From: Porphyromonadaceae bacterium W3.11 | GTDB taxonomy: Bacteria; Bacteroidota; Bacteroidia; Bacteroidales; Porphyromonadaceae | Direction: 5' to 3' | Length of the DNA stretch: 64,000 nucleotides | NCBI GenBank assembly: GCA_030434245.1 | Contig: JAUISX010000001.1 | Span: forward strand, 310,001-374,000 | In this document: piece by piece, positions 1-64,000 of the stretch | Numbering within the stretch: the first letter of the stretch is position 1 | Layout of the letters: the number at the start of each line of letters is the position of its first letter | Position numbers and translations under genes: made by a program | The notes under the pieces: generated by a model | Seen by the model: the letters and a program-made list of their open reading frames with translations, nothing else | Told to the model about the DNA's origin: nothing | Database searches by the model: none

Positions 1-3000
1 AGGCTCTTCGAGGAGGCAGTACGATACTTCGATACGGTCATTAATCCTCCCTATATCTTTTCTGGGGAGGTAGATCCCATCTGGGCGAAGAAGGAGTGGC
101 TACGCATCGGTGGGTATATGCAGCCAGGTGGGCATTTACTTTTTAGCGACCCGCAGTATCACCCCGAGGGATCTGTCATCCGAGTGACGGGTGTCCGCAC
201 ACTCCTCGACAAGCCCTACGCTCCACAGCTCACCCTCTCCAATGCACCAGCTGCACTCAGTGTGAGTAACGCCCTCTCCAAGCTCGAAGCAGACAAGGTG
301 ATAGCCGAGCGAGAGCGGAGGGCACAGCAACGCTCGCAGCGACAGGACTACCAGCAGGCGCTGGAGTTCATCGGGATGGTCGAAAAGGCTATTGAAGGGC
401 TGGAGGGCTTTACGGCGAGGATAAAACCGAGCGTCGTGGAGACCATGGCCATCCTCATGGGGAGTCAGGCAACACAGTTTAGTTTTGTGCAAGCGATCAA
501 CTCGATGGAGGCAGCTCCTTTTGTGGTCAATTATGACCCCAGCACCAAGCGAGTAGTCATCAGTAAAGGCATCATTCGCCATCAGACCATCGGCATTAGT
601 GATTTGACGGCCAATCGACCAGCTACTGATTATCGGTACTGGTCAATTCCAGAGTACATCTCGCCAGCACTTACTGATGATTTCGCCAGCTATTACATCT
701 ATGCCAAGGTGGTAAAGGATGGACAAACAGGTAACTACCTCTTGTCCGCTGACCCGATAGACTTTGAGAGCGATCCGCTGAGTTACCACCTGCTCATCGG
801 CACGCTCTCCAGCATCGTGGATGGCGATCGTGCGTACAACAAACTCTACGGATATAGCCTTTTGAGCCCAGGTCAAATGGTCCTAAATAGCATCTCGAGC
901 TCCAATAGTGCTATGACCATTAACCTCGAGACTGGCGAGATTTACTCCGATAGCATCTCTTTTAAGCGTCCAGATACTGGGGCGAAAGAGAATGTTGGTG
1001 ATGCCATCGCGGAGCAGGAAGCGAAAGTAGATGAAGAACAGCGAGCCAGAGAGGAAGCGATAAGAATAGAGCGGGAAGCGAGGCTTAAGGCAGAAGAGGA
1101 AGCGAGGCAGGCGAGGGTAGAGCTAGAAGAGCTCCTGCAGTCATTAAAAGACAGCACTACCTCTGACACGTCCACACTAACTGAACTTATCAATAAGGTT
1201 AATCTCACCCTTGATAATCTACAAGAGCAAGTAGATGGCGAGGTGTCGAACTGGTTCTATCCGGGGTCTCCGAGTACAACAAAGCTACCTGAGAGCGAAT
1301 GGATTACGGACGCTATCAGGACTAGGCATATAGGTGATACATATACATCCACAGATACCTCTGGTCAGTATATGGGTAAGAGCTGGAGGTACACAACGAA
1401 CTTCACATGGGTAGAGATTGCCGATACGCTCATCTCACAAGCTCTAGCTATGGCGAGTAAGGCGAAGACCGTGGCCGACGGCAAGAGTACCACATTCCTT
1501 GTGAAGCCTACAAAGTACGAGGAGGGCGATACGTGGGTAATGGAGTCATCGCAAGTGGTGAATGGGATTTCGTACGAGGCTGGTACGATGCTATTTGCCA
1601 AGCAGGGAAGTAGTGTGTTTATTGAAAGCCACTGGGTTGACAAAGTACGGTACATCGGTGCAACACAGCTCAGGGAGAGTGAAGCTGCCAGCAAGGCAGC
1701 ATGGGAAGCTTATGCCAATGCACAAGCCAAGCTCGCAGAGGAGCAAGCCATCGCTAATGCTGATGGGAAGATTACAGCAGAAGAGCAAGCAAGGATTGAT
1801 GCAGTAAAGAAAGCAGTAGAGACAGCCAAGGCTTATGCTTTAGCACAGGATGAACTCCTGAAAAAACAGCAGGAGGCCTATGCGGACGGGGTCCTGACTG
1901 AAGCAGAGAAGAGAGCAATAGCCGTCGCTCAAGCAAAGGCTAATCTGGCGGAGACTAATGCAAAGGCATACGCAGACGGGGTGGTTACAGAGGCGGAGAA
2001 GAAAGCGATAGCAGAAGCAAAATCAGCCTATGAAAAAGCCCTGAGCGAAGCCAAATCATACACCGACCTTAAGGCATCCGTGGAGGTCATTGACGCAAAT
2101 ACAAAGAGATTCAAGAATGTAGCAGGTTATTCGAAGAATGAATACTTAACTGGTTATATGGTGATAACATCGCCAATTCAGCCCAGACGAATGACAAGGA
2201 CGATTATTGATGGCTTCAATTACGTGGGTTCGAACATTGGCATCGGCTCATTCGAGCTGGATATATCTGCATATATAGTCAACGCAACGGGCTGGAATAC
2301 ACTCTCGTTCGTCCAGCGTGGGAGCGTGAACATTCCAAAGGTTCAGGTGGCGAGAACAGCTGCCGACATAACAGGAGCACTCGTGTTTATAATTGGATTA
2401 GCAAACACAAAGTGGGGCTATCCTAAGGTAGCGGTAAGAGACAGCATCGTCGGGTACTCTACTCCGCCTGATAGCTACAAGGATGGGTGGAGCATAACCG
2501 TCACTGATGACATATCAATGTACCACACCATCACAGAAGTTCCTGGAACGAATCTAGAATCGGAGCTTAAGGGTGCTGTCAAGGCGACCACCGACCTAAA
2601 GACCTACACAGACGGAGCGTTTGCGGACGGCATAATAAGTAAAGCGGAAGCCATCAGCATCGAGAAGCTGAAGAACGGGGTCAATGAAGCGTGGTCACGT
2701 GCGTTCGGCGAGTACTCCAAAGTATTCGCAAATCCAGCGCTGGTTGGCACATCAAAGACGACGTTAGAGAACACTAAGATAAGCCTCGCAGGGGCAAAAG
2801 ACGCTCTGCTGTCAGCAATCACCACAGCGATAGCAGACGGAAAGAGTACCCCCGCCGAGAAGTCCGCGGTAGACAAAGCTTACGCAGACTTTAACACCAA
2901 GCTACAAGCATTCCAGAGCGCACTCAAGGACGCAGAAAAGGCGATAAGCGATAGGATAGGTGCAATAGTGGACACCAGAGATACGAACCAACCGCCAAAT

Positions 3001-4773
3001 TGGTATCGTAAGAATTACCGCTATACCACCGTCAAGGAGTTTAAGTTTCAAGGTGTTATTGAAATTCCGAAGGTCTGGAGGGATGGCTCGTATTGCACGC
3101 TTGAGACGACAGTCAATTGGAGTAATTCAAGTGGCGGACGAGTGACGCAGAAAGCGACTCTTAACAGCGGTCAGGAGTTGTATCGTGTCGGTAGTGCTGA
3201 TGATAGTGCGTGGGGCGAATGGAGCAATCTCAAAGCGGAGGTACAAGAGATCAACGCTGGGCTTTCCAACGCAAATACGCTTATTGAGACACTCGAGACC
3301 ATCACTAAGCAACTGAAGGAGGGCAAACTTGATGCCAGCAAGTTCGATGACATCCGCTACCTCACCGACGCCCTCCAGCACGGCGAGACCACCATCGCTG
3401 GCGGTCTCATCCTCACTAAATCCATCCTCATGAGTAACGTGAGTGGCGGGATCACAACCGCCATCTCAGGCTACAACGAGGGGGGCGGTGTCGCTTTCGA
3501 AGCAGGGATCAAGAACTATAAGCAAGAGAACCACACCTCCCGAGTGGTAATCAACCACGACGGAACAGCTCGATTCGGCGACATGTATGTCAATACCGAA
3601 GATGAGGATGTCGTGAAATTTATAGATCAGTCGTCTGGAAAAAATCACGAGTATCTGAAGTTTGGTGGAACTGCCCCCAGCGAAAGCTACATGAACGATC
3701 AGAGTACAGTGATTAAAGAGTTCCCGATGCCGTCTGTACGAGCTGAAAACAAGAGTGGCGAGTTCCTTATTGGGAAAGAATATGAGAGTGTCGAAAGCAA
3801 CAGAGAGATAAGGCATGAGTTCGAATTAACCGCTACCGCGGTGGCAGTCGCAATTCGGGAAAATCTTAACTCCGGAGGACTATCGATTATGTCAGCCCGT
3901 TCTGCTTATGAGCTAGGAAGTGACCGAGGAGACAGAATAATTAACTATCTGCCTGCCTGGGCGAATAGCACTGCTCATGTGGAAGTCAAAGTGTACAATA
4001 AATCTGGAGTCGTCGTATGGAGCGACACAAGCACGAAAGTTACAGCAAGTGCACACGCCAAGGGAGGCTCTGTCTCATACACGGAAATCTTACCCCTCGA
4101 GGATATCCAAGATGTGCAGACCCAGACGAAGAAAGTATATATGCGCATTCCAGCAAATGTAATGGTAAAAGGGTACAAATGGAGGGTTTATCTTGTGGTG
4201 AATGGCTCTGCAAGCGACGGAGGAAGTTCTTATCGAGCATATACAAATGCGGGTAAAGAGTTCGTCCCTTACGACCTCTCAAAACCCTTTGTGGCACTAG
4301 CGAAAGACCGTGTAGCGTTTTTCTTTGGACGACAAAGGCAGATACTATTCAACTACTTAAGCAACTGGGTGGTGAAAATAGTGGGGGATGTCCTCGTGCA
4401 AGGTGTTATAAAAGCAAATGCAATAGAAGCTGACGAGTGGAAAGGCAGCGGTGCCGTCCTCGCTGGTGCCATGTTTGATGAGAATGGCAAAGAGCTGAAG
4501 GGCTTCGGGAAGTATAAGAATAGGTCAGGGCAGAGCTATGGTAGTACAGTCTATTCTTATAATAGTAAGCTCTACACTGTCTACCACTCCATCCCACACA
4601 GCCGATACGTGCCGGTCGTGCAGGTCTCAGGAGAGACAGGAAACAATGGCGGATGGTCTCTTACGACACGAGTCTATAGTGTCTCGGCATATAGCTTTAC
4701 GGTGGGCATAATCACCAATGGAGACAATAAAACACGAAATGGGCTATCCTACGTAGCCTACCAAGCTGACTAA
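1..4773 (+). CDS. Prophage tail-tip/fibre-like structural protein (5' end outside window)
   Basis: The frame is open from base 1, so the gene begins upstream; the first in-window Met at 118 is internal. At least 1590 residues are visible. The N-terminal visible part resembles Siphovirus-type tail-tip proteins. The middle is alanine/lysine/glutamate-rich, probably coiled coil. It carries five copies of a short DG-x-[ILVS]-[TS]-x-x-E motif, preceded by A-Y/A-x-A. Modules with the pattern Gly-Asp-x-Trp and a C-terminal Ser/Tyr/Thr-rich domain fit a host-recognition protein. The gene ends at a strong bidirectional terminator. Base composition is visibly richer in GC than the rest of the window, consistent with phage origin. 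The exact tail role (tip, fibre or baseplate) cannot be decided from sequence alone. Confidence 0.75.
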   Translation, partial: RLFEEAVRYFDTVINPPYIFSGEVDPIWAKKEWLRIGGYMQPGGHLLFSDPQYHPEGSVIRVTGVRTLLDKPYAPQLTLSNAPAALSVSNALSKLEADKVIAERERRAQQRSQRQDYQQALEFIGMVEKAIEGLEGFTARIKPSVVETMAILMGSQATQFSFVQAINSMEAAPFVVNYDPSTKRVVISKGIIRHQTIGISDLTANRPATDYRYWSIPEYISPALTDDFASYYIYAKVVKDGQTGNYLLSADPIDFESDPLSYHLLIGTLSSIVDGDRAYNKLYGYSLLSPGQMVLNSISSSNSAMTINLETGEIYSDSISFKRPDTGAKENVGDAIAEQEAKVDEEQRAREEAIRIEREARLKAEEEARQARVELEELLQSLKDSTTSDTSTLTELINKVNLTLDNLQEQVDGEVSNWFYPGSPSTTKLPESEWITDAIRTRHIGDTYTSTDTSGQYMGKSWRYTTNFTWVEIADTLISQALAMASKAKTVADGKSTTFLVKPTKYEEGDTWVMESSQVVNGISYEAGTMLFAKQGSSVFIESHWVDKVRYIGATQLRESEAASKAAWEAYANAQAKLAEEQAIANADGKITAEEQARIDAVKKAVETAKAYALAQDELLKKQQEAYADGVLTEAEKRAIAVAQAKANLAETNAKAYADGVVTEAEKKAIAEAKSAYEKALSEAKSYTDLKASVEVIDANTKRFKNVAGYSKNEYLTGYMVITSPIQPRRMTRTIIDGFNYVGSNIGIGSFELDISAYIVNATGWNTLSFVQRGSVNIPKVQVARTAADITGALVFIIGLANTKWGYPKVAVRDSIVGYSTPPDSYKDGWSITVTDDISMYHTITEVPGTNLESELKGAVKATTDLKTYTDGAFADGIISKAEAISIEKLKNGVNEAWSRAFGEYSKVFANPALVGTSKTTLENTKISLAGAKDALLSAITTAIADGKSTPAEKSAVDKAYADFNTKLQAFQSALKDAEKAISDRIGAIVDTRDTNQPPNWYRKNYRYTTVKEFKFQGVIEIPKVWRDGSYCTLETTVNWSNSSGGRVTQKATLNSGQELYRVGSADDSAWGEWSNLKAEVQEINAGLSNANTLIETLETITKQLKEGKLDASKFDDIRYLTDALQHGETTIAGGLILTKSILMSNVSGGITTAISGYNEGGGVAFEAGIKNYKQENHTSRVVINHDGTARFGDMYVNTEDEDVVKFIDQSSGKNHEYLKFGGTAPSESYMNDQSTVIKEFPMPSVRAENKSGEFLIGKEYESVESNREIRHEFELTATAVAVAIRENLNSGGLSIMSARSAYELGSDRGDRIINYLPAWANSTAHVEVKVYNKSGVVVWSDTSTKVTASAHAKGGSVSYTEILPLEDIQDVQTQTKKVYMRIPANVMVKGYKWRVYLVVNGSASDGGSSYRAYTNAGKEFVPYDLSKPFVALAKDRVAFFFGRQRQILFNYLSNWVVKIVGDVLVQGVIKANAIEADEWKGSGAVLAGAMFDENGKELKGFGKYKNRSGQSYGSTVYSYNSKLYTVYHSIPHSRYVPVVQVSGETGNNGGWSLTTRVYSVSAYSFTVGIITNGDNKTRNGLSYVAYQAD
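1753..2860 (+). repeat. Five EF-hand-loop-like ADG repeats inside the tail protein
   Basis: Five coding repeats follow the pattern A-D-G-x-[ILVS]-[TS]-x-[AE]-E, at about 1753-1795, 1876-1911, 1966-2001, 2617-2650 and 2828-2860. The first reads NADGKITAEEQARID, the next two YADGVLTEAEK and YADGVVTEAEK. The first three are spaced about 105 and 90 bp apart; the last two lie further downstream. The Asp-Gly-x-[hydrophobic]-[Ser/Thr]-x-x-Glu spacing is like the second half of an EF-hand loop, but full calcium ligands are not evident. Confidence 0.6.
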
Positions 4774-4824
4774 GAGAAAGAGGGAGGAGCGACCAGTATA
4801 GTCACTCCTCCCTCTCCTTTTCTC
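4774..4824. terminator. Bidirectional terminator between convergent genes
   Basis: A long inverted repeat (arms around GAGAAAGAGGGAGGAG and CTCCTCCCTCT...TTTCTC) lies between the stop of the tail gene and the stop of the convergent lipoprotein gene. It probably ends transcription from both sides. Confidence 0.75.
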
Positions 4825-4839
4825 TGTTGGAAAGTTATC

Positions 4840-5412
4840 TTATTGCTTTCCCTCCGCTTTTAATGCCTCCCACTCCGCTTTGGTGATAGGGATGGCAGTA
4901 AAGGCCTCCTTGAAGAGCCTATACACTTCATCGTAATCCCCCGCCTTGTAAGCCTTGCGAATTCCCTCGCTTGCTTCCTTCATCACTGCGTTAGGGATGT
5001 ACGCCCCTACGTCACCCTCTACGATTGGGATAAGGATACGCACATCTCGCCAGTCGAGGAATCCCTCGTTAAGAGAGCCATCCTCTGAGATGATCATTTC
5101 TCCCCACATCTTTATCCTGGCGTTAGCGATATCTCTTTGTTCATCGCCGACTCCAATGTTTGTTTCACGTTTATAGATTGGATCGTAAAAATAAAACATT
5201 AGTGCCTTCTCCACGACCTCCTTCGGCGTCAAACGCTTGAACTGATCCCCCTCCACGGTGGGGATTGTATTATCCTCAATTACCCTCATACCATCATTTT
5301 TAATGTTAACATAAACGAAAGCACCATCCTTGAGCACCTTCGGCTTTTTGTCCCCGTTACACGCTGTAAGCAATGCCACTACTGCCAGCATCATCACTAA
5401 TACCTTTTTCAT
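4840..5412 (-). CDS. Putative lipoprotein in prophage end
   Basis: 190 residues. The N terminus is a lipoprotein signal (MKKVLVMMLAVVALLTACNG) with lipobox L-T-A-C, so the mature protein starts at Cys18 and is membrane anchored. The rest is a soluble, charged domain with no motif I recognise. It is convergent with the tail gene and divergent from the KilA-N gene. A TAnnTTTG box sits 35 bp upstream of the start, so it has its own promoter and could be expressed from the lysogen. A role in lysogenic conversion or superinfection exclusion is possible, since phage lipoproteins often do this, but nothing here proves it. Confidence 0.75.
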   Translation of the reverse strand: MKKVLVMMLAVVALLTACNGDKKPKVLKDGAFVYVNIKNDGMRVIEDNTIPTVEGDQFKRLTPKEVVEKALMFYFYDPIYKRETNIGVGDEQRDIANARIKMWGEMIISEDGSLNEGFLDWRDVRILIPIVEGDVGAYIPNAVMKEASEGIRKAYKAGDYDEVYRLFKEAFTAIPITKAEWEALKAEGKQ

Positions 5413-5447
5413 ATTATTTTAGTTTTTATAATTAATTGATTCTTTTA

Positions 5448-5455
5448 CAAATATA
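5448..5455 (-). promoter_or_regulatory. Putative -7 box (TATATTTG) of the lipoprotein gene
   Basis: On the minus strand the bases read TATATTTG, matching the Bacteroidetes -7 consensus TAnnTTTG, 35 bp before the ATG. No clear -33 TTTG is visible. Confidence 0.5.
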
Positions 5456-5540
5456 CACTAATCCGCGTATATAGTTAGATAAATCCGTCAATAGTTGCGG
5501 ATTCGCCCCCATCATTGTGTTGTATCTCCTGATATAATCT

Positions 5541-5570
5541 TTTGCAGTTCCAATAATTTCTGTATATTTG
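5541..5570 (+). promoter_or_regulatory. Promoter of the KilA-N leader (TTTG-18-TATATTTG)
   Basis: TTTG at 5541-5544 and TATATTTG at 5563-5570 are separated by 18 bp, close to the usual Bacteroidetes spacing. Transcription would start near 5576, placing the antisense segment at the very 5' end of the RNA. Confidence 0.6.
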
Positions 5571-5574
5571 TCGT

Positions 5575-5628
5575 GCTAACAATCTAAGAGGGCGGAAGCT
5601 CTCGACACATAAACGAGGGCTATTTTTA
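5575..5628 (+). ncRNA. Candidate short self-terminating antisense RNA (C4-like)
   Basis: The predicted transcript starts with bases 5575-5590, which pair over 16 nt (one G-U) with 5700-5715 of the downstream leader, on the same strand. A hairpin (GCTCTCG 5598-5604 with CGAGGGC 5614-5620) followed by TATTTTTAT would end a roughly 50-nt RNA. The layout parallels phage P1 C4 RNA, a processed antisense RNA that blocks the co-transcribed ant antirepressor message. No sequence similarity to P1 C4 is claimed. Confidence 0.45.
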
Positions 5629-5655
5629 TATCCGCTCACTTGGAAAAATAAAACT

Positions 5656-5742
5656 GCGGTCGTACCCCTGCGTGGTAGGTTAATGCCCCACAAACAAATC
5701 TCTTGGATTGTTAGCAGCAGGAAAGGCGACCGCTTTTTATTA
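5656..5742 (+). promoter_or_regulatory. Branched leader structure with terminator-like end before the KilA-N gene
   Basis: GCGGTCG (5656-5662) pairs with CGACCGC (5727-5733), immediately followed by TTTTTATT. Inside are CCTGC/GCAGG, GTGG/CCAC and a hairpin with arms AACAAATC and GATTGTT. The whole resembles a multi-branched attenuator ending 10 bp before the start codon at 5752. Bases 5700-5715, the antisense target, lie within one internal arm, so antisense pairing and folding would compete. Confidence 0.5.
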
Positions 5743-5751
5743 CTTACAATT

Positions 5752-6357
5752 ATGGTACAGAAATCGACCAACATCTTTGCCTACGAAGGCAACAACATCA
5801 CCTTTGCTAAGGGCGACGACCTTATGATCAACGCAACCCAAATGGCACGACCTTTTGGAAAAAGACCAGCCAAATGGCTTGAACTTCCATCTACTCAAGA
5901 ATTCATTTCTCAGCTCTCAGCTATCCGAAAATCGGATAGGTTAATCGAAACAGTTAATGGTGTTGGTACATGGATGCACGAAGATGTAGCACTTGAATTT
6001 GCAAGATGGTTGTCCCCACTGTTTGCTATTTGGTGTAATGACCGTATCAAGCAACTTCTCCTTGATGGTGTAACCTATCTCGAGCCGAAGGCCTTTAAGG
6101 ACGTGCCGATGGTGATCACTTCAGAGGGTAAGCAAGGGTACTACTTCCGTGATGTGCTGAGCGCTGTGGGGTATTCTCGTATGAGTGGCACCGCAAACGA
6201 CTATAAGAAGCGGTACCCCAATGACTTCTTTCAACTCGCAGGTCGTAACTATTGTAGCCCTCGCATCGCACAGCTCATAGGGAAGAGGGCTGAGATTCGA
6301 CAGCTCGAAGCCGAGATGATGCAGTCACTCCCAAGTGGAGAGGAGGTGTGCTTATGA
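5752..6357 (+). CDS. KilA-N domain protein, probable phage antirepressor
   Basis: 201 residues from ATG 5752; an in-frame ATG at 5683 is rejected because it lies inside the structured leader. Residues about 5-90 fit the KilA-N DNA-binding domain: the conserved D-L-M-I-N-A-T-Q-M region, then W-M-H-E-D-V-A-L-E-F-A-R-W-L-S-P and F-A-I-W-C-N-D-R-I. The C-terminal half (from about residue 110) is a second small domain of unknown type. KilA-N proteins are common in phage regulatory regions, where several act as antirepressors. Control by the leader RNA is inferred. The stop overlaps the next ATG (ATGA), so the two genes are translationally coupled. Confidence 0.8.
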   Translation: MVQKSTNIFAYEGNNITFAKGDDLMINATQMARPFGKRPAKWLELPSTQEFISQLSAIRKSDRLIETVNGVGTWMHEDVALEFARWLSPLFAIWCNDRIKQLLLDGVTYLEPKAFKDVPMVITSEGKQGYYFRDVLSAVGYSRMSGTANDYKKRYPNDFFQLAGRNYCSPRIAQLIGKRAEIRQLEAEMMQSLPSGEEVCL

Positions 6358-6608
6358 TGCGTGCTGGAAAAGCAGTACAGGATGCTCGAATGAGGTTCTT
6401 GGATGACTTATTCTCGTGGGATTCGGCTACTAATATGTATCGGAGCTTATCCAATGCATGTCTGCGACTGACGATTAACTATCTCTATTATAATGAGAGT
6501 ACAGGGGTAATACCGACTACGAAGGATATTGACGAACTCAGACTACTGTACGACTTGGTAGATTGGCTCGGCAATGTGGCTGAAGCCGAAGGGGAGGAGT
6601 TGAAGTAG
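6354..6608 (+). CDS. Small hypothetical phage protein
   Basis: 84 residues from ATG 6354, which overlaps the preceding stop as ATGA and has a good AGGAGG ribosome site about 8 bp upstream. A GTG at 6348 would add two residues but fits the ribosome site less well. The protein is acidic and probably all helical, with no recognised domain. Coupling to the KilA-N gene suggests a partner in the same regulatory step. A strong terminator follows. Confidence 0.65.
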   Translation: MMRAGKAVQDARMRFLDDLFSWDSATNMYRSLSNACLRLTINYLYYNESTGVIPTTKDIDELRLLYDLVDWLGNVAEAEGEELK

Positions 6609-6630
6609 TCGCTATTAAGTGACAAATGAG

Positions 6631-6665
6631 GAAGCCCGGGCTATTTCGGTAGCCCGGGCTTTTTC
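6631..6665 (+). terminator. Strong intrinsic terminator
   Basis: AAGCCCGGGCTA, loop TTTCGG, TAGCCCGGGCTT, then TTTT: a 12-bp GC-rich stem and U run ending the KilA-N operon. Confidence 0.9.
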
Positions 6666-6741
6666 GTTCGTTCGCCGCTCGACCACCACCAGAGAGGCAC
6701 CCGAATAATATTATAAATGTACGTGTGCGTCACAATCAAAT

Positions 6742-6823
6742 GAGCCGTTTCGTTTTTCATCCTCTCCATTTTCTATACAACATAGAGAGCCATTTCGTTT
6801 TGTCTTTGAGAGCCGTTTCGTTT
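6742..6823 (+). repeat. Three direct GAGCC[GA]TTTCGTTT repeats
   Basis: Copies start at 6742, 6787 and 6810 (spacings 45 and 23 bp). Each has GAGCC, G or A, then TTTCGTTT. They lie between the last phage terminator and the host-like restriction genes. Confidence 0.7.
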
Positions 6824-6850
6824 CGGCGATTATACATAGGAAAGAAAAAT

Positions 6851-6888
6851 CCATCTCATAGGAAAAATATTTTTTTCCTATGAGATGG
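6851..6888. repeat. 38-bp hairpin with CCTATGAGA arms
   Basis: Arms CCATCTCATAGGAAAAA and TTTTTCCTATGAGATGG pair perfectly over 17 bp around a 4-base loop. The element and the bases to its right resemble the hairpin at 51978-52029, suggesting a dispersed intergenic repeat family. Confidence 0.65.
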
Positions 6889-7188
6889 AGAAACGTTTCT
6901 TATATGAAGAATTACCGCAGTATTCCGATTAAGAAGTTGACATCAAACATTTCGTTTAATCACTATTATAACAACATACTTTTAGCCTATTCAAAACAAA
7001 TGTGATTTAGTAACCGTGTGATACAACATAAAATTAAAGATAACATAATGTTGATTGGACAAACATCTTTAATTCACATCATTTTAGCTCATCCATTTAC
7101 AGTAATACATGAGTTATCATTAAAGTTATATTACATCCTTCATAGGTACTCCTAAAGGCGAAATTCATTTCGTTTTTTTCTAATTTAT

Positions 7189-7221
7189 AAAACTTCCTTT
7201 CAATACTTAAAAGGAAGTTTT
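7189..7221. repeat. Inverted repeat overlapping the mcrBC promoter
   Basis: AAAACTTCCTTT (7189-7200) and AAAGGAAGTTTT (7210-7221) form a 12-bp stem followed by TTG. It can end incoming transcription and also overlaps the -33 element at 7220, so it may be a regulator site. Confidence 0.5.
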
Positions 7222-7251
7222 TGCAGTATTCGCATCAGGGGCGTACATTTG
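7220..7251 (+). promoter_or_regulatory. Promoter for the McrBC-like operon (TTTG-20-TACATTTG)
   Basis: TTTG at 7220-7223 and TACATTTG at 7244-7251 with exactly 20 bp between fit the Bacteroidetes sigma factor consensus. The leader to the start at 7486 would be about 230 nt. A second -7-like TATATTTG is at 7348-7355. Confidence 0.65.
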
Positions 7252-7485
7252 TTGAAATGAATGAATATAATTTCTAAAATCTCGCTTCCTTGTGAAAACT
7301 TGAATCATTTATCTTGATAATAATGGGATAACTTGTACTAAAAGGATTATATTTGCGATGAAGAGGGTTGTGTGTAAAAGCTATTATGACTGTTAGTTTT
7401 TCTTATTACTAAGCCAACCCTTTCTTCTTTTTCCAATATCGTTCACATAGGACAACATGTAGTATTAATTTAACTTTGATAAGAT

Positions 7486-9165
7486 ATGGATAAACACTCT
7501 GAGAAACTATGGCATATTCAAATGCACTTACCAGAGGGGAAAGACGGCATAAGAATCGATCCGAAAGATATGCTCTTAAGAGAAAATCCAGTGATTGGTA
7601 CAGGAGAATGGGACGACCCACAATGTCGGAATTTCAAAGAACTCCCAATTGGGACCATCATATTAGTACGAGAAGGGAAGCATGCCATCGCATTATGTAA
7701 GATCATTAGCGAGTCGTTTACAAGCCATGAATTGCAAGAGAAATTCCTAAATATAAACTATAGAAAAGTAAAAATACTTGGGTTTGTTCCTGATGAGGCT
7801 CAACCACGTCCAACTTTATTTTCTCAGGGGACATTGAAGTCATGTGGTCCTCGGACAGAACAATGGGAGTACATTGATAAATTAATATCTATGATGGAAA
7901 ATAATAAAACGATGGAGAGTTATATCCATCTCTTAAAAGAGAAAAAGAATATCATCTTGCAGGGGGCACCTGGAACTGGTAAGACCTATACCACTGCATC
8001 GATTGCTGTTCGGATGTGTAATAAAGACTTTTCAGACTTTGACAACCACGCAAAAGTCATGAAAGAATATGAGCGTTTACAGGATGCTGGACAAATAGCA
8101 TTTTGTACATTTCATCAATCAATGGACTATGAAGATTTTGTTGAGGGTTTGAAGCCAGAAATCATAGGGAATTCAGTAGAATATAATGTAGAAAGTGGAA
8201 TCTTTAAGAACATCTGTGAAAAGGCTCAAACAAAAGAAGATGTAGATATCATTTCTAGTATTGATAAGTATCTAGAATCTATTAAGGGATTTGAAAACAA
8301 GAAAGTCATCCCAACGATTTCCGGCAAATCAGAGATCTATGTTTGGTGGACAGAAGGGAATAATACCATCAGTACTCGTAGTGTAATCTCAAAGAGTGAA
8401 AAGGGAGAGCAGTACACCCCATCACCACTTAATATAGAAAAAATTAAACTACAAGCTATTGGTGAAGGAAAAGAGAATAATTGGCACCGATACGCCAAAG
8501 CATTTATTAATGCTGTGAAGAAAGAATACCATATTGATAATCAAGTATCTGACAAGCCTTACATCCTTATCATCGACGAAATCAATAGAGGTAATGTCTC
8601 CAAAATATTTGGGGAACTTATCACTTTATTAGAAGCAGATAAGCGTAGTGGTGGAGGAGATCATCATATAAGTTTAAAGTTACCATACTCCAAAGATGAT
8701 TTCTCTGTACCCTCTAATCTATACATCATTGGAACAATGAATACAACGGATAGATCCACAGGTACGATAGACTATGCAATACGCCGTCGCTTTGCCTTTA
8801 TTACCTTGGAGTCAAGTGCTGATGTTATTAGAGAGTCGGTTAATGAGGAGGTTCGTGACATAGCACTAGCTTTATTTGAAGAAATCAATGGAAAATCAAG
8901 AAACGATAAGGATTCTTTTATTGCCAAGCATAAGGCTGCGGACTTTGAGCTTGAGGACTTGAAGGTAGGACACAGCTATTTCATGGCTAAGGATATTGAC
9001 ACCCTTAAGATGAAGATGCGTTATGAGGTCGTCCCTTTGCTAAAAGAGTATATCAAGGATGGTATCCTAAGAGGTATGCAAGGCGATGAAGAATATTTTC
9101 AGAAGTGGATGAATGCAGAGTGTCTTCACACAGGAAGAGCACCTATAATAGGCATGAATGAGTAA
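7486..9165 (+). CDS. mcrB: McrB-like AAA+ ATPase/GTPase subunit of type IV restriction
   Basis: 559 residues. The Walker A motif GAPGTGKT is at about 161-168, Walker B ILIIDEINRGN at about 361-371, and the McrB-type NTTDRSTGTIDYAIRRRF segment at about 419-436. The first 130 residues are not the classical E. coli McrB DNA-binding domain. They include a beta-rich stretch (GTIILVREGKHAIALCKI) that may be a PUA/EVE-like reader of modified bases; this is inference. In McrBC systems the ring-forming NTPase translocates on DNA with modified cytosines and activates McrC. The stop overlaps the start of the next gene (TAATG), which indicates coupled translation. Confidence 0.9.
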   Translation: MDKHSEKLWHIQMHLPEGKDGIRIDPKDMLLRENPVIGTGEWDDPQCRNFKELPIGTIILVREGKHAIALCKIISESFTSHELQEKFLNINYRKVKILGFVPDEAQPRPTLFSQGTLKSCGPRTEQWEYIDKLISMMENNKTMESYIHLLKEKKNIILQGAPGTGKTYTTASIAVRMCNKDFSDFDNHAKVMKEYERLQDAGQIAFCTFHQSMDYEDFVEGLKPEIIGNSVEYNVESGIFKNICEKAQTKEDVDIISSIDKYLESIKGFENKKVIPTISGKSEIYVWWTEGNNTISTRSVISKSEKGEQYTPSPLNIEKIKLQAIGEGKENNWHRYAKAFINAVKKEYHIDNQVSDKPYILIIDEINRGNVSKIFGELITLLEADKRSGGGDHHISLKLPYSKDDFSVPSNLYIIGTMNTTDRSTGTIDYAIRRRFAFITLESSADVIRESVNEEVRDIALALFEEINGKSRNDKDSFIAKHKAADFELEDLKVGHSYFMAKDIDTLKMKMRYEVVPLLKEYIKDGILRGMQGDEEYFQKWMNAECLHTGRAPIIGMNE

Positions 9166-10454
9166 TGCTGGAACACGAAAAAATCCCGTATAATTCTTTC
9201 GACTTTCAACATATTTGGAAAGACGGAATGCGTTTGCCTGCTCAGAGTCAAGGCCTAGACAGATGGTTCTTTCAATGGCAGTGGCATAATCCTTTGGATA
9301 TAGAAAGATGCGAGGAGGATGACACTGTAGTCGAAAGTCCATCGGGATATTATGCATCATATGTTATCGGAGCTCAGTGGTTCGATGAAGAAAAGAAAAC
9401 CATGCCCCTTGTAGTCACGACAAAGCATGGGTGTGACAAAGTAGATTTCTTGAATATGTTCAGCACTTGTTTTAATAGCGGCATATCCGCAGAGGAATTC
9501 TCTCGAATTTACGAAGTTGACATGGAACAACCTCGCATTAGGGCACCACAGCTAAATAGTGTGTTGAGTCCTTTGATAATCGTGCATTTTCTGATTGTTG
9601 TCCAAGAGATAATAAAACGTGGGCTTAAGAAAGATTATGTAGAAAGAGAGAATAACCTTAACAAGGTCAAAGGGCGTATTGATATCTCTCGTAACGAACG
9701 TACCAATATCATGCGGAAACGTTATGACAAGGTCTTTTGTAGGTATCAGGAATACTCTGAGAATATTCCTGAAAATCGATTACTAAAAAAGGCGTTGCTT
9801 TTTTCCCGTCAAATTCTACACCATTCAGCGATAAGTAAAAGCCTCATCCCTTTACGGCATACTGTCAATCAGCTTTTATCCTCTTTTTATGGAGTTGATG
9901 ACCGAATAGAAGTATGGGAAGTTAAAAGCATAAAACATCATAAGATCTTTAAGGAGTACGATGAGGCGATAAGACTTGCACAAATGATACTTCGACGATA
10001 CGATTATAATATCACAAATATCAATTCTCCAGCAGAAGAGTATTGCCCTGTTTTTTGGGTGGACATGTCATTACTTTATGAGCATTATGTTTTTGGCTTA
10101 CTGAAAGAGGCTTATGGAGATAAGATAAAATACCAATCACGGGGCTATACGGGGTATCCTGACTTTATTTGTTATGAGCCAAAAATCATAATGGATACTA
10201 AGTATATCCCTCGCTTTGAGAGAGGAAAGATCGATGTAGATATTGCAAGGCAACTAAGTGCTTATGCACGCGATCGTCTTTTATTCAAAGAGCCCCCAAC
10301 TGAAAACATCCCTTGCCTTATCATTTATCCGAAAGAAGGAGAGCCACAAAATCCATTCAAGGACACACCTCTTACTAAGCTGATAGAGAACGAAGACAAA
10401 CATTTGTGGAATTTTCATCGTATAGCAGTACCATTACCAACACTTGCCATATGA
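9165..10454 (+). CDS. mcrC: McrC-like endonuclease subunit
   Basis: 429 residues. The C-terminal half holds a PD-(D/E)XK core: YPDFICYEPKIIMDTKY at about 331-347, giving the Pro-Asp and Asp-x-Lys pair, followed by a helix with RQLSAYARD (Q-x-x-x-Y). The N-terminal half is the long linker that contacts the McrB ring in known McrC proteins. It starts at the last base of the mcrB stop. The pair is intact and has its own promoter, so it is probably active against DNA carrying modified bases. The position next to a prophage end is typical of a defence locus. Confidence 0.88.
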   Translation: MLEHEKIPYNSFDFQHIWKDGMRLPAQSQGLDRWFFQWQWHNPLDIERCEEDDTVVESPSGYYASYVIGAQWFDEEKKTMPLVVTTKHGCDKVDFLNMFSTCFNSGISAEEFSRIYEVDMEQPRIRAPQLNSVLSPLIIVHFLIVVQEIIKRGLKKDYVERENNLNKVKGRIDISRNERTNIMRKRYDKVFCRYQEYSENIPENRLLKKALLFSRQILHHSAISKSLIPLRHTVNQLLSSFYGVDDRIEVWEVKSIKHHKIFKEYDEAIRLAQMILRRYDYNITNINSPAEEYCPVFWVDMSLLYEHYVFGLLKEAYGDKIKYQSRGYTGYPDFICYEPKIIMDTKYIPRFERGKIDVDIARQLSAYARDRLLFKEPPTENIPCLIIYPKEGEPQNPFKDTPLTKLIENEDKHLWNFHRIAVPLPTLAI

Positions 10455-11288
10455 TCGACAGAAAAGTCCGACTTCTATATCAGATGTAAGAGCATAGAGG
10501 TAACCTAGTAGTAAGCTAAAAAGCTTTCGAATCAATCCTTTCTTTCAAATTACTGAACGGGACTCTCAAAAGTTCACTATTATTATAACCCTTCCCTAAA
10601 TTGCGTATTGCCGGAAGCAGTATAGGCGTCCATCTTTGTTCCGATGATTTTTCACGGATTGAAGATGGACACTTATATTTTGTTTGAATGCGAGTAATTC
10701 CTTTTCATATGTATTTGTAATATAAGTCAGAGTCAAAAAATTGGAAGGTGACTGAGAGCAATGCATTCTGATAGACGTTCCCTATTAGAGGAAGATAAAT
10801 CTGTAATCCTCAATAAGATGAGTAATACGTTGATCCTAATATACTTAAAGCGTGGTTGCTTGTGACGTCCGTAGGCACTTAGAGTAATGGGATGCATCAC
10901 CATAGGTTATTATCAGTCTTGAAGAATTATCTATTTGTTTGGGTTGTCAACTGATTTTAAGCTAATACTTTCAAAAAGGGCTAATCTTCTCATCATTAAA
11001 TAAGTTGACTTTCAAACAAATACCTTGTTTCCAAACTCTACTTTATAATCATCTCGTGAGGCCTTGCATCCCTTATAATTGGTATTTACGACTAAGAATT
11101 TACCTAGTGATGGGTATTGTGGTTGCTTCTGCATTGTACGAACTTTGCAATGCTTACGAAATGAGTATAAACCCCCGTTGGGAGATAGCTTTTTTATGAA
11201 GATGATGGATATATAAAGTAAGCAAGAAATAAATTCAACTTAACATCAAGCAAATCCCAGACGGCGTATTTATTATAATGAAATTGAA
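10455..11288. other. Long intergenic region
   Basis: About 830 bp with no convincing gene; a 64-codon frame at 11005-11199 has no ribosome site and atypical composition. The one clear element is a nested inverted repeat at 10628-10670 with arms GTCCATCTT/AAGATGGAC and inner TCCG/CGGA, probably the mcrBC terminator or a small structured RNA. The leader and promoter of the following TonB operon must lie in the right half, but no clean TAnnTTTG box is visible. Confidence 0.4.
10628..10670 (+). terminator. Nested hairpin downstream of mcrC
   Basis: GTCCATCTT (10628-10636) pairs with AAGATGGAC (10662-10670), with an inner TCCG/CGGA stem. A T-rich but interrupted tract follows (ACTTATATTTTG), so termination is plausible but not certain. 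Confidence 0.45.
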
Positions 11289-14105
11289 ATGAGAGAGAAG
11301 TCTTTGTGGTACACAAAACATCTTCTTATACTTATCCTATACTCTTTACTCATGATCGGGAATGTGGTGGCACAAAATAGTGTAAACACATTGAAGTTTA
11401 GAGTTATGGATAGTGATAAAGCTCCTCTACAAGGGGCACTAGTGGAGTTACAGTCGAAAGATAAAAAGAAAATGGGTGTGACTGATGCGTCAGGCCTCTG
11501 TGTGCTGTCTGGTGTCCCACTGGGTAGTTATCAGCTAACAATAAGGTTTGTAGGATTAGAAACACATCATGAAAAGCTAACCCTACCTATAAAAGGGGAG
11601 AAGTTAGTGCTACTACATTATAAAAAAGATGTGCTTGAGGAGGTGGTTGTTACAGCCAAATCAAGCAAAGGGCTCGCCAGTGGATCTGTGATAGGCAAAG
11701 ATGCGATGCAGCATATTCAACCAACTAGCTTTGCTGATCTTCTGGAGTTACTGCCAGGAGGATTGACGTCCACGCCGTCATTAACGACACCTAACCAGAT
11801 TCGACTACGAGAAGCAAATATCCCAATTACAGGTTCTTTCAATATGCTTCCGCGAGTTTCTTCTAGAAATTATACCACAGATTCTCAGGGAGTAGCCTTC
11901 ATAATGGATGGAATACCCATACAAAATGAAGCTGGGATGCAAAAGATTTCAGGGGCATGGGATCTTAAGGAGACTTCGAGGATTTTTCTTAATAGAGGGG
12001 TCGATATGAGAGGGATTTCTACTGATGATATTGAAAGCGTCGAGATCATTCGAGGGATTCCTTCAGTGGAATACTCTAACCTTACTAGCGGGTTGGTTAA
12101 GATCAAACGCAAACAAGGACTTGATAGGCTGGAGGGGCGATTCAAAGCTGATATGGGGAGTCAACTCTTCTATATAGGTAAGGGCGTCAACCTGGCAGAG
12201 AAAGATTTTGACATATCTGGGTCTATGAGTTATCTTTCAGCTTATGCCGACCCTCGTGATGTACAGAATAGCTACAAGAGAGTGATAGCTTCCTTAAGAG
12301 GAAGCAAGATATTCAGATGGAAGTCATCTAATCAGCTACAATATCACTTCAATCTCGATTATACAGGTTCTTTCGATAATGATAAGCAGGACCCCGACCT
12401 CCATAAAGGGAAAGAGGATGCATACAATGCATCGTATAATCAGTTCGCTATTAGTCAATCACTACAATATAGGAATAGCCAAAATCGCTGGCTCTCTGAG
12501 GTATTAGCAGATTTTTCCTTTTCTCATACAGATGAGCGGACTAAAATCGTGAAGTTTGTTCAGCATCCACATTCTACCCCTTACACTGATGCAAAAGAGG
12601 AGGGAGAGCATGAGGGGAAATATTATCCGTATAGTTATACGGGGCGTCATATCGTAGAGGGAAAGCCAACCTATCTCTATGCTAGGCTAAAGGGGGTCTC
12701 GCTATTTCAGATAGGTAAGAGTTATCATCATCTGATATGGGGAGGCAACTGGAATTACAGCAAAAATTATGGGAAGGGTGCTATATATGATATAGACCAT
12801 CCTGTTTTTTCCAATGCCCCTACTCGTCCACGTCCATTTGATGATATTCCGGCGAATAATAGGCTTTCACTCTTTTTAGAGGACAAGAGTGATCTGGCTA
12901 TCGGCGATGATATGCTGACACTCTCCATCGGTTTGGCAGCTAACTCACTCCTAGGATTAGAGAAATCGTATGCTATGTGTGGAAAATGGTATTGGGACTT
13001 CAGAGCTAATGCCAAGTATTCTAGGATCATAGCAAACATAAAGGACCAGCCACTTCGTGCAGAGCTCATAGCTGGGATAGGTACCCTAAGTATGTTTCCT
13101 ACCATGACACAACTGTACCCTGATAAGATTTACTACGATAATGTACAGCTCAACTACTTTCACAATAGGCCTGAATTTCGACTGGTAAATATCCGCACCT
13201 ATATTTTCAACCCCATAAATTACCAATTAAAGCCAGCTTCAAACCTTAAAAGAGAGGTTCGACTCGACCTAGACTGGGGCTACTTTGGTGGTTCGGTCAC
13301 TTACTTCAATGAGACCATGAGTAATGGCTTTCGTCCGATGGATGAGTTATTGGTCATTGATTACAAAAAATATGACGCCTCACATCTGCCACATGGTGAA
13401 CTGACATCAAAACCAGATATTAACACCCTGCCCTACTCTACTCAAAAACGGCATTTGCTATTAGAGCGTACAGATAATGGAAGTGAAACCAGAAAAGAAG
13501 GTGTAGAGTGGACTTTTCATACTCCGCGATTCCCTAGCATCTACACTAGGTTTACCTTTAGTGGAGCGTGGTTTAAGACGACTTATAAGAATAGCCTTCC
13601 TCAATACGAGAAACCCAATGTGATTATTAGTGACAAGGAGATTCCTTTCATCGGGATTTATCAAGATACAGAAGGGCTCATCTCGGAGACACTTAATACA
13701 GATCTTCGGGCTGATACATATATCCCTCACCTTGGACTAGGGGTGTCATTATCATTTCAGAGCAATTGGTTCTCCTCAGCTCAGAGGTTACCCATTTCTG
13801 CTTATCCAACTAGGTATATTGACCTTGATGGCAAGGAGTGGAACTACGAGGTCTCCGATAACATGCCAGCTGAGCTCAAGTGGCTGAAACGGAATATAAC
13901 GGACAGTATGTTTGAAAAGTATGTGGTTCCTTTCATGATGACGACTAACTTAAAAGCAACAAAGTACTTATTAAATGATAAGCTCCGCATCGCTCTCTTT
14001 GTGAATAAAATATTTGACTACACCCCAGACTTTGAGAGAAATGGACACACCATTAGGCGTAATCAATATCCATACTTTGGAATGGAACTAAACATAAACT
14101 TATGA
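11289..14105 (+). CDS. TonB-dependent outer-membrane receptor
   Basis: 938 residues. A signal peptide (MREKSLWYTKHLLILILYSL...VVAQ) is followed by a carboxypeptidase-like regulatory domain (about 33-105), a plug domain with GKDAM...FADLLELLPGG and a segment SVEIIRGIPSVEYSNLTSGLVKIKRK typical of the plug end, then a 22-strand-type barrel ending in aromatic residues (YFGMELNINL). It imports an unknown ligand across the outer membrane using TonB energy. It is first of an eight-gene rightward set and overlaps the next gene by ATGA. The ligand is not indicated by sequence; co-location with two surface-type lipoproteins and an ABC pair suggests a dedicated uptake or assembly role. Confidence 0.92.
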   Translation: MREKSLWYTKHLLILILYSLLMIGNVVAQNSVNTLKFRVMDSDKAPLQGALVELQSKDKKKMGVTDASGLCVLSGVPLGSYQLTIRFVGLETHHEKLTLPIKGEKLVLLHYKKDVLEEVVVTAKSSKGLASGSVIGKDAMQHIQPTSFADLLELLPGGLTSTPSLTTPNQIRLREANIPITGSFNMLPRVSSRNYTTDSQGVAFIMDGIPIQNEAGMQKISGAWDLKETSRIFLNRGVDMRGISTDDIESVEIIRGIPSVEYSNLTSGLVKIKRKQGLDRLEGRFKADMGSQLFYIGKGVNLAEKDFDISGSMSYLSAYADPRDVQNSYKRVIASLRGSKIFRWKSSNQLQYHFNLDYTGSFDNDKQDPDLHKGKEDAYNASYNQFAISQSLQYRNSQNRWLSEVLADFSFSHTDERTKIVKFVQHPHSTPYTDAKEEGEHEGKYYPYSYTGRHIVEGKPTYLYARLKGVSLFQIGKSYHHLIWGGNWNYSKNYGKGAIYDIDHPVFSNAPTRPRPFDDIPANNRLSLFLEDKSDLAIGDDMLTLSIGLAANSLLGLEKSYAMCGKWYWDFRANAKYSRIIANIKDQPLRAELIAGIGTLSMFPTMTQLYPDKIYYDNVQLNYFHNRPEFRLVNIRTYIFNPINYQLKPASNLKREVRLDLDWGYFGGSVTYFNETMSNGFRPMDELLVIDYKKYDASHLPHGELTSKPDINTLPYSTQKRHLLLERTDNGSETRKEGVEWTFHTPRFPSIYTRFTFSGAWFKTTYKNSLPQYEKPNVIISDKEIPFIGIYQDTEGLISETLNTDLRADTYIPHLGLGVSLSFQSNWFSSAQRLPISAYPTRYIDLDGKEWNYEVSDNMPAELKWLKRNITDSMFEKYVVPFMMTTNLKATKYLLNDKLRIALFVNKIFDYTPDFERNGHTIRRNQYPYFGMELNINL

Positions 14106-14497
14106 GTATGATAAAGAGATTGGCTATTGTAAATATCTTCTTAATCACGCTTATGATGATGAGCTGTGACTCTTTGATAGAGCCAGATAAGATATTGATG
14201 GATGCTCAGATTGAATTACACCTCCCAGAAGGAGTAGAGGTGGAGCAGGTCAATTTTGTTCTGGACCTACACAACGTGAATACTAATGAGGATATCCACA
14301 AGGGTTCTATAGACGATCTTACTATACAACTGCCCCTAATGCGGGGGTTATATATCGTTCATGTTGATGGAGTAGCTTTAATTAAGAAAGGAGATAATCA
14401 AGAGAGACTTCGTCTAAGAGGATATCTAGAAAATCATCTAATCCTTGAGCCCTCCGAACCAGTTATTGTACCCCTGTACCCGATGAATAATTTATGA
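14102..14497 (+). CDS. Small lipoprotein of the TonB operon
   Basis: 131 residues. The N-terminal hydrophobic signal ends in the lipobox M-M-S-C, so it is lipid anchored at about Cys21. The remainder is predicted beta-rich (QIELHLPEGVEVEQVNFVL...), resembling the start of the DUF4876 lipoproteins further down, which also begin with a PEG/PLG beta segment. It may be a short relative of them. Start and stop overlap both neighbours by ATGA, so it is translated with the receptor and the barrel protein. Confidence 0.75.
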   Translation: MSMIKRLAIVNIFLITLMMMSCDSLIEPDKILMDAQIELHLPEGVEVEQVNFVLDLHNVNTNEDIHKGSIDDLTIQLPLMRGLYIVHVDGVALIKKGDNQERLRLRGYLENHLILEPSEPVIVPLYPMNNL

Positions 14498-16026
14498 AGC
14501 GAATCGTCATTATAACAATATCCCTATGGATATCCATTTTTACAGTGAGAGCCATAGAGCTAGCAGAGGATACTATTCCCGTAGCCTTACGACTACAGGA
14601 GAGGTATAATTTATATCACCTCTTTGTTAAAACCTATACCGAAAACCCTTCTCTAAAGCATTACAGTGTGGATACAGACCTAACGACATTTGGCGTGTCC
14701 TACGATTGGAGACATGAGTCAAAGGCATTAGAGCCCAGCAAAGGAGATGGCTACAAAGGATTTACGATCGGAGCAGATGCCTACAAGAGACTGAGTCATA
14801 AAAAGGTGGTTTGGGGATATGCCACCTACGATAAGGACATCGTAAAAAATGTAAGATGGAATAGTACTGCTCACGTTGATAAGCTTTATCCGTATATCAT
14901 TGGAAACGACAACGTCGGTGATATGAAGTGCGAACGGTATGCCTTTCTTGGTGGCTACGCTCAGCAATATGCGTGGGGAAGCTGGGGCTTAGAGATGGAG
15001 TATTTAGCTGGTCATCAATTCAGGACCATCGACCCAAGGCCTCGTATTGTCACGTCCGACTTAATGATAAATACAGGAGCATCGCTCAACCTGACTGAGA
15101 GGTACTTACTGGGTATTAAGTTTGGGATCGAGAGTTACAAGCAGAGGGCGGGATTTACATTCTATGATGAACTAGGAGCTGATCCTCAATACATTCTGTC
15201 TGGGCTTGGAAATATCTTCGAGCGGTTTAATGAAAGTAAGCTCCAAATGGATTACCGTAGTAAGAAGCTCTTAATGGGCATCAACCTACTTCCCAGAGCT
15301 AAGAATGGATTGTATCTAGATCTAGAGGCTGAGATGTCTGGACTAGAAAGGATCCTAACCAGTGCCAATAATGTACCGATCAATAGCTATAAAGAAGCTA
15401 AAGGAGTGCTTCATACGGGATACTGGAGTACCATTTCTGAACAGCAGCGATGGGGGATCAATATTGATGGGAGCTATCAACGTCGCAAGGGTAAAAGTCA
15501 TATTATAGGTGATCCTAAAGGGGGGAGTTACCCGATTGAGGCTCGGCTACCAATGTTCGGCATGGAGATCGTCACCTCATCTGTAACGGGTTACTACGAA
15601 CAGCAGTTAGAGTCTTGGTGGTGGCATTGTAGTCCTAAGATTAGCTATCAAAAGAGCTCAATAGCGATTGCTTACCCTCAAAAGCAACTGGATGACCATA
15701 ACTTGGACTATTCTATTAGTGGTGGTTGGGGAATCAAGTGGCATAAGAACATGGCCGACATCAACTTGTCCTTTGGATATATACAGCATATAAATAGCTC
15801 TCTAGTGTTACCCAAACTTCTGATACGTCAGTCATTATTGGAGCACATTGAAGAGAGCTATAGCCAGTTATCTCATGATAGGGTCTATTGCACAATTTCT
15901 CCAAAGATATTTTTTCAGGTTTCCAAGAATATGGGGTTGGAATTAAATATGGCATATCGTATGGTGCATTTAGCACCTCAAAATATAGCCCACCAATTAG
16001 CAGGTGGTGTGACGTTAGTTTTTTAA
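14494..16026 (+). CDS. Outer-membrane beta-barrel protein, DUF6850-like
   Basis: 510 residues with signal peptide MKRIVIITISLWISIFTVRA. The mature part alternates aromatic and polar residues in strands and ends AHQLAGGVTLVF, a typical barrel C terminus ending in Phe. The gene content around it (TonB receptor, DUF4876 lipoproteins) matches the context in which I recall the DUF6850 barrel family; that assignment is from memory and unverified. No function is known to me. It overlaps the preceding lipoprotein gene by ATGA. Confidence 0.75.
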   Translation: MKRIVIITISLWISIFTVRAIELAEDTIPVALRLQERYNLYHLFVKTYTENPSLKHYSVDTDLTTFGVSYDWRHESKALEPSKGDGYKGFTIGADAYKRLSHKKVVWGYATYDKDIVKNVRWNSTAHVDKLYPYIIGNDNVGDMKCERYAFLGGYAQQYAWGSWGLEMEYLAGHQFRTIDPRPRIVTSDLMINTGASLNLTERYLLGIKFGIESYKQRAGFTFYDELGADPQYILSGLGNIFERFNESKLQMDYRSKKLLMGINLLPRAKNGLYLDLEAEMSGLERILTSANNVPINSYKEAKGVLHTGYWSTISEQQRWGINIDGSYQRRKGKSHIIGDPKGGSYPIEARLPMFGMEIVTSSVTGYYEQQLESWWWHCSPKISYQKSSIAIAYPQKQLDDHNLDYSISGGWGIKWHKNMADINLSFGYIQHINSSLVLPKLLIRQSLLEHIEESYSQLSHDRVYCTISPKIFFQVSKNMGLELNMAYRMVHLAPQNIAHQLAGGVTLVF

Positions 16027-16057
16027 GAATAGATAAACTTTTAATAAATAAATTTTC

Positions 16058-17287
16058 ATGAATAGATTTAAACCGATAACAGTCCTTCTAATGCTCCTAA
16101 TGCTATGGGCTTGTGATACGAATAATACTGATAAACCCAGTGTAAAAACGCCACTACAAGTGGAAGTCAAAGCTCCTCTGGGTATGGAAGGAGAACTAAA
16201 AGAGCTGAAAGGAATCATCACAGGATCTGATGGTCAAGAGGTAGAACTTAATTGGAAACATGGCGTAGCCGTATGTGAGCTACCAGAGGGAAACTATACT
16301 ATAGAACTCACAGCTCAGTTTAGGTTTACAGACCATCACCAAATGGTTAGGGACGAAGCCTTGCATTTAGTTGATAACATTGCGTTAGAAGGTAAGGAAA
16401 AAGTAATAAAGGTTCTGCAGTTCTCTTCATTTCAGACGAGTGGCACATTTCTCATAGAAGAGATATTTTTCGCTGGAACAACCACAAAAGAGGGAAATCA
16501 ATATGATGATGATAAGTATATTATCATCACCAATAATTCAGAGCAGACACTTTATGCTGATGGGTTAACGCTCTTAGTTTCACACTTTACGGCTGATGAA
16601 AAGAAGCATAACTTACAACCAGACGTTTTACCCGACAAGTTCCCAGTAAAGGTAGCGTACCAAATTAAGGGGAAGGGTACAGATTATCCAGTTAAAGCTG
16701 GTGAATCCATGATCTTATGTCAGTCTGCTATTGATCATACAGAGTTCAATCCCCAATCATTTTCGCTACTCGATGCAGACTTTGAATGGTTATCAGAGCA
16801 AGCGGCAACAGTTGGAGAATTCCCTAATAACCCTGCAACACCCAATATGACTTTGGTTTACTCAAATGACGGTAATGGGGTGTGGTCTATGGGTAATAAT
16901 GGTAATGAGACTTATGCTATCGCACGACTATCTGATGAATTTATATCCCATATTGGAGACTATAAATATGATTACGTGGAGGATATAATTGTTGACGGGG
17001 TTAACTATGGCTCATTCCCTGGAGAGACAGCTGTGGCGATACCGAATGAGTTAATCTTAGATGCCGTTAATCTTTGCCCTAAAAATAATTGGCAATGGCT
17101 ACCTATCAGTTCATCACAAGACAATGGATATGCCTTTGTAGCTGAAGAATCTCACTCATCCAAACGTTATATGCAATCGGTCGTTCGTAAATCAGAAATG
17201 AAAGGAAACAAAAAGGTATTGATTGATACTAATAATTCCAGTGAAGACTTCGAGATATCTAACCCAGCAACTTTATTAAACAACTAA
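16058..17287 (+). CDS. DUF4876-like lipoprotein 1
   Basis: 409 residues. The signal ends in the lipobox L-W-A-C (about Cys19). An N-terminal Ig-like part (about 28-125) precedes a larger domain starting TFLIEEIFFAGTTTKEGNQYDDDKYIIITNNSEQT, close to lamin-tail-like or Ig-fold surface domains and typical of DUF4876. The C terminus has KVLIDTNNSSEDFEI, shared with the next gene. The two are tandem paralogues. Such lipoproteins next to a TonB receptor may be surface exposed and capture the ligand; this is inferred from context. Confidence 0.8.
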   Translation: MNRFKPITVLLMLLMLWACDTNNTDKPSVKTPLQVEVKAPLGMEGELKELKGIITGSDGQEVELNWKHGVAVCELPEGNYTIELTAQFRFTDHHQMVRDEALHLVDNIALEGKEKVIKVLQFSSFQTSGTFLIEEIFFAGTTTKEGNQYDDDKYIIITNNSEQTLYADGLTLLVSHFTADEKKHNLQPDVLPDKFPVKVAYQIKGKGTDYPVKAGESMILCQSAIDHTEFNPQSFSLLDADFEWLSEQAATVGEFPNNPATPNMTLVYSNDGNGVWSMGNNGNETYAIARLSDEFISHIGDYKYDYVEDIIVDGVNYGSFPGETAVAIPNELILDAVNLCPKNNWQWLPISSSQDNGYAFVAEESHSSKRYMQSVVRKSEMKGNKKVLIDTNNSSEDFEISNPATLLNN

Positions 17288-17296
17288 TATAAATAT

Positions 17297-18568
17297 ATGA
17301 TTATGAAACATTTAATGTACAAATCAGTGCTTTTAACAATGCTCTTTGTAGCATTTGGCATAACTTCTTGCTCTAAAAAAGAGGCTCCTATAGTGACTAG
17401 AGAGCAAAAGGTAGAAATAACAGTGAAGAACCCAATAGATGTACCTGAAGGAAAACTATCCATAACAGAGGCAACCTTCACTAACATCAGTAACGGTACT
17501 AATACTAAAGCAGACCCTTCGGAAATTGGTCCAAGAATGATCACTATAACCTTAAAAGAGGGTATGTACAAAGCTCATATCATCGCTAAGCTACAGTTTA
17601 AGAATAAAGATGGCATTGATGCAAATACGACTATTGAGATAAAAGAGGAGATAGAGGTAAAGCATAATGAAAATGCAGCCTACCAAATACAATTAACACC
17701 AAATTACCAACCCTCCTCTTCAGGCTTTGTGATTGATGAGATTTACTTCAGTCCAAGCTTGACCCCAGAAGGTAAATCTTTCACTTACGTAGAGCAGTAT
17801 ATTAAGATTACAAATAACTCTAACGAAACGCTATACGCGGATGGTATTGCTATTGTAGAATCAGCATTCCTCACTAATAATAAATGGGATTACAAACCTA
17901 ATATCATGAATGAGGCCTTTGCTATAGATGCAATTGCACTAATTCCAGGTAATGGATCAGAGCATCCAGTGGCACCAGGGGCTTCCTTGATCATTGCTAA
18001 CAATGCTCAAAATCACACCAAGATAAATCCTAATGCAGTAGATCTTTCGCAAGCTAACTTTGAATGGTATGATGAGTCACCTAATCCTAAATTCCAAGAT
18101 GAAGACAACCTAGAAGTTCCAAACCTTGATAAGTGGTATGCTAGTACAGCTACGGTTCATGGTTTCCACCAAAGGGGTGTAAAGGCGGTAGCTATAGCTA
18201 AGATGGATACGAATAAGGATGAGTACCTAGATAAATACAAATACGACTATACCTATCTATTTACCTTCAAGGATTATAGCAAAGAGATGTCGGGATCCGC
18301 ATACAAGGTACCAAATGCCTGGATTATAGATGCAGTGAACCTTAGTATTCCTGAGGGTGATAAAGGATTTGCTTGGCTAGTTACAGACCCTTCATTGGAC
18401 TCAGGGTGGACAGGTTGGAATGATAGCTTTAATGACAAGACAGCTGCAGGATTAGCCGTTCGACGCAAGATACAGTCTGAAGGTGAAAATGGACGAAAGT
18501 ATCTGATGGATACTAATAATTCAACAAATGACTTTGAAAGAAGAGTGAAGCCTTCTCTTAAAAAATAA
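17297..18568 (+). CDS. DUF4876-like lipoprotein 2
   Basis: 423 residues from ATG 17297; an alternative ATG is at 17303. The signal ends in the lipobox I-T-S-C. It matches the upstream gene along its length: GFVIDEIYFSPSLTPEGKSFTYVEQYIKITNNSNETLYADG, WIIDAVNL, and near the end KYLMDTNNSTNDFERR. The gap from its paralogue is 9 bp. It likely arose by tandem duplication. The divergence between copies suggests that each binds a different surface or ligand. Confidence 0.8.
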   Translation: MIMKHLMYKSVLLTMLFVAFGITSCSKKEAPIVTREQKVEITVKNPIDVPEGKLSITEATFTNISNGTNTKADPSEIGPRMITITLKEGMYKAHIIAKLQFKNKDGIDANTTIEIKEEIEVKHNENAAYQIQLTPNYQPSSSGFVIDEIYFSPSLTPEGKSFTYVEQYIKITNNSNETLYADGIAIVESAFLTNNKWDYKPNIMNEAFAIDAIALIPGNGSEHPVAPGASLIIANNAQNHTKINPNAVDLSQANFEWYDESPNPKFQDEDNLEVPNLDKWYASTATVHGFHQRGVKAVAIAKMDTNKDEYLDKYKYDYTYLFTFKDYSKEMSGSAYKVPNAWIIDAVNLSIPEGDKGFAWLVTDPSLDSGWTGWNDSFNDKTAAGLAVRRKIQSEGENGRKYLMDTNNSTNDFERRVKPSLKK

Positions 18569-18571
18569 TAT

Positions 18572-19459
18572 ATGCAACCGATTATAAAATGTGAGAACCT
18601 CACCCACTATTATGGTCAGAGGTTGATTTATGAAGGGCTTAGCTTTGAGGTTCCAGAAGGTCGAATTCTAGGTCTGCTGGGCAAGAACGGGACAGGCAAA
18701 ACGACAACCATCAACATCCTGAATGGTTACCTCAAGCCTGCCCATGGCTCCTGCTACCTATTCGGAGAAGAAATCAGGCAGATGAACCCTCTGACTAAGC
18801 AACGTATCGCTTTGCTGATAGAGGGACATGTACAGTATGCCTTTATGAATGTCAGACAGCTAGAGAGATTCTATGCCAAATTCTACCCTAAATGGGATCA
18901 GAAGATATATCATGAGTTGATCGATTTGCTTAAGATTGCACCTCATCAGAAGGTTTCGAATATGTCATGTGGGCAACGCTCCCAAGTAGTCCTAGCTCTC
19001 TTGCTTGCTCAGAATGCTGACTTACTGATATTGGACGACTTTTCGTTAGGCCTAGACCCTGGCTACCGAAGACTCTTTATCGAGTATCTTCGCGATTATG
19101 CGAAACAGCATAATAAGACTGTATTCCTAACATCTCATATCATCCAAGATATGGAAAAGCTGATAGACGACTGCATCATATTGGATTATGGAAAGATCCT
19201 ATTGCAGATGCCTATTGATGAGCTCATGCAGCGATTTAAGCGATATACATTTTCAGTAGATCCATCATTAAAAGCTTTGCCAGAGGACGAAGAGTTTTAT
19301 TATCACTCAGTAGCTTTCTCTACTGCAGAGATACACTCATTTAGAGATGAAGATTACATAAGAGAGTATTTGACGCGTCATCAGATTAGCTTTCATGATC
19401 TGAAGGAAGAGGATATGACACTCGAGGATGCTTTCATAGGACTAACAGGTAAGTATTGA
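18572..19459 (+). CDS. ABC transporter ATP-binding protein
   Basis: 295 residues. Walker A GKNGTGKT is at about 36-43, the C-loop reads MSCGQ rather than LSGGQ, Walker B is LLILDDFSLGLDP with Asp where the catalytic Glu normally stands, and the switch His is in LTSHI. These changes keep ATP binding likely but may slow hydrolysis. The layout is like CcmA/YhbG-type single ATPases that serve a small membrane partner, here the next gene 1 bp away. It begins 3 bp after the lipoprotein stop, so it belongs to the same operon. Confidence 0.88.
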   Translation: MQPIIKCENLTHYYGQRLIYEGLSFEVPEGRILGLLGKNGTGKTTTINILNGYLKPAHGSCYLFGEEIRQMNPLTKQRIALLIEGHVQYAFMNVRQLERFYAKFYPKWDQKIYHELIDLLKIAPHQKVSNMSCGQRSQVVLALLLAQNADLLILDDFSLGLDPGYRRLFIEYLRDYAKQHNKTVFLTSHIIQDMEKLIDDCIILDYGKILLQMPIDELMQRFKRYTFSVDPSLKALPEDEEFYYHSVAFSTAEIHSFRDEDYIREYLTRHQISFHDLKEEDMTLEDAFIGLTGKY

Positions 19460-19460
19460 T

Positions 19461-20132
19461 ATGATGAGAAAAGCAATTATTTACAAAGAGTGGATTAAGA
19501 CTAGGTGGGTACTCCTGACCCTTTTAATCCTTAGCTGTACCTTTACCCTCTACGGACTACTAAGTGTAGAGCGATTTATAACACTTCGAGGCCCTGTCCA
19601 TCTCGCCCAAATCCTTTTGAGTAGAGACATCTTATTCATTGAAATGATTCGGTATATACCACTAGTTTGTAGTATTTGTTTGGCATTGGCACAGTACGTC
19701 CCCGAGGTAATGCAAAAGCGATTAAAGCTGACCTTACATCTCCCTCTTTCGGTACGAAAGATAACTATTACGATGCTGGGTTATGGCGTAATCCTCCTAG
19801 TGGCCATCTTCCTACTGCAGTATGTGACATTAAACGCCTACTTTCACCATTACTTACCTCGAGAGTTAGTATCTCATATCATGAATACAGCTCTAGTATG
19901 GTTCATTAGTGGTATAGCAGCTTATGGATTGATTTGTATGGTCTGTATTGAACCAACATGGCGTGTAAGAGTGGCATCACTACTCTTATCTGCAGGTTTG
20001 CTTAGACTATACTTCATAGCACCAACTCCTCAGGCTTACGATGGGGTATTAATCCCTTTGGCGTTATTTAGTATTGTCATAGTAGGCTTTTCATTTATTT
20101 CAATTGACCGCTTCAAAAGTGGTGTCCAATAA
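19461..20132 (+). CDS. ABC transporter membrane protein
   Basis: 223 residues with about six hydrophobic segments (for example WVLLTLLILSCTFTLYGLL and MLGYGVILLVAIFLLQYV). No known substrate signature is present. It partners the ATPase just upstream and lies before the DUF4857-like gene. In Bacteroidetes this ATPase-permease-DUF4857 order recurs. Export or rearrangement of a lipoprotein or small molecule is possible but unproven. Confidence 0.75.
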   Translation: MMRKAIIYKEWIKTRWVLLTLLILSCTFTLYGLLSVERFITLRGPVHLAQILLSRDILFIEMIRYIPLVCSICLALAQYVPEVMQKRLKLTLHLPLSVRKITITMLGYGVILLVAIFLLQYVTLNAYFHHYLPRELVSHIMNTALVWFISGIAAYGLICMVCIEPTWRVRVASLLLSAGLLRLYFIAPTPQAYDGVLIPLALFSIVIVGFSFISIDRFKSGVQ

Positions 20133-20147
20133 TTATCAGATATTTAT

Positions 20148-21392
20148 ATGACTCGTTTTTACAAAGCATTGTATCTTATACTCGCAGTCCTTCTACTCTC
20201 ATGGGCTTTGCCTTGGCTTAATAGTCTAATAATACCACAGAGAGGATATACTCCCTTTACCCTATATAGTGAAGTGCTACAGGATTTTGTATCATTAGAT
20301 GCGGGAGAAGGAAATGAGATTAAGTACTATGATCGGAGGGGTAAATATTATACTGAAAATCAGTTTGATAGCTTGCTTCCTTCATTTTACTACCGTCAGC
20401 TTGCTGTAGATAACCGCTTGCCTGACTCTATAATGGGGCGGCCTATAACAGCTGACTTATTGAGAGAAAAGGGGTTCATGTTTCGTAGTAGGCCTATGGA
20501 AATTAACTCTAATAGTGTGCCACTTTATCCACTCTTGGAGTCAAAACCTCGAAGGGTAGACTTAGAGATGCCGGATGATCTCTTTAGATGGACAAGCCAT
20601 GGGATTGAATTTATAGATCTCACAAGCAATACTATCGATGAGGAGAAGTCGGCTCTGTTCCAAGATGCTTTGGATAATGCCAAGGTTCACTTCCCTATAA
20701 AGCATACTGCTGGAAACCCCACCAATCGGAAGTCCTATGATGAGGGGTATTTCTTCGTGGATGCTGATGACCAACTGTTTCACTTAAAACAGGTAGATGC
20801 AGCACCTTATGTCCGAAGAATAGATCATCCTAAGGGAATAGTCTTTGAACATATATTTGTCACGGAGTATGATGCGAGAGAAACCTTTGCTTTTCTTTTT
20901 GATAAAGAAGGCTACTTCTATCTTTTATCAGCTCCAGATTATGGCATTATTAAGACTGGGCTACCGCCAATTGATTTGAAGAAGGATGAATTAACCATTT
21001 TTGGAAATGACTTCTTTTGGACTACTCTAAGGAGAGATGCGAAGGGTACCACTTACGAAGCCTTGGAGCGTAAGAGTATGAAGTCTGTAGCGACTCATAC
21101 CTTCCCGAAGAAACCAGAACTGCAGGAGAAAGTAGCTCAGTACAGCTTCCCTTGGCAGCTCTCATTTACTTCGATTAAGCATACCTATTTCCGCCCTTCT
21201 CTGAAGGCTTTTTCATTCAATGCATTGCCTTTAGGGCTCTGCTTAGCCGTGCTCTATTCTGCACTCTTTTATAAGCGTGAAGAAAGACAGGCACTCACCA
21301 TTAAGAGCGTACTAATACTTTTGGCTGGATTATTTGCCTTTATTCCCTTCTTAATCCTCCCACGTAGTAAGAAGATACCTAGTGGTAGGTGA
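20148..21392 (+). CDS. DUF4857-like membrane-anchored protein
   Basis: 414 residues. One N-terminal hydrophobic helix (LYLILAVLLLSWALPWL) and two C-terminal ones (LPLGLCLAVLYSALFY and VLILLAGLFAFIPFLIL) flank a periplasmic domain of about 310 residues. The middle has beta-propeller-like stretches (EGYFYLLSAPDYGIIKTGLPP). It is the last gene of the operon and is followed by a terminator. It probably forms a complex with the ABC pair. The family name rests on context and memory. Confidence 0.7.
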   Translation: MTRFYKALYLILAVLLLSWALPWLNSLIIPQRGYTPFTLYSEVLQDFVSLDAGEGNEIKYYDRRGKYYTENQFDSLLPSFYYRQLAVDNRLPDSIMGRPITADLLREKGFMFRSRPMEINSNSVPLYPLLESKPRRVDLEMPDDLFRWTSHGIEFIDLTSNTIDEEKSALFQDALDNAKVHFPIKHTAGNPTNRKSYDEGYFFVDADDQLFHLKQVDAAPYVRRIDHPKGIVFEHIFVTEYDARETFAFLFDKEGYFYLLSAPDYGIIKTGLPPIDLKKDELTIFGNDFFWTTLRRDAKGTTYEALERKSMKSVATHTFPKKPELQEKVAQYSFPWQLSFTSIKHTYFRPSLKAFSFNALPLGLCLAVLYSALFYKREERQALTIKSVLILLAGLFAFIPFLILPRSKKIPSGR

Positions 21393-21416
21393 CTTCGGTA
21401 GTAATATTTATACGTC

Positions 21417-21477
21417 AATGGCTTTCATCACACTTGTTTTTTAGAATGTGTGAATGAAAGCCATTCTTGTATTTTTC
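21417..21477 (+). terminator. Terminator of the TonB/ABC operon
   Basis: AATGGCTTTCAT and ATGAAAGCCATT form a 12-bp stem with ACACTT/AATGTGT pairing inside, followed by CTTGTATTTTT. Confidence 0.8.
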
Positions 21478-21644
21478 TAAAAGACTCCCAGAAAATATTG
21501 TATCGGTACCTTCAAAATATTCTATGAGTACTTTGAGATAGTCTATCTACTAATGATATGAAGAGTAACCTTTTATCTAAAGCTCTAATTCGTCACTGCT
21601 ATACACTTCGGTCTATTATCACAGCATTAAAGTGAATATTTGAG

Positions 21645-21652
21645 TATGTTTG
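21645..21652 (+). promoter_or_regulatory. Putative -7 box (TATGTTTG) of the PAS gene
   Basis: TATGTTTG fits TAnnTTTG and lies 41 bp before the ATG at 21693. A matching -33 element is not clear. Confidence 0.45.
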
Positions 21653-21692
21653 CAATCTCAATAGGATTCACTAACAATAGCAATAATAGATT

Positions 21693-22025
21693 ATGATAAA
21701 GTATTTTGATGAAGCAGATGTAGCTATTACCATTTGTGATAAGGATGGTAAGATCATAGAGATGAACAAACAGAGCCGTGAAGTAAATCTTAAGCCAGGA
21801 CAAGAATTGATAGGTCAACAAGTCTTAGACTGTCACCCTGAACCAGCTCGATCTATGCTAAAGAGTATGATGGACAACCAAGAAAAGCACGTCTATACCA
21901 TAGATAAGAAAGGTCGAAAGAAACTCATATATCAAATCCCTTGGTACGAAGAGGGGGAGTATATGGGATTCATTGAGCTGTCAATGGTGATCCCTTCTGA
22001 GATGCCTCACTATGTTCGAAAGTAA
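21693..22025 (+). CDS. Stand-alone PAS-like domain protein
   Basis: 110 residues, essentially one PAS fold: DVAITICDKDGKIIEMNKQS, then GQQVLDCHPEPARSMLKSMM, then KLIYQIPWYEEGEYMGFIELSM. There is no kinase, cyclase or DNA-binding module, so it is a single sensor domain that may bind a ligand (haem or flavin cannot be told) and act through a partner. Its stop touches the convergent stop of the transglycosylase gene with no gap. Confidence 0.75.
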   Translation: MIKYFDEADVAITICDKDGKIIEMNKQSREVNLKPGQELIGQQVLDCHPEPARSMLKSMMDNQEKHVYTIDKKGRKKLIYQIPWYEEGEYMGFIELSMVIPSEMPHYVRK

Positions 22026-23492
22026 TTAATTGGGAATGCGTAGACGCTGACCTGGCTTAATCCTGTCAGACTTCAAGTTATTTGCACGCTTGATGTCTGA
22101 CACGGAGACGCTACGATATTTCTTTGCTATACTGGATAAAGTTTCTCCTCTTCTTACTTTGTGGTATCGTGTTTGTTCTTTGGCTACAGATCTTTTTTCG
22201 GACTGAGCATCACTACTTCTATCTATTTGAGAAGCTCCCTTACTATCACTTAGCTCTAGGGTCAATACTTGCCCGACACTGAGTCTATTGCTACGCAAGT
22301 TATTCCACTCCTTGATATCACTAATGGTCACCCCATAGCGGTGTGCAATCCTAGAGAGGGTCTCTCCACGTGATACTCTATGAACTATATTCTCAACGCG
22401 ACTAGGAGCAATCTCTGGGTCCTTTGCAACAGCAGCTATGAGTGAATCCTTTTTGGTACTAAATTCTATCGCATCAGAAGCCGGAAGGATGAGGACCTGA
22501 GTAGCTGTATTTCCCGGTACAATTTCTCTCTTATACTTCGGATTCAACTCCCTTATAACGTTTATATCTACCTTAGAATATCGACTAAGGTCTGCAAAGT
22601 TTTGCCTTGTATTGATATGTATCGTATCTACAGCAAGCGGTACATGTATCATATTTGGACGGATATCATGCTCGCGATAATGCTCCATGGAGTAAAACGC
22701 AGCGATGAAGAAGGGGACGTATGCTCGTGTCTCGCGAGGGAGATATGGGTAGATGACCCAAAAGTCTTTACTCCCTCCTGCTCTTCTGATCGCTTTATTG
22801 ACGTTCCCTGGACCACAGTTATAAGCTGCTATCGACAGAAGCCAATCACCATATAGAGCGTACATATCTTCAAAATACTTGCACATCGCCTCCGAACTCT
22901 TTTGAGGGTCTCTACGCTCATCAATCAAACTATCTATGTGCAGACCATAAACCTTACCAGTACGCAACATGAATTGCCAAAGTCCTGTCGCCCCCATCCT
23001 ACTGACTGCGGTAGGATTTAGTGCACTTTCGACAATCGCTAAGTATTTTAATTCGAGAGGTAGGTTGTGTCTATCTAAGACATCCTCAATAATGGGGAAG
23101 TAATAGGCAGACTTAGCTAACATATTACTTAGCAAGTTACTCCGTTTATTGACATAAAGGTCTATTGCATCACGAACAATCGGATTATATGTGAGTGGAA
23201 TGGCACTCTCCATTGCTTGTATCCTACCTCTATATAGCTTATCTTTATTATGAATATCTTCACAAGTCACCTCTCTTCTTTTTCTAGACAGAGAGTAATA
23301 ATCTCGATATCTTTTATTAAGCAAGGTATCGAGAGCCATATCAAAGCTTTCTGGTAACCGCCCCAAATCTTCGATGTAGGGTTCGTCTTGGGTTCTTATA
23401 GAATCACTTTGAGCGAATGCTATATTGAAGCTTATAAGATTAAATAATATATAAATGGTTAGGGTTAGCGATAGCTTTCTGTATATCTTCAT
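22026..23492 (-). CDS. mltD: Membrane-bound lytic murein transglycosylase with LysM domains, MltD-like
   Basis: 488 residues. A signal peptide is followed by an SLT-type catalytic domain with AIVESALNPTAVSRMGATGLWQFM (catalytic Glu in VES) and AAYNCGPGNV. Two LysM repeats follow, at about 367-412 and 443-487 (HRVSRGETLSRIAHRYGV and HKVRRGETLSSIAKKYRS). It cleaves peptidoglycan glycan strands with formation of anhydromuramic ends. It is last of a leftward cluster with DUF5683-like, parB and parA genes, 15 bp after the first of these. Confidence 0.92.
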   Translation of the reverse strand: MKIYRKLSLTLTIYILFNLISFNIAFAQSDSIRTQDEPYIEDLGRLPESFDMALDTLLNKRYRDYYSLSRKRREVTCEDIHNKDKLYRGRIQAMESAIPLTYNPIVRDAIDLYVNKRSNLLSNMLAKSAYYFPIIEDVLDRHNLPLELKYLAIVESALNPTAVSRMGATGLWQFMLRTGKVYGLHIDSLIDERRDPQKSSEAMCKYFEDMYALYGDWLLSIAAYNCGPGNVNKAIRRAGGSKDFWVIYPYLPRETRAYVPFFIAAFYSMEHYREHDIRPNMIHVPLAVDTIHINTRQNFADLSRYSKVDINVIRELNPKYKREIVPGNTATQVLILPASDAIEFSTKKDSLIAAVAKDPEIAPSRVENIVHRVSRGETLSRIAHRYGVTISDIKEWNNLRSNRLSVGQVLTLELSDSKGASQIDRSSDAQSEKRSVAKEQTRYHKVRRGETLSSIAKKYRSVSVSDIKRANNLKSDRIKPGQRLRIPN

Positions 23493-23507
23493 AAAAATTT
23501 ATTACAC

Positions 23508-24245
23508 TTAAAACGTCAACGCAATATGGAGTCCATATCCATTAGCCTGTGTTATAGGAGATGGAGACGGGATAACAGCTGGTGCGTATGACAGTGAGAG
23601 GTCAGGAGAGATATCAAAGTTATGCAACTCTGCATCAACATATGAATCGATCATTACTAGGGCATATACAGCCACCGATATGATAATACTCATATCACGG
23701 TAGCGTCTAAAGTAGTCACGCCCTCTCTTCAATTGATCATGAAAGGATGTATTATTAATATAATCTTCAGGATTTGCATTGTAAGGCAGAAAGTCTTTCC
23801 ATGTGTCAAAATCCATAGGTCTATCACTCTTAATCTCCTTGAAGGCTGTAGTGTATTCCTGAAGGTTAGCATTATTCCATGATATGGCATAGTAACACGC
23901 AGTGTAAGCACCGATAATGATAGGAATTTTCCAATACTTCCTATTATATATCTGTCCGCCTCCAGGAATGATAGAGAAAAGGACTGCCTTCGTAGAGTTC
24001 AGTTCGTAAGGCTTTCTCTTGGTAACTGTCTTAGTCGCAACCTCTACTTCTTTCTTCTGAGCTTCCAACAAGACACTATCATTCTCGACAATGTCGATAG
24101 TATCTCTTAGAGAAGGCATAGATAAGAATGTGCTCGCCAACTCGTCTGTGGTCGCATCATCCAAGGACTCCATGGCACTGGATAGGGCTAGCGACATCAA
24201 TATGAAAATAAAAGCGAGGACTACTTTTCTCATACGGAGCTTCAT
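23508..24245 (-). CDS. DUF5683-like membrane protein
   Basis: 245 residues. An N-terminal signal (MKLRMRKVVLAFIFILMSLALSSA) precedes a linker and then a P-S-K-A-type block, here ELNSTKAVLFSIIPGGGQIYNRKYWKIPI with small hydrophobic helices, which is the hallmark of the family. The end resembles outer-membrane strand sequence (YGLHIALTF). It overlaps the parB stop by 4 bp. Function is unknown; its steady place beside parAB and mltD in this phylum suggests a link to envelope growth or division. Confidence 0.8.
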   Translation of the reverse strand: MKLRMRKVVLAFIFILMSLALSSAMESLDDATTDELASTFLSMPSLRDTIDIVENDSVLLEAQKKEVEVATKTVTKRKPYELNSTKAVLFSIIPGGGQIYNRKYWKIPIIIGAYTACYYAISWNNANLQEYTTAFKEIKSDRPMDFDTWKDFLPYNANPEDYINNTSFHDQLKRGRDYFRRYRDMSIIISVAVYALVMIDSYVDAELHNFDISPDLSLSYAPAVIPSPSPITQANGYGLHIALTF

Positions 24246-25147
24246 AGTCTATCAAGCAAAGAGATGATTTTCTCCATCTGATCAGCAGATTCAAATGGAA
24301 TAGTTATTTTGCCCTTACCCTCGTCATTGCATGTAAAGGAGACCTTTGTATCAAATAGAGAACTAAACCTATTGCTCAAAAGGTCAAAGGCTTCATTAGT
24401 CCTCTTAGCTCTCCTCTTAGGGCGATTATCACTAGTACTCTCGTCACCTTGATTATAGTCTTTTACCAGTTGTTCAACCTGACGCACAGATAACGCATCC
24501 TTAAGGATCTGCTCATAAAAAGCCAGTTGAAGTTCAGGATCCTCTATAGATAGAAGAGATCTAGCATGACCCATTGAGATCTTACCATTCTTTAGAGCCA
24601 TCTGTATTTCGGCTGGGAGTCTTAGCAGTCTAATGTAATTAGAAATTGTAGCCCTCTTCTTACCGACTCTACGACTCAGTTCATCTTGTGTAAGATTGTT
24701 ATGATCAAGTAGGTTTTTGAAGGCAAGAGCTATCTCTATCGCATTCAGATCCTCACGCTGAATATTCTCAATGAGTGCCATCTCCATAATCTGCTCATCA
24801 GCAGGAGTACGGATATAAGCAGGCATAGTCTCGAGTCCAGCCAGCTTAGCAGCTCTATATCTACGCTCACCGCTTATGATACGATATTTCCCCTCTTTCT
24901 CGGGAAGTTCATAGACCGTGATAGGCTGCACCAAGCCAATATGCTCAATAGAGGACGCCAACTCTCTCAATGACTCCTCATCAAAGTCAGTTCGAGGCTG
25001 ATCCTCATTAGGTGTAATATCTTGAATAGGGACTTCATTTATAGAGGACGACCCCTGGGTCTCGATATCAACATCAGTTGATATTAAAGCATCCAACCCA
25101 CGCCCTAAAGACCTCCTTGAATTCTTTCCCATAGCAACATTTCCCAT
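24242..25147 (-). CDS. parB: Chromosome-partitioning protein ParB
   Basis: 301 residues; an internal start at MGKNS (25132) is equally possible. It has the LGRGLDALI N-terminal box, the CTPase/ParB core (ITVYELPEKEGKYRIISGERRYRAAKLAG), the ENIQREDLN motif and a helix-turn-helix near TQDELSRRVGKKRATISNYIRLLRLP. ParB binds parS sites near the origin and slides as a clamp. No canonical parS (TGTTTCACGTGAAACA) is seen in this window. It lies downstream of parA with a 62-bp gap. Confidence 0.95.
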   Translation of the reverse strand: MGNVAMGKNSRRSLGRGLDALISTDVDIETQGSSSINEVPIQDITPNEDQPRTDFDEESLRELASSIEHIGLVQPITVYELPEKEGKYRIISGERRYRAAKLAGLETMPAYIRTPADEQIMEMALIENIQREDLNAIEIALAFKNLLDHNNLTQDELSRRVGKKRATISNYIRLLRLPAEIQMALKNGKISMGHARSLLSIEDPELQLAFYEQILKDALSVRQVEQLVKDYNQGDESTSDNRPKRRAKRTNEAFDLLSNRFSSLFDTKVSFTCNDEGKGKITIPFESADQMEKIISLLDRL

Positions 25148-25209
25148 TTATAACTGTACAATAGATTAATACATCTTCGGCGTATTCAGAATGGATACGC
25201 TATAAGCAA

Positions 25210-25980
25210 TCATTTTTTATTATTCTTCTCCAACAACTCTTTGCCAAGCTGCAGATAGTTTTGACTTCCCCTACTATCTAGGTCAAAATCCAAAACAGAC
25301 TTCCCAAAGCTTGGTGCTTCACTAAGTCTTACATTCCTATGAATAACACTCGTAAATACTAGGTTTTTGAAGTGTTTCTTCACCTCTTCATATACTTGAT
25401 TAGAGTGTCGGGTTCGGGCATCATACATCGTCATCAGAAAGCCTTCAATCTCAATATCTGGATTGAGACGCTTCTTGATGACTTGCAGAGTCGTCAGAAG
25501 TTTGCTAATACCCTCCAATGCAAAATATTCACATTGGACTGGGATAATAACAGAGTCCGCAGCAGTAAGAACTGCTACCGTGGTTAATCCCAAGCTGGGC
25601 GAACAATCAATAAGAATAAAATCATAATCATCCTTAAGCTGATCAGTCACCTTCTTCATGACGAATTCCCTCTGTGGGAATCGCACCAGTTCCACCTCAG
25701 CTCCAGCAAGATCACCATGTGAAGGCAAAATCATCAACCCCTCCACTGAGGTCTCGACAAGACACTCTCTCGGATCAGCTTCCCCAAGAAGACAATTATA
25801 GATTGACACATCAGGAGAGGTGGCCTGTACCCCAAGACCACTGGTAGCATTAGCCTGAGGGTCAGCATCTATGATCAATACTTTTTTCTCTAAGGCTGTA
25901 AGCGAAGCTGCCAGGTTTATCGTGGTAGTAGTTTTGCCAACCCCACCTTTCTGATTCGATATTGCTATTACCTTTCCCAT
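25210..25980 (-). CDS. parA: Chromosome-partitioning ATPase ParA (Soj)
   Basis: 256 residues, the usual size for chromosomal ParA. The deviant Walker [15 protein letters not shown] is at about 10-23, Walker A' as [13 protein letters not shown], and Walker B as [15 protein letters not shown]. It forms dynamic DNA-bound gradients that move ParB-parS complexes. It is first of the parAB-DUF5683-mltD cluster. Confidence 0.96.
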
Positions 25981-26315
25981 CTACTCAATATTAATGATCA
26001 AATTCATTCTACAAAAATAATGAAATCCAAGGAGAGCAGCAAAAGTCCGCTTATACAGTAATCACTCTAATCTATTAAAATAGATAGCTTTTCTATAAAT
26101 ATCCATAACAACTACTACTTTATGGACCACCTCATATTTGACCATTGCGACTTAATCATGCGGCACCTTCGCGATATACTGCGATATATCGCACTCCACA
26201 TTTAGTAAGAATTAGAGATTGGGCAAAGGCCTTAACAACACTCATTTCGTTGTAAACTTCGGAGCTCTTCTATTCTATCCATCGTGCCACCTCTCAGCGG
26301 ATGCTTTCTACAACA
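25981..26315. other. Intergenic region between mutY and parA
   Basis: No gene is seen; a 60-codon frame from 26301 is the shadow of mutY. It holds a 14-bp perfect palindrome TGCGATATATCGCA (26180-26193) with a second GCGATATA 10 bp to the left at 26171. The parA promoter should lie near its left end. Confidence 0.4.
26171..26193. promoter_or_regulatory. Palindrome with repeated GCGATATA
   Basis: GCGATATA occurs at 26171 and 26181, one helical turn apart, the second within TGCGATATATCGCA. It may be a protein-binding site upstream of parA; it does not match parS. Confidence 0.3.
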
Positions 26316-27416
26316 TTATTTAGGGAAATAGTTGTCCAAAAATTGCCGAAGGGGCTTAGGAAATGCGAGCTTATCATGCTCTCTAATGAGATGTTTCTGA
26401 TACTTGCCCTCCAGCTCAGTAGAAAGGAGTTCAGAAACATGCACACAGATGCTAATAAGGCGATGAGTCAGTCGATGAGGTGACAGATCAACGTGCTCTA
26501 GCACTCTAGCTTTGTTATCTAGCCTCTCCTCCACCTCACTAGGCGTCATATTACGCTCCAAGCTTTCCACTAGAGGTAATTGATATAAACCCTTCCAAAT
26601 GCCTTTCTTATCACGCTCCTCGACATAAAAGTAGTCGCCATCTATCAGCAGGAAGTAATCCATGAATAGAGGAGTCACCTTAGTACTCTTTGATTTAATC
26701 GGAAGCAATGAGGTCAGCTCTAGATTATTACAGCTTTCACAATATTTGGCAATGGGGCATTCGTCACAAGAGGGGGTTCGTGGTTTGCAAATCATAGCCC
26801 CAAGATCCATGATCGCTTGGTTATAAAGTGATGGATCTTCTTTATCTAGGTATAAATCTGCTAACTCTCGATAAAACTTCTGACCATAAGTTTCATCGAT
26901 AGGCACTTCATAAGCCCCCACACGACTGAGGACACGATAAACATTACCGTCCACGACCGCAAAAGGCTGATCATAAGCTATACTCATTATGGCAGCAGTC
27001 GTGTAGGCGCCTACTCCTTTGAGATTCGCCACATCTTTTGACTCGGTGGGGAAAATCCCCCCATGTGATTCTACTATTTGTTTTGCTGCGTGATGTAGAT
27101 TCAGCGCACGACTATAATAACCGAGTCCCTGCCACATCAGCATGACCTCATCCTCTGGAGCTGCTGCTAGATCGCTTACAGTGGGATACCTCTCGATAAA
27201 TCGCAAATAATAATCCCAACCCTGCACCACCTGAGTCTGCTGTAGAATGACCTCTGAGAGCCATATCCTATATGGATCTTTCGTCTCTCGCCAAGGCAAG
27301 GCCCTACCATACAGCTTAAACCAATTCGTTAGAGCTGTACGAAAAAGACTCAGCCTCACCTCTGGAATAGATACCGCAGGGAGCTGAGTCTTACTTTTAA
27401 TATTCTTCTTAGCCAA
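26316..27416 (-). CDS. mutY: A/G-specific adenine glycosylase MutY
   Basis: 366 residues. The helix-hairpin-helix/glycosylase core reads LKGVGAYTTAAIMSIAYDQPFAVVDGNVYRVL with the catalytic Asp in VDGNV. The [4Fe-4S] ligands are C-x6-C-x2-C-x5-C (CKPRTPSCDECPIAKYC). A NUDIX-like C-terminal domain that reads 8-oxoG follows. It removes adenine mispaired with 8-oxoguanine. It is transcribed leftward; the 167-bp gap to prs holds no gene. Confidence 0.95.
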   Translation of the reverse strand: MAKKNIKSKTQLPAVSIPEVRLSLFRTALTNWFKLYGRALPWRETKDPYRIWLSEVILQQTQVVQGWDYYLRFIERYPTVSDLAAAPEDEVMLMWQGLGYYSRALNLHHAAKQIVESHGGIFPTESKDVANLKGVGAYTTAAIMSIAYDQPFAVVDGNVYRVLSRVGAYEVPIDETYGQKFYRELADLYLDKEDPSLYNQAIMDLGAMICKPRTPSCDECPIAKYCESCNNLELTSLLPIKSKSTKVTPLFMDYFLLIDGDYFYVEERDKKGIWKGLYQLPLVESLERNMTPSEVEERLDNKARVLEHVDLSPHRLTHRLISICVHVSELLSTELEGKYQKHLIREHDKLAFPKPLRQFLDNYFPK

Positions 27417-27583
27417 ATAAATCCTTATATTTATGCTACATCAATACACTTAGGAAACATCAGAGGACCACATCGTTGCTGTTACCAGCCCAAAAGACTG
27501 TAGCTATAGCCTAGACCGAACACCCTCTCCCTTATCCAAGCTAATCATACTCTGTTATTTTTCAATCTCATCCAACAACTGGA

Positions 27584-28537
27584 TTAAAGTGTATAGAGGT
27601 CGCTGATAGATTCGTGGTCATTCACACGGCGGATAGCTTCAGCAATCATAGGAGCCACAGTAAGGGTCTTGATATTCTTTCCACCCTTATGGTATGGAAT
27701 AGAGTTACTGAATATCATCTCCTTAAGGGAGCTCTGCTCTATCCTAGAGGTAGCAGGATCACTCATCACAGCATGACTGGCAATAGCACGCACAGACTTA
27801 GCTCCATTCTCCATCATCAGGTTTGCCGCCTTGGTCATCGTACCAGCAGTATCTACGATATCATCAACTAGAATAACATCCTTACCCTCCACATCACCGA
27901 TGATACGCATTTCTGCTACCACATTCGCTCTCAAACGAAGCTTATGGCATATCACTAGAGGGACTCCAAATAACTTCGCATAAGTGTTCGCACGCTTAGT
28001 ACCACCAACATCAGGGGTTGCAAAAACTAGATTTTCATGAGCTATCTCACCCTTCTCCATCTGCTCCTTGATGTAATCAATGAATACATTTGAGGCATAC
28101 AAGTGATCCACGGGAAGATTGAAGAAGCCTTGGATCTGATCCGCATGTAAGTCCATCGTAATCAAGCGAGAGATCCCAGCAGTCTGTAGCATATCAGCTA
28201 CCAACTTAGCCCCGATAGAGACACGTGGCTTATCCTTACGGTCTTGTCTTGCCCAGCCAAAGTATGGGATTACTGCAGTGATGTAATGTGCACTCGCACG
28301 CTTTGCTGCATCTATCATCAGCAGTAGTTCCATGAGGTTGTCAGTATTGGGAAATGTGGACTGCACCAAGAATACATCTTTACCACGGATAGATTCTTCG
28401 TAATAAACCGAAAATTCACCATCAGCAAAGCGATCTACTCGCATTTTACCCATTTCACAATTTAGGCTTGAGCAAATCTCCTCAGCCAAGTATTGACTGT
28501 TTGTACCCGCACAAACCACGAAATCATTAGAAAGCAT
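27584..28537 (-). CDS. prs: Ribose-phosphate pyrophosphokinase
   Basis: 317 residues, full length. Class I PRPP synthase motifs include RFADGEFSVYYEESIRGKDVFLVQS, IPYFGWARQDRKDKPR, the MDLHADQIQGFF segment and the PRPP loop VILVDDIVDTAGTM. It makes PRPP from ribose 5-phosphate and ATP for nucleotide, His and Trp synthesis. It follows galE by 33 bp on the same strand, so the two may be co-transcribed. Confidence 0.96.
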   Translation of the reverse strand: MLSNDFVVCAGTNSQYLAEEICSSLNCEMGKMRVDRFADGEFSVYYEESIRGKDVFLVQSTFPNTDNLMELLLMIDAAKRASAHYITAVIPYFGWARQDRKDKPRVSIGAKLVADMLQTAGISRLITMDLHADQIQGFFNLPVDHLYASNVFIDYIKEQMEKGEIAHENLVFATPDVGGTKRANTYAKLFGVPLVICHKLRLRANVVAEMRIIGDVEGKDVILVDDIVDTAGTMTKAANLMMENGAKSVRAIASHAVMSDPATSRIEQSSLKEMIFSNSIPYHKGGKNIKTLTVAPMIAEAIRRVNDHESISDLYTL

Positions 28538-28570
28538 ATTAGTAGTAGTTATATATTAAATTGTAATTAA

Positions 28571-29599
28571 TTAAATTTCTCTTGATAGCTTCTCTTGCCA
28601 CTTCCAAGCAGAGCTCAGGGTCTCCTCCAATGTCGAAGTCGCTTTCCACCCCAATATCTCATTAGCACGAGTGGGGTCAGCCCACACCTGCTCTATATCT
28701 CCTTCTCGCCTATCACCTATCTTATGCGGTACTGACACGCCGGTAGCTCTTTCAAACGTATGGATCAGTTCCAATACGCTTGACCCCTTGCCCGTACCGA
28801 TATTGAAGACCTCCACCATCTCTTCACTCTTACCATCTAGCATCCTATCCAGTGCCACCACATGGGCTTTAGCCAAGTCCACTACATGGATATAATCACG
28901 GATACATGAGCCATCAGGGGTATCATAATTATCCCCAAAGACTGTTAGCTCCTTTCGGATACCCGCAGCTGTTTGGGTTAGATAAGGGATGAGATTTTGT
29001 GGCACGCCCAAAGGTAGCTCACCAATCATGGCTGACGGATGGGCACCTATCGGATTGAAGTAACGAAGCAATATCGCACGATATGGCACCCCTGAGTGGA
29101 TGGCATCGCGAATAATCTCTTCATTGATCTGCTTAGTGTTACCATAAGGCGATAGAGCCGGAAGGATCGGAGCATCTTCAGTCACAGGTAATTCGTCTGG
29201 CTGTCCATACACAGTACATGAGGATGAAAAGACCAGAGCCTTTGACTTAGACTTACCCATCAACTCTAGGATATTCAGAAGGGATACTATATTATTACGA
29301 TAGTACTCCAATGGCTTCTCTACAGACTCTCCTACAGCCTTACTGGCAGCAAAGTGAATCACACCATCAAACCCATCGTGGATCTTGAAGATATCCTTCA
29401 TCTTAGGCATATCATTACAGTCCACTTCATAAAAAAGTGGTCGTTTCTTAGTGATGGCCTCAATACCATCCAGTACTGACAGTTCAGAATTTGAGAGATT
29501 ATCCACGATAACCACCTCATAACCTGCCTGCTGTAGCTCCACCACGGTATGCGAACCTATATATCCTGTCCCACCCGTTACCAGTATATTTCTTGCCAT
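28571..29599 (-). CDS. galE: UDP-glucose 4-epimerase
   Basis: 342 residues. Rossmann motif GGTGYIGSHT is at the N terminus, SSSCTVYG holds the catalytic Ser/Thr, and Y-x-x-x-K is in SPYGNTKQI. C-terminal segments such as YFNPIGAHPSAMIGE are characteristic of GalE. It interconverts UDP-glucose and UDP-galactose for surface polysaccharide synthesis. Confidence 0.95.
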   Translation of the reverse strand: MARNILVTGGTGYIGSHTVVELQQAGYEVVIVDNLSNSELSVLDGIEAITKKRPLFYEVDCNDMPKMKDIFKIHDGFDGVIHFAASKAVGESVEKPLEYYRNNIVSLLNILELMGKSKSKALVFSSSCTVYGQPDELPVTEDAPILPALSPYGNTKQINEEIIRDAIHSGVPYRAILLRYFNPIGAHPSAMIGELPLGVPQNLIPYLTQTAAGIRKELTVFGDNYDTPDGSCIRDYIHVVDLAKAHVVALDRMLDGKSEEMVEVFNIGTGKGSSVLELIHTFERATGVSVPHKIGDRREGDIEQVWADPTRANEILGWKATSTLEETLSSAWKWQEKLSREI

Positions 29600-29760
29600 A
29601 AACTTAGAATAAAATTGTGCTACGCCCTTCCTCTATCAGAAATGGTACACAAAGTTAAGAAAATAAAAACAATCCCCCTTACATATCATCAAATCCTTTT
29701 TCTTTCATCCCTAATAAATTGAGAAAAGCCTATCAAAAACCACCCATAAAGTAGCTGGCT

Positions 29761-31008
29761 CTATCTCTTATTAAGAATACTATTCACCACTCTTATAGAG
29801 GATACCAGCTTACCCAGACTGGTGAAGACATCAACATTCCATACATGAGACGATTTTCCTTGATGAATAATCTTCCCGACCGCCGTTACCGTATCACCCA
29901 CATGAGCAGAGTGCACATGGTTACCGCTTACCTGCATCCCCACGAGGATCTCACCAGGATTTAGTAATAGAGTAGAGCCATACCCTGCCACAGTCTCAGC
30001 CATTGCCAAGGTCGCTCCACCATGAAGAATACCCATCGGCTGTTGAGTATGCTCATCTACAGGCATCGTTGCTTCTACATATCCAGGCTCTATCTTAGTA
30101 CACTTGATGCCCAATGTGCCCATGAGGGTATTGTGCATCATCTCATTCATCAAATCCAGATCCAATAGCTTAGGATCTATCTCTTTGGCATTGAGGATAT
30201 ACTTATTCAGAAAGTGGAAGATACCATCCTCATTATTACTTTTCGTAATATAGTCAGCACTACGCTTGATCGCCTCAGAAGCGTTAGCCATCGCTACACC
30301 CACTCCAGCAATCTCCATCATACTAAGATCGTTGTGACTATCACCGACAGCGATCACTTCCTCTCTGCTCAACCCTAGGTCTTTCATCAAAAATGAGAGG
30401 GAGCTTCCCTTATTCACTCCTTTAGGCAAAACCTCTAGCAGGTTATCATATAGGATATGAAACGAAAGCACATCTCCAAAGACAGACTCCAGCTCTTTTT
30501 CAAAGAGTTTTATCTCTTCTACCTCTCCAGTAATCGTATAAGTAAAGGGTTCCTTCTTCACCCCCTCTAATAGTGAAGGCACTAATCGCATCGGCATCCC
30601 ACAATTGATGGCTCGCTGCGTCTTCACAAATGTGCTATCCTCCCGCTCACTGATCATTTCACCCCTAGTGTACGTAATCATCTCCAACCCTGCCTCCTTA
30701 ACCATCTCATAAAGCTTCGGAAGATAATCCAGAGAGATAGTCCTACGCCCCAGTATCATTCCACTTTCACAGGATGTGATCTTCCCTCCATTGTAGGAGA
30801 TTACATATCCACCATATTCAGCCATCTTCAATTGTTCCACCAAGTTTTTACAACCAAAGGTAGGACGACCACTTGCCAACACCACCTTTACACCCAGCTT
30901 TTGGAAAGCCATTATGGAGTTAAACGAACTAGGCAGCAACCGCTTCTTATCGTCCAGAAGGGTTCCATCAATATCAAAGGCAATTAACTTATACTTCAGA
31001 TTACTCAT
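29761..31008 (-). CDS. Fusion of a Cof-type HAD phosphatase and a hotdog thioesterase
   Basis: 415 residues in one uninterrupted frame. Residues about 1-270 are a HAD-IIB (Cof) phosphatase: nucleophile in AFDIDGTLLD, ASGRP, and GDSHNDLSMMEIAGVGVAMANA. Residues about 285-415 are a PaaI/MenI-like hotdog thioesterase: MHNTLMGTLGIKCTKIEPG, QQPMGILHGGATLAMAETVAG and a last strand SHVWNVDVF. Each domain is normally a complete separate enzyme. One possibility is dephosphorylation coupled to CoA-thioester hydrolysis in menaquinone or flavin metabolism; the substrates are unknown. It has no close operon partner. Confidence 0.9.
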   Translation of the reverse strand: MSNLKYKLIAFDIDGTLLDDKKRLLPSSFNSIMAFQKLGVKVVLASGRPTFGCKNLVEQLKMAEYGGYVISYNGGKITSCESGMILGRRTISLDYLPKLYEMVKEAGLEMITYTRGEMISEREDSTFVKTQRAINCGMPMRLVPSLLEGVKKEPFTYTITGEVEEIKLFEKELESVFGDVLSFHILYDNLLEVLPKGVNKGSSLSFLMKDLGLSREEVIAVGDSHNDLSMMEIAGVGVAMANASEAIKRSADYITKSNNEDGIFHFLNKYILNAKEIDPKLLDLDLMNEMMHNTLMGTLGIKCTKIEPGYVEATMPVDEHTQQPMGILHGGATLAMAETVAGYGSTLLLNPGEILVGMQVSGNHVHSAHVGDTVTAVGKIIHQGKSSHVWNVDVFTSLGKLVSSIRVVNSILNKR

Positions 31009-31135
31009 ATATTCTCTTCTTATAGTCTATACTTCTAATGTTATTAAGGGTAAAGATAAAGAAAAAGTTTAAGCTGATAACAAAAATTCTCCCTCCTTTT
31101 CCCTCTCATACCCCTCACTTTCTCTCTGGTCATAC

Positions 31136-31636
31136 TCATATAAAGCTCCTCTTAAAGCCCCTCATCCGTTCCCGCATACTGACACATAATATCGTCGTCA
31201 TCACCACTAGGATCATCACTACCACTAACCGATAGCGTTTCCCTCTAGGCTCCACCACCTGATCTTCCTGCTCTACTTTTTTCTGTGTCCGAATGCCCTC
31301 TACGTGACTTGAAGCATCCACACTTCGCTCCACCGCTTTCTCTTTTTGACGACGACCTATTGTCCGTCGTATCCGATACCCGCCATGCTTGGCTTCAACA
31401 TCCTCAGTTATATCCACCGAATCCACCAAATTCTCTACACGCCCATCACCCCACCACTCTACTTCTACCAGCTCCTCCTCATCAATATCAGTCCCCCATA
31501 CCATCGAATCTCTCTGCATGGATACAGCATCAACTCTTCGGACATCTAAGGCTGCCTCGTTCATCACCCGCTTCTTACCACTACAAGAGACCAATAACAA
31601 CAGACCTAGTACGATACACTCACTACTCCTCATCAC
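31136..31636 (-). CDS. Lipoprotein with C-terminal membrane helix, spanin-like topology
   Basis: 166 residues. The N terminus (MMRSSECIVLGLLLLVSCSG) has lipobox L-V-S-C, then about 115 charged residues, then one membrane helix (YRLVVVMILVVMTTILCVSM) and a basic tail. A lipid anchor at one end and a TM helix at the other is the architecture of phage unimolecular spanins (T1 gp11 type), which join outer and inner membranes at lysis. It overlaps the two-TM gene upstream by 14 bp and shares its operon with the amidase. The spanin role is inferred from topology and context only. Confidence 0.7.
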   Translation of the reverse strand: MMRSSECIVLGLLLLVSCSGKKRVMNEAALDVRRVDAVSMQRDSMVWGTDIDEEELVEVEWWGDGRVENLVDSVDITEDVEAKHGGYRIRRTIGRRQKEKAVERSVDASSHVEGIRTQKKVEQEDQVVEPRGKRYRLVVVMILVVMTTILCVSMRERMRGFKRSFI

Positions 31637-31886
31637 TCATTCCTTTCATACGCTCTCTAGCTGCATAGTCAATTCCTATCAAAGCCCCCACAAAGGTCAT
31701 CACCTCACCATACGCCAGTAATATACTCTGATGAATCTCACCGATAGGCTTTACCCAAAAGCCCATAAAGAGGAGCACCATACCACACACCGTTAGCACA
31801 CTCGCCACCCAGAGCCTAAACCTCTGGGGGTTAAAAGGAGGCGGTAACCATCCAGCCACCGCCTTACTCACTACACTCTTCATCAC
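31623..31886 (-). CDS. Small two-TM protein, holin-like
   Basis: 87 residues with two hydrophobic helices (FRLWVASVLTVCGMVLLFMGFWV and ILLAYGEVMTFVGALIGI) and a charged C terminus (ARERMKGMSDEE). Size and topology fit class II holins and small membrane proteins found beside phage-type amidases. It lies 12 bp downstream of the amidase gene and overlaps the lipoprotein gene. There is no sequence-level proof of holin function. Confidence 0.65.
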   Translation of the reverse strand: MMKSVVSKAVAGWLPPPFNPQRFRLWVASVLTVCGMVLLFMGFWVKPIGEIHQSILLAYGEVMTFVGALIGIDYAARERMKGMSDEE

Positions 31887-31898
31887 CTATACCTCCTC

Positions 31899-32468
31899 TC
31901 AAGCTCTCAAGCCACCTGACGGTGACAAAGCATTATAGACACGGGCGTCAAAGCACGGACACGCCTTCATCCACTCCTCTCGGGTCACTTGACCATCACC
32001 ATTCAGGTCAGGACTCAAATCCCGATGCCCCATTACCAGGACATCACCATACAGCCGTTTTAGCTCGCATATCAATTGCTTCAGCATCTGCTTCTGTTCG
32101 CTTGTACGACTATCCACAGGATTACCGGACCTATCCAAACCGCCCTCATAGCAGATACCAATTGAGTGTCGATTATACCCCTTGGCATGAGCACCTGGGT
32201 ATTCCACAGGTCGCATCTCATACAGCATTCCTTCCCGTGTTATATAGTAGTGATAACCGGCACCATTATAGCCTCTCTCCAAATGATCATGCACCAGTTG
32301 CTCAGGTGTGTAACGCTCACACCATCGGGTGGCACTACAATGAATCACGAGCATACGCACCAATCGCCTCGCCCTAACCAGTTCTTCTTTATGTCTCACT
32401 AATCTAGGTTGATACTCTGGCTCCAAAGCCCTGTAGCCACTATACATATTTACTATATTTTTCATCAC
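31899..32468 (-). CDS. N-acetylmuramoyl-L-alanine amidase (Amidase_2)
   Basis: 189 residues. Zn-ligand segments are VIHCSATR (about 42-49), the AGYHYYI strand, HSIGICYEGG, and GHRDLSPD near the end. An EF-hand-like loop DLNGDGQVTREEW is inserted before the last Cys-Pro-Cys, as in many Bacteroidales relatives. There is no signal peptide, so export would need a holin-type pore. It cuts the MurNAc-L-Ala bond. It heads the amidase, two-TM, lipoprotein set. Confidence 0.9.
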   Translation of the reverse strand: MMKNIVNMYSGYRALEPEYQPRLVRHKEELVRARRLVRMLVIHCSATRWCERYTPEQLVHDHLERGYNGAGYHYYITREGMLYEMRPVEYPGAHAKGYNRHSIGICYEGGLDRSGNPVDSRTSEQKQMLKQLICELKRLYGDVLVMGHRDLSPDLNGDGQVTREEWMKACPCFDARVYNALSPSGGLRA

Positions 32469-32720
32469 TTACACTTTATTTATTTTGGTTTTTCAAACTA
32501 TCTGGATGCATTGAGATGAATGCACTTCGCCTCATTCTCGCATATTTATAGACCTCGTAGCTTAGAGCTGGCAATACGCATAAGATAAGATACAGTACGC
32601 TTAGGTATAGGGGCAGACTCGTGACTTACCTCAATTACCGAAAGCAGAACACAATAGATTAACCTCATGCAAAATTCTCTCAATACACCCCACCCTTTTA
32701 TACAGATGGGAAAAAGATTA

Positions 32721-32809
32721 GACCGTCCTGACGCTATACCACACCACACCTCATAATGGGAGCCCCTTTCACCATGAGGGCACATTCATGGTCGTGAATC
32801 AGGACGGTC
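32721..32809 (-). ncRNA. Candidate structured RNA between HU-like gene and amidase
   Basis: An 11-bp perfect stem (GACCGTCCTGA with TCAGGACGGTC) encloses 67 bases that contain a second stem CCTCAT/ATGAGG. On the minus strand the closing arm is followed by TAATCTTTTTCC, so it could be a terminator-ended small RNA or a leader of the amidase operon. No family name can be given. Confidence 0.35.
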
Positions 32810-32882
32810 ATAACACACACTTTACATGGATGAGACGAATACTTCTTTCGGTCTCAAACCTTCCCAAACATCATTAGTTTGG

Positions 32883-32969
32883 TTACATATAAATTAAGAA
32901 GAAGATAACGATTAGCACCAACGCCATATACCAGCTAATCCATCTCGAAAAATCCCTGAGGACGTCCAC
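32883..32969 (-). CDS. Possible 28-residue membrane peptide
   Basis: Begins with GTG 32969, directly after a stop in the same frame. It encodes a charged N terminus (DVLRDFSRW) and one hydrophobic helix (YMALVLIVIFFLIYM). Position matches the tiny TM gene found between HU-like and amidase genes in other Bacteroidales, but the usual Cys near the end is missing and the ribosome site is weak. Confidence 0.3.
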   Translation of the reverse strand: MDVLRDFSRWISWYMALVLIVIFFLIYM

Positions 32970-33074
32970 CTCTTAAAGCTCCATCTGAGCAAAAGCTCAT
33001 TTATTTGGCAAAGCAAGAAGATCAGGGATAACAACTCACAGACTTACTGGGTACTAGCGTCGGGGCTAATTCAT

Positions 33075-33566
33075 TTAGATCCCAGTATCACCTTCTTCAG
33101 TACCTCCATCGCCATGCTCACCCGCACCATTATCAGGAAGAGCGGCATCATCTTCACTCTTTTGCTTACGACCAAAGTAACTTTCATAGTTCGTGAAGCT
33201 ACTCTGTGCCATCTTCGACTTCATCTCCACACTGGGCGTGTATCGAATCATTGCACCTTTGATCAATTCGGGATTAAATTCCTCGCGACTAGCAGCACTC
33301 TTACTCTTCAGACGGATCCCAAAGTGACCCAGACCGCCCAGCTCTACGCCAAAGCCCTTATTCAGGAATGAGGTGGTCGATACAGATAGCACATCCAGCA
33401 CAGCTAACACATCGGCACGATGCACGGTACAGCGGTCTGCAATGTCCTCTGCTAGCTCCTTCAGCTTAATCACTCCTAACTGCTTAGGTACTGCTACAGC
33501 CATGGTCTTATTCTTAGCTGTAGGTAGCTTATTCTCTCTCTCGTAAACTTTATAAACAATAGCCAT
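33075..33566 (-). CDS. HU-like DNA-binding protein with acidic tail
   Basis: 163 residues from ATG 33566 (MAIVYKVYEREN); the longer frame from 33698 adds an implausible hydrophobic stretch and is rejected. The fold reads as the HU/HIG family: VAVPKQLGVIKLKELAEDIADRC, DVLAVLDVLSVSTTSFLNKGFGVELGGLGHFGIRLKS. The last 30 residues are acidic and glycine-rich (SEDD...GEHGDGGTEEGDTGI). It probably binds DNA rather than being a housekeeping HU. It is divergent from the DUF4248-like gene, and this pair with an amidase recurs in Bacteroidales. Confidence 0.85.
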   Translation of the reverse strand: MAIVYKVYERENKLPTAKNKTMAVAVPKQLGVIKLKELAEDIADRCTVHRADVLAVLDVLSVSTTSFLNKGFGVELGGLGHFGIRLKSKSAASREEFNPELIKGAMIRYTPSVEMKSKMAQSSFTNYESYFGRKQKSEDDAALPDNGAGEHGDGGTEEGDTGI

Positions 33567-34060
33567 AAAAATAAAATAACTTTTTTCGATAAAACATAAA
33601 AATAAAATATCATAACTAACAAGGAGTGACTGATGTACATCATGCTCCGGAAGTATCTCTCCTCGTCTGCAATGCAAAGGTACCAACAGCAGACGCACAC
33701 CCCATTCAACAATGATTAAAAGTATTCAATAGTGCTTACTAATAGCCACTAAAGTCACCTAAAGATTATTATTATCTCTTACCCATTTAAAAATCAAAAA
33801 GTGGTTATTCACGAAAATACAATGATAACATTTATCAGTAATATAATTCGTATAATTAGAAATATTATAGGTATGTTTGCAAATGAAAAGAGGAACAAAT
33901 GCAACCCTCTTTTCTTGACCATTCACAACCCTTTGAGGACCAGAATGAACCCCATTTGATTGCCCAATTCAGTTCAGAAATAAGAGATGTGAATACCCTT
34001 CAGAACACTCATATATTTAATATCGAATGCTAAACGAAGCATCGCTCTCATAATGATATT
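33567..34060. other. Divergent intergenic region between HU-like and DUF4248-like genes
   Basis: No gene. It holds the rightward -7 box TATGTTTG (33872-33879, with TTCG 21 bp upstream) and a leader hairpin GAAAAGAGG/CCTCTTTTC (33885-33914) that would sit at the very start of the transcript. The rest is AT-rich without clear signals. Confidence 0.45.
33872..33914 (+). promoter_or_regulatory. Promoter and 5' hairpin of the DUF4248-like gene
   Basis: TATGTTTG at 33872-33879 is followed within 6 bases by an inverted repeat (33885-33893 with 33906-33914). The stem at the 5' end may stabilise the RNA, act as an operator or attenuate transcription. Confidence 0.45.
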
Positions 34061-34348
34061 ATGGAAATAAAAAGAACACAAACACAAGAAACGCAGCTCC
34101 AGCAGCTGCACCGACTCATCCAGTCTCTTCCTCGAAAAGCTGGACAAGAAGAACGTATGATGACCGTCCAAGAGGTAGCCATCAGCTACTTTGAGGGCAT
34201 CACCCCTCAGAGTGCCTCACGTGCCCTCCGGAAGGAGATCCGAGAGCACCCCGTCCTGAGTGAAGCTCTAGCCCTCACCGGATGGAACCCACGCAAACGT
34301 TACTTTTCCCCACTCCAAGTCCGCCTCCTAGAGGCCTACCTCACCTAA
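34061..34348 (+). CDS. DUF4248-like winged-helix protein
   Basis: 95 residues. The last 65 show a winged-helix pattern (MMTVQEVAISYFEGITPQSASRALRKEIREHPVLSEALALTGW...YFSPLQVRLLEAYL), which fits DUF4248. It is divergent from the HU-like gene and ends at a strong terminator. The same neighbourhood (DUF4248, HU, tiny TM gene, amidase) recurs in Bacteroidales; a regulator of the amidase cassette is a reasonable guess. Confidence 0.75.
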   Translation: MEIKRTQTQETQLQQLHRLIQSLPRKAGQEERMMTVQEVAISYFEGITPQSASRALRKEIREHPVLSEALALTGWNPRKRYFSPLQVRLLEAYLT

Positions 34349-34370
34349 CCAGTTCCTCATATCATAGCAA

Positions 34371-34412
34371 AAGAAAGCCCAATGAAGCATCCACTTCATT
34401 GGGCTTTCTTTA
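34371..34412 (+). terminator. Strong intrinsic terminator
   Basis: AAAGCCCAATGAAG, loop CATCCA, CTTCATTGGGCTTT, then CTTTATA: a 14-bp perfect stem after the DUF4248-like gene. Confidence 0.9.
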
Positions 34413-34474
34413 TACCTCCCCACTCACACAGCTGCATAAAATAGACATATAATTTAAGCCATATTACTTTTTAG

Positions 34475-34482
34475 TATATTTG
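34475..34482 (+). promoter_or_regulatory. Putative -7 box (TATATTTG) of the PLD-helicase/methylase operon
   Basis: TATATTTG fits the consensus; the best upstream element is TTTA about 18 bp away. The leader to ATG 34686 would be about 195 nt with no further gene. Confidence 0.5.
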
Positions 34483-34685
34483 TACTGTTTATTTTACTAG
34501 AGCAAACAAATCTTATTTGCATATGACATATACTGACGATTAAATACGTGCCATTTTACACAACCGAATGCGTACCCTACTCCACTATACTTTTATAGAA
34601 ACAAGTGGGTGTTCTTCACGTACTCAATATAACTCCAATACTCATTTACTTCTTCTTCAAAGAAATACTAAGATAATCTGACTGT

Positions 34686-37600
34686 ATGAATAGCACCATC
34701 CTTGACAACTCGACTAACCTATTATCAATGTCAAATACATTGAAAAGGTGTTTAAAATTAGATACAATTAAAAATGTACGGATTGCAACGGGCTACTGGG
34801 ACATACCGGGGCTTGCCCTTATTACTGATGAGTTGTCAGATTTTTTACAAAGAGAGGGAACTCGCTTTCAATTACTTATTGGCAAAGACCCTAACATATA
34901 CGCGTATCAAGTAAAGAATCCTAAATACAAAGATGCCAATTACCCTCACGATTTTATAAGGACTGACATTAACAACCTAGAAGTCAAGGAACAATACAAA
35001 AAAGCTATAGATCTGCTACTCACCTACTGCACCGAGGAGGAAGATAGTAAAGTACAAATCAGAATCTACAAGAGGAATGAAAATGAGGAAATACAATTCC
35101 TGCACTCCAAGTGCTACATTTTTGATGGGGTATCAGAAGAAACTGGTGAAGAAACGGGATATGGGATTATTGGCAGTTCTAACTTCACACAAAAAGGTCT
35201 TCAAGACAATTCAGAACTAAACTACTTAGAGTCTAACTATTTACAAGTAATGTCTCCCGGCATGTATAATACTTCTAAAAAAAGCCACTCTAGTTGGTTT
35301 AATGAAAAATGGGAAATGTCGGAAAAATGGAATCAAGTATTCTTAGAGCAAGTCCTCAAACCAACTCCTCTCGCAGAGATCGTCACCAAAGAGAAACAAG
35401 CTCTAGAAACATCACTCACACCATATGAGATTTACATCAAGTACCTTCAATCCCAATTAGGTGATATTGCTAATCCAGATGCCTACGAAATCTTGTCTTC
35501 ATACTTACCAAAACATTATCAGGCTATGACCTTTCAGCTAGATGCTGTTCAGCAATGCTTCTTTATTATGAAGCAGCATGGAGGATTTCTTTTAGCTGAT
35601 GTGGTAGGATTAGGCAAAACCATTGTAGGACTATTAATCATCAAAAAGTTTATTACTGAAGCTTCACAGCTCCATCGCTCTCCTAACGTATTAATTGTAA
35701 CCCCACCTGCTATTAAGAAGTCATGGGAGAGTACTATTCAAGACTTTGATAATAATACTACTGACAAAATGGCTCCATACATTGACTTTATCACGACTGG
35801 TAGTATCGGAAAGCTTAATGATTTAGCTGATGACGAGCTAGATATGATCAATGAGGACTATTTTGAAGATGACTTCTCCTCTAATGATTACGGACTAATC
35901 ATCATTGATGAAAGCCACAACTTTAGAAATAGCAATACACAGAAATACAAAGCCCTTGATAATCTCATTGGGAACATTCATTTACAAAAGGGGTATTGCC
36001 CCTTTATCGGCTTATTATCTGCTACTCCCATGAATAATACACCTGACGATATCAAGAATCAAATATATCTTTTCCAAAGGACACCTAATAATAGCTCATT
36101 ACCTAATATCGAAGGTGGAAAACTAGATACGTTTATGAGCAAAATGCAGAAAGAGTTCACAAAATATCGTAAAGAAGATTCTACTGAAGCTCGTGAACAA
36201 CTCAAACATATCTCCAATGAGATTAGGGTTAGGGTATTAAATGACCTTGTCGTTCGTAGGACCAGACGTGACATCAAGAAGACCTATGCCAGCGAAAGTG
36301 CTCATCTTAATTTCCCAACAGTTTGTCCTCCTCATAAATTAGAATACAAACTAGATTCGATCCTCTGTCGGCTCTTTGCTGATACCATTGATGCTATAGT
36401 TCCTCCTGGTGATGAACTCTTAGAAATTGATACTCGTAAACACATTGGATTTTATAGATACTCTGCTATTCAGTTTTTTAAGTCAGATGAAAATACCAAG
36501 ATCTATGAAAGTCGTAACCTTACGGTAGATAGTATCTCCTCTAGATTGGCACAAATCACGCGAATACTCTTGGTAAAGAGGTTGGAAAGTAGCTTCTCAG
36601 CGTTCAAGAAATCTCTGCATAATTTACAGCGCTTCACTCAAAATATGATTGATATGCTACAGAGTGATTGTGTCTATATCTGCCCAGACATGGACATCAA
36701 TAAAGAGATCATAAAAGCCGGAACTCTTCAAAAAGCAATGCCCATAATCGACAAGAAAATGGTAAAGTATGGAGGAAATAATAGGAAGTTTAGGACCTCA
36801 GACTTTAAAGATGAATACCTTTCCTTACTCCAGCAGGATATGAATCTTATTAGTGATCTATGTAAGAGATGGGATGAAAATGACTTTGACCCTAAGTTAG
36901 ATACTTTCAAACAGCATTTAAATAAGACTCTTTTTGATAAGGAAATAAACAATCCTAATGGCTATGACAAACCCCGATTAGTTATATTTACAGAAGCTCT
37001 TGACACATTAAATACATTGGCTCGTCATATTCAAAATCGAGGACATAGAGTCCTAAAGGTATCGGCTAAAAACAGAATGCAATTACAAAAGGATATCATT
37101 GAAAACTTTGATGCCAACTCCGATATCCAAAAAGATGATTATGATGTCATTGTGACTACTGAGGTTCTTGCGGAAGGGGTCAACTTACATCGTGCCAATG
37201 TGATTCTCAATTATGACACACCGTGGAATGCGACTCGCCTAATGCAGCGAATAGGAAGAGCCAATCGTATTGGTTCCAAAGAAGAAATGATCCACGTATT
37301 TAACTTCTACCCTTCTCCTGAGGGAAATCAAGAGATCATGCTAATAGAAATAGCCTATGCGAAACTACAGTCATTCCATATTATGTTTGGAGATGATAGC
37401 AAGGTATTCAATGAACTTGAAGAGATTTCTGAGGCTGACTTCAATCGTCTCATTGATGGCGAGGAGTCTCCATTCTTCGAATATATTAAGGACCTCAAAG
37501 ATTATCAAGAAGCTAACCCTGATAGGTTCAAAAAGTTACAAGAAGTAGAGATGAAGAATCTAGGTTGTTCCACTCATGAACACGCAGATCAGTCATTAGT

Positions 37601-38093
37601 CGTCATTGGGGCTGAGAATAGAGGATTGACCAATGTTCAAATAAATAACGACGAGGCGAAAGTCATAGCACCGCTCTACGCTATGCAATTCCTTAAGTGC
37701 TCACCAATGACGAACGGCTTAAGACTTCCTCTGTCCGAATATCACAAAGACATGGCCTTCACTGCTTATCACCAACATATAACACGGATGAAAAAAGCAA
37801 AAGAATCTAATAAAACGATCAAAGAGGCAATGGTCATCCTAAAGAAAAAAATAGAGCCATTCCTACATAGTAATGATGCAAAACAAATTTCAAAAAAGGT
37901 AGATAACGCTCTTAGACAGAATAATATTACAGTCGCAAATAAGCTGATAAAATTTGACAAAGAATACAAATACTCTCTATTTGGCGTTGACTATGATTTT
38001 GAAGCTTGGATGAGCGACACATTCGGTAAGATAGCAAAACAGTCCAAAGCAAAATATGGTCAGCCATATATAGCCCTATATGAAAACAAATAA
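34686..38093 (+). CDS. PLD nuclease-SNF2 helicase fusion, restriction component
   Basis: 1135 residues. Residues about 1-190 form a phospholipase D-type nuclease domain: an HSKCYIF (H-x-K) motif at about 139 and GIIGSSNFTQKG at about 160. An SF2/SNF2 helicase follows: LADVVGLGKT at about 302, IIIDESHNFRN at about 405, LLSATPMNN at about 443, VTTEVLAEGVNLHRANVI, and QRIGRANRIG at about 852. PLD nucleases with translocating helicases act in the NgoAVII and CglI restriction systems, where they are separate chains; here both are in one protein. The next gene, 23 bp downstream, is the methyltransferase. The pair would cut DNA lacking the cognate methylation. Confidence 0.88.
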   Translation: MNSTILDNSTNLLSMSNTLKRCLKLDTIKNVRIATGYWDIPGLALITDELSDFLQREGTRFQLLIGKDPNIYAYQVKNPKYKDANYPHDFIRTDINNLEVKEQYKKAIDLLLTYCTEEEDSKVQIRIYKRNENEEIQFLHSKCYIFDGVSEETGEETGYGIIGSSNFTQKGLQDNSELNYLESNYLQVMSPGMYNTSKKSHSSWFNEKWEMSEKWNQVFLEQVLKPTPLAEIVTKEKQALETSLTPYEIYIKYLQSQLGDIANPDAYEILSSYLPKHYQAMTFQLDAVQQCFFIMKQHGGFLLADVVGLGKTIVGLLIIKKFITEASQLHRSPNVLIVTPPAIKKSWESTIQDFDNNTTDKMAPYIDFITTGSIGKLNDLADDELDMINEDYFEDDFSSNDYGLIIIDESHNFRNSNTQKYKALDNLIGNIHLQKGYCPFIGLLSATPMNNTPDDIKNQIYLFQRTPNNSSLPNIEGGKLDTFMSKMQKEFTKYRKEDSTEAREQLKHISNEIRVRVLNDLVVRRTRRDIKKTYASESAHLNFPTVCPPHKLEYKLDSILCRLFADTIDAIVPPGDELLEIDTRKHIGFYRYSAIQFFKSDENTKIYESRNLTVDSISSRLAQITRILLVKRLESSFSAFKKSLHNLQRFTQNMIDMLQSDCVYICPDMDINKEIIKAGTLQKAMPIIDKKMVKYGGNNRKFRTSDFKDEYLSLLQQDMNLISDLCKRWDENDFDPKLDTFKQHLNKTLFDKEINNPNGYDKPRLVIFTEALDTLNTLARHIQNRGHRVLKVSAKNRMQLQKDIIENFDANSDIQKDDYDVIVTTEVLAEGVNLHRANVILNYDTPWNATRLMQRIGRANRIGSKEEMIHVFNFYPSPEGNQEIMLIEIAYAKLQSFHIMFGDDSKVFNELEEISEADFNRLIDGEESPFFEYIKDLKDYQEANPDRFKKLQEVEMKNLGCSTHEHADQSLVVIGAENRGLTNVQINNDEAKVIAPLYAMQFLKCSPMTNGLRLPLSEYHKDMAFTAYHQHITRMKKAKESNKTIKEAMVILKKKIEPFLHSNDAKQISKKVDNALRQNNITVANKLIKFDKEYKYSLFGVDYDFEAWMSDTFGKIAKQSKAKYGQPYIALYENK

Positions 38094-38116
38094 AAAAACG
38101 CATAAAGTTTCACGAT

Positions 38117-41100
38117 ATGAAAACGACAGAATACGCCCTAAAGGAGCAATTTGAAAAAGTTTTTATAGACGATTTCAAAAGCATAGAAGTTATAGAGAAC
38201 AAAATCATCAAACCGATTTTTGAAGATGATTACCATTCCTTCAGCAAGAACCCAGAGAGAATTTATACGGGAGAAAACAAAAATAATAAAGGCTCTACCA
38301 TACATTCCATTTACCATATAGGCACCATAAATAGAGTAGGACTAGACCCTGTCGAAGTCTTCGACATAACCGTTAATGATAAGTCCAATCTATCTCATTC
38401 AAGAGCGAATATCCAGAAAATCATCCGCAGCGAACTATTCTACTATTCACATGCCTTTATGATTTTCCATCATCAATCACCCATCGGTAGAGAATGGCGA
38501 TTCTCCTATCTTTACAAGCAAGAGACACTTAAGTCTATCACGGATGCAAAGAGGTATACCTACCTCTTTGGTAAGGAACAGCATTGCCGGACTGCCATAG
38601 ATAGATTCTATACTTTGGCTTCTAGCAAAAAAGATAACCAAGCACTCATTGACGCCTTTTCTGTCGAGGCACTAACCAAACAATTCTACAACGATCTCTT
38701 TGAGTGGTATCTATGGGCTATTGATCCTAAAGTAAATATTACCTTTCCTAATAATACTAACATACCAGAAGATGATCGAGAGAAAATTGATCTTCAGATC
38801 ATTCGACTCATCACCCGAATCATGTTTGTATGGTTCATCAAACAAAAAGATTTGGTCCCAGATCTTCTTTTTGATCCAGAAAAGCTTAGAGTAATACTTA
38901 AGAATTTTCAGCCGTTAGATTCATCATCAGGTATATATTATAACGCCATCCTCCAAAACCTATTTTTTGCTACCTTAAATCGTGCCATTGAGGATGAAAA
39001 TGGAGAGAAAAGGCACTTTGCAAAAGCAAAAAATAGTCGTGATGCCAAAACATTATATAGATACGCAGAGCTATTTAATATCTCTGAAGATGAAGTAATA
39101 AATATTTTTGCAGAGGTTCCTTTTCTTAATGGAGGGCTTTTTGAATGTTTGGATAAATCACGCACTATTGATGGGGTTGATGTCGCCTATAATTTTGATG
39201 GCTTTAGTCGTAATGAGCAAAAGTTTCCAGACGGTCGCTACAAGCATAGAGCATTTATTCCTAACCATCTCTTTTTTACTCCAGATAAAGGACTCTTTTC
39301 TATCTTATCACGCTATAACTTCACCATTGAAGAAAGCACTCCTATAGAGCAGCAAGTCGCTCTCGATCCTGAACTTTTAGGGAAAGTATTCGAAAACCTT
39401 TTAGGCGCTTATAACCCTGAAACAAAAGAGACGGCACGTAACCAAAGCGGCTCTTTCTATACCCCTAGGGAGATTGTACATTATATGGTGAATACATCCC
39501 TCATCGAATATTTAGGACGGACACCAATAGTAGAGTCATTATTCTCTGACACATTCGAAAGAGATAATGATAAAGAAGAGGAATACAATGCTATTGCACA
39601 GAAGCTCAAGAATGTTAAAATCATAGACCCAGCTTGTGGATCAGGGGCGTTCCCTATGGGATTGCTCAACCAAATGGTTGATATCCTTCAGAAGATACAC
39701 CCTGACAAAAGTTTGTACCAATTAAAACTAAAAATCATTGAGAATTGTATCTATGGTGTAGATATTCAGAGCATCGCTGCACAAATCACCAAGCTCCGAT
39801 TCTTTATTTCTCTAATATGCGACTGCGAAAAGGATCCAAATACTAAGAACTTTGGCATCCCTATTCTCCCTAACCTTGAAACAAAGTTTGTAGTGGCAGA
39901 TTCACTAATAGGCAAAAAAGAAAATCAAAACTCTCAACCGAGTTTTTTCGACAATCCTGAGATTCAAGAGACGAAGGATAAATTAATAGAGATACGTCAG
40001 CAACACTTCCTAGCTAAATCAGCATCAGAGAAACGAGAATTAAGAACTATTGATGAACAACTAAGAGCGAAATTGGCCCAGCTCTTATCTGAAAACGAGG
40101 GTTTACCTGCTGAGGATGCAGAACAGCTAGTCCATTGGAATCCTTACGACCAGAATGCAGTAAGTCCTTTTTTTGATCCAGAGTGGATGTTTGGGATTAA
40201 TAATGGTTTTGATATTGTCATTGGGAACCCTCCTTATGTGCAATTACAAAATAACAAAGGAGAGTTAGCTGAAAGATACAAAAAGTATAACTATAAGACC
40301 TATGCCCGAACTGGAGACATTTACTGCCTCTTCTATGAAAGAGGTTATCAACTGCTTAAGAACCGAGGACACTTATGTTTTATCACATCGAATAAATGGA
40401 TGCGTGCTGGATATGGTGAGAAAACTCGAGGCTTCTTGGCGGAAAATAGTAATCCTAAACTATTGATTGACTTTGCAGGAGTAAAGATATTTGAAAGTGC
40501 GACAGTAGATACCAATATTCTTCTTTTTGAAAAAAGCCCTAATAAAAAGCAAACAACATGTGCAGTGACCACCAAAGAGGATAAAAATAGCATTAATGAT
40601 TTGAGCGTTTTCGTTCAGCAAGCTAAGGTAACCTGTGCATTCAGCTCCTCTGATAGCTGGGTCATTCTATCTCCGATAGAGCAAAGCATCAAGCGTAAGA
40701 TAGAAGCCGTGGGTACACCTCTCAAGGATTGGGATATAAATATATATAGAGGGGTCCTTACTGGTTGTAATGAGGCTTTTATCATTTCTACTGATAAACG
40801 AAACGAGATCCTATCCAATTGTGAATCAGAGGAGGAACGTACGCTTACGGAGGAAATTATACGACCAATTTTACGAGGCCGTGACATTAAGCGTTTTGGT
40901 TACGAATGGGCTAATCTGTGGCTAATTTGGATACCATGGCATTTTCCTCTTCATTTAGATGAAAATATAACTGGAGCTTCAAAAAAAGCAGAAAGAGCAT
41001 TAGAAAAACAGTATCAATCCTTGTATAGACATCTATTAAAATTCAAAGATGCATTATCAAATCGTAATAAAGCGGAAACTGGAATTCGCTATGAATGGTA

Positions 41101-41539
41101 TGCACTTCAACGCTGGGGTGCTAAGTATTGGGAGGATTTTAGTAAACCAAAAGTAATGTGGAAAATCATAGGTAATAACATTAACTTTTGTTATGATGAA
41201 GAATCTATGATTTGTAACAATGCTGTAAATATTATGACTGGAGAACGAAACACATTAATTCAATTCGTTGGGTTAATGAATAGTCAATTATTTGACTGGT
41301 ACTTGAAAATTACAACAGAAGCAGAAGTTCAAGGAGGGGGTATTCAATTATATGTTACTACGTTGGAAAAAACATTATTGAAGTTAGATTTTCAGCAAAG
41401 TCTGACTGACATTGTATATAAAAGGATTATGGGTGAGGCATCCGATATTAGCGTTGATGACGCAGTCTTTGAGGCATATGGACTAACGAAAGAAGAGACA
41501 ATATTTATTGGTAACTATAACAAAATGAATAGAGATTGA
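38117..41539 (+). CDS. Eco57I-like adenine-N6 methyltransferase with switchable recognition domain
   Basis: 1140 residues. Motif I is IDPACGSGAFPMGLL at about 502-516, the catalytic motif is GNPPY at about 702-706, and SGSFYTPREIVHYMV precedes them. A TaqI/Eco57I-like C-terminal DNA-recognition region follows from about residue 830. The N-terminal 450 residues are long, without a clear PD-(D/E)XK motif; cleavage probably comes from the PLD-helicase partner. Codon 829 marks the start of a 61-bp perfect inverted repeat whose partner opens an oppositely oriented cassette downstream. The present C terminus (about 311 residues) is thus one of two alternatives. Modification specificity should change when the segment inverts. 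Confidence 0.92.
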   Translation: MKTTEYALKEQFEKVFIDDFKSIEVIENKIIKPIFEDDYHSFSKNPERIYTGENKNNKGSTIHSIYHIGTINRVGLDPVEVFDITVNDKSNLSHSRANIQKIIRSELFYYSHAFMIFHHQSPIGREWRFSYLYKQETLKSITDAKRYTYLFGKEQHCRTAIDRFYTLASSKKDNQALIDAFSVEALTKQFYNDLFEWYLWAIDPKVNITFPNNTNIPEDDREKIDLQIIRLITRIMFVWFIKQKDLVPDLLFDPEKLRVILKNFQPLDSSSGIYYNAILQNLFFATLNRAIEDENGEKRHFAKAKNSRDAKTLYRYAELFNISEDEVINIFAEVPFLNGGLFECLDKSRTIDGVDVAYNFDGFSRNEQKFPDGRYKHRAFIPNHLFFTPDKGLFSILSRYNFTIEESTPIEQQVALDPELLGKVFENLLGAYNPETKETARNQSGSFYTPREIVHYMVNTSLIEYLGRTPIVESLFSDTFERDNDKEEEYNAIAQKLKNVKIIDPACGSGAFPMGLLNQMVDILQKIHPDKSLYQLKLKIIENCIYGVDIQSIAAQITKLRFFISLICDCEKDPNTKNFGIPILPNLETKFVVADSLIGKKENQNSQPSFFDNPEIQETKDKLIEIRQQHFLAKSASEKRELRTIDEQLRAKLAQLLSENEGLPAEDAEQLVHWNPYDQNAVSPFFDPEWMFGINNGFDIVIGNPPYVQLQNNKGELAERYKKYNYKTYARTGDIYCLFYERGYQLLKNRGHLCFITSNKWMRAGYGEKTRGFLAENSNPKLLIDFAGVKIFESATVDTNILLFEKSPNKKQTTCAVTTKEDKNSINDLSVFVQQAKVTCAFSSSDSWVILSPIEQSIKRKIEAVGTPLKDWDINIYRGVLTGCNEAFIISTDKRNEILSNCESEEERTLTEEIIRPILRGRDIKRFGYEWANLWLIWIPWHFPLHLDENITGASKKAERALEKQYQSLYRHLLKFKDALSNRNKAETGIRYEWYALQRWGAKYWEDFSKPKVMWKIIGNNINFCYDEESMICNNAVNIMTGERNTLIQFVGLMNSQLFDWYLKITTEAEVQGGGIQLYVTTLEKTLLKLDFQQSLTDIVYKRIMGEASDISVDDAVFEAYGLTKEETIFIGNYNKMNRD
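40602..40662 (+). repeat. 61-bp inverted repeat, left copy (inversion site)
   Basis: Identical over 61 bp to the reverse complement of 42486-42546; weaker similarity continues to about 40737. It lies in the same reading frame in both copies (S-V-F-V-Q-Q-A-K), so recombination keeps the frame. Confidence 0.95.
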
Positions 41540-41541
41540 AA

Positions 41542-41686
41542 ATTATTGGTGTCCGATAAACATACTTAACTCATTGAAAATCAAAATAGTTTTTATGAGA
41601 AAAGCCCTGCTTTTTAATTCTTGTATAAGAAACTATAATCCAATTAATTATGAGAATTATTAAGATTTTTGCCGGACACCAATAAT
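41542..41686. repeat. 145-bp element with 14-bp terminal inverted repeats
   Basis: ATTATTGGTGTCCG (41542-41555) and CGGACACCAATAAT (41673-41686) are perfect inverted copies. They start 3 bp after the methyltransferase stop and end directly at the cassette stop. The interior encodes nothing. It could be a MITE-like element or shared 3' flank of the two cassettes. Confidence 0.65.
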
Positions 41687-42547
41687 CTAAATACGTGATT
41701 TAATATACATTATCTCTTCATCAGTAAAGCCATATAATATAAATATTTCTTTAGTAATAGAAAAATCCACATTAGATACTTTTGGTAACGGCAAATTTTC
41801 TAAGAAAGTTTTTTTGTATCGAAAACCATCATTACCTAATCCACCTCCAGCATAAAAATACTTAAAGAAGAATGCAATAACCTTTGAGTTTAATAGTTGT
41901 ATCAAATCATGCAGATTATTTCCTGTAATTATAAATGAGGTAGCCTCTGGGAAAAATGTTCCATCTTTATCTAAATAAAATTGTGGTTCTCTAACAATTT
42001 CACTATAAATAATTTTCGGCTTAAAAAATTCCTCCCAATAACTTATACTATCTTGCGTCTCAAACCACTTGTTATTAGTCTTTTTTCGAGACTTGACTTG
42101 TTCTCCATTTACGATGTGAGTTTTTCCAGTCTGCTCCAATCTTTCTACACCGAACGATAGTAAATATTTTTTTATTGCTGGATAATCTTCTATATCATAT
42201 CTTTTTGAAGGAAATGTAGCAATCAGCCATAAATCTGCCCAATCATAGCTGTATCGTTTTATATCGCGGCCTCGTAAAATCGGTCGTATAATTTCCTCCG
42301 TACGCTTACGTTCCTCATCTGTCTCGCAGTTTGAAAGAATTTCATCTCTTTTTTCAGTAGAAATGATAAAAGCATCATTATACCCAGTTTTTATGCCATA
42401 GTTGATTTGAATATCCCAATCCTTGAGAGGGATACCCACGGCTTCTATCTTACGCTTAATACTCTGCTCTATCGGAGATAGGATAACCCAGCTATCAGAG
42501 GAGCTGAATGCACAGGTTACCTTAGCTTGCTGAACGAAAACGCTCAC
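41687..42547 (-). CDS. Silent alternative recognition-domain cassette of the methyltransferase
   Basis: 286 codons with no methyltransferase catalytic part. From residue 2 on it aligns with the C terminus of the upstream enzyme: near identical over the first 45 residues (VFVQQAKVTCAFSSSDSWVI...) and again around EEIIRPILRGRDIKR, but different in the intervening and later recognition segments (FPSKRYDIEDYPAIKKYLLSFG versus the active copy). The only start is a GTG whose last two bases begin the inverted repeat, overlapping the recombinase stop (GTGA). It may be untranslated or weakly coupled. Inversion would place it after residue 829 of the methyltransferase, giving a 1114-residue variant. 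Confidence 0.88.
   Translation of the reverse strand: MSVFVQQAKVTCAFSSSDSWVILSPIEQSIKRKIEAVGIPLKDWDIQINYGIKTGYNDAFIISTEKRDEILSNCETDEERKRTEEIIRPILRGRDIKRYSYDWADLWLIATFPSKRYDIEDYPAIKKYLLSFGVERLEQTGKTHIVNGEQVKSRKKTNNKWFETQDSISYWEEFFKPKIIYSEIVREPQFYLDKDGTFFPEATSFIITGNNLHDLIQLLNSKVIAFFFKYFYAGGGLGNDGFRYKKTFLENLPLPKVSNVDFSITKEIFILYGFTDEEIMYIKSRI
42486..42546 (-). repeat. 61-bp inverted repeat, right copy (inversion site)
   Basis: Perfect reverse-complement match to 40602-40662. A second, imperfect block of similarity is at about 42255-42316 versus 40832-40893. The segment between the two 61-bp copies is about 1.8 kb. Confidence 0.95.
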
Positions 42548-43155
42548 TTCTCTAACTCCATAAAATTCTTAATATATCGAGCTAAAGTGTTTCTATCTAC
42601 TTTACATATCTTGGCTATTTTCCTCTGAGAAACATTAGCATTTAACAACTCTCTAATCAATGTTTCCTTGCCATATAACTTATACTTCTCGGGGGAACTC
42701 TTACGTCCTTTAGGGCGTCCAAGAACGACCCCTTCAGCTTTCTTTCTAGCCAATGCCTCCTTTGTTCGTTGAGAAATCAAATTACGTTCAATCTCAGCAC
42801 TTAGCCCGAAAGCAAAAGCAAGCACTTTACTCTGAATGTCATCACCAAGTCTATAATTGTCTTTGATGGTCCAGACACGACACTCCTTATTCATACATAA
42901 CCCGAGTATCTCCATAATCATAAAAAGATTACGACCCAATCTTGAAAGTTCGGCACAAATGATAAGATCATCCTTCGTCATCTTTCGCAGCAAGTTCCCT
43001 AATGCTCTTTTATTATAAGACTTCGTACCTGATATGGTCTCTTCAATCCAACCATCAATCTCTAAGCCCTCTCTCTGACAGAAATTATTAATTTCAAATC
43101 TCTGATTCTCAACTGTCTGCTTGTCGCTACTGACGCGAATGTATCCGTATATCAT
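42544..43155 (-). CDS. Serine recombinase (DNA invertase/resolvase family)
   Basis: 203 residues. The N-terminal catalytic domain has YIRVSSDKQTVENQ with the active Ser10-type serine, then LSRLGRNLF and GLSAEIERNLISQRTKEALARKKAEG, and a C-terminal helix-turn-helix (NVSQRKIAKICKVDRNTLARYIKNF). Size and order match Hin/Gin-type invertases. It lies just outside the right inverted repeat, whose first bases are its stop codon, so it is not itself inverted. Inference: it catalyses the flip between the two 61-bp repeats. Confidence 0.93.
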   Translation of the reverse strand: MIYGYIRVSSDKQTVENQRFEINNFCQREGLEIDGWIEETISGTKSYNKRALGNLLRKMTKDDLIICAELSRLGRNLFMIMEILGLCMNKECRVWTIKDNYRLGDDIQSKVLAFAFGLSAEIERNLISQRTKEALARKKAEGVVLGRPKGRKSSPEKYKLYGKETLIRELLNANVSQRKIAKICKVDRNTLARYIKNFMELEK

Positions 43156-43262
43156 ATTTATTAATAATTAAAATTGAAATAATAGACAAGATAGCTTATT
43201 ACTCTTATTTGCCTCTCCCCACTCAAACCTGAACCTATTTTTATCATATTTTCTACTAACTC

Positions 43263-44320
43263 TAACGCGAGTTCGATTTAAGCAACTGTAGCAAGAGCCT
43301 TTTTATCAATGATTTCAAGATTTAAAGACGGCTTTTTGGGCATTAAGTTATATGTGAGTAACCCTGAGACCAGGTTGACTACGAAGTTATTGACACTGCG
43401 ATGTCTCGTATGTTCTATTTGGCATACATTCTTTAAGAGATCATTGACGGTTTCTATGATGGATCTCTTTCGAAGGAGTATTTTATCATGAATATGCATT
43501 AGAGCATTCTTCATATTCTTCTTAAGCTTTGTAATCAAGTGAATATCATCAATAAAAAGCTTGTCAAATAGACTTTTTGAGATATATCCTCTATCCGCTA
43601 TGAGCTTACCAAAGAGTTTCTTAGAGTTAGAGAAGGAGTCATCCTTTAGTGGTGCTCTGTCATCTATATCACCTGTAGTGATCTGATAAGTGATGATCTC
43701 GCCTTTGTCATTAATGACAAGATGCAGTTTAACCTATAAAATCAACCCCTCAAACCTCACTAACTGTGGAGCGACCTTTCTGTGCACAACCTTTCATCGT
43801 CTTATGGCTTCTTTCCCGTTTGATATGGCAAGCTCTTAAAGGGGTAGAGTCAATGAAAGAAACACCTGTACACTTTTCTAAGTAGCACATATTGAGAAAC
43901 ATAACAAGCTTTAGCCCCACTTTAGTTTGGAGTTCGACAAAACGATTATAGGAGACTTTTTGAGGAAATTCACTTTTAAGATGAACGTGAATAAATTTGA
44001 GATAGAAGGACTTGAGGTCTCAATATCTTGACATGTGAAAAAGTATGAGTATTGTCATGACCTCACTGTCTGAAAGACGTGATTTCCTTTTTCTTCTCTT
44101 CTTCTCTTCTTTCCTCCTTGTTCTATAGCATTCTCAGAAACAACACGATCAAAATGAATAGAGAAATCGTCGATAATACAAAATAATTCTAGTATACTTG
44201 TCATCATAAAAGTGGTGTTTTATTTGTTCGTAATTATCTGTTAATCAATTACTAATATACAAATAACTCACCGCTTTTCCTAATATATTTCCTTTGATTT
44301 CTTACATCGAACTCGCGTTA
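43263..44320 (-). mobile_element. Decayed IS982-like insertion sequence
   Basis: 15-bp perfect terminal inverted repeats TAACGCGAGTTCGAT (43263-43277) and ATCGAACTCGCGTTA (44306-44320) bound a 1058-bp element with a single degraded transposase. No clear target duplication is seen. It sits upstream of the recombinase gene, 108 bp from its start. Confidence 0.85.
43278..44207 (-). pseudogene. IS982-family transposase, frameshifted
   Basis: Read from ATG 44207, the frame opens MMTSILELFCIIDDFSIHFD but shifts after about 35 residues. The expected SRLSDSEVMTILILFHMSRY lies in another frame and is cut by a TGA. FIDSTPLRACHIKRERSHKTMKGCAQKG is intact, then a stop and a second shift precede VKLHLVINDKGEIITYQITTGD, and the last part runs to ALATVA. 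The DDE elements (FIDST, IADRGY, RSIIETV) are recognisable. With at least two shifts and two stops it cannot make an active enzyme. Confidence 0.85.
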
Positions 44321-44663
44321 CTATAGCTATCTCAATGGTTTGCTCCATTAAACGAACCACACCAATGAACACACTCATCTCGCATGATAGAATTTCCTTA
44401 AATTGCATTTGTGTAAGTCTCATTATGATTTAGCTCTCTGTGTTTTGACTTTTCAAAGATTGGACTCTTGGGAATTACACACTTTTTGGGACACTCCCGA
44501 CAAGTATCATTACTATACTATCTTCTAGGTATAATGCCAACTAAATGTCAATAATTGCTAGAGAAGATTTTAATCTATTTTTATAAGGCCTACGTTTTAA
44601 AGAAAAAGAAGTACCTTTGAAACGTTAACAAAAACATCATTTAAAATAGTTTACCAAAAAAGA
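44321..44663. other. Intergenic region upstream of the siderophore receptor
   Basis: No gene. The only clear signal is a -7-like TACCTTTG at 44612-44619, 44 bp before the ATG. No operator or riboswitch can be named. Confidence 0.4.
44612..44619 (+). promoter_or_regulatory. Putative -7 box (TACCTTTG)
   Basis: Matches TAnnTTTG, 44 bp before the start of the siderophore receptor gene. The -33 element is unclear. Confidence 0.45.
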
Positions 44664-46994
44664 ATGAATAAATTTAAATTCATCCCACTCATTGTGTTCT
44701 TGATTCTCGCTCTCTTTGCTACTAATGGTTATGCACAAAAAACAAGGGCCGTTACAGGAATCGTAACAAATGAAGCTGGAGAACCAATCGAATCTGCTTT
44801 AATTACAGTTATTGGGATCTCTCATCGAACCACCAACTCTGATAAAAATGGATTATTTTCTATTGAAAAGCTTCCCTTCTCTGAGTTTAGCCTACAAGTA
44901 CGACACGTATATTGTCACACAGCGACTATTAAGGTTAAAGCTGGTGAAGAAAATGAGAAAATCCATATACAACTGGTAGACAAATTATTTGGACTACCTG
45001 AAGTTGAAGTTATCGCATATACTAGCGAAACACCATTTATAGAAGCTAGCTATAGTGCTATGAAGATGGGAATACCTATTATGAAATTCCCTGGGAGCAT
45101 TGAGGTACTGACAAAAAAGAGATTGGAAGATCAACAAGCTCTTACATTCACTGAAGCATTGCGAAATATTAGTGGTATCTCAACGGCCTCAGCTGGAGAA
45201 GCAAATAATGTTAGTGAGGTGTTCGTTTCTAGGGGCTTTAAGTTGGGTAATTCGCGTAACTACTTCAGAGATGGTATGCGTTACAGAAAAGTCTCAAATA
45301 CCCCTATCGCAGGAATTGACAGAATAGAATTTTTAAGGGGCCCAGCCTCTGTATTATATGGTTCTGTAGAGCCTGGTGGCATTATAAATATCATCACCTC
45401 TCCGACACAATATACCCCACGCTATAGCACCACATTTAGAATTGGTAGTTATGGACTTAAGCAAGCATCAGCTGACCTAACAGGTCCTCTGACAGCCTCA
45501 AAGAATGTACGGTACCGGCTTAATGCTATGTACGAATATGCAGATAGCTACCGTAAAGAAGTAAACTCAAAACGTTTCAGTATTTCACCAAAAATTGACT
45601 TTGACCTAAGTACAAGTACCACACTAGGCATCAGAGCTAATTATTTCTCTGATGATAGGGTCGTTGATCCAGGAGTTGTACACCAAAATGGAGAAGTCAT
45701 TTCGAATGGGGACAAAATTTTTGTAGCTGAGCCATGGGCAAAATCAAAATATAAGACATTTGATCTTGGGTATATTCTAAAACATCAGTTTAGCAACAAT
45801 TGGAAATGGAATAGTCAATTCTCTTATACTAAACTCTTTGAAGATCGTTTATACTTTCAAATAAAAGCGATTAACAATGACAATACGATAAGTCGCCGTT
45901 TGGCTAAGTGGGATGCGACCATTGCCTACTCGGTATTCCAAAATGACATCCTTGGGGAATTTACAACGGGCTCATTATCTCACCGAGTATTATTTGGAAT
46001 GGAGTACGAATATTCTCACAATACACGTAAAGTAAGAGGGAAAATGTTTGATCCAATAAGCCTAACCAATCCTAAGTATTCTGAGAAGCCTTCGGATATT
46101 GATTCTTACAAGCAATCCACTAACCTACTTATCAGGCAGAGCAATATTGCTTTTTATGCACAGGACTACATCGCCATAAATAGCAAGTTAGATTTACTTC
46201 TAGGTGGCCGATTTGATTGGATCAAAGAGGAAAACGAGAACTTCATAAAAGACACAAAAAAGAAAGCAACGCCATTTGCCTTCTCTCCAAGAATAGCCTT
46301 AATGTATAGTCCATTAAAAAGCCTTGGACTTCATGCAAGTTATTCAACATCATACGTCCCTGTATCAGGTCAATCTAAGGAAGGCACACCTTTTGAACCA
46401 GTGCGAACAAAACAATGGGAGGTGGGGATAAGAAAACAGTTATTTAATAACAGCACGATTGCAACTTTATCTCTGTATCATCTAACTAAAAACAATCTAT
46501 TGACCCCTGACTTGGATGACCCACAATTCAAAATCCAGATTGGAGAACAGTACAGCAGAGGTATAGAATTCAGCATCAAGAGCAAAATCTCTAGAGAACT
46601 TACACTTGAAGGAAACTATGCATATACCGAAGGGGAAGTGAGTAAGACCAATGATAAGAAAATACCCGTGGGCTCAAAATTAGGAAACGTCCCAAAACAC
46701 ATGGCTAACCTCTGGCTTTCATACTCTTTGTATGAAGGGTTATTTAAGGGATTATCATTCGGAGGGGGATGCTCATATAGTAGCAAACGCTTTGGCAACT
46801 TTGCCAATAATATCATTTTACCAAGTTATTTTACTGGGGATACTTTCGTCTCGTATAGTCAAAGGAATTATAGGCTAGCTCTGAATATCAAAAACATATC
46901 AGATAAGAGATACTATCTTGGGGCACAAGCAAAAAATCTTTTCACGCCAGCACCTCCTAGATCGTTTGTATTTTCCACTACAATACTATTCTAA
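44664..46994 (+). CDS. TonB-dependent siderophore receptor
   Basis: 776 residues. The signal peptide (MNKFKFIPLIVFLILALFATNGYAQ) leads to a carboxypeptidase-like domain (about 30-108). A plug follows with EVLTKKRLEDQQALTFTEALRNISGI, FVSRGFKLGNSRNYFRDGMRYRK and FLRGPASVLYGSVEPGGIINIITSPT. The barrel ends FVFSTTILF. The VEPGG plug signature is typical of FhuA/FoxA-type ferric siderophore receptors. The downstream PepSY protein (12-bp gap) supports iron uptake with reduction at the inner membrane. The precise siderophore is unknown. Confidence 0.92.
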   Translation: MNKFKFIPLIVFLILALFATNGYAQKTRAVTGIVTNEAGEPIESALITVIGISHRTTNSDKNGLFSIEKLPFSEFSLQVRHVYCHTATIKVKAGEENEKIHIQLVDKLFGLPEVEVIAYTSETPFIEASYSAMKMGIPIMKFPGSIEVLTKKRLEDQQALTFTEALRNISGISTASAGEANNVSEVFVSRGFKLGNSRNYFRDGMRYRKVSNTPIAGIDRIEFLRGPASVLYGSVEPGGIINIITSPTQYTPRYSTTFRIGSYGLKQASADLTGPLTASKNVRYRLNAMYEYADSYRKEVNSKRFSISPKIDFDLSTSTTLGIRANYFSDDRVVDPGVVHQNGEVISNGDKIFVAEPWAKSKYKTFDLGYILKHQFSNNWKWNSQFSYTKLFEDRLYFQIKAINNDNTISRRLAKWDATIAYSVFQNDILGEFTTGSLSHRVLFGMEYEYSHNTRKVRGKMFDPISLTNPKYSEKPSDIDSYKQSTNLLIRQSNIAFYAQDYIAINSKLDLLLGGRFDWIKEENENFIKDTKKKATPFAFSPRIALMYSPLKSLGLHASYSTSYVPVSGQSKEGTPFEPVRTKQWEVGIRKQLFNNSTIATLSLYHLTKNNLLTPDLDDPQFKIQIGEQYSRGIEFSIKSKISRELTLEGNYAYTEGEVSKTNDKKIPVGSKLGNVPKHMANLWLSYSLYEGLFKGLSFGGGCSYSSKRFGNFANNIILPSYFTGDTFVSYSQRNYRLALNIKNISDKRYYLGAQAKNLFTPAPPRSFVFSTTILF

Positions 46995-47006
46995 TGTAAA
47001 TTTGTA

Positions 47007-48116
47007 ATGAGAAATAAAGCAAGGAAAATCTATAGGACCATCCATCTTATTGGAGGACTCTGGCTAGGATTGATCTTGTCAGTCATTTGTTTGACAGGTG
47101 CCCTCATTGTCTATAAACCTTATTTAGAAAAACAAGGTATCAGACATATGGCATTTGTCAAACCTACAAATCCTGATGCTATACCTCTACCCTTGGATTC
47201 TCTCTATCAAAATGCTAAGGCACAATATCCAAGCTATAAATTTGATAATCTAGTCCTATATGGCACACGTAACGAAGCATATAGCTTTAGGGCTAAGAAG
47301 CCAAAGGTAAAGGGACGACGACAGCTATACGTCAACCAATATACTGGTGTAGTCCATGGTGAAGACATATACAAGCATAAGTTTTTTCAGCACGTTTATA
47401 ACTGTCACACCAAACTATTTATGGGTAAGACGGGGGTGATCGTAGTGGCTTCCCTCGGTATCATACTCTTGATCACTATTATTACTGGACTGATATTAAT
47501 TCCAAAAGGATTCAAGAATAGTCTTAAGAAGAAAAGAACTGTCAAGTCTTCATTTTTCTCATACTACAAGAGTCACATAATCATTGGAATGTTAGTAGCT
47601 TTACCTCTAGGGGTTATTGCATTAACAGGTGGTTACTGGGGATTTCCTAATACGTATAGAAAGATATTTGAAACCATGTCTGATGGTAGAGCGATTGCTG
47701 TTAGACCAACCATTGAAAACTTAAACGATGGACCCTACGCTTCTCTGGATGTAATTGTTGAAGCGGCAGAGAATTACTTTCCTGAGGGCAAGCCGATGAT
47801 CGTTTTCTTTCCAAAAAGAATTAATGACCCCTTTTCTGTTCGTATGAAAACGAAGCACGATTTTTCACGAACTGGGAGTAACCATGTCTATATACACCCT
47901 CAAAGTGGAGCTGTTGTTGGTAGTAATTTATGGAAAAACAAACCTACGGCAGAAAAATTAACTCGCTCCATGTATTTTATACATTTTGGAGAGTTTTGGG
48001 GACACTTTTCAAGAATCCTATGGATCTTGGTAGGAATAAGTGTGCCGATATTATATTTCACAGGATTTTATCTTTGGTGGTTCAAATACAGTAAAAGGAA
48101 CAAGCATAAGAATTAA
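47007..48116 (+). CDS. PepSY-associated TM protein, iron uptake partner
   Basis: 369 residues with four membrane segments (for example LWLGLILSVICLTGALIVY, IVVASLGIILLITIITGLIL, IIIGMLVALPLGVIALTGGYWG and ILWILVGISVPILYFTGFYLWW) and PepSY-type soluble parts between them. The first helix region RTIHLIGGLWLGLILS is the family signature. Such proteins are linked to ferric siderophore reduction. Conserved His residues at helix ends (HLIGG, HTKLFM, HIIIGM, HFGEFWGHF) could bind haem. It is translated from the same transcript as the receptor. Confidence 0.85.
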   Translation: MRNKARKIYRTIHLIGGLWLGLILSVICLTGALIVYKPYLEKQGIRHMAFVKPTNPDAIPLPLDSLYQNAKAQYPSYKFDNLVLYGTRNEAYSFRAKKPKVKGRRQLYVNQYTGVVHGEDIYKHKFFQHVYNCHTKLFMGKTGVIVVASLGIILLITIITGLILIPKGFKNSLKKKRTVKSSFFSYYKSHIIIGMLVALPLGVIALTGGYWGFPNTYRKIFETMSDGRAIAVRPTIENLNDGPYASLDVIVEAAENYFPEGKPMIVFFPKRINDPFSVRMKTKHDFSRTGSNHVYIHPQSGAVVGSNLWKNKPTAEKLTRSMYFIHFGEFWGHFSRILWILVGISVPILYFTGFYLWWFKYSKRNKHKN

Positions 48117-48164
48117 AGAAATTGCCCCCTTTATGGAGAGGGTCATATTAATCAACTGAATAAA

Positions 48165-48235
48165 TTCTTAGACACACAAGTCAATTGAATCAGTTAGACA
48201 ACCCTCAACTATGTCAACTTTTTTTCAGAAGAAGA
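48165..48235 (+). repeat. 71-bp dispersed repeat, copy A
   Basis: Matches 51869-51939 in the same orientation at 66 of 71 positions. Both contain AGACACACAAGTCAAT and ATGTCAACTTTTTTTCAGAA. No coding capacity. Confidence 0.8.
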
Positions 48236-48544
48236 TAATTTTCATGATGAGAAATGATTCTATACCCTCCTTATATACTTCAAAATCTTAGTTCTCATTA
48301 GTTAAGATTTTGCGAACCCCATTATTGATAATACTACAAAGTAAACTAATAATTAACGGAATCGTTATCAATACAGAAATAATAAAGATATTAGTAGGAT
48401 TCTTCTTTTTCGGGAGGCTCTTTCACCATCGTCTAAAAACAAATTGAATTGGAATGTAGAACTTTATATAGATCAAGAACTGAATTTGAGACAAACGGGG
48501 AGTGAACCACTTGCAGTGACACAACAAAAATCAACTCAGATCAC

Positions 48545-48590
48545 TTGATTTCTGTAAATCAACCCAAACGAATTGATTTACAGAAATCAA
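48545..48590. promoter_or_regulatory. Tandem palindromic operator-like sites
   Basis: TTGATTTCTGTAAATCAA (48545-48562) and TTGATTTACAGAAATCAA (48573-48590) are each palindromes (TTGATTT-4-AAATCAA) and inverted copies of each other, 10 bp apart. They lie just upstream of the -33 element, so a dimeric regulator probably binds here. Confidence 0.7.
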
Positions 48591-48600
48591 TATATTTGGA

Positions 48601-48631
48601 TTGATTACTATACGATAAATAGTTATCTTTG
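48601..48631 (+). promoter_or_regulatory. Promoter for satD-DUF3307 (TTG-20-TATCTTTG)
   Basis: TTG at 48601-48603 and TATCTTTG at 48624-48631 with 20 bp between fit the Bacteroidetes consensus. The leader to 48792 would be about 155 nt. Confidence 0.6.
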
Positions 48632-48791
48632 TGAAAGATGAGCACATTATGAGAATGCTGTACGATGTATGCAAATCAGGGCTGTAAAGCTGTGGATATA
48701 GGAAGTGACTATATTCATGACAAAAGCGAACGCAGTAGAAAGCCTTCACGTAACTCTCATATCATGATATAAACCCTTTATAAAGTATCGA

Positions 48792-49448
48792 ATGGAAGGA
48801 GTAATTGCGGTAATATCTGGAGATGTGATCTCCAGCACAAAGATAAAAGAGAGAGAACACTTAATAGATGTGTTCCATGATATGCCCAACGAAGTAGCCC
48901 ATATTTCTAAGTGTAAAGGGAGCACTCTATACAGAGGTGATAGTTATCAAATAGAAATTGAAAGGGCTGAAGAAGCCTTACGCATCGCGATAATTCTTCG
49001 CCTGCTCTTGAAAACCAATACTCCTAAAGGAGAAAATATAAATAAGTCTAATGGGCTATGGGATATGCGGGTATCGATAGGAGTAGGCACTGTATCATTC
49101 AGGTCTGAGGATGTAGAGACTTCGGATGGAAAAGCTTATCAACTATCAGGAAGAAATCTATCAAAGATCGGAAAACAAAATCTTATCATCACAACTCCTT
49201 GGCAGGAGGTTAACGACGAACTCGAAGTAAGTACCGCGTTTGCTGATGATATAATCACTAATTGGACCTTCTCTCAGTCACAGGTCATGCTTGAGATGCT
49301 GCTCAATGAGGAGATCATGCAAAAACAAATTGCAGAGAAACTGAATAAATCTCCTCAATCAATAAGCATGTTGCTGAAAGCAGCGAAGTCAAGTAATATA
49401 ATCAGGTACATCGAAAGATACGAGTCACTTATCCTTAATAAAAAGTAG
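48792..49448 (+). CDS. SatD-family protein with C-terminal helix-turn-helix
   Basis: 218 residues. The N terminus (GVIAVISGDVISSTKIKEREHLIDVF) and the cyclase-like core (LYRGDSYQIEIERAEEALRIAIILRLLL, MRVSIGVGTVSF) fit the SatD family, named from an acid-tolerance operon of Streptococcus mutans. The last 50 residues hold a helix-turn-helix (MQKQIAEKLNKSPQSISMLLKAAKSSNI), so it may bind DNA and could act at the palindromes upstream; this is inferred. The next gene starts 2 bp later and is its usual partner. Confidence 0.8.
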   Translation: MEGVIAVISGDVISSTKIKEREHLIDVFHDMPNEVAHISKCKGSTLYRGDSYQIEIERAEEALRIAIILRLLLKTNTPKGENINKSNGLWDMRVSIGVGTVSFRSEDVETSDGKAYQLSGRNLSKIGKQNLIITTPWQEVNDELEVSTAFADDIITNWTFSQSQVMLEMLLNEEIMQKQIAEKLNKSPQSISMLLKAAKSSNIIRYIERYESLILNKK

Positions 49449-49450
49449 CA

Positions 49451-50194
49451 ATGAACATCTTGGTATTAATCAAACTTCTATTGGCTCATCTCATCTCTGA
49501 CTTTGCACTCCAGCCAAATGCTATCTGTAAGGGCAAGAGAAGTACAGGGAAAGCACGATTCGTATGGCTAGGGCTACATAGTCTAATACATGCAGCTGTG
49601 GCATACTTATTTGTCGCCCAATGGGATTTATGGATTATACCCGTTGTGATTTTCGCTTCTCACTTTATCATTGACTATGTGAAGGTGATGTCAAGACATG
49701 ATGAAATCTCGAAATTTATTTATGACCAACTGCTACATTTACTTGTGTTGGTAACCTTATATGCTACTCTATTCATGAGTTGGGATGATATTACAATGCT
49801 TTTCCAGTCTCTTCTTAATAGCGTACAATTTTGGGTTGTTCTTGGGGCATACCTCATTATCCTAAAGCCTACCTCCATATTAATATCCCTATTTGTTAAA
49901 AAATGGGATAGTGAAGGGTTGCAGGAGGAGAATGCTGAACAATCGTCACCAAGCAGCCTTCCAAATGCAGGGAAGTGGATTGGGTACTTTGAAAGAATAT
50001 TGACACTAACCTTTATCTTAATAAACTTTTTTGCTGGAGTTGGTTTCTTGCTAGCTGCAAAATCAGTTTTCAGGTTTGGAGACTTAAATAATCCTGAGAG
50101 TCGGAAAAACACAGAATATGTACTCATCGGCACCTTTCTGAGTTTCTTAATCGCTATAATGATAGGGGTGGCGGTGAATTATTTGATTCTGTGA
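49451..50194 (+). CDS. DUF3307 membrane protein
   Basis: 247 residues with about six hydrophobic helices. The N-terminal signature LLLAHLISDFALQPNAICKGKR and HSLIHAAVAYL...ASHFIIDYVKV are hallmarks of DUF3307. His and Asp residues in or next to helices could bind a metal or phosphate. SatD and DUF3307 genes are regularly adjacent; the pair probably works in a common stress or transport function that is not known. Confidence 0.82.
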   Translation: MNILVLIKLLLAHLISDFALQPNAICKGKRSTGKARFVWLGLHSLIHAAVAYLFVAQWDLWIIPVVIFASHFIIDYVKVMSRHDEISKFIYDQLLHLLVLVTLYATLFMSWDDITMLFQSLLNSVQFWVVLGAYLIILKPTSILISLFVKKWDSEGLQEENAEQSSPSSLPNAGKWIGYFERILTLTFILINFFAGVGFLLAAKSVFRFGDLNNPESRKNTEYVLIGTFLSFLIAIMIGVAVNYLIL

Positions 50195-50354
50195 AAACTA
50201 CAAGTCAAGTACAGTACATGAGATAGGACTTAAATCTTTTCAAGCGAATCACCGCCCAAAACAAGCAATGATATAGCCCTGAATAATAGTCTGTACGTTT
50301 GTTGGGATAATAGAAAAACAATCTTTATAATACAGATTATAGACTTCATCGATT

Positions 50355-51164
50355 ATGAAATATCATAATTATAGAAAGAGAGTATTAGAGAAGATGGGGA
50401 AATATCGGTTACTACTTTCTCCTAATCGTAGAGGAACATATCGCAAGCGTGAATATGAACATATCTTGCCCAAAGACTGTCAGGACTTAAATATCATTGA
50501 TAAGGGGTACAAATGCAGTATTGAGGAGTTTGAACGAAAAGATAAAGCAAAGCGACATCCTTATTTTTCACATCTAAATTCGTCTCAAGCTCTTACGTTA
50601 AATCTCTTTGGTCCTTTGCGTCACGAACACTTGTTGACTTCTGTTCTTCAGATGATGGAGATTAGTACTAATGCTCCTTTGAAAGGAATGTTTGAAAAAA
50701 AAGGGATCGAACGAAGTAACTTTGACTTTTACATAGAAAGTGTTGATATTAAGGTGTTTTTTGAGGTTAAATATACAGAATATACAATTCTCACAAAAAG
50801 CAAAGCTGAAGATAATGACCTTCGATGGAAGAAGTATTATAAGGATCCAATGAATATGATATTGAACGATGAGTCCAAACCATCTGCGAAAGATAAATTC
50901 TTCAATCAATATCAGTTATGGAGGAATATATCAGTTGTGTGTGAAGAGGACAATTTTTCTTGTTTTGTCTTTTCTAAGTTGCGTAGCGATCTAGAAGCAG
51001 AAGTTGCGAATGCTAAGCAGCTGCTGAAACCCAACTATGCAAGTAGGGTTAAGGTATTGTATATAGAAGATATTTGCAAGAAAATTTTAGAGACCTCAGA
51101 CAAGAAAGCCCTCAAAGATCATTACACCGAATTTAAAGAAAAATATATCACAAACTTAGAATAA
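50355..51164 (+). CDS. PD-(D/E)XK-type putative restriction endonuclease (PGN_0703-like)
   Basis: 269 residues. A central motif reads NFDFYIESVDIKVFFEVKYTE (about residues 122-142), giving Asp, then Glu-x-Lys, after a conserved SHLNSSQALTLNLFGPL segment. This combination is what I recall of the PGN_0703 family first seen in Porphyromonas gingivalis. There is no methyltransferase beside it; the phosphoesterase 6 bp downstream may be co-transcribed. Role in defence is plausible but not shown; substrate unknown. Confidence 0.65.
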   Translation: MKYHNYRKRVLEKMGKYRLLLSPNRRGTYRKREYEHILPKDCQDLNIIDKGYKCSIEEFERKDKAKRHPYFSHLNSSQALTLNLFGPLRHEHLLTSVLQMMEISTNAPLKGMFEKKGIERSNFDFYIESVDIKVFFEVKYTEYTILTKSKAEDNDLRWKKYYKDPMNMILNDESKPSAKDKFFNQYQLWRNISVVCEEDNFSCFVFSKLRSDLEAEVANAKQLLKPNYASRVKVLYIEDICKKILETSDKKALKDHYTEFKEKYITNLE

Positions 51165-51170
51165 ATAGGT

Positions 51171-51752
51171 ATGAGAATCCTCTGCATATCTGATACACAT
51201 AGCCAGCACCAATTATTAGGAGCACTCCCTATGGCTGATGTCTTGGTGCATTGTGGCGATGTGTCTAAGAGAGGTACGGAAAGTGAAGTCATAGACTTTA
51301 TGCAATGGTTTTGCGACCAACCTCACCAGTACAAGATATTTATTGCAGGTAATCATGACCTAAGCCTATATGGCTCCAATATTAGCGGTTTACCAGAAAA
51401 CTGCTTTTATCTGAATACTAGTGGAGTGGAGATAGAAGGGCTACACTTTTATGGGATACCACTATTTGTGAATGATGTAGTCTCAGGTGAATACAGCAAA
51501 TCTATACAATCCATTCCTCCCAATACTGATGTACTCATTACACACCAACCTCCACATGGCATTCTCTCCTCTGATTATGGAGACGTGGAGCTATTAGAGC
51601 GGGTAACGCTTATAGGTCCGAAGTTACATCTATATGGCCATGCTCATGAGTGCTATGGTGTCAAGACTAGCTTTGGTACTCATTTTGTGAATGCGGCACT
51701 ATTAAATAACCAATATGAGTTGACGTTTAAGCCCCTATTAATTGAGCTTTAA
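51171..51752 (+). CDS. Metallophosphoesterase
   Basis: 193 residues, a single calcineurin-like phosphoesterase domain. Metal-binding motifs in order: ISDTHSQH (D-x-H), VHCGDVSK (G-D), FIAGNHDLSLY (G-N-H-D/E), LITHQPPHGIL and LYGHAHECYG (G-H-x-H). It hydrolyses phosphomono- or diesters; the natural substrate cannot be told. The stop codon is directly followed by an IS relic. Confidence 0.88.
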   Translation: MRILCISDTHSQHQLLGALPMADVLVHCGDVSKRGTESEVIDFMQWFCDQPHQYKIFIAGNHDLSLYGSNISGLPENCFYLNTSGVEIEGLHFYGIPLFVNDVVSGEYSKSIQSIPPNTDVLITHQPPHGILSSDYGDVELLERVTLIGPKLHLYGHAHECYGVKTSFGTHFVNAALLNNQYELTFKPLLIEL

Positions 51753-51753
51753 T

Positions 51754-51858
51754 CTCAGGATTTCCTGTATATATCTTGATGCCAAAAGTCGTTCTTATAC
51801 CTTGAAATCATTAAAGAAAAAAGCTCATGCGACAGTTCCTTAAATCGCACTCGCGCCA
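51754..51858 (+). mobile_element. Relic of an IS982-like element 3' end
   Basis: The + strand aligns over about 100 bp with the C-terminal end and terminal repeat of the IS at 43263: both contain CTCAGG, ATGCC, CTTGAAATCATT, a GACAGTT/TACAGTT segment and TTAAATCG[AC]ACTCGCG. It starts 1 bp after the phosphoesterase stop. The reading frame is broken. Confidence 0.75.
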
Positions 51859-51868
51859 ACTCAGAGTA

Positions 51869-51939
51869 TTCATAGACACACAAGTCAATGAAATCAGTTA
51901 GACAACCCGCGACTATGTCAACTTTTTTTCAGAAGAAGA
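51869..51939 (+). repeat. 71-bp dispersed repeat, copy B
   Basis: 66 of 71 bases match copy A at 48165-48235. It begins 10 bp after the IS relic. Confidence 0.8.
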
Positions 51940-51977
51940 CACAAATCCTTATAGGCTGAAATCCTTTATATATCAAA

Positions 51978-52029
51978 CAAAAATTCTTCCTATGAGAAAC
52001 ATTTACGTTTCCTATAGGAAGAATTTTTG
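51978..52029. repeat. Intergenic hairpin with 23-bp arms
   Basis: Bases 51978-52000 pair with 52007-52029 with two mismatches around loop ATTTAC; a further TTTCTCATAGG follows. Related to the hairpin region at 6851-6935 through CCTATGAGA, GTTTC and GAAGAATT words. Confidence 0.65.
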
Positions 52030-52288
52030 TTTCTCATAGGATAAAATCTCACTACCTTAAAAGGCTGATTTAGAGGGTTCTAATCAGCCGGTAATTTGGA
52101 GGTCTGGACAGATGATGTGCTATTGCTTTATTTAGGTATTCATAGGTAGATCCTTAGTCCTCAGCATTTATGATTTGTGTCTCAATCAGGTTCCAAACGG
52201 TTGGTAGACTTAAGGGTAAAGCTACGAACCTATCACTTTGGGCTACTTCTATACAGCTTCTCAACTAGGTCTCGTGACCATAAAAATG

Positions 52289-52330
52289 AAGCGAGGTCTG
52301 CCTCATAAAGGAGCAGACCTCGCTTTGCTT
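52289..52330. terminator. Bidirectional terminator
   Basis: AAGCGAGGTCTGC and GCAGACCTCGCTT form a 13-bp stem (loop CTCATAAAGGA) followed by TGCTTTT. On the minus strand it ends the M28 peptidase gene. Confidence 0.85.
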
Positions 52331-52371
52331 TTCGTATCAGTAGCGTAAACGTAGGACCACCTACTACTGGG

Positions 52372-54030
52372 TTACTTTACTTGCATAGAGGCTTCTCTGA
52401 TAGACTTAAACTCAGACTTATCGCTCCAAACGGGGAAGGCATCTTCATTGGCCAACTGCCAGCCAATCTTGAAGAAGAGCTTAGCATCCTCTACATTACC
52501 AGAGAGGTCGGCAGTCTGCGGGTCAAACTCATCAGCTGGCTTATGATAGGCGGTCTCCCAATAGTGGAGCACCTGTTCCCTAGCCCACTCCTTGCCATGC
52601 TCTCTACTATCCTGCCAACCCTTGATGAATAGAGAGGGTATCCCCACTTTAGCAAAACTAAAGTGATCGGAACGGTAATACATCCCATTCTCTGGCGATG
52701 GCTCAGGTGCTATGTAGCGGTCTTGGTCCTGAGCCAATCGCTCAACATACTGGTCTAATTCGGACTGTCCAAAGCCAGTGATGGTCACATCCTTCATGCG
52801 TCCCAGAGGAAGAGGAAGTTCATAATTAAGATTCGCTACCGTTTTTTGAGGCTCGAAAAGAGAATGATGAGCGTAATAGTTGGAGCCGAGCATACCGGTC
52901 TCCTCCGCTGTGATAGAGATAAAGACAATGGATCGCTGAGGCTGAGGTGCTTTGGCAAAGGCTTTGGCAGTCTCTAGCATACAAGCAACAGCAAGGGCAT
53001 TATCTGCCGCTCCATTATATATGGAGTCTCCATCATGAGCAGGGCCGATACCAAAATGATCCCAATGGGCAGAGTACACGATGCACTCATCCTTACGCTC
53101 CTTGCCCTCGATCACACCGACTACATTGTGGCTAATATCATACTTTAGATCATTCTTGATGGTTAGATTCAAATGCGTATTAAGCGAAAAGGACTTGAAG
53201 TCTCGGGTAGCCGCAGTCTTTTTGACCTGAGCATAATCCATCCCATTGTAGTCAAAGATTTTCTTACAAGCCTCCTCTGTGATCCAACCTGTGAGAGCAC
53301 ATTGATCTCTGTTATTATCCTCATCCAAGAGATAAAGATTACTACCACAGGTATTGGAAAGTGAAGCCCAAGGGTAGCCTGCACCACGTGTATCGTGAAC
53401 CACCCAAATCCCTTTAGCCCCTTGGCGTGCTGCTTCCTCATACTTGTATGCCCATCTGCCATAGTAGGTCATGGCATTACCATTAAATAGCTGAGGGTCT
53501 TGGGTAGCGAAGCCTGGGTCGTTAACCAAGACTATAACCATCTTATCCTTAACATCTATACCATCATAATCATCCCAATCATATTCGGGTGCTACGATAC
53601 CATAGCCAGCAAAAACCACTTCGGTATTAAGAATATTAACTTCGTCCACGATATGTGGTGTCTTGGCAATATAATCCTGTATATTATCTAACTCGAGATT
53701 ACCTTTGGGTAGCTTAAGCTGGATAGACGTGCTAGGCTGATAGCTGATTTGTACCATTGGCACCTCTTGGAGATAGCTACCCTCATAGGGGGCTTTGAGA
53801 CCAAGCTTTTGAAACTGCTCTGAGAGGTAGGCGATTGCCTTGGCTTCGCCCTCCGTGAAGGGTTTGCGACCTTGGAATTCATCCGAAGCCAGCATCCTAA
53901 CATGTGATGCCATATCTTCGGCATTGATGCTCTCTTCAGCTTGCTTTAGAGTTTTGTCAGGATTAGTACTACATGCTACGAGTAATACTAGCAACAAAAG
54001 AGACCATAGCCTCATGATAGATTCTTTCAT
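52372..54030 (-). CDS. M28-family metallopeptidase lipoprotein
   Basis: 552 residues. A start at 54015 (MRLWSLLLLVLLVAC) would give a compact lipoprotein signal with lipobox L-V-A-C; the longer start adds five residues. A PA-like insert (about 140-290) splits the chain before the M28 core: VYSAHWDHFG (Zn His), YNGAADNALA (bridging Asp), ITAEETGMLGS (catalytic Glu-Glu) and RSDHFSFAKVG (His). It is probably an aminopeptidase on the outer or inner membrane face. It is transcribed leftward, alone, ending at the terminator. Confidence 0.9.
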   Translation of the reverse strand: MKESIMRLWSLLLLVLLVACSTNPDKTLKQAEESINAEDMASHVRMLASDEFQGRKPFTEGEAKAIAYLSEQFQKLGLKAPYEGSYLQEVPMVQISYQPSTSIQLKLPKGNLELDNIQDYIAKTPHIVDEVNILNTEVVFAGYGIVAPEYDWDDYDGIDVKDKMVIVLVNDPGFATQDPQLFNGNAMTYYGRWAYKYEEAARQGAKGIWVVHDTRGAGYPWASLSNTCGSNLYLLDEDNNRDQCALTGWITEEACKKIFDYNGMDYAQVKKTAATRDFKSFSLNTHLNLTIKNDLKYDISHNVVGVIEGKERKDECIVYSAHWDHFGIGPAHDGDSIYNGAADNALAVACMLETAKAFAKAPQPQRSIVFISITAEETGMLGSNYYAHHSLFEPQKTVANLNYELPLPLGRMKDVTITGFGQSELDQYVERLAQDQDRYIAPEPSPENGMYYRSDHFSFAKVGIPSLFIKGWQDSREHGKEWAREQVLHYWETAYHKPADEFDPQTADLSGNVEDAKLFFKIGWQLANEDAFPVWSDKSEFKSIREASMQVK

Positions 54031-54432
54031 ATACGGTTGACTCTAATTGAATTGGATTATTTAATACTTATGCAATTTACTAAAAAGTGGTGAATAGGAT
54101 ATGATATAAGTATGGTGGGTAAATCATTCTTTTTTTTAAATAATTTGCTCTTAAATTCAATCCCTAAAGCCTAAGGCTTTTCGGAAGAGTCAGACTCTTG
54201 AAAAGAATTAATATGTGCTTGGTTTCCCATCCTGATATGTTGCGAATGAACTGGACTCTTATAGGTATTTGTAAAATATCTTATTAACAATCAAACGTGA
54301 TAGCCTATAGTCGAGACATGGTAGTGTACAAAATGAATAGAGATAAAGGAAGTAAGGATTGTAGGAAAGGTGTGTATAAGATTAGGCTAACTCCCAATTA
54401 TTTGTGATATTTGTGGGAATATTATTGTTATT
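54031..54432. other. Divergent intergenic region between M28 peptidase and pyrF
   Basis: No gene. One short hairpin AAAGCC-TAA-GGCTTT at 54166-54180 with TTCGG after it. Near pyrF the bases ATTTGTGATATTTG may hold a promoter but do not match TAnnTTTG exactly. Confidence 0.4.
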
Positions 54433-55263
54433 ATGGATAAGACTGAACTAATTAATAAGATTAAAGAGAAGCGTTCATATCTCTGTGTAGGCTTGGATAG
54501 TGACCCGCAAAAGTTACCAGATCATCTGAGTAAAGATGCGGAAGGGATGCTTGCATTTAACAAAGATATCATTGATGCTACAGCTAAATATGCTGTAGCA
54601 TACAAACCGAATGCGGCCTTCTATGAAGTGCTGGGAAGTGAGGGCTGGAAAGCTCTCGAGGAGACCATACGATACATTCAGACCAATCATCCTGATTGCT
54701 TAGTAATCCTTGATAGCAAAAGGGGTGACATCGGTAATACCTCTGGACTCTATGCGCGCTCGGCTTTTGAACAGCTTGGGGCTGATGCTATCACCGTAGC
54801 CCCATATATGGGTGAGGATAGCGTGAAGCCGTTCCTTAACTATAAGGGTAAGTGGGTCATCCTCTTAGCCTTGACTTCAAACATGGGGGCTAATGACTTC
54901 CAACAGCTTGAGGTAAACGGGGGCATGAAGCTCTATGAGCAGGTGCTAAAGAGAAGCCAAAAGTGGGCTACCTCGGAGGAGATCATGTACGTCTGTGGTG
55001 CGACCCAAGCAAGCTACTTCGAGAAAATCAGGAAGTTGGTACCTGATCATTTCCTATTAGTTCCGGGTGTTGGTGCTCAGGGAGGATCACTACAAGAGGT
55101 CAGCCGGTATGGTATGACTAAGGACTGTGGCTTATTAGTCAATTCATCTAGAGGTATCATCTTTGCTAGCAACGGAAAGGACTTTGCTGAGGCAGCAGGC
55201 GAACAAGCTCATCATCTTCAGAAAGAGATGGATCGCTACTTAACAGAATTCGGAAAGATATGA
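54433..55263 (+). CDS. pyrF: Orotidine 5'-phosphate decarboxylase (type 2)
   Basis: 276 residues. [10 protein letters not shown] at the start and the catalytic Lys/Asp block [13 protein letters not shown] (about 92-104), with [11 protein letters not shown] later, match the long type 2 PyrF. It decarboxylates OMP to UMP. Its stop overlaps the lpxD start by 4 bp, so pyrimidine and lipid A genes are co-transcribed here. Confidence 0.95.
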
Positions 55264-56324
55264 ATATAGAATTTACAGCCCAGGAGGTTGCAGATCATTT
55301 AGGGGGAACCATAGAGGGGGATCCAAGTGTGGTCCTTCGAGACTTTAGTAGTATAGAGAAAGGAAGGCCTGATACGCTTTCCTTCCTTACCAATATGCAA
55401 TACAAGCATTTTCTCTACACGACGAAGAGTGGTGCCGTTTTGGTCAATTATGACTTTCAGACGACTGAACCTATCAAGCCCACCCTCATCCGTGTCCCTA
55501 ATGCCTATACGGCGTTAGCTGACCTCCTTAAGCTAAGGGATCAGCAGGAGACAAAGAAAGTAGGCATCTCTCCCCAAGCTGTGGTCTCCCCTTCTGCTGT
55601 AATCGCAGAGAGTGCCTATGTGGGTCCATACGCGGTGATTGGTGCAGGGGTTGAAATCGGTGAAAGGGTACAGATCCTATCACATGTGTACTTAGAGGAT
55701 CATTGTAAAATCGCAGACGATACGATTATTCACCCTCACGCTGTGTTATACTCTAGGACGATCGTGGGTGAAAGGTGTATCATCCATTCGGGTGCCGTAT
55801 TAGGTGCTGATGGTTTTGGATTTGCTCCTGATGAGAATGGCTATCATAAGATACCACAGACTGGGAGGGTCATCCTGGAGAGTGATGTGGAAATCGGTGC
55901 TAACACTTGTATCGATAGAGCGGTACTGGATGCGACCATCATCCGTAAGGGTGTAAAGATTGACAACCTAGTACAGATCGGCCATAACTGTGAAATACAG
56001 GAGCACAGTGCAATAGCCGCTCAGAGTGGCATTGCGGGCTCTACCACTATCGGAGCTTGGAATGTACTGGCTGGACAGGTCGGGGTAGCTGGACACCTAA
56101 AGACTGCTAAAGGGGTCACAATGGCTGCAAAATCTGGAATACAATCTGATATAAAGGAAGAGAATAGTGTTTGGTTCGGATACCCAGCACAGCCTCACAT
56201 GAAGGCGATGAAGGCTTCGGCTAAATTCATTCAACTACCCGAGATGGATAGGGAAATCTATAGGCTTAGGCAGGAACTAGAAGAACTGAAGAAACAAATC
56301 GAAAACATAAAAAGAGATGAGTAA
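55260..56324 (+). CDS. lpxD: UDP-3-O-acyl-glucosamine N-acyltransferase LpxD
   Basis: 354 residues. An N-terminal uridine-binding domain precedes a left-handed beta-helix of hexapeptide repeats and a C-terminal helix. The active-site His is in [22 protein letters not shown]. It adds the second hydroxyacyl chain in lipid A synthesis. It overlaps pyrF by 4 bp and lpxC/fabZ by 8 bp. Confidence 0.96.
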
Positions 56325-57723
56325 TAAAAAGCAACACACCCTTGCTGCTTCATTTGAAATGGAGGGAAAGGGATTGCATACTGGATTAAGCATCAGAATA
56401 AAATTCAATCCAGCTCCTATCAATCATGGGATTATGATTAGCAGAGTGGATTTGCCAAATAGTCCAACCTTACCAGCCCTTGCAGAACATGTCAGCAAGA
56501 CGAACCGTGGAACTGTCTTATCCAATAAGGAAATGCAAATAAGCACCATCGAACACATGATGGCAGCTCTATATGCTATGGGGATTGATAACTGCTTGAT
56601 AGAGGTGAACGCACCTGAGGTGCCTATCCTTGATGGTAGTGCAGGTCCTTTTATCAAGGAGATCCAAGGTGTAGGTGTAGTGGAGCAAGAAGCACTTCGT
56701 GACATCTACGTAGTAAAGCGTAAGATAGAAGTCGCAGATCCGGAGTCGGGGTCAAAAATAACCCTATTGCCCGATAGTACATTTGGGGCTCATGTACTGA
56801 TTTCCTTTGACTCTAAGATCTTATCCAACCAGTTTGCAACCCTCGAGGACATCGCAGACTTCCCTAAGGAGATATCAGAGGCTCGTACATTTGTATTTGT
56901 TAGGGAGATTGAAGAGCTTCTAAAAGCTGATCTTATCAAGGGAGGTGACCTTGATAATGCGTTGGTGATTTATGATGAGGCTCTTGATCAAGAACAGCTG
57001 GACAAGCTCTCCAAGATGATGGGGGTTACCGATAAACGTGAGGCGTCACAACTGGGATACATCAGTAACACGCCTCCTATCTTTGATAACGAACCAGCTA
57101 GGCATAAGCTACTGGACCTAATCGGTGACTTAGCTCTAATAGGTAGAAGAATACAGGGGCGCGTGATCGCTACATGTCCAGGGCATTCTATTAATACAAA
57201 GCTGTCTAAGCTGATTAGAAAAGAGCTTAGGCTAACAGAGAGTCAAGCTCCTCTATACGACCCAAACATGACACCGCTACTGACCGTAAATGATGTTCGT
57301 CGTTTGATGCCGCATAGATATCCAATGCTATTGGTAGATAAGATTATTGAGATCGGTCCAGAACATATAGTGGGGGTGAAGAATGTAACTTCGGATGAGC
57401 CTTTCTTCCCTGGTCATTTCCCTGATGAGCCCGTTTTGCCGGGTGTCCTTCAGGTGGAGTGTCTGGCACAGATGGGTGGTGTGATGATTCTTAATCAGTT
57501 GGAGAATCCTCAGGATTATTCCACATACTTCCTGACCATTGACAAAGTAAAGTTCCGTCAGAAAGTGGTGCCTGGTGATACGATGGTCTGCAAGATCTCA
57601 TTACTATTCCCAGTCCGAAGGGGTATTGCTAATATGCGGGGGCTCATCTATGTAGGGGAAAAACTGGTCTGTGAAGCTGAGTTCATGGCTCAACTGGTCA
57701 AAGACAAGTCTGTTAATAACTAA
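56317..57723 (+). CDS. Bifunctional LpxC deacetylase/FabZ dehydratase
   Basis: 468 residues. LpxC part (about 1-305): EGKGLHTG, STIEHMMAALYAMGIDNC (Zn His), RARTF-like EARTFVFVREIEEL, and HKLLDLIGDLALIG. FabZ part (about 320-468): MPHRYPMLLVDKI, and FFPGHFPDEPVLPGVLQVECLAQMGG with the catalytic His. This fusion is typical of Bacteroidetes. It links the committed step of lipid A synthesis with hydroxyacyl-ACP dehydration that competes for the same precursor. Confidence 0.96.
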   Translation: MSNKKQHTLAASFEMEGKGLHTGLSIRIKFNPAPINHGIMISRVDLPNSPTLPALAEHVSKTNRGTVLSNKEMQISTIEHMMAALYAMGIDNCLIEVNAPEVPILDGSAGPFIKEIQGVGVVEQEALRDIYVVKRKIEVADPESGSKITLLPDSTFGAHVLISFDSKILSNQFATLEDIADFPKEISEARTFVFVREIEELLKADLIKGGDLDNALVIYDEALDQEQLDKLSKMMGVTDKREASQLGYISNTPPIFDNEPARHKLLDLIGDLALIGRRIQGRVIATCPGHSINTKLSKLIRKELRLTESQAPLYDPNMTPLLTVNDVRRLMPHRYPMLLVDKIIEIGPEHIVGVKNVTSDEPFFPGHFPDEPVLPGVLQVECLAQMGGVMILNQLENPQDYSTYFLTIDKVKFRQKVVPGDTMVCKISLLFPVRRGIANMRGLIYVGEKLVCEAEFMAQLVKDKSVNN

Positions 57724-57754
57724 ATTTTTCACATATTATTTAGACTTCAATATT

Positions 57755-58549
57755 TTGAATACAGAATTAATTAGCCCATTAGCCGTTATCTCACCCGATG
57801 CAAAGATAGGAGAGGGTGTAGAGATCGCAGCTTTTGCTGTTATTGAATCCGATGTAGAAATAGGAGAGGGTACAATCATCCACTCTGGAGCCATGATCCG
57901 TAATGGGTCTAGGATAGGGAAGGAGTGTCATATTCATCCTTACTCTGTTATTGGAGGAATACCTCAGGACTTGAAATTTAAGGGTGAAAAGACCTTAGCC
58001 ATAGTCGGTGACCGTACTGTGATTAGGGAATATGTGACGATCAATAGAGGTACGGCTTCTCGTGGATATACTAAGGTGGGTAATGACTGTCTCATCATGG
58101 CTTATGCTCACGTCGCTCATGACTGTGTTATTGATGACAGGGTGATCATCGGTAATGCGACTCAATTAGCTGGAGAAGTAATAATCGACTACCACGCTAT
58201 CATCAGTGGCGGAACATTAGTTCATCAATTTGTACATATCGGGCAGCACACCATGATACAAGGGGGATCTAAGGTCCCTAAGGACATACCACCATATACA
58301 TTGATAGGTCGTGATCCTGTGATATACTGTGGGATTAATTTCGTAGGTTTACGTCGGAGAAACTTCAATAATGACCAGATATTCCTGATCAATGATATTT
58401 ATAGGACTTTCTACAATAGAGGACTTAATAACTCTGAAGCCATTCAAGTGATTGAGAGCGAATATGAGGAGATGCCCGAGAAGCGTATTATCGTGGACTT
58501 CATTAAGTCATCAAAGCGTGGTGTGGTTCGTGGTGGCTCCGTTGATTAA
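57755..58549 (+). CDS. lpxA: UDP-N-acetylglucosamine acyltransferase LpxA
   Basis: 264 residues from TTG 57755, which gives MNTELISPLAVISPDAKIG, the normal LpxA start. The in-frame ATG at 57671 would add 28 residues overlapping fabZ and unlike any LpxA N terminus. Hexapeptide repeats run to about residue 190; the catalytic His is in AYAHVAHDCVI, and the C terminus is the helical LpxA tail with GLRRRNF. It performs the first acylation of lipid A synthesis. Confidence 0.88.
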   Translation: MNTELISPLAVISPDAKIGEGVEIAAFAVIESDVEIGEGTIIHSGAMIRNGSRIGKECHIHPYSVIGGIPQDLKFKGEKTLAIVGDRTVIREYVTINRGTASRGYTKVGNDCLIMAYAHVAHDCVIDDRVIIGNATQLAGEVIIDYHAIISGGTLVHQFVHIGQHTMIQGGSKVPKDIPPYTLIGRDPVIYCGINFVGLRRRNFNNDQIFLINDIYRTFYNRGLNNSEAIQVIESEYEEMPEKRIIVDFIKSSKRGVVRGGSVD

Positions 58550-58577
58550 CAAACCGTAAAAGAGAAGAGGGTATTTA

Positions 58578-59162
58578 ATGATATACAGATTTGTAATAGT
58601 GTGTGACGAAGTCGAGGCTTTTCGCCGAGATATACGGATAGATTCGAGTGCTACTTTCCTACAACTAAATGATGCTATCATAGAGAGTGTAGGCTATGAC
58701 AGTAGTGAGATGACTCGCTTTGTACTCACCGATAAGTCTTGGCGTCCTAAGCAAGAGATCCTCATGATGGACATGGGGGTGACACATTCGGATAAGGAGC
58801 TTTATCTCATGGAGAGCACTTACCTTGATGAACTACTGGAGGATGAAGGTGAGAGATTACTCTTTAACTTCGATATGCTGGGCGATAGGTACTTCTACAT
58901 GGAGCTAAGAGAAATCACTCTTGGGGATAATCTGAAGAAGGCAGAAGTAGTTCGCTCCAAAGGCGATGCTCCTGTACAGATCAGTGACGTGGAGGAGCTG
59001 CTATCATCAACCGTTACGAAGAAAGCGTTGGGAGCAAAAGAAGTGGCAGGAAAGGTGGAAGAGGATGACCCCACTGCTGAGTTTGACAGTGACTCCTTTG
59101 ACATGGAAGATATCGACACCGAGGGCTTCGAGCTCTCTGAGGGTGATCCTATAGAGGAATAA
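58578..59162 (+). CDS. TnpR-passenger (pRiA4b ORF-3-like) domain protein
   Basis: 194 residues. IYRFVIVCDEVEAFRRDIRIDSSATFLQLNDAIIESVGYDSSEMTRFVL and LLFNFDMLGDRYFYMELREI fit the IS1096-passenger/pRiA4b ORF-3 fold. The C-terminal 60 residues are very acidic and probably disordered. There is no transposase near, so the name is only a family label. It lies between lpxA and miaA (4-bp gap to the latter) and is likely in the same operon. Function unknown. Confidence 0.7.
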   Translation: MIYRFVIVCDEVEAFRRDIRIDSSATFLQLNDAIIESVGYDSSEMTRFVLTDKSWRPKQEILMMDMGVTHSDKELYLMESTYLDELLEDEGERLLFNFDMLGDRYFYMELREITLGDNLKKAEVVRSKGDAPVQISDVEELLSSTVTKKALGAKEVAGKVEEDDPTAEFDSDSFDMEDIDTEGFELSEGDPIEE

Positions 59163-59166
59163 TCTT

Positions 59167-60045
59167 GTGGGAGGGAAGCTAATTGTAGTCGTGGGTCCTA
59201 CTGGGGTGGGCAAATCCGCATACGCCCTGCAATTAGCACAGAGATACTCTACCGTCATCGTTTCAGCCGATAGTAGGCAAATATATAGAGGTATGGCCAT
59301 AGGCACAGATGCTCCTACGGGTGATGTGCTCATGGCTGTACCTCATTTTTTTATCCAATGCCGTGAGGTATGGGAAACGTATAGTGCTGATGAATGGGCA
59401 AAAGATGCCTTAGCTCTTATTGACGAACTTTTTACTAAGCATGAAATCATCGTGATGGTGGGTGGAAGCATGATGTATCTACAAGCATTTTTGGAGGGGT
59501 TTGATCCTATCCCTTCTCCCTCGGATGAACTTAGAAATGATCTCTGGGAACGATTCGAGAAGAAAGGTGTGGAGAGCCTCCGAAGCGAACTGGAGCATGT
59601 AGATCCTGAATACTTAACAAAGATTGACCCCAATAATCACAAGCGCATTATACGAGCCTTAGAGGTGTATCACACTACTGGACAACCTTTCTCAGCGTTT
59701 CACTCGCATAAGAAACGGAGGCAGTTTGGCTACGACGTTGAGGTACACCATGTGTTTCGTGAGCGTGCTGTACTCTATGAGCGTATCAATCAGCGTGTCC
59801 ATCAGATGGTAGCAGATGGGCTAGTAGCCGAAGCGGAGGCTCTCCTACCCTATCGGAATGAGAATGCACTCAATACCATTGGTTACAAGGAGATGTTCCA
59901 ATACCTAGATGGGGAAATATCATTAGAGCAAGCAGTACAGAAGATTGCTAAGAATAGCCGCGTCTATGCCCGTCAGCAGGAGAACTTCTTCCGTCGCTGG
60001 CAAGGCTCATACTCCCCTTTTACTAATCACACGATAGCCCTCTAA
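59167..60045 (+). CDS. miaA: tRNA dimethylallyltransferase MiaA
   Basis: 292 residues starting at GTG. P-loop GPTGVGKSAYA, VSADSRQIYRGMAIGTDAPT, VGGSMMYLQAFLEGFD and DPNNHKRIIRALEVY are family motifs, followed by NTIGYKEMFQYLDG and RQQENFFRRW. It adds a dimethylallyl group to A37 of tRNAs reading UNN codons. It is last in the pyrF-lpx run; the next 258 bp hold no gene. Confidence 0.94.
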   Translation: MGGKLIVVVGPTGVGKSAYALQLAQRYSTVIVSADSRQIYRGMAIGTDAPTGDVLMAVPHFFIQCREVWETYSADEWAKDALALIDELFTKHEIIVMVGGSMMYLQAFLEGFDPIPSPSDELRNDLWERFEKKGVESLRSELEHVDPEYLTKIDPNNHKRIIRALEVYHTTGQPFSAFHSHKKRRQFGYDVEVHHVFRERAVLYERINQRVHQMVADGLVAEAEALLPYRNENALNTIGYKEMFQYLDGEISLEQAVQKIAKNSRVYARQQENFFRRWQGSYSPFTNHTIAL

Positions 60046-60303
60046 ATAGCCTTGTATCCTTTAACCCCATCCTCAATAACCGTATATCACATCATCCGCT
60101 GTTCACCTCTCCACAGTCTTCGTTCAGACTTACCGTTTTAAATCGTAGCGTGGCCAGAGAAGTAATACTGCTCCCTAAGTAAGCAATGTCATAAATGAAA
60201 TACATTATATAACATCTTGATACTTACATACTTTCCAGGGACAGTATCGAACATATCACTAAAATTCAACTGATGTTAAATTTAAATTGACAAAGTAACC
60301 TTA

Positions 60304-61428
60304 TTACAAGTTTTTAACTAAATTATTCCATGCTTCTTTATGATCAAATCTAATAGCCTCATCAATTGAAAGTTGCTCAGTATAATACTGAATAAAAGCA
60401 GAAGTGTCAACAATAAGACGAAGGTAGTAACGAAGTGAATTATATACACCATTAACTATCACTTGACAGCCATGCACTCGTTTTATATCAATGATTTTCT
60501 GCATAATTTCATTACATTCAGCGGAGTCAACATCAGAAGTAGAAAGCAAATAATAACGATCAATCTTAGTCCCTTGAAATTTCTCGTAAGCAATATCAAT
60601 TAAATCAACTGTAATAGGAATACCGTACTTAATTTCTACAGCTTCGAATGGAGTTGAGTCATAAGAATTAACAATATCAATATCCCCCATACGCCCACTC
60701 TGTCTATCAGAACTTGTGTGTTTCTCAAGCGGAAGAAGTTCTTTGCCATCAAATCTTTTTGCTTCTGATATAAGAACTTTGTAAATTGCATAAAAAGCAA
60801 GAGTTGGTAATCTCGCAGCTCCTTGACCAGAGTAACTATATTCGAAGTGTTGTCTTAGAAGAGAAACAATTTGATCAATACTAAGTTCTCTCGGCAAAGC
60901 AATCGTTGGATTACTTGAGGCCCTTAGGATAACCAGCTTAGAAATTAAGTATTTCAATAAAACGAGCTTTTCGTTAGCAGAGACAGAAGTTGACTCAATA
61001 TGATCAATACATTTTAAAAATGCATTTTTAAGTAGTCTAGGGCTTATTGCTCCTTTATAATCAAGCGTATATGGTGATTTCTGCTCAAAACTACGTGTAA
61101 GCCATCCACTCTCAGACATAGCTGGAAATTTATGCTTTCTAAGCCACGGGGATATATGTATGGTATCAAAACTTCTTCCTGAATATCCTTCAGGCATATC
61201 TGTTTGATGAAGACGTATATCCTGTTGAGGATTAAGTATTTTATATACTAAACTCGTTAAAAAAACAGCCAAAACCGCTTTTCGGCTTTCAGATTTTTCA
61301 ACGATTAAATCAATGTCATTTAGTATCGTTTTTTGGCTTATGTCTTTTAGATCTAATGTGAACCCCACCTTGACCTGGTCATAAATTGAATCTAGTAACT
61401 CTTCTGCTGTTTGATATTTTACTGTCAT
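60304..61428 (-). CDS. Type II restriction endonuclease, PD-(D/E)XK-like
   Basis: 374 residues. The candidate active site is MGDIDIVNSYDSTPFEAVEIKYGIP (about 255-280): Asp, then Glu-x-Lys in AVEIKY. It follows the C5-methyltransferase gene by 10 bp on the same strand, the usual arrangement for a type II pair. I cannot assign it to a named recognition family. It is AT-richer than the neighbouring lipid A genes, suggesting transfer. Confidence 0.78.
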   Translation of the reverse strand: MTVKYQTAEELLDSIYDQVKVGFTLDLKDISQKTILNDIDLIVEKSESRKAVLAVFLTSLVYKILNPQQDIRLHQTDMPEGYSGRSFDTIHISPWLRKHKFPAMSESGWLTRSFEQKSPYTLDYKGAISPRLLKNAFLKCIDHIESTSVSANEKLVLLKYLISKLVILRASSNPTIALPRELSIDQIVSLLRQHFEYSYSGQGAARLPTLAFYAIYKVLISEAKRFDGKELLPLEKHTSSDRQSGRMGDIDIVNSYDSTPFEAVEIKYGIPITVDLIDIAYEKFQGTKIDRYYLLSTSDVDSAECNEIMQKIIDIKRVHGCQVIVNGVYNSLRYYLRLIVDTSAFIQYYTEQLSIDEAIRFDHKEAWNNLVKNL

Positions 61429-61438
61429 ATCGAATCTA

Positions 61439-62767
61439 TCATATAAAATCTTGTTCTTGTAACTCTTTAATGATTGCTTCTACCATTGGTACAGCTACAG
61501 AGTTACCAATTTGCCTATATTGCTCGCTAATAGAACTGCTCTTTATGAAATTATCAGGGAACCCCATTAGCCTATAACACTCAAGTACTGTTAGTTTTCG
61601 TACTTTTCCTTCGTCTAGAATCCAAAAACGTCCACTAGTCTCTTGACTTGGTATCGCTGGGTGTACTCCTTGGGATGAGTAAATGCGATTAGGCTGTTTA
61701 TGCACTCTAGACAAATGATTAGTACCTGGACGAACTCCATTGCCACGTATTTTTTTATTAAGATAGCCAACAAAAATGAGACCGCTCTTTTGCACTGTCA
61801 CATCACTTTGATCAATTAAAGTATAGGGTTCATCTAGATACTCAAACCTTTCTTCTGAATTAGTCTCTAATATGTCTCTCAATATTACACTCTTATTATT
61901 TACTTTTTTAAGTTTATCCCATATAAAAGGCCTCTTTAGAGTAGCCATAATAATTATGCGTTCTCTGTTTTGTGGAACTCCAAAGTTGGAAGCATTTAGT
62001 ACACACCACTCCGTATAATATCCCATTTCCCTTAAACTATGAAGAATAACTTTAAGTGTTTGCCCCTTGTCATGATAACGCAGATGCTTTACATTTTCCA
62101 ACATCACCACTTTTGGTCTATAATGATCAATAATTTCAAAGACATCATATATTAGTGTTCCACGAGTGTCTTCGAAACCTTTCATCTTACCACTAATAGA
62201 AAATGGCTGACAAGGAAAGCCAGCAGATAAAAGATCAAATTTTTCAGGTATATAGCTCTTAGTACTTTTAAGGGTAATATCACCAAAAGGAACTTCTCCA
62301 TAGTTTGCAAAGTACACTTGTCTTGCTCCCCTGTCCCATTCAGATGAATAGAGACATTCTCCTCCATGCCGTTGCATCCCTAATCTGAATCCTCCAATCC
62401 CAGCAAAAAGATCTATAAATGTAAATCTTGTTTTTAGAGGAGGCGGAAAAGGTATTAAATCAAATGAACGAAAAAAAGGTAAAGAAGGAATTTGTGTAGC
62501 TCTATTAATTGTTGCTGGATAATCTCCATCATGAATAATACCAGTAGACTCAAACACCTCGCTATTTTGACTTAAACACGTAGATTGTATTGTACTAAGA
62601 GGATATGTATGCGTTAAAACAGCTCCATCTTTACTTATTACATCTTCTGGGATCACTATTTTTTCTTCAATATCCCTATGAATTTTATAAGAGTCGAGAT
62701 ATTGTGCAATTTTTCCGTCAATTGAAACAGAATAAAAATCATTATTTATAGTATTGCTCATAAACAC
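61439..62767 (-). CDS. DNA cytosine-5 methyltransferase
   Basis: 442 residues; a start at MSN (62761) is also possible. After an unusual 112-residue N-terminal extension come motif I DLFAGIGG (119-126), the catalytic PCQ in GFPCQPF (183-189), ENV (224-226) and QNRER (266-270). A target-recognition region about 290-360 is followed by motifs IX-X (LTVLECYRLMGFPDNF, YRQIGNSVAVPMVEAI). It methylates cytosine to protect from the adjacent nuclease. The extension may hold a regulatory domain. Confidence 0.94.
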   Translation of the reverse strand: MFMSNTINNDFYSVSIDGKIAQYLDSYKIHRDIEEKIVIPEDVISKDGAVLTHTYPLSTIQSTCLSQNSEVFESTGIIHDGDYPATINRATQIPSLPFFRSFDLIPFPPPLKTRFTFIDLFAGIGGFRLGMQRHGGECLYSSEWDRGARQVYFANYGEVPFGDITLKSTKSYIPEKFDLLSAGFPCQPFSISGKMKGFEDTRGTLIYDVFEIIDHYRPKVVMLENVKHLRYHDKGQTLKVILHSLREMGYYTEWCVLNASNFGVPQNRERIIIMATLKRPFIWDKLKKVNNKSVILRDILETNSEERFEYLDEPYTLIDQSDVTVQKSGLIFVGYLNKKIRGNGVRPGTNHLSRVHKQPNRIYSSQGVHPAIPSQETSGRFWILDEGKVRKLTVLECYRLMGFPDNFIKSSSISEQYRQIGNSVAVPMVEAIIKELQEQDFI

Positions 62768-62827
62768 ATTATCGTCAAAACTGAAGTATGATAAGCAATC
62801 TACTTCCTTTTTAGTTGAAATTTACTA

Positions 62828-62835
62828 CAAAGTTA
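62828..62835 (-). promoter_or_regulatory. Putative -7 box (TAACTTTG) of the methyltransferase gene
   Basis: TAACTTTG on the minus strand, 61 bp before the start codon, fits TAnnTTTG. No clear -33 element is visible. Confidence 0.4.
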
Positions 62836-63049
62836 CCTAAAAAGAAAGACTTAAACTCACAGTCCGATTGAGTAAAATAAATATATAATACCTAGCAAAA
62901 CAAAAGCAAACGTAATTAGTTTCATTCATTAGTAAAATGAATAAAATCACTAAAATTGTTTTTCTTATATATTTCTATCAAATATATACCCCATTACATA
63001 GTTAGCTTATTGATGAATATCTTACTACTGTATGCTATTGTAAACGTAT

Positions 63050-64000
63050 CTAGAAACGAGAGGTGTCAAGGTGGGATGGATCTTTCCTCTTGAAGTTACC
63101 GAAGTTATACTTAATAGTAAGCTTGATACTTCGAGAGTCTTGAGGTGGGATAAAGCATATCTTTTGGCTGGATATATCAGAACTAATCTTTGGGACTTGT
63201 CTATTGAGTAGATCATTCGCATTGAGAGCAATAGTCCATCTATCATTCTGAGAAACCCATTTTAACCCTGTGCTGATATTAAATATATCGGAAAAGACGT
63301 AATAGCCCTGAACCCCTCCTGTTATGTAGGAAAGGGATAAATCCCACGAAATTTTCTTCGCTTTACTAATCTGTATACTATTAAAAAGACTGGAATAAAA
63401 GAGTACTCGATTATGATTGAATGAAATGCCATTTATGTTATCAGCTTTCTCAGACTGAAGTGTTGCATTTAGGATGATACGACTTTGCATCCTATCCCAA
63501 AATGAGAAAGGCACCACCGAGATAAGTGAAAAGGAATTTTTGTACGCCCAATTCTGCGTGTTATAGACTATTCTCTCCTTATCTTTATCATAATGGAGTA
63601 GCTGTACAAAATAATTAGGAGCGTAGCTATCTGTTATTTGGAAAACATACTTTCCCTTAAGAATGTATATTAAGCGACTGTTATAGCTCGTATATGGTCT
63701 TAAATCTGGATTACCTACCCATTCTTGGTACTTACTTTTCAGGTCTGTGAATGGCTGCCGCTCCCAATAAGTGGGGTAAGTATCTTGAGTATCAAAGCCA
63801 AATTGCAACATATCGGTTGGTGAGATCATATAGGTCAATTTGACTTGCGGGGCCACATATCCCTGATGATCGACCTCAAAATCCATATAGGTTCCAACTA
63901 AGCCTAGATAGAAATTCAGGCGATCCGTCATTTGCTTTTCCACGCCCAAATATCCACCTACAGATAGTTCCGAGTATGAGCTTTTAACATCTTCAAGATT
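63050..64000 (-). CDS. Outer-membrane beta-barrel receptor, C-terminal part
   Basis: The frame is open to the window edge, so the N terminus lies beyond 64000; 316 residues are visible. They show continuous amphipathic strands (LNFYLGLVGTYMDFEV, YNSRLIYILKGKYVFQI, WTIALNANDLLNRQ, SIKLTIKYNFGNF) as in OMP_b-brl_3/TonB-receptor-like barrels of Bacteroidetes. An upstream plug or carboxypeptidase domain is expected outside the window. No terminator is obvious after the stop. Confidence 0.8.
   Translation of the reverse strand, partial: NLEDVKSSYSELSVGGYLGVEKQMTDRLNFYLGLVGTYMDFEVDHQGYVAPQVKLTYMISPTDMLQFGFDTQDTYPTYWERQPFTDLKSKYQEWVGNPDLRPYTSYNSRLIYILKGKYVFQITDSYAPNYFVQLLHYDKDKERIVYNTQNWAYKNSFSLISVVPFSFWDRMQSRIILNATLQSEKADNINGISFNHNRVLFYSSLFNSIQISKAKKISWDLSLSYITGGVQGYYVFSDIFNISTGLKWVSQNDRWTIALNANDLLNRQVPKISSDISSQKICFIPPQDSRSIKLTIKYNFGNFKRKDPSHLDTSRF

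Follow-up and report, generated by a model that had tools for sequence, protein, structure and literature searches.

A PLD-SNF2-linked methyltransferase locus with a predicted invertible recognition domain in a Porphyromonadaceae bacterium

Inverting specificity genes and the closest described loci

Changes of sequence specificity by DNA inversion are known for type I hsdS genes and for pglX of BREX systems. In phase-variable BREX, an adenine methyltransferase receives a different C-terminal recognition part through the inversion, as is predicted for the locus described here, which lies in a 64,000-nt stretch of contig JAUISX010000001.1 (the window, to which coordinates refer unless another sequence is named). 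However, the methyltransferase of the window scored far below the PglX cut-off (103.6 bits against 500), and no pglZ, brxC or other BREX hits were found among the 20 neighbouring proteins scanned. Milman et al. reportedly described, in 2023, programmed inversions that alter type II restriction-modification (R-M) genes. At inverting type I loci (e.g. SpnIII, PMC4948785), inversion between repeats likewise swaps recognition domains, but these belong to a separate specificity subunit, whereas here the methyltransferase's own C-terminus would be exchanged in the company of a serine invertase. In a 2025 review, the sections on type II phase variation deal with simple-repeat switching only (PMC12456177).

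The first of two closer precedents is found in Prevotella intermedia 17F, where a type IIG gene (22231–25584 of that sequence) lies tail-to-tail with a second gene on the complementary strand (25608–26525), with an SNF2 helicase gene upstream (PMC5608340). When the first gene was cloned alone, the motif GGYGAB was obtained, and addition of the second gene yielded nothing more; the strain also displays GGNYAG and CCNYAG, which were assigned to no gene (PMC5608340). This pair, Pin17FIII and Pin17FORF9595, resembles the present locus in its type IIG gene of about 1117 codons (calculated from the coordinates), its reversed gene of about 305 codons and its upstream helicase. However, neither an inversion nor an invertase is mentioned in the accessible part of that report, and our comparison relies on the coordinates and gene descriptions given in the publication. 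The additional motifs would be accounted for by an inverting cassette if the reversed gene were inactive alone and specified another motif once joined to its partner. Such a reinterpretation offers a testable reason for the unassigned motifs of P. intermedia 17F, and perhaps for those of Rikenella microfusus.

The second precedent is the Lactococcus lactis plasmid pLd8, which carries orf33 (PLD-SNF2), orf34 (type IIG without a nuclease), orf35 and the resolvase gene tnpR; the original report presents them as a static system and draws a comparison with DISARM (PMC6098607). The plasmids pJM1F and pUCCL629A share this composition of a PLD-SNF2 helicase, a nuclease-less type IIG enzyme, a further open reading frame and a resolvase, and in pJM1F a reversed TaqI_C gene and an Mpi invertase are annotated. 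The Lactococcus systems differ from ours in that the constant part of their methyltransferase is only about 33% identical to that of the window, and inversion is not mentioned for pLd8 in the sections of the report that were accessible. In the window itself, DISARM class 1 was rejected, as DrmD gave 125 bits against a cut-off of 610 and no Drm hits occurred among the 20 neighbouring proteins scanned. The original prediction had known of no inverting specificity gene on an Eco57I-like enzyme paired with a PLD-SNF2 helicase. This still holds for the inversion, which the accessible portions of the two reports (PMC5608340 and PMC6098607) do not describe, but not for the gene arrangement, which had already been published. 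Inverting specificity is of a known kind, of which the form linked to PLD-SNF2 and associated with Mpi constitutes a widespread variant; we found no paper that describes its inversion.

Anatomy of the locus and its in-silico inversion

The helicase, methyltransferase, reversed cassette and recombinase reading frames are all open. The helicase gene (34686–38093, plus strand) encodes 1135 aa with the Pfam domains PLDc_2, SNF2-rel_dom and Helicase_C (PADLOC family HKD+Snf2), including one HKD motif (HxKx4D...GSSN) at residue 140, the Walker A sequence GLGKT at 308 and DESH at 408. The co-directional methyltransferase gene (38117–41539, plus strand) encodes 1140 aa with Eco57I, N6_Mtase and C-terminal TaqI_C domains, with type IIG as the top PADLOC family; these family assignments bear out the predicted pairing of an Eco57I-like enzyme with a PLD-SNF2 helicase. 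A structure model of the methyltransferase (1140 residues, mean pLDDT 74.5) was matched by Foldseek to CamA, BrxX, M.BseCI and MmeI. With TM-scores as low as these, the model lends support to the fold family but not to the arrangement of the domains. The silent recognition domain, searched separately, matched no PDB chain by sequence.

The protein thus has the fusion of an Eco57I-type N6-adenine methyltransferase to a target-recognition domain (TRD) that characterizes type IIG enzymes, but no nuclease family was hit in the same polypeptide. In addition, no conserved (D/E)xK motif was present in the aligned N-terminal stretch of 25 methyltransferase relatives, and the PLD domain of the partner helicase is therefore the likely nuclease. 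Since cells could survive a change of specificity only if restriction and methylation shared the methyltransferase's TRD, it fits that the Pfam search of the helicase returned no TRD family.

Downstream of the constant part, the expressed TRD cassette (residues 830–1140; 40604–41536, plus strand) is followed by a silent, reversed cassette of 286 aa (41687–42547, minus strand), which also has a TaqI_C domain. A MITE-like repeat of 147 bp with terminal inverted repeats (41540–41686, no strand assigned) occupies the whole interval from one TRD stop codon to the other. Five genome copies of it cover at least 142 of the 147 bases, and it is probably a passenger within the invertible segment. The recombinase gene (42544–43155, minus strand) encodes a 203-aa protein with a Resolvase domain, and its score of 343.7 bits against the NCBIfam master DNA invertase Mpi family exceeds the cut-off of 272, which places it in that family.

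A repeat search and a sequence check confirmed that a 61-bp sequence (40602–40662, plus strand) recurs perfectly and inverted at 42486–42546 (minus strand). These arms bound a segment of 1,945 bp (40602–42546) and are embedded in a 145-nt inverted repeat of 92% identity (40593–40737 and 42411–42555), followed by a 168-nt one of 79%. A perfect inverted match of 61 nt within 10 kb is not a chance event. As had been noted, the recombinase gene ends within the first bases of the repeat, its TGA stop codon (42546–42544, minus strand) being the repeat's first three bases. When 40602–42546 was inverted in silico, the frame was kept and an uninterrupted protein of 1114 aa replaced that of 1140 aa, in agreement with the claim that the reversed cassette carries an alternative C-terminal recognition domain in the matching frame. 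The locus thus has inverted repeats flanking alternative recognition domains that are joined in frame upon inversion. The original prediction had further placed the swap after residue 829, with products of 1140 and 1114 residues and no frameshift. The frame, both lengths and the cassette start at residue 830 were correct, but residues 830–866 are identical in both forms because the arms stay homologous, and the first amino acid to differ is 867.

On the basis of this anatomy, we propose a two-gene R-M system in which sequence specificity would be switched by DNA inversion. The Eco57I-like protein, bearing the TRD, would methylate adenine, and the co-directional PLD-SNF2 helicase would act as a translocating nuclease that attacks unmethylated DNA chosen via the same recognition domain. 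The adjacent Mpi-family invertase would recombine two GAGCGTTTTCGTTC sites, one at either end of the 1,945-bp segment, and thereby join the reversed cassette in frame to the constant part, altering the protein from residue 867 and its length from 1140 to 1114 aa; the motif that is methylated and restricted would presumably change at the same time. As a consequence, cells of one clone would not all share the same methylome, nor would they restrict the same phages and other DNA.

Putative crossover site and opposite orientations in close relatives

Alignment of 15 loci at the putative crossover site yielded the consensus GAGCGwTTTyGTkCrGCA (core GAGCGwTTTyGTkC), and the corresponding cores GAGCGTTTTCGTTC of the window would lie at 40603–40616 (plus strand) and 42532–42545 (minus strand). 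It forms an imperfect dyad centred on TT, as would befit a serine invertase. In its degenerate form, the site is present at exactly three positions in the window's genome, including two at this locus; we estimate that about 0.3 additional sites would be expected by chance. Mpi of Bacteroides fragilis, which belongs to the same invertase family, flips 13 regions, seven of which are capsule promoters (PMC4747536); in contrast to these many targets, the window's site is essentially confined to this locus. Identity between the arms of a locus is 98% in the first 20 nt and 89% in the 40 nt that follow, compared with 77% and 49% for these stretches between loci. This concerted evolution of the arms is expected if exchange between them continues.

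With 61 bp of perfect identity and 145 bp at 92%, the arms of this locus would also have sufficient length for RecA-dependent homologous recombination, which could flip the segment with the invertase being incidental, and an exchange away from the site, at an inner repeat, did occur in one locus (L142, see below). We nevertheless regard this route as very unlikely. In L066 and L071 the arms agree over only about 20–24 bp at the site (in L066 over ATTGAGCGATTTTGTTCGGT, with divergence on both sides), the site sequence is common to Bacteroidales and Lactococcus, and all complete cases have an invertase of one family beside the cassette, on either strand. These observations point to the adjacent invertase as the probable agent.

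Both cassette orientations were observed in close relatives. The Lactococcus plasmids pJM1F and pUCCL629A each carry the helicase, the methyltransferase, the reversed open reading frame and the same Mpi protein (WP_021164920.1), and their helicase-methyltransferase parts are 93.0% identical over 6.7 kb. The TRD expressed in pJM1F matches the silent one of pUCCL629A (99.2% over 496 bp), and the silent TRD of pJM1F matches the expressed one of pUCCL629A (85% over 535 bp). The outer flanks are stationary, and the inner sequence changes over at GAGCGATTATGT. Two further plasmids, pUCCL635A and pLLUC147A, keep one TRD, with no annotated silent cassette or invertase, and the switch is accordingly dispensable.

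A second pair, L142 and L143 from IMG/VR, is 99.1% identical over 7.1 kb with the cassette flipped, such that the TRD expressed in L142 occupies the silent, reversed position in L143 (99.4% over 541 bp). The enzyme of L142 is of a type IIG class that contains DUF7149 and DUF7814 domains, and a search for the helicase in L143 gave no hit. The TRD of L142 (11716–12371 of that sequence) is a chimera in which the N-terminal half of one cassette and the C-terminal half of the other are joined at an inner YWEDF repeat, with an insertion sequence following it, and the expressed TRD of L143 (10599–11562) is interrupted. At a greater distance, the Prevotella denticola locus (L061) carries the window's expressed TRD in the silent position (73% identity over 310 aa, ungapped), and the TRD expressed there is similar to the N-terminal half of the silent TRD of the window. 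A search of IMG/VR with the window's own repeat for a second strain gave no match; we infer that the segment flips in this strain as well.

Distribution of the layout and its host enzymes

A methyltransferase constant part followed by a forward TRD, a reversed TRD and an Mpi-type invertase was found in at least 17 other loci (L042, L045, L054, L061–L064, L066, L071, L076, L077, L097, L114, L115, L136, L140 and L143), and L038/L135 show the same layout with irregularities. Prevotella and other Bacteroidales are among the carriers, as are Elusimicrobiota, Ignavibacteriae and Victivallales. In most of these loci the PLD-SNF2 helicase gene lies upstream, and in-silico inversion gave long in-frame products in most of the relatives tested. 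Among the genome_contigs loci that have a helicase and 3′ sequence of 2.5 kb or more, the repeat and invertase were present in 5 of the 6 with methyltransferase identity of at least 50%, compared with 3 of 27 below 50%. The inversion switch therefore characterizes one clade, with a scattered occurrence elsewhere. In 14 genome_contigs relatives, a contig ends within 300 bp of the constant part; these were not taken to prove flipping, as an assembly is interrupted by any repeat that exceeds the read length. Caution is generally warranted, since assemblies break at such loci or freeze one orientation.

These loci also bear on whether the reversed open reading frame might be a dead TRD duplicate, with the repeat reflecting leftover homology or conservation at the protein level and nothing flipping. 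Cassettes are indeed broken in L038 and L143, and some plasmids lack a silent cassette. However, a dead duplicate would hardly be joined in register by an open frame in most loci, nor have an invertase beside it in all loci with the layout, arms that evolve in concert and opposite orientations in close relatives, and we consider this explanation very improbable. Alternatively, the reversed frame could be translated together with the invertase as a stand-alone recognition subunit acting in trans without inversion, since the invertase stop codon overlaps the cassette start (GTGA in the window; ATGA in L042, L054, L062, L064 and L097). The invertase gene, however, has the opposite direction in L071, L114, L115, L140 and Lactococcus, which precludes such coupling there, and the reversed gene of P. 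intermedia, alone or with the methyltransferase, added no motif when cloned, according to the accessible part of the report (PMC5608340). A subunit acting in trans is therefore scarcely credible.

An inverting two-gene R-M system, with the adjacent Mpi-family invertase most likely as its agent, is very probably the best explanation of the locus. This specificity-swapping switch, as originally predicted, is supported by the protein families, the in-frame inversion, the conserved site, the concerted arms, the conservation of the locus and the opposite orientations in relatives. It would extend inversion switching to a widespread two-gene system of an Eco57I-like methyltransferase and a PLD-SNF2 helicase, and its paired TRDs lend themselves to studies of which residues determine the motif.

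There is about an even chance that, in Bacteroidota, Lactococcus and other phyla, a TRD pair and an Mpi invertase together form a portable switching module on unrelated Eco57I-type enzymes, namely PLD-SNF2-partnered enzymes and the DUF7149/DUF7814 type IIG enzymes, for which no helicase was found. The TRDs would then be bipartite and the specificities combinatorial, with site-specific inversion swapping whole TRDs and a rarer exchange at the inner repeat swapping C-terminal halves.

Several loci showed additional features. L038 (G009), which was excluded from the clean cases, has an expressed TRD that is truncated, and it carries three sites (10114, 11783 and 11884 of the reverse complement). 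Inversion via the inner right-hand site would give a TRD of 307 residues and via the outer one 53 residues only, making an on/off state possible. In Prevotella nigrescens (L172, NZ_CP082843.1, 9740–14077), two reversed partial genes annotated as Eco57I and an Mpi invertase lie after a helicase-methyltransferase pair, and inverted repeats occur at 8057–8103 and 10748–10794; this is perhaps a multi-cassette version with its crossover inside the catalytic domain. Another Mpi-like recombinase of the window's genome, with 72% identity, has DUF3164 and AAA_22 genes as neighbours (G000:C2:505420-506010; L048 8208–9050), surroundings that suggest a Mu-like prophage, and a third (45%) is present in five near-identical scattered copies. 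A likely remnant insertion sequence adjoins the invertase gene (43263–44320), with 23-bp inverted ends (43263–43285 and 44298–44320) and a DDE_Tnp_1_3 transposase fragment (43281–43538). Elsewhere in the window, the open reading frame at 26316–27416 matched the PADLOC type II nicking endonuclease family (4.5e-33), and that at 51171–51752 matched PDC-S10.
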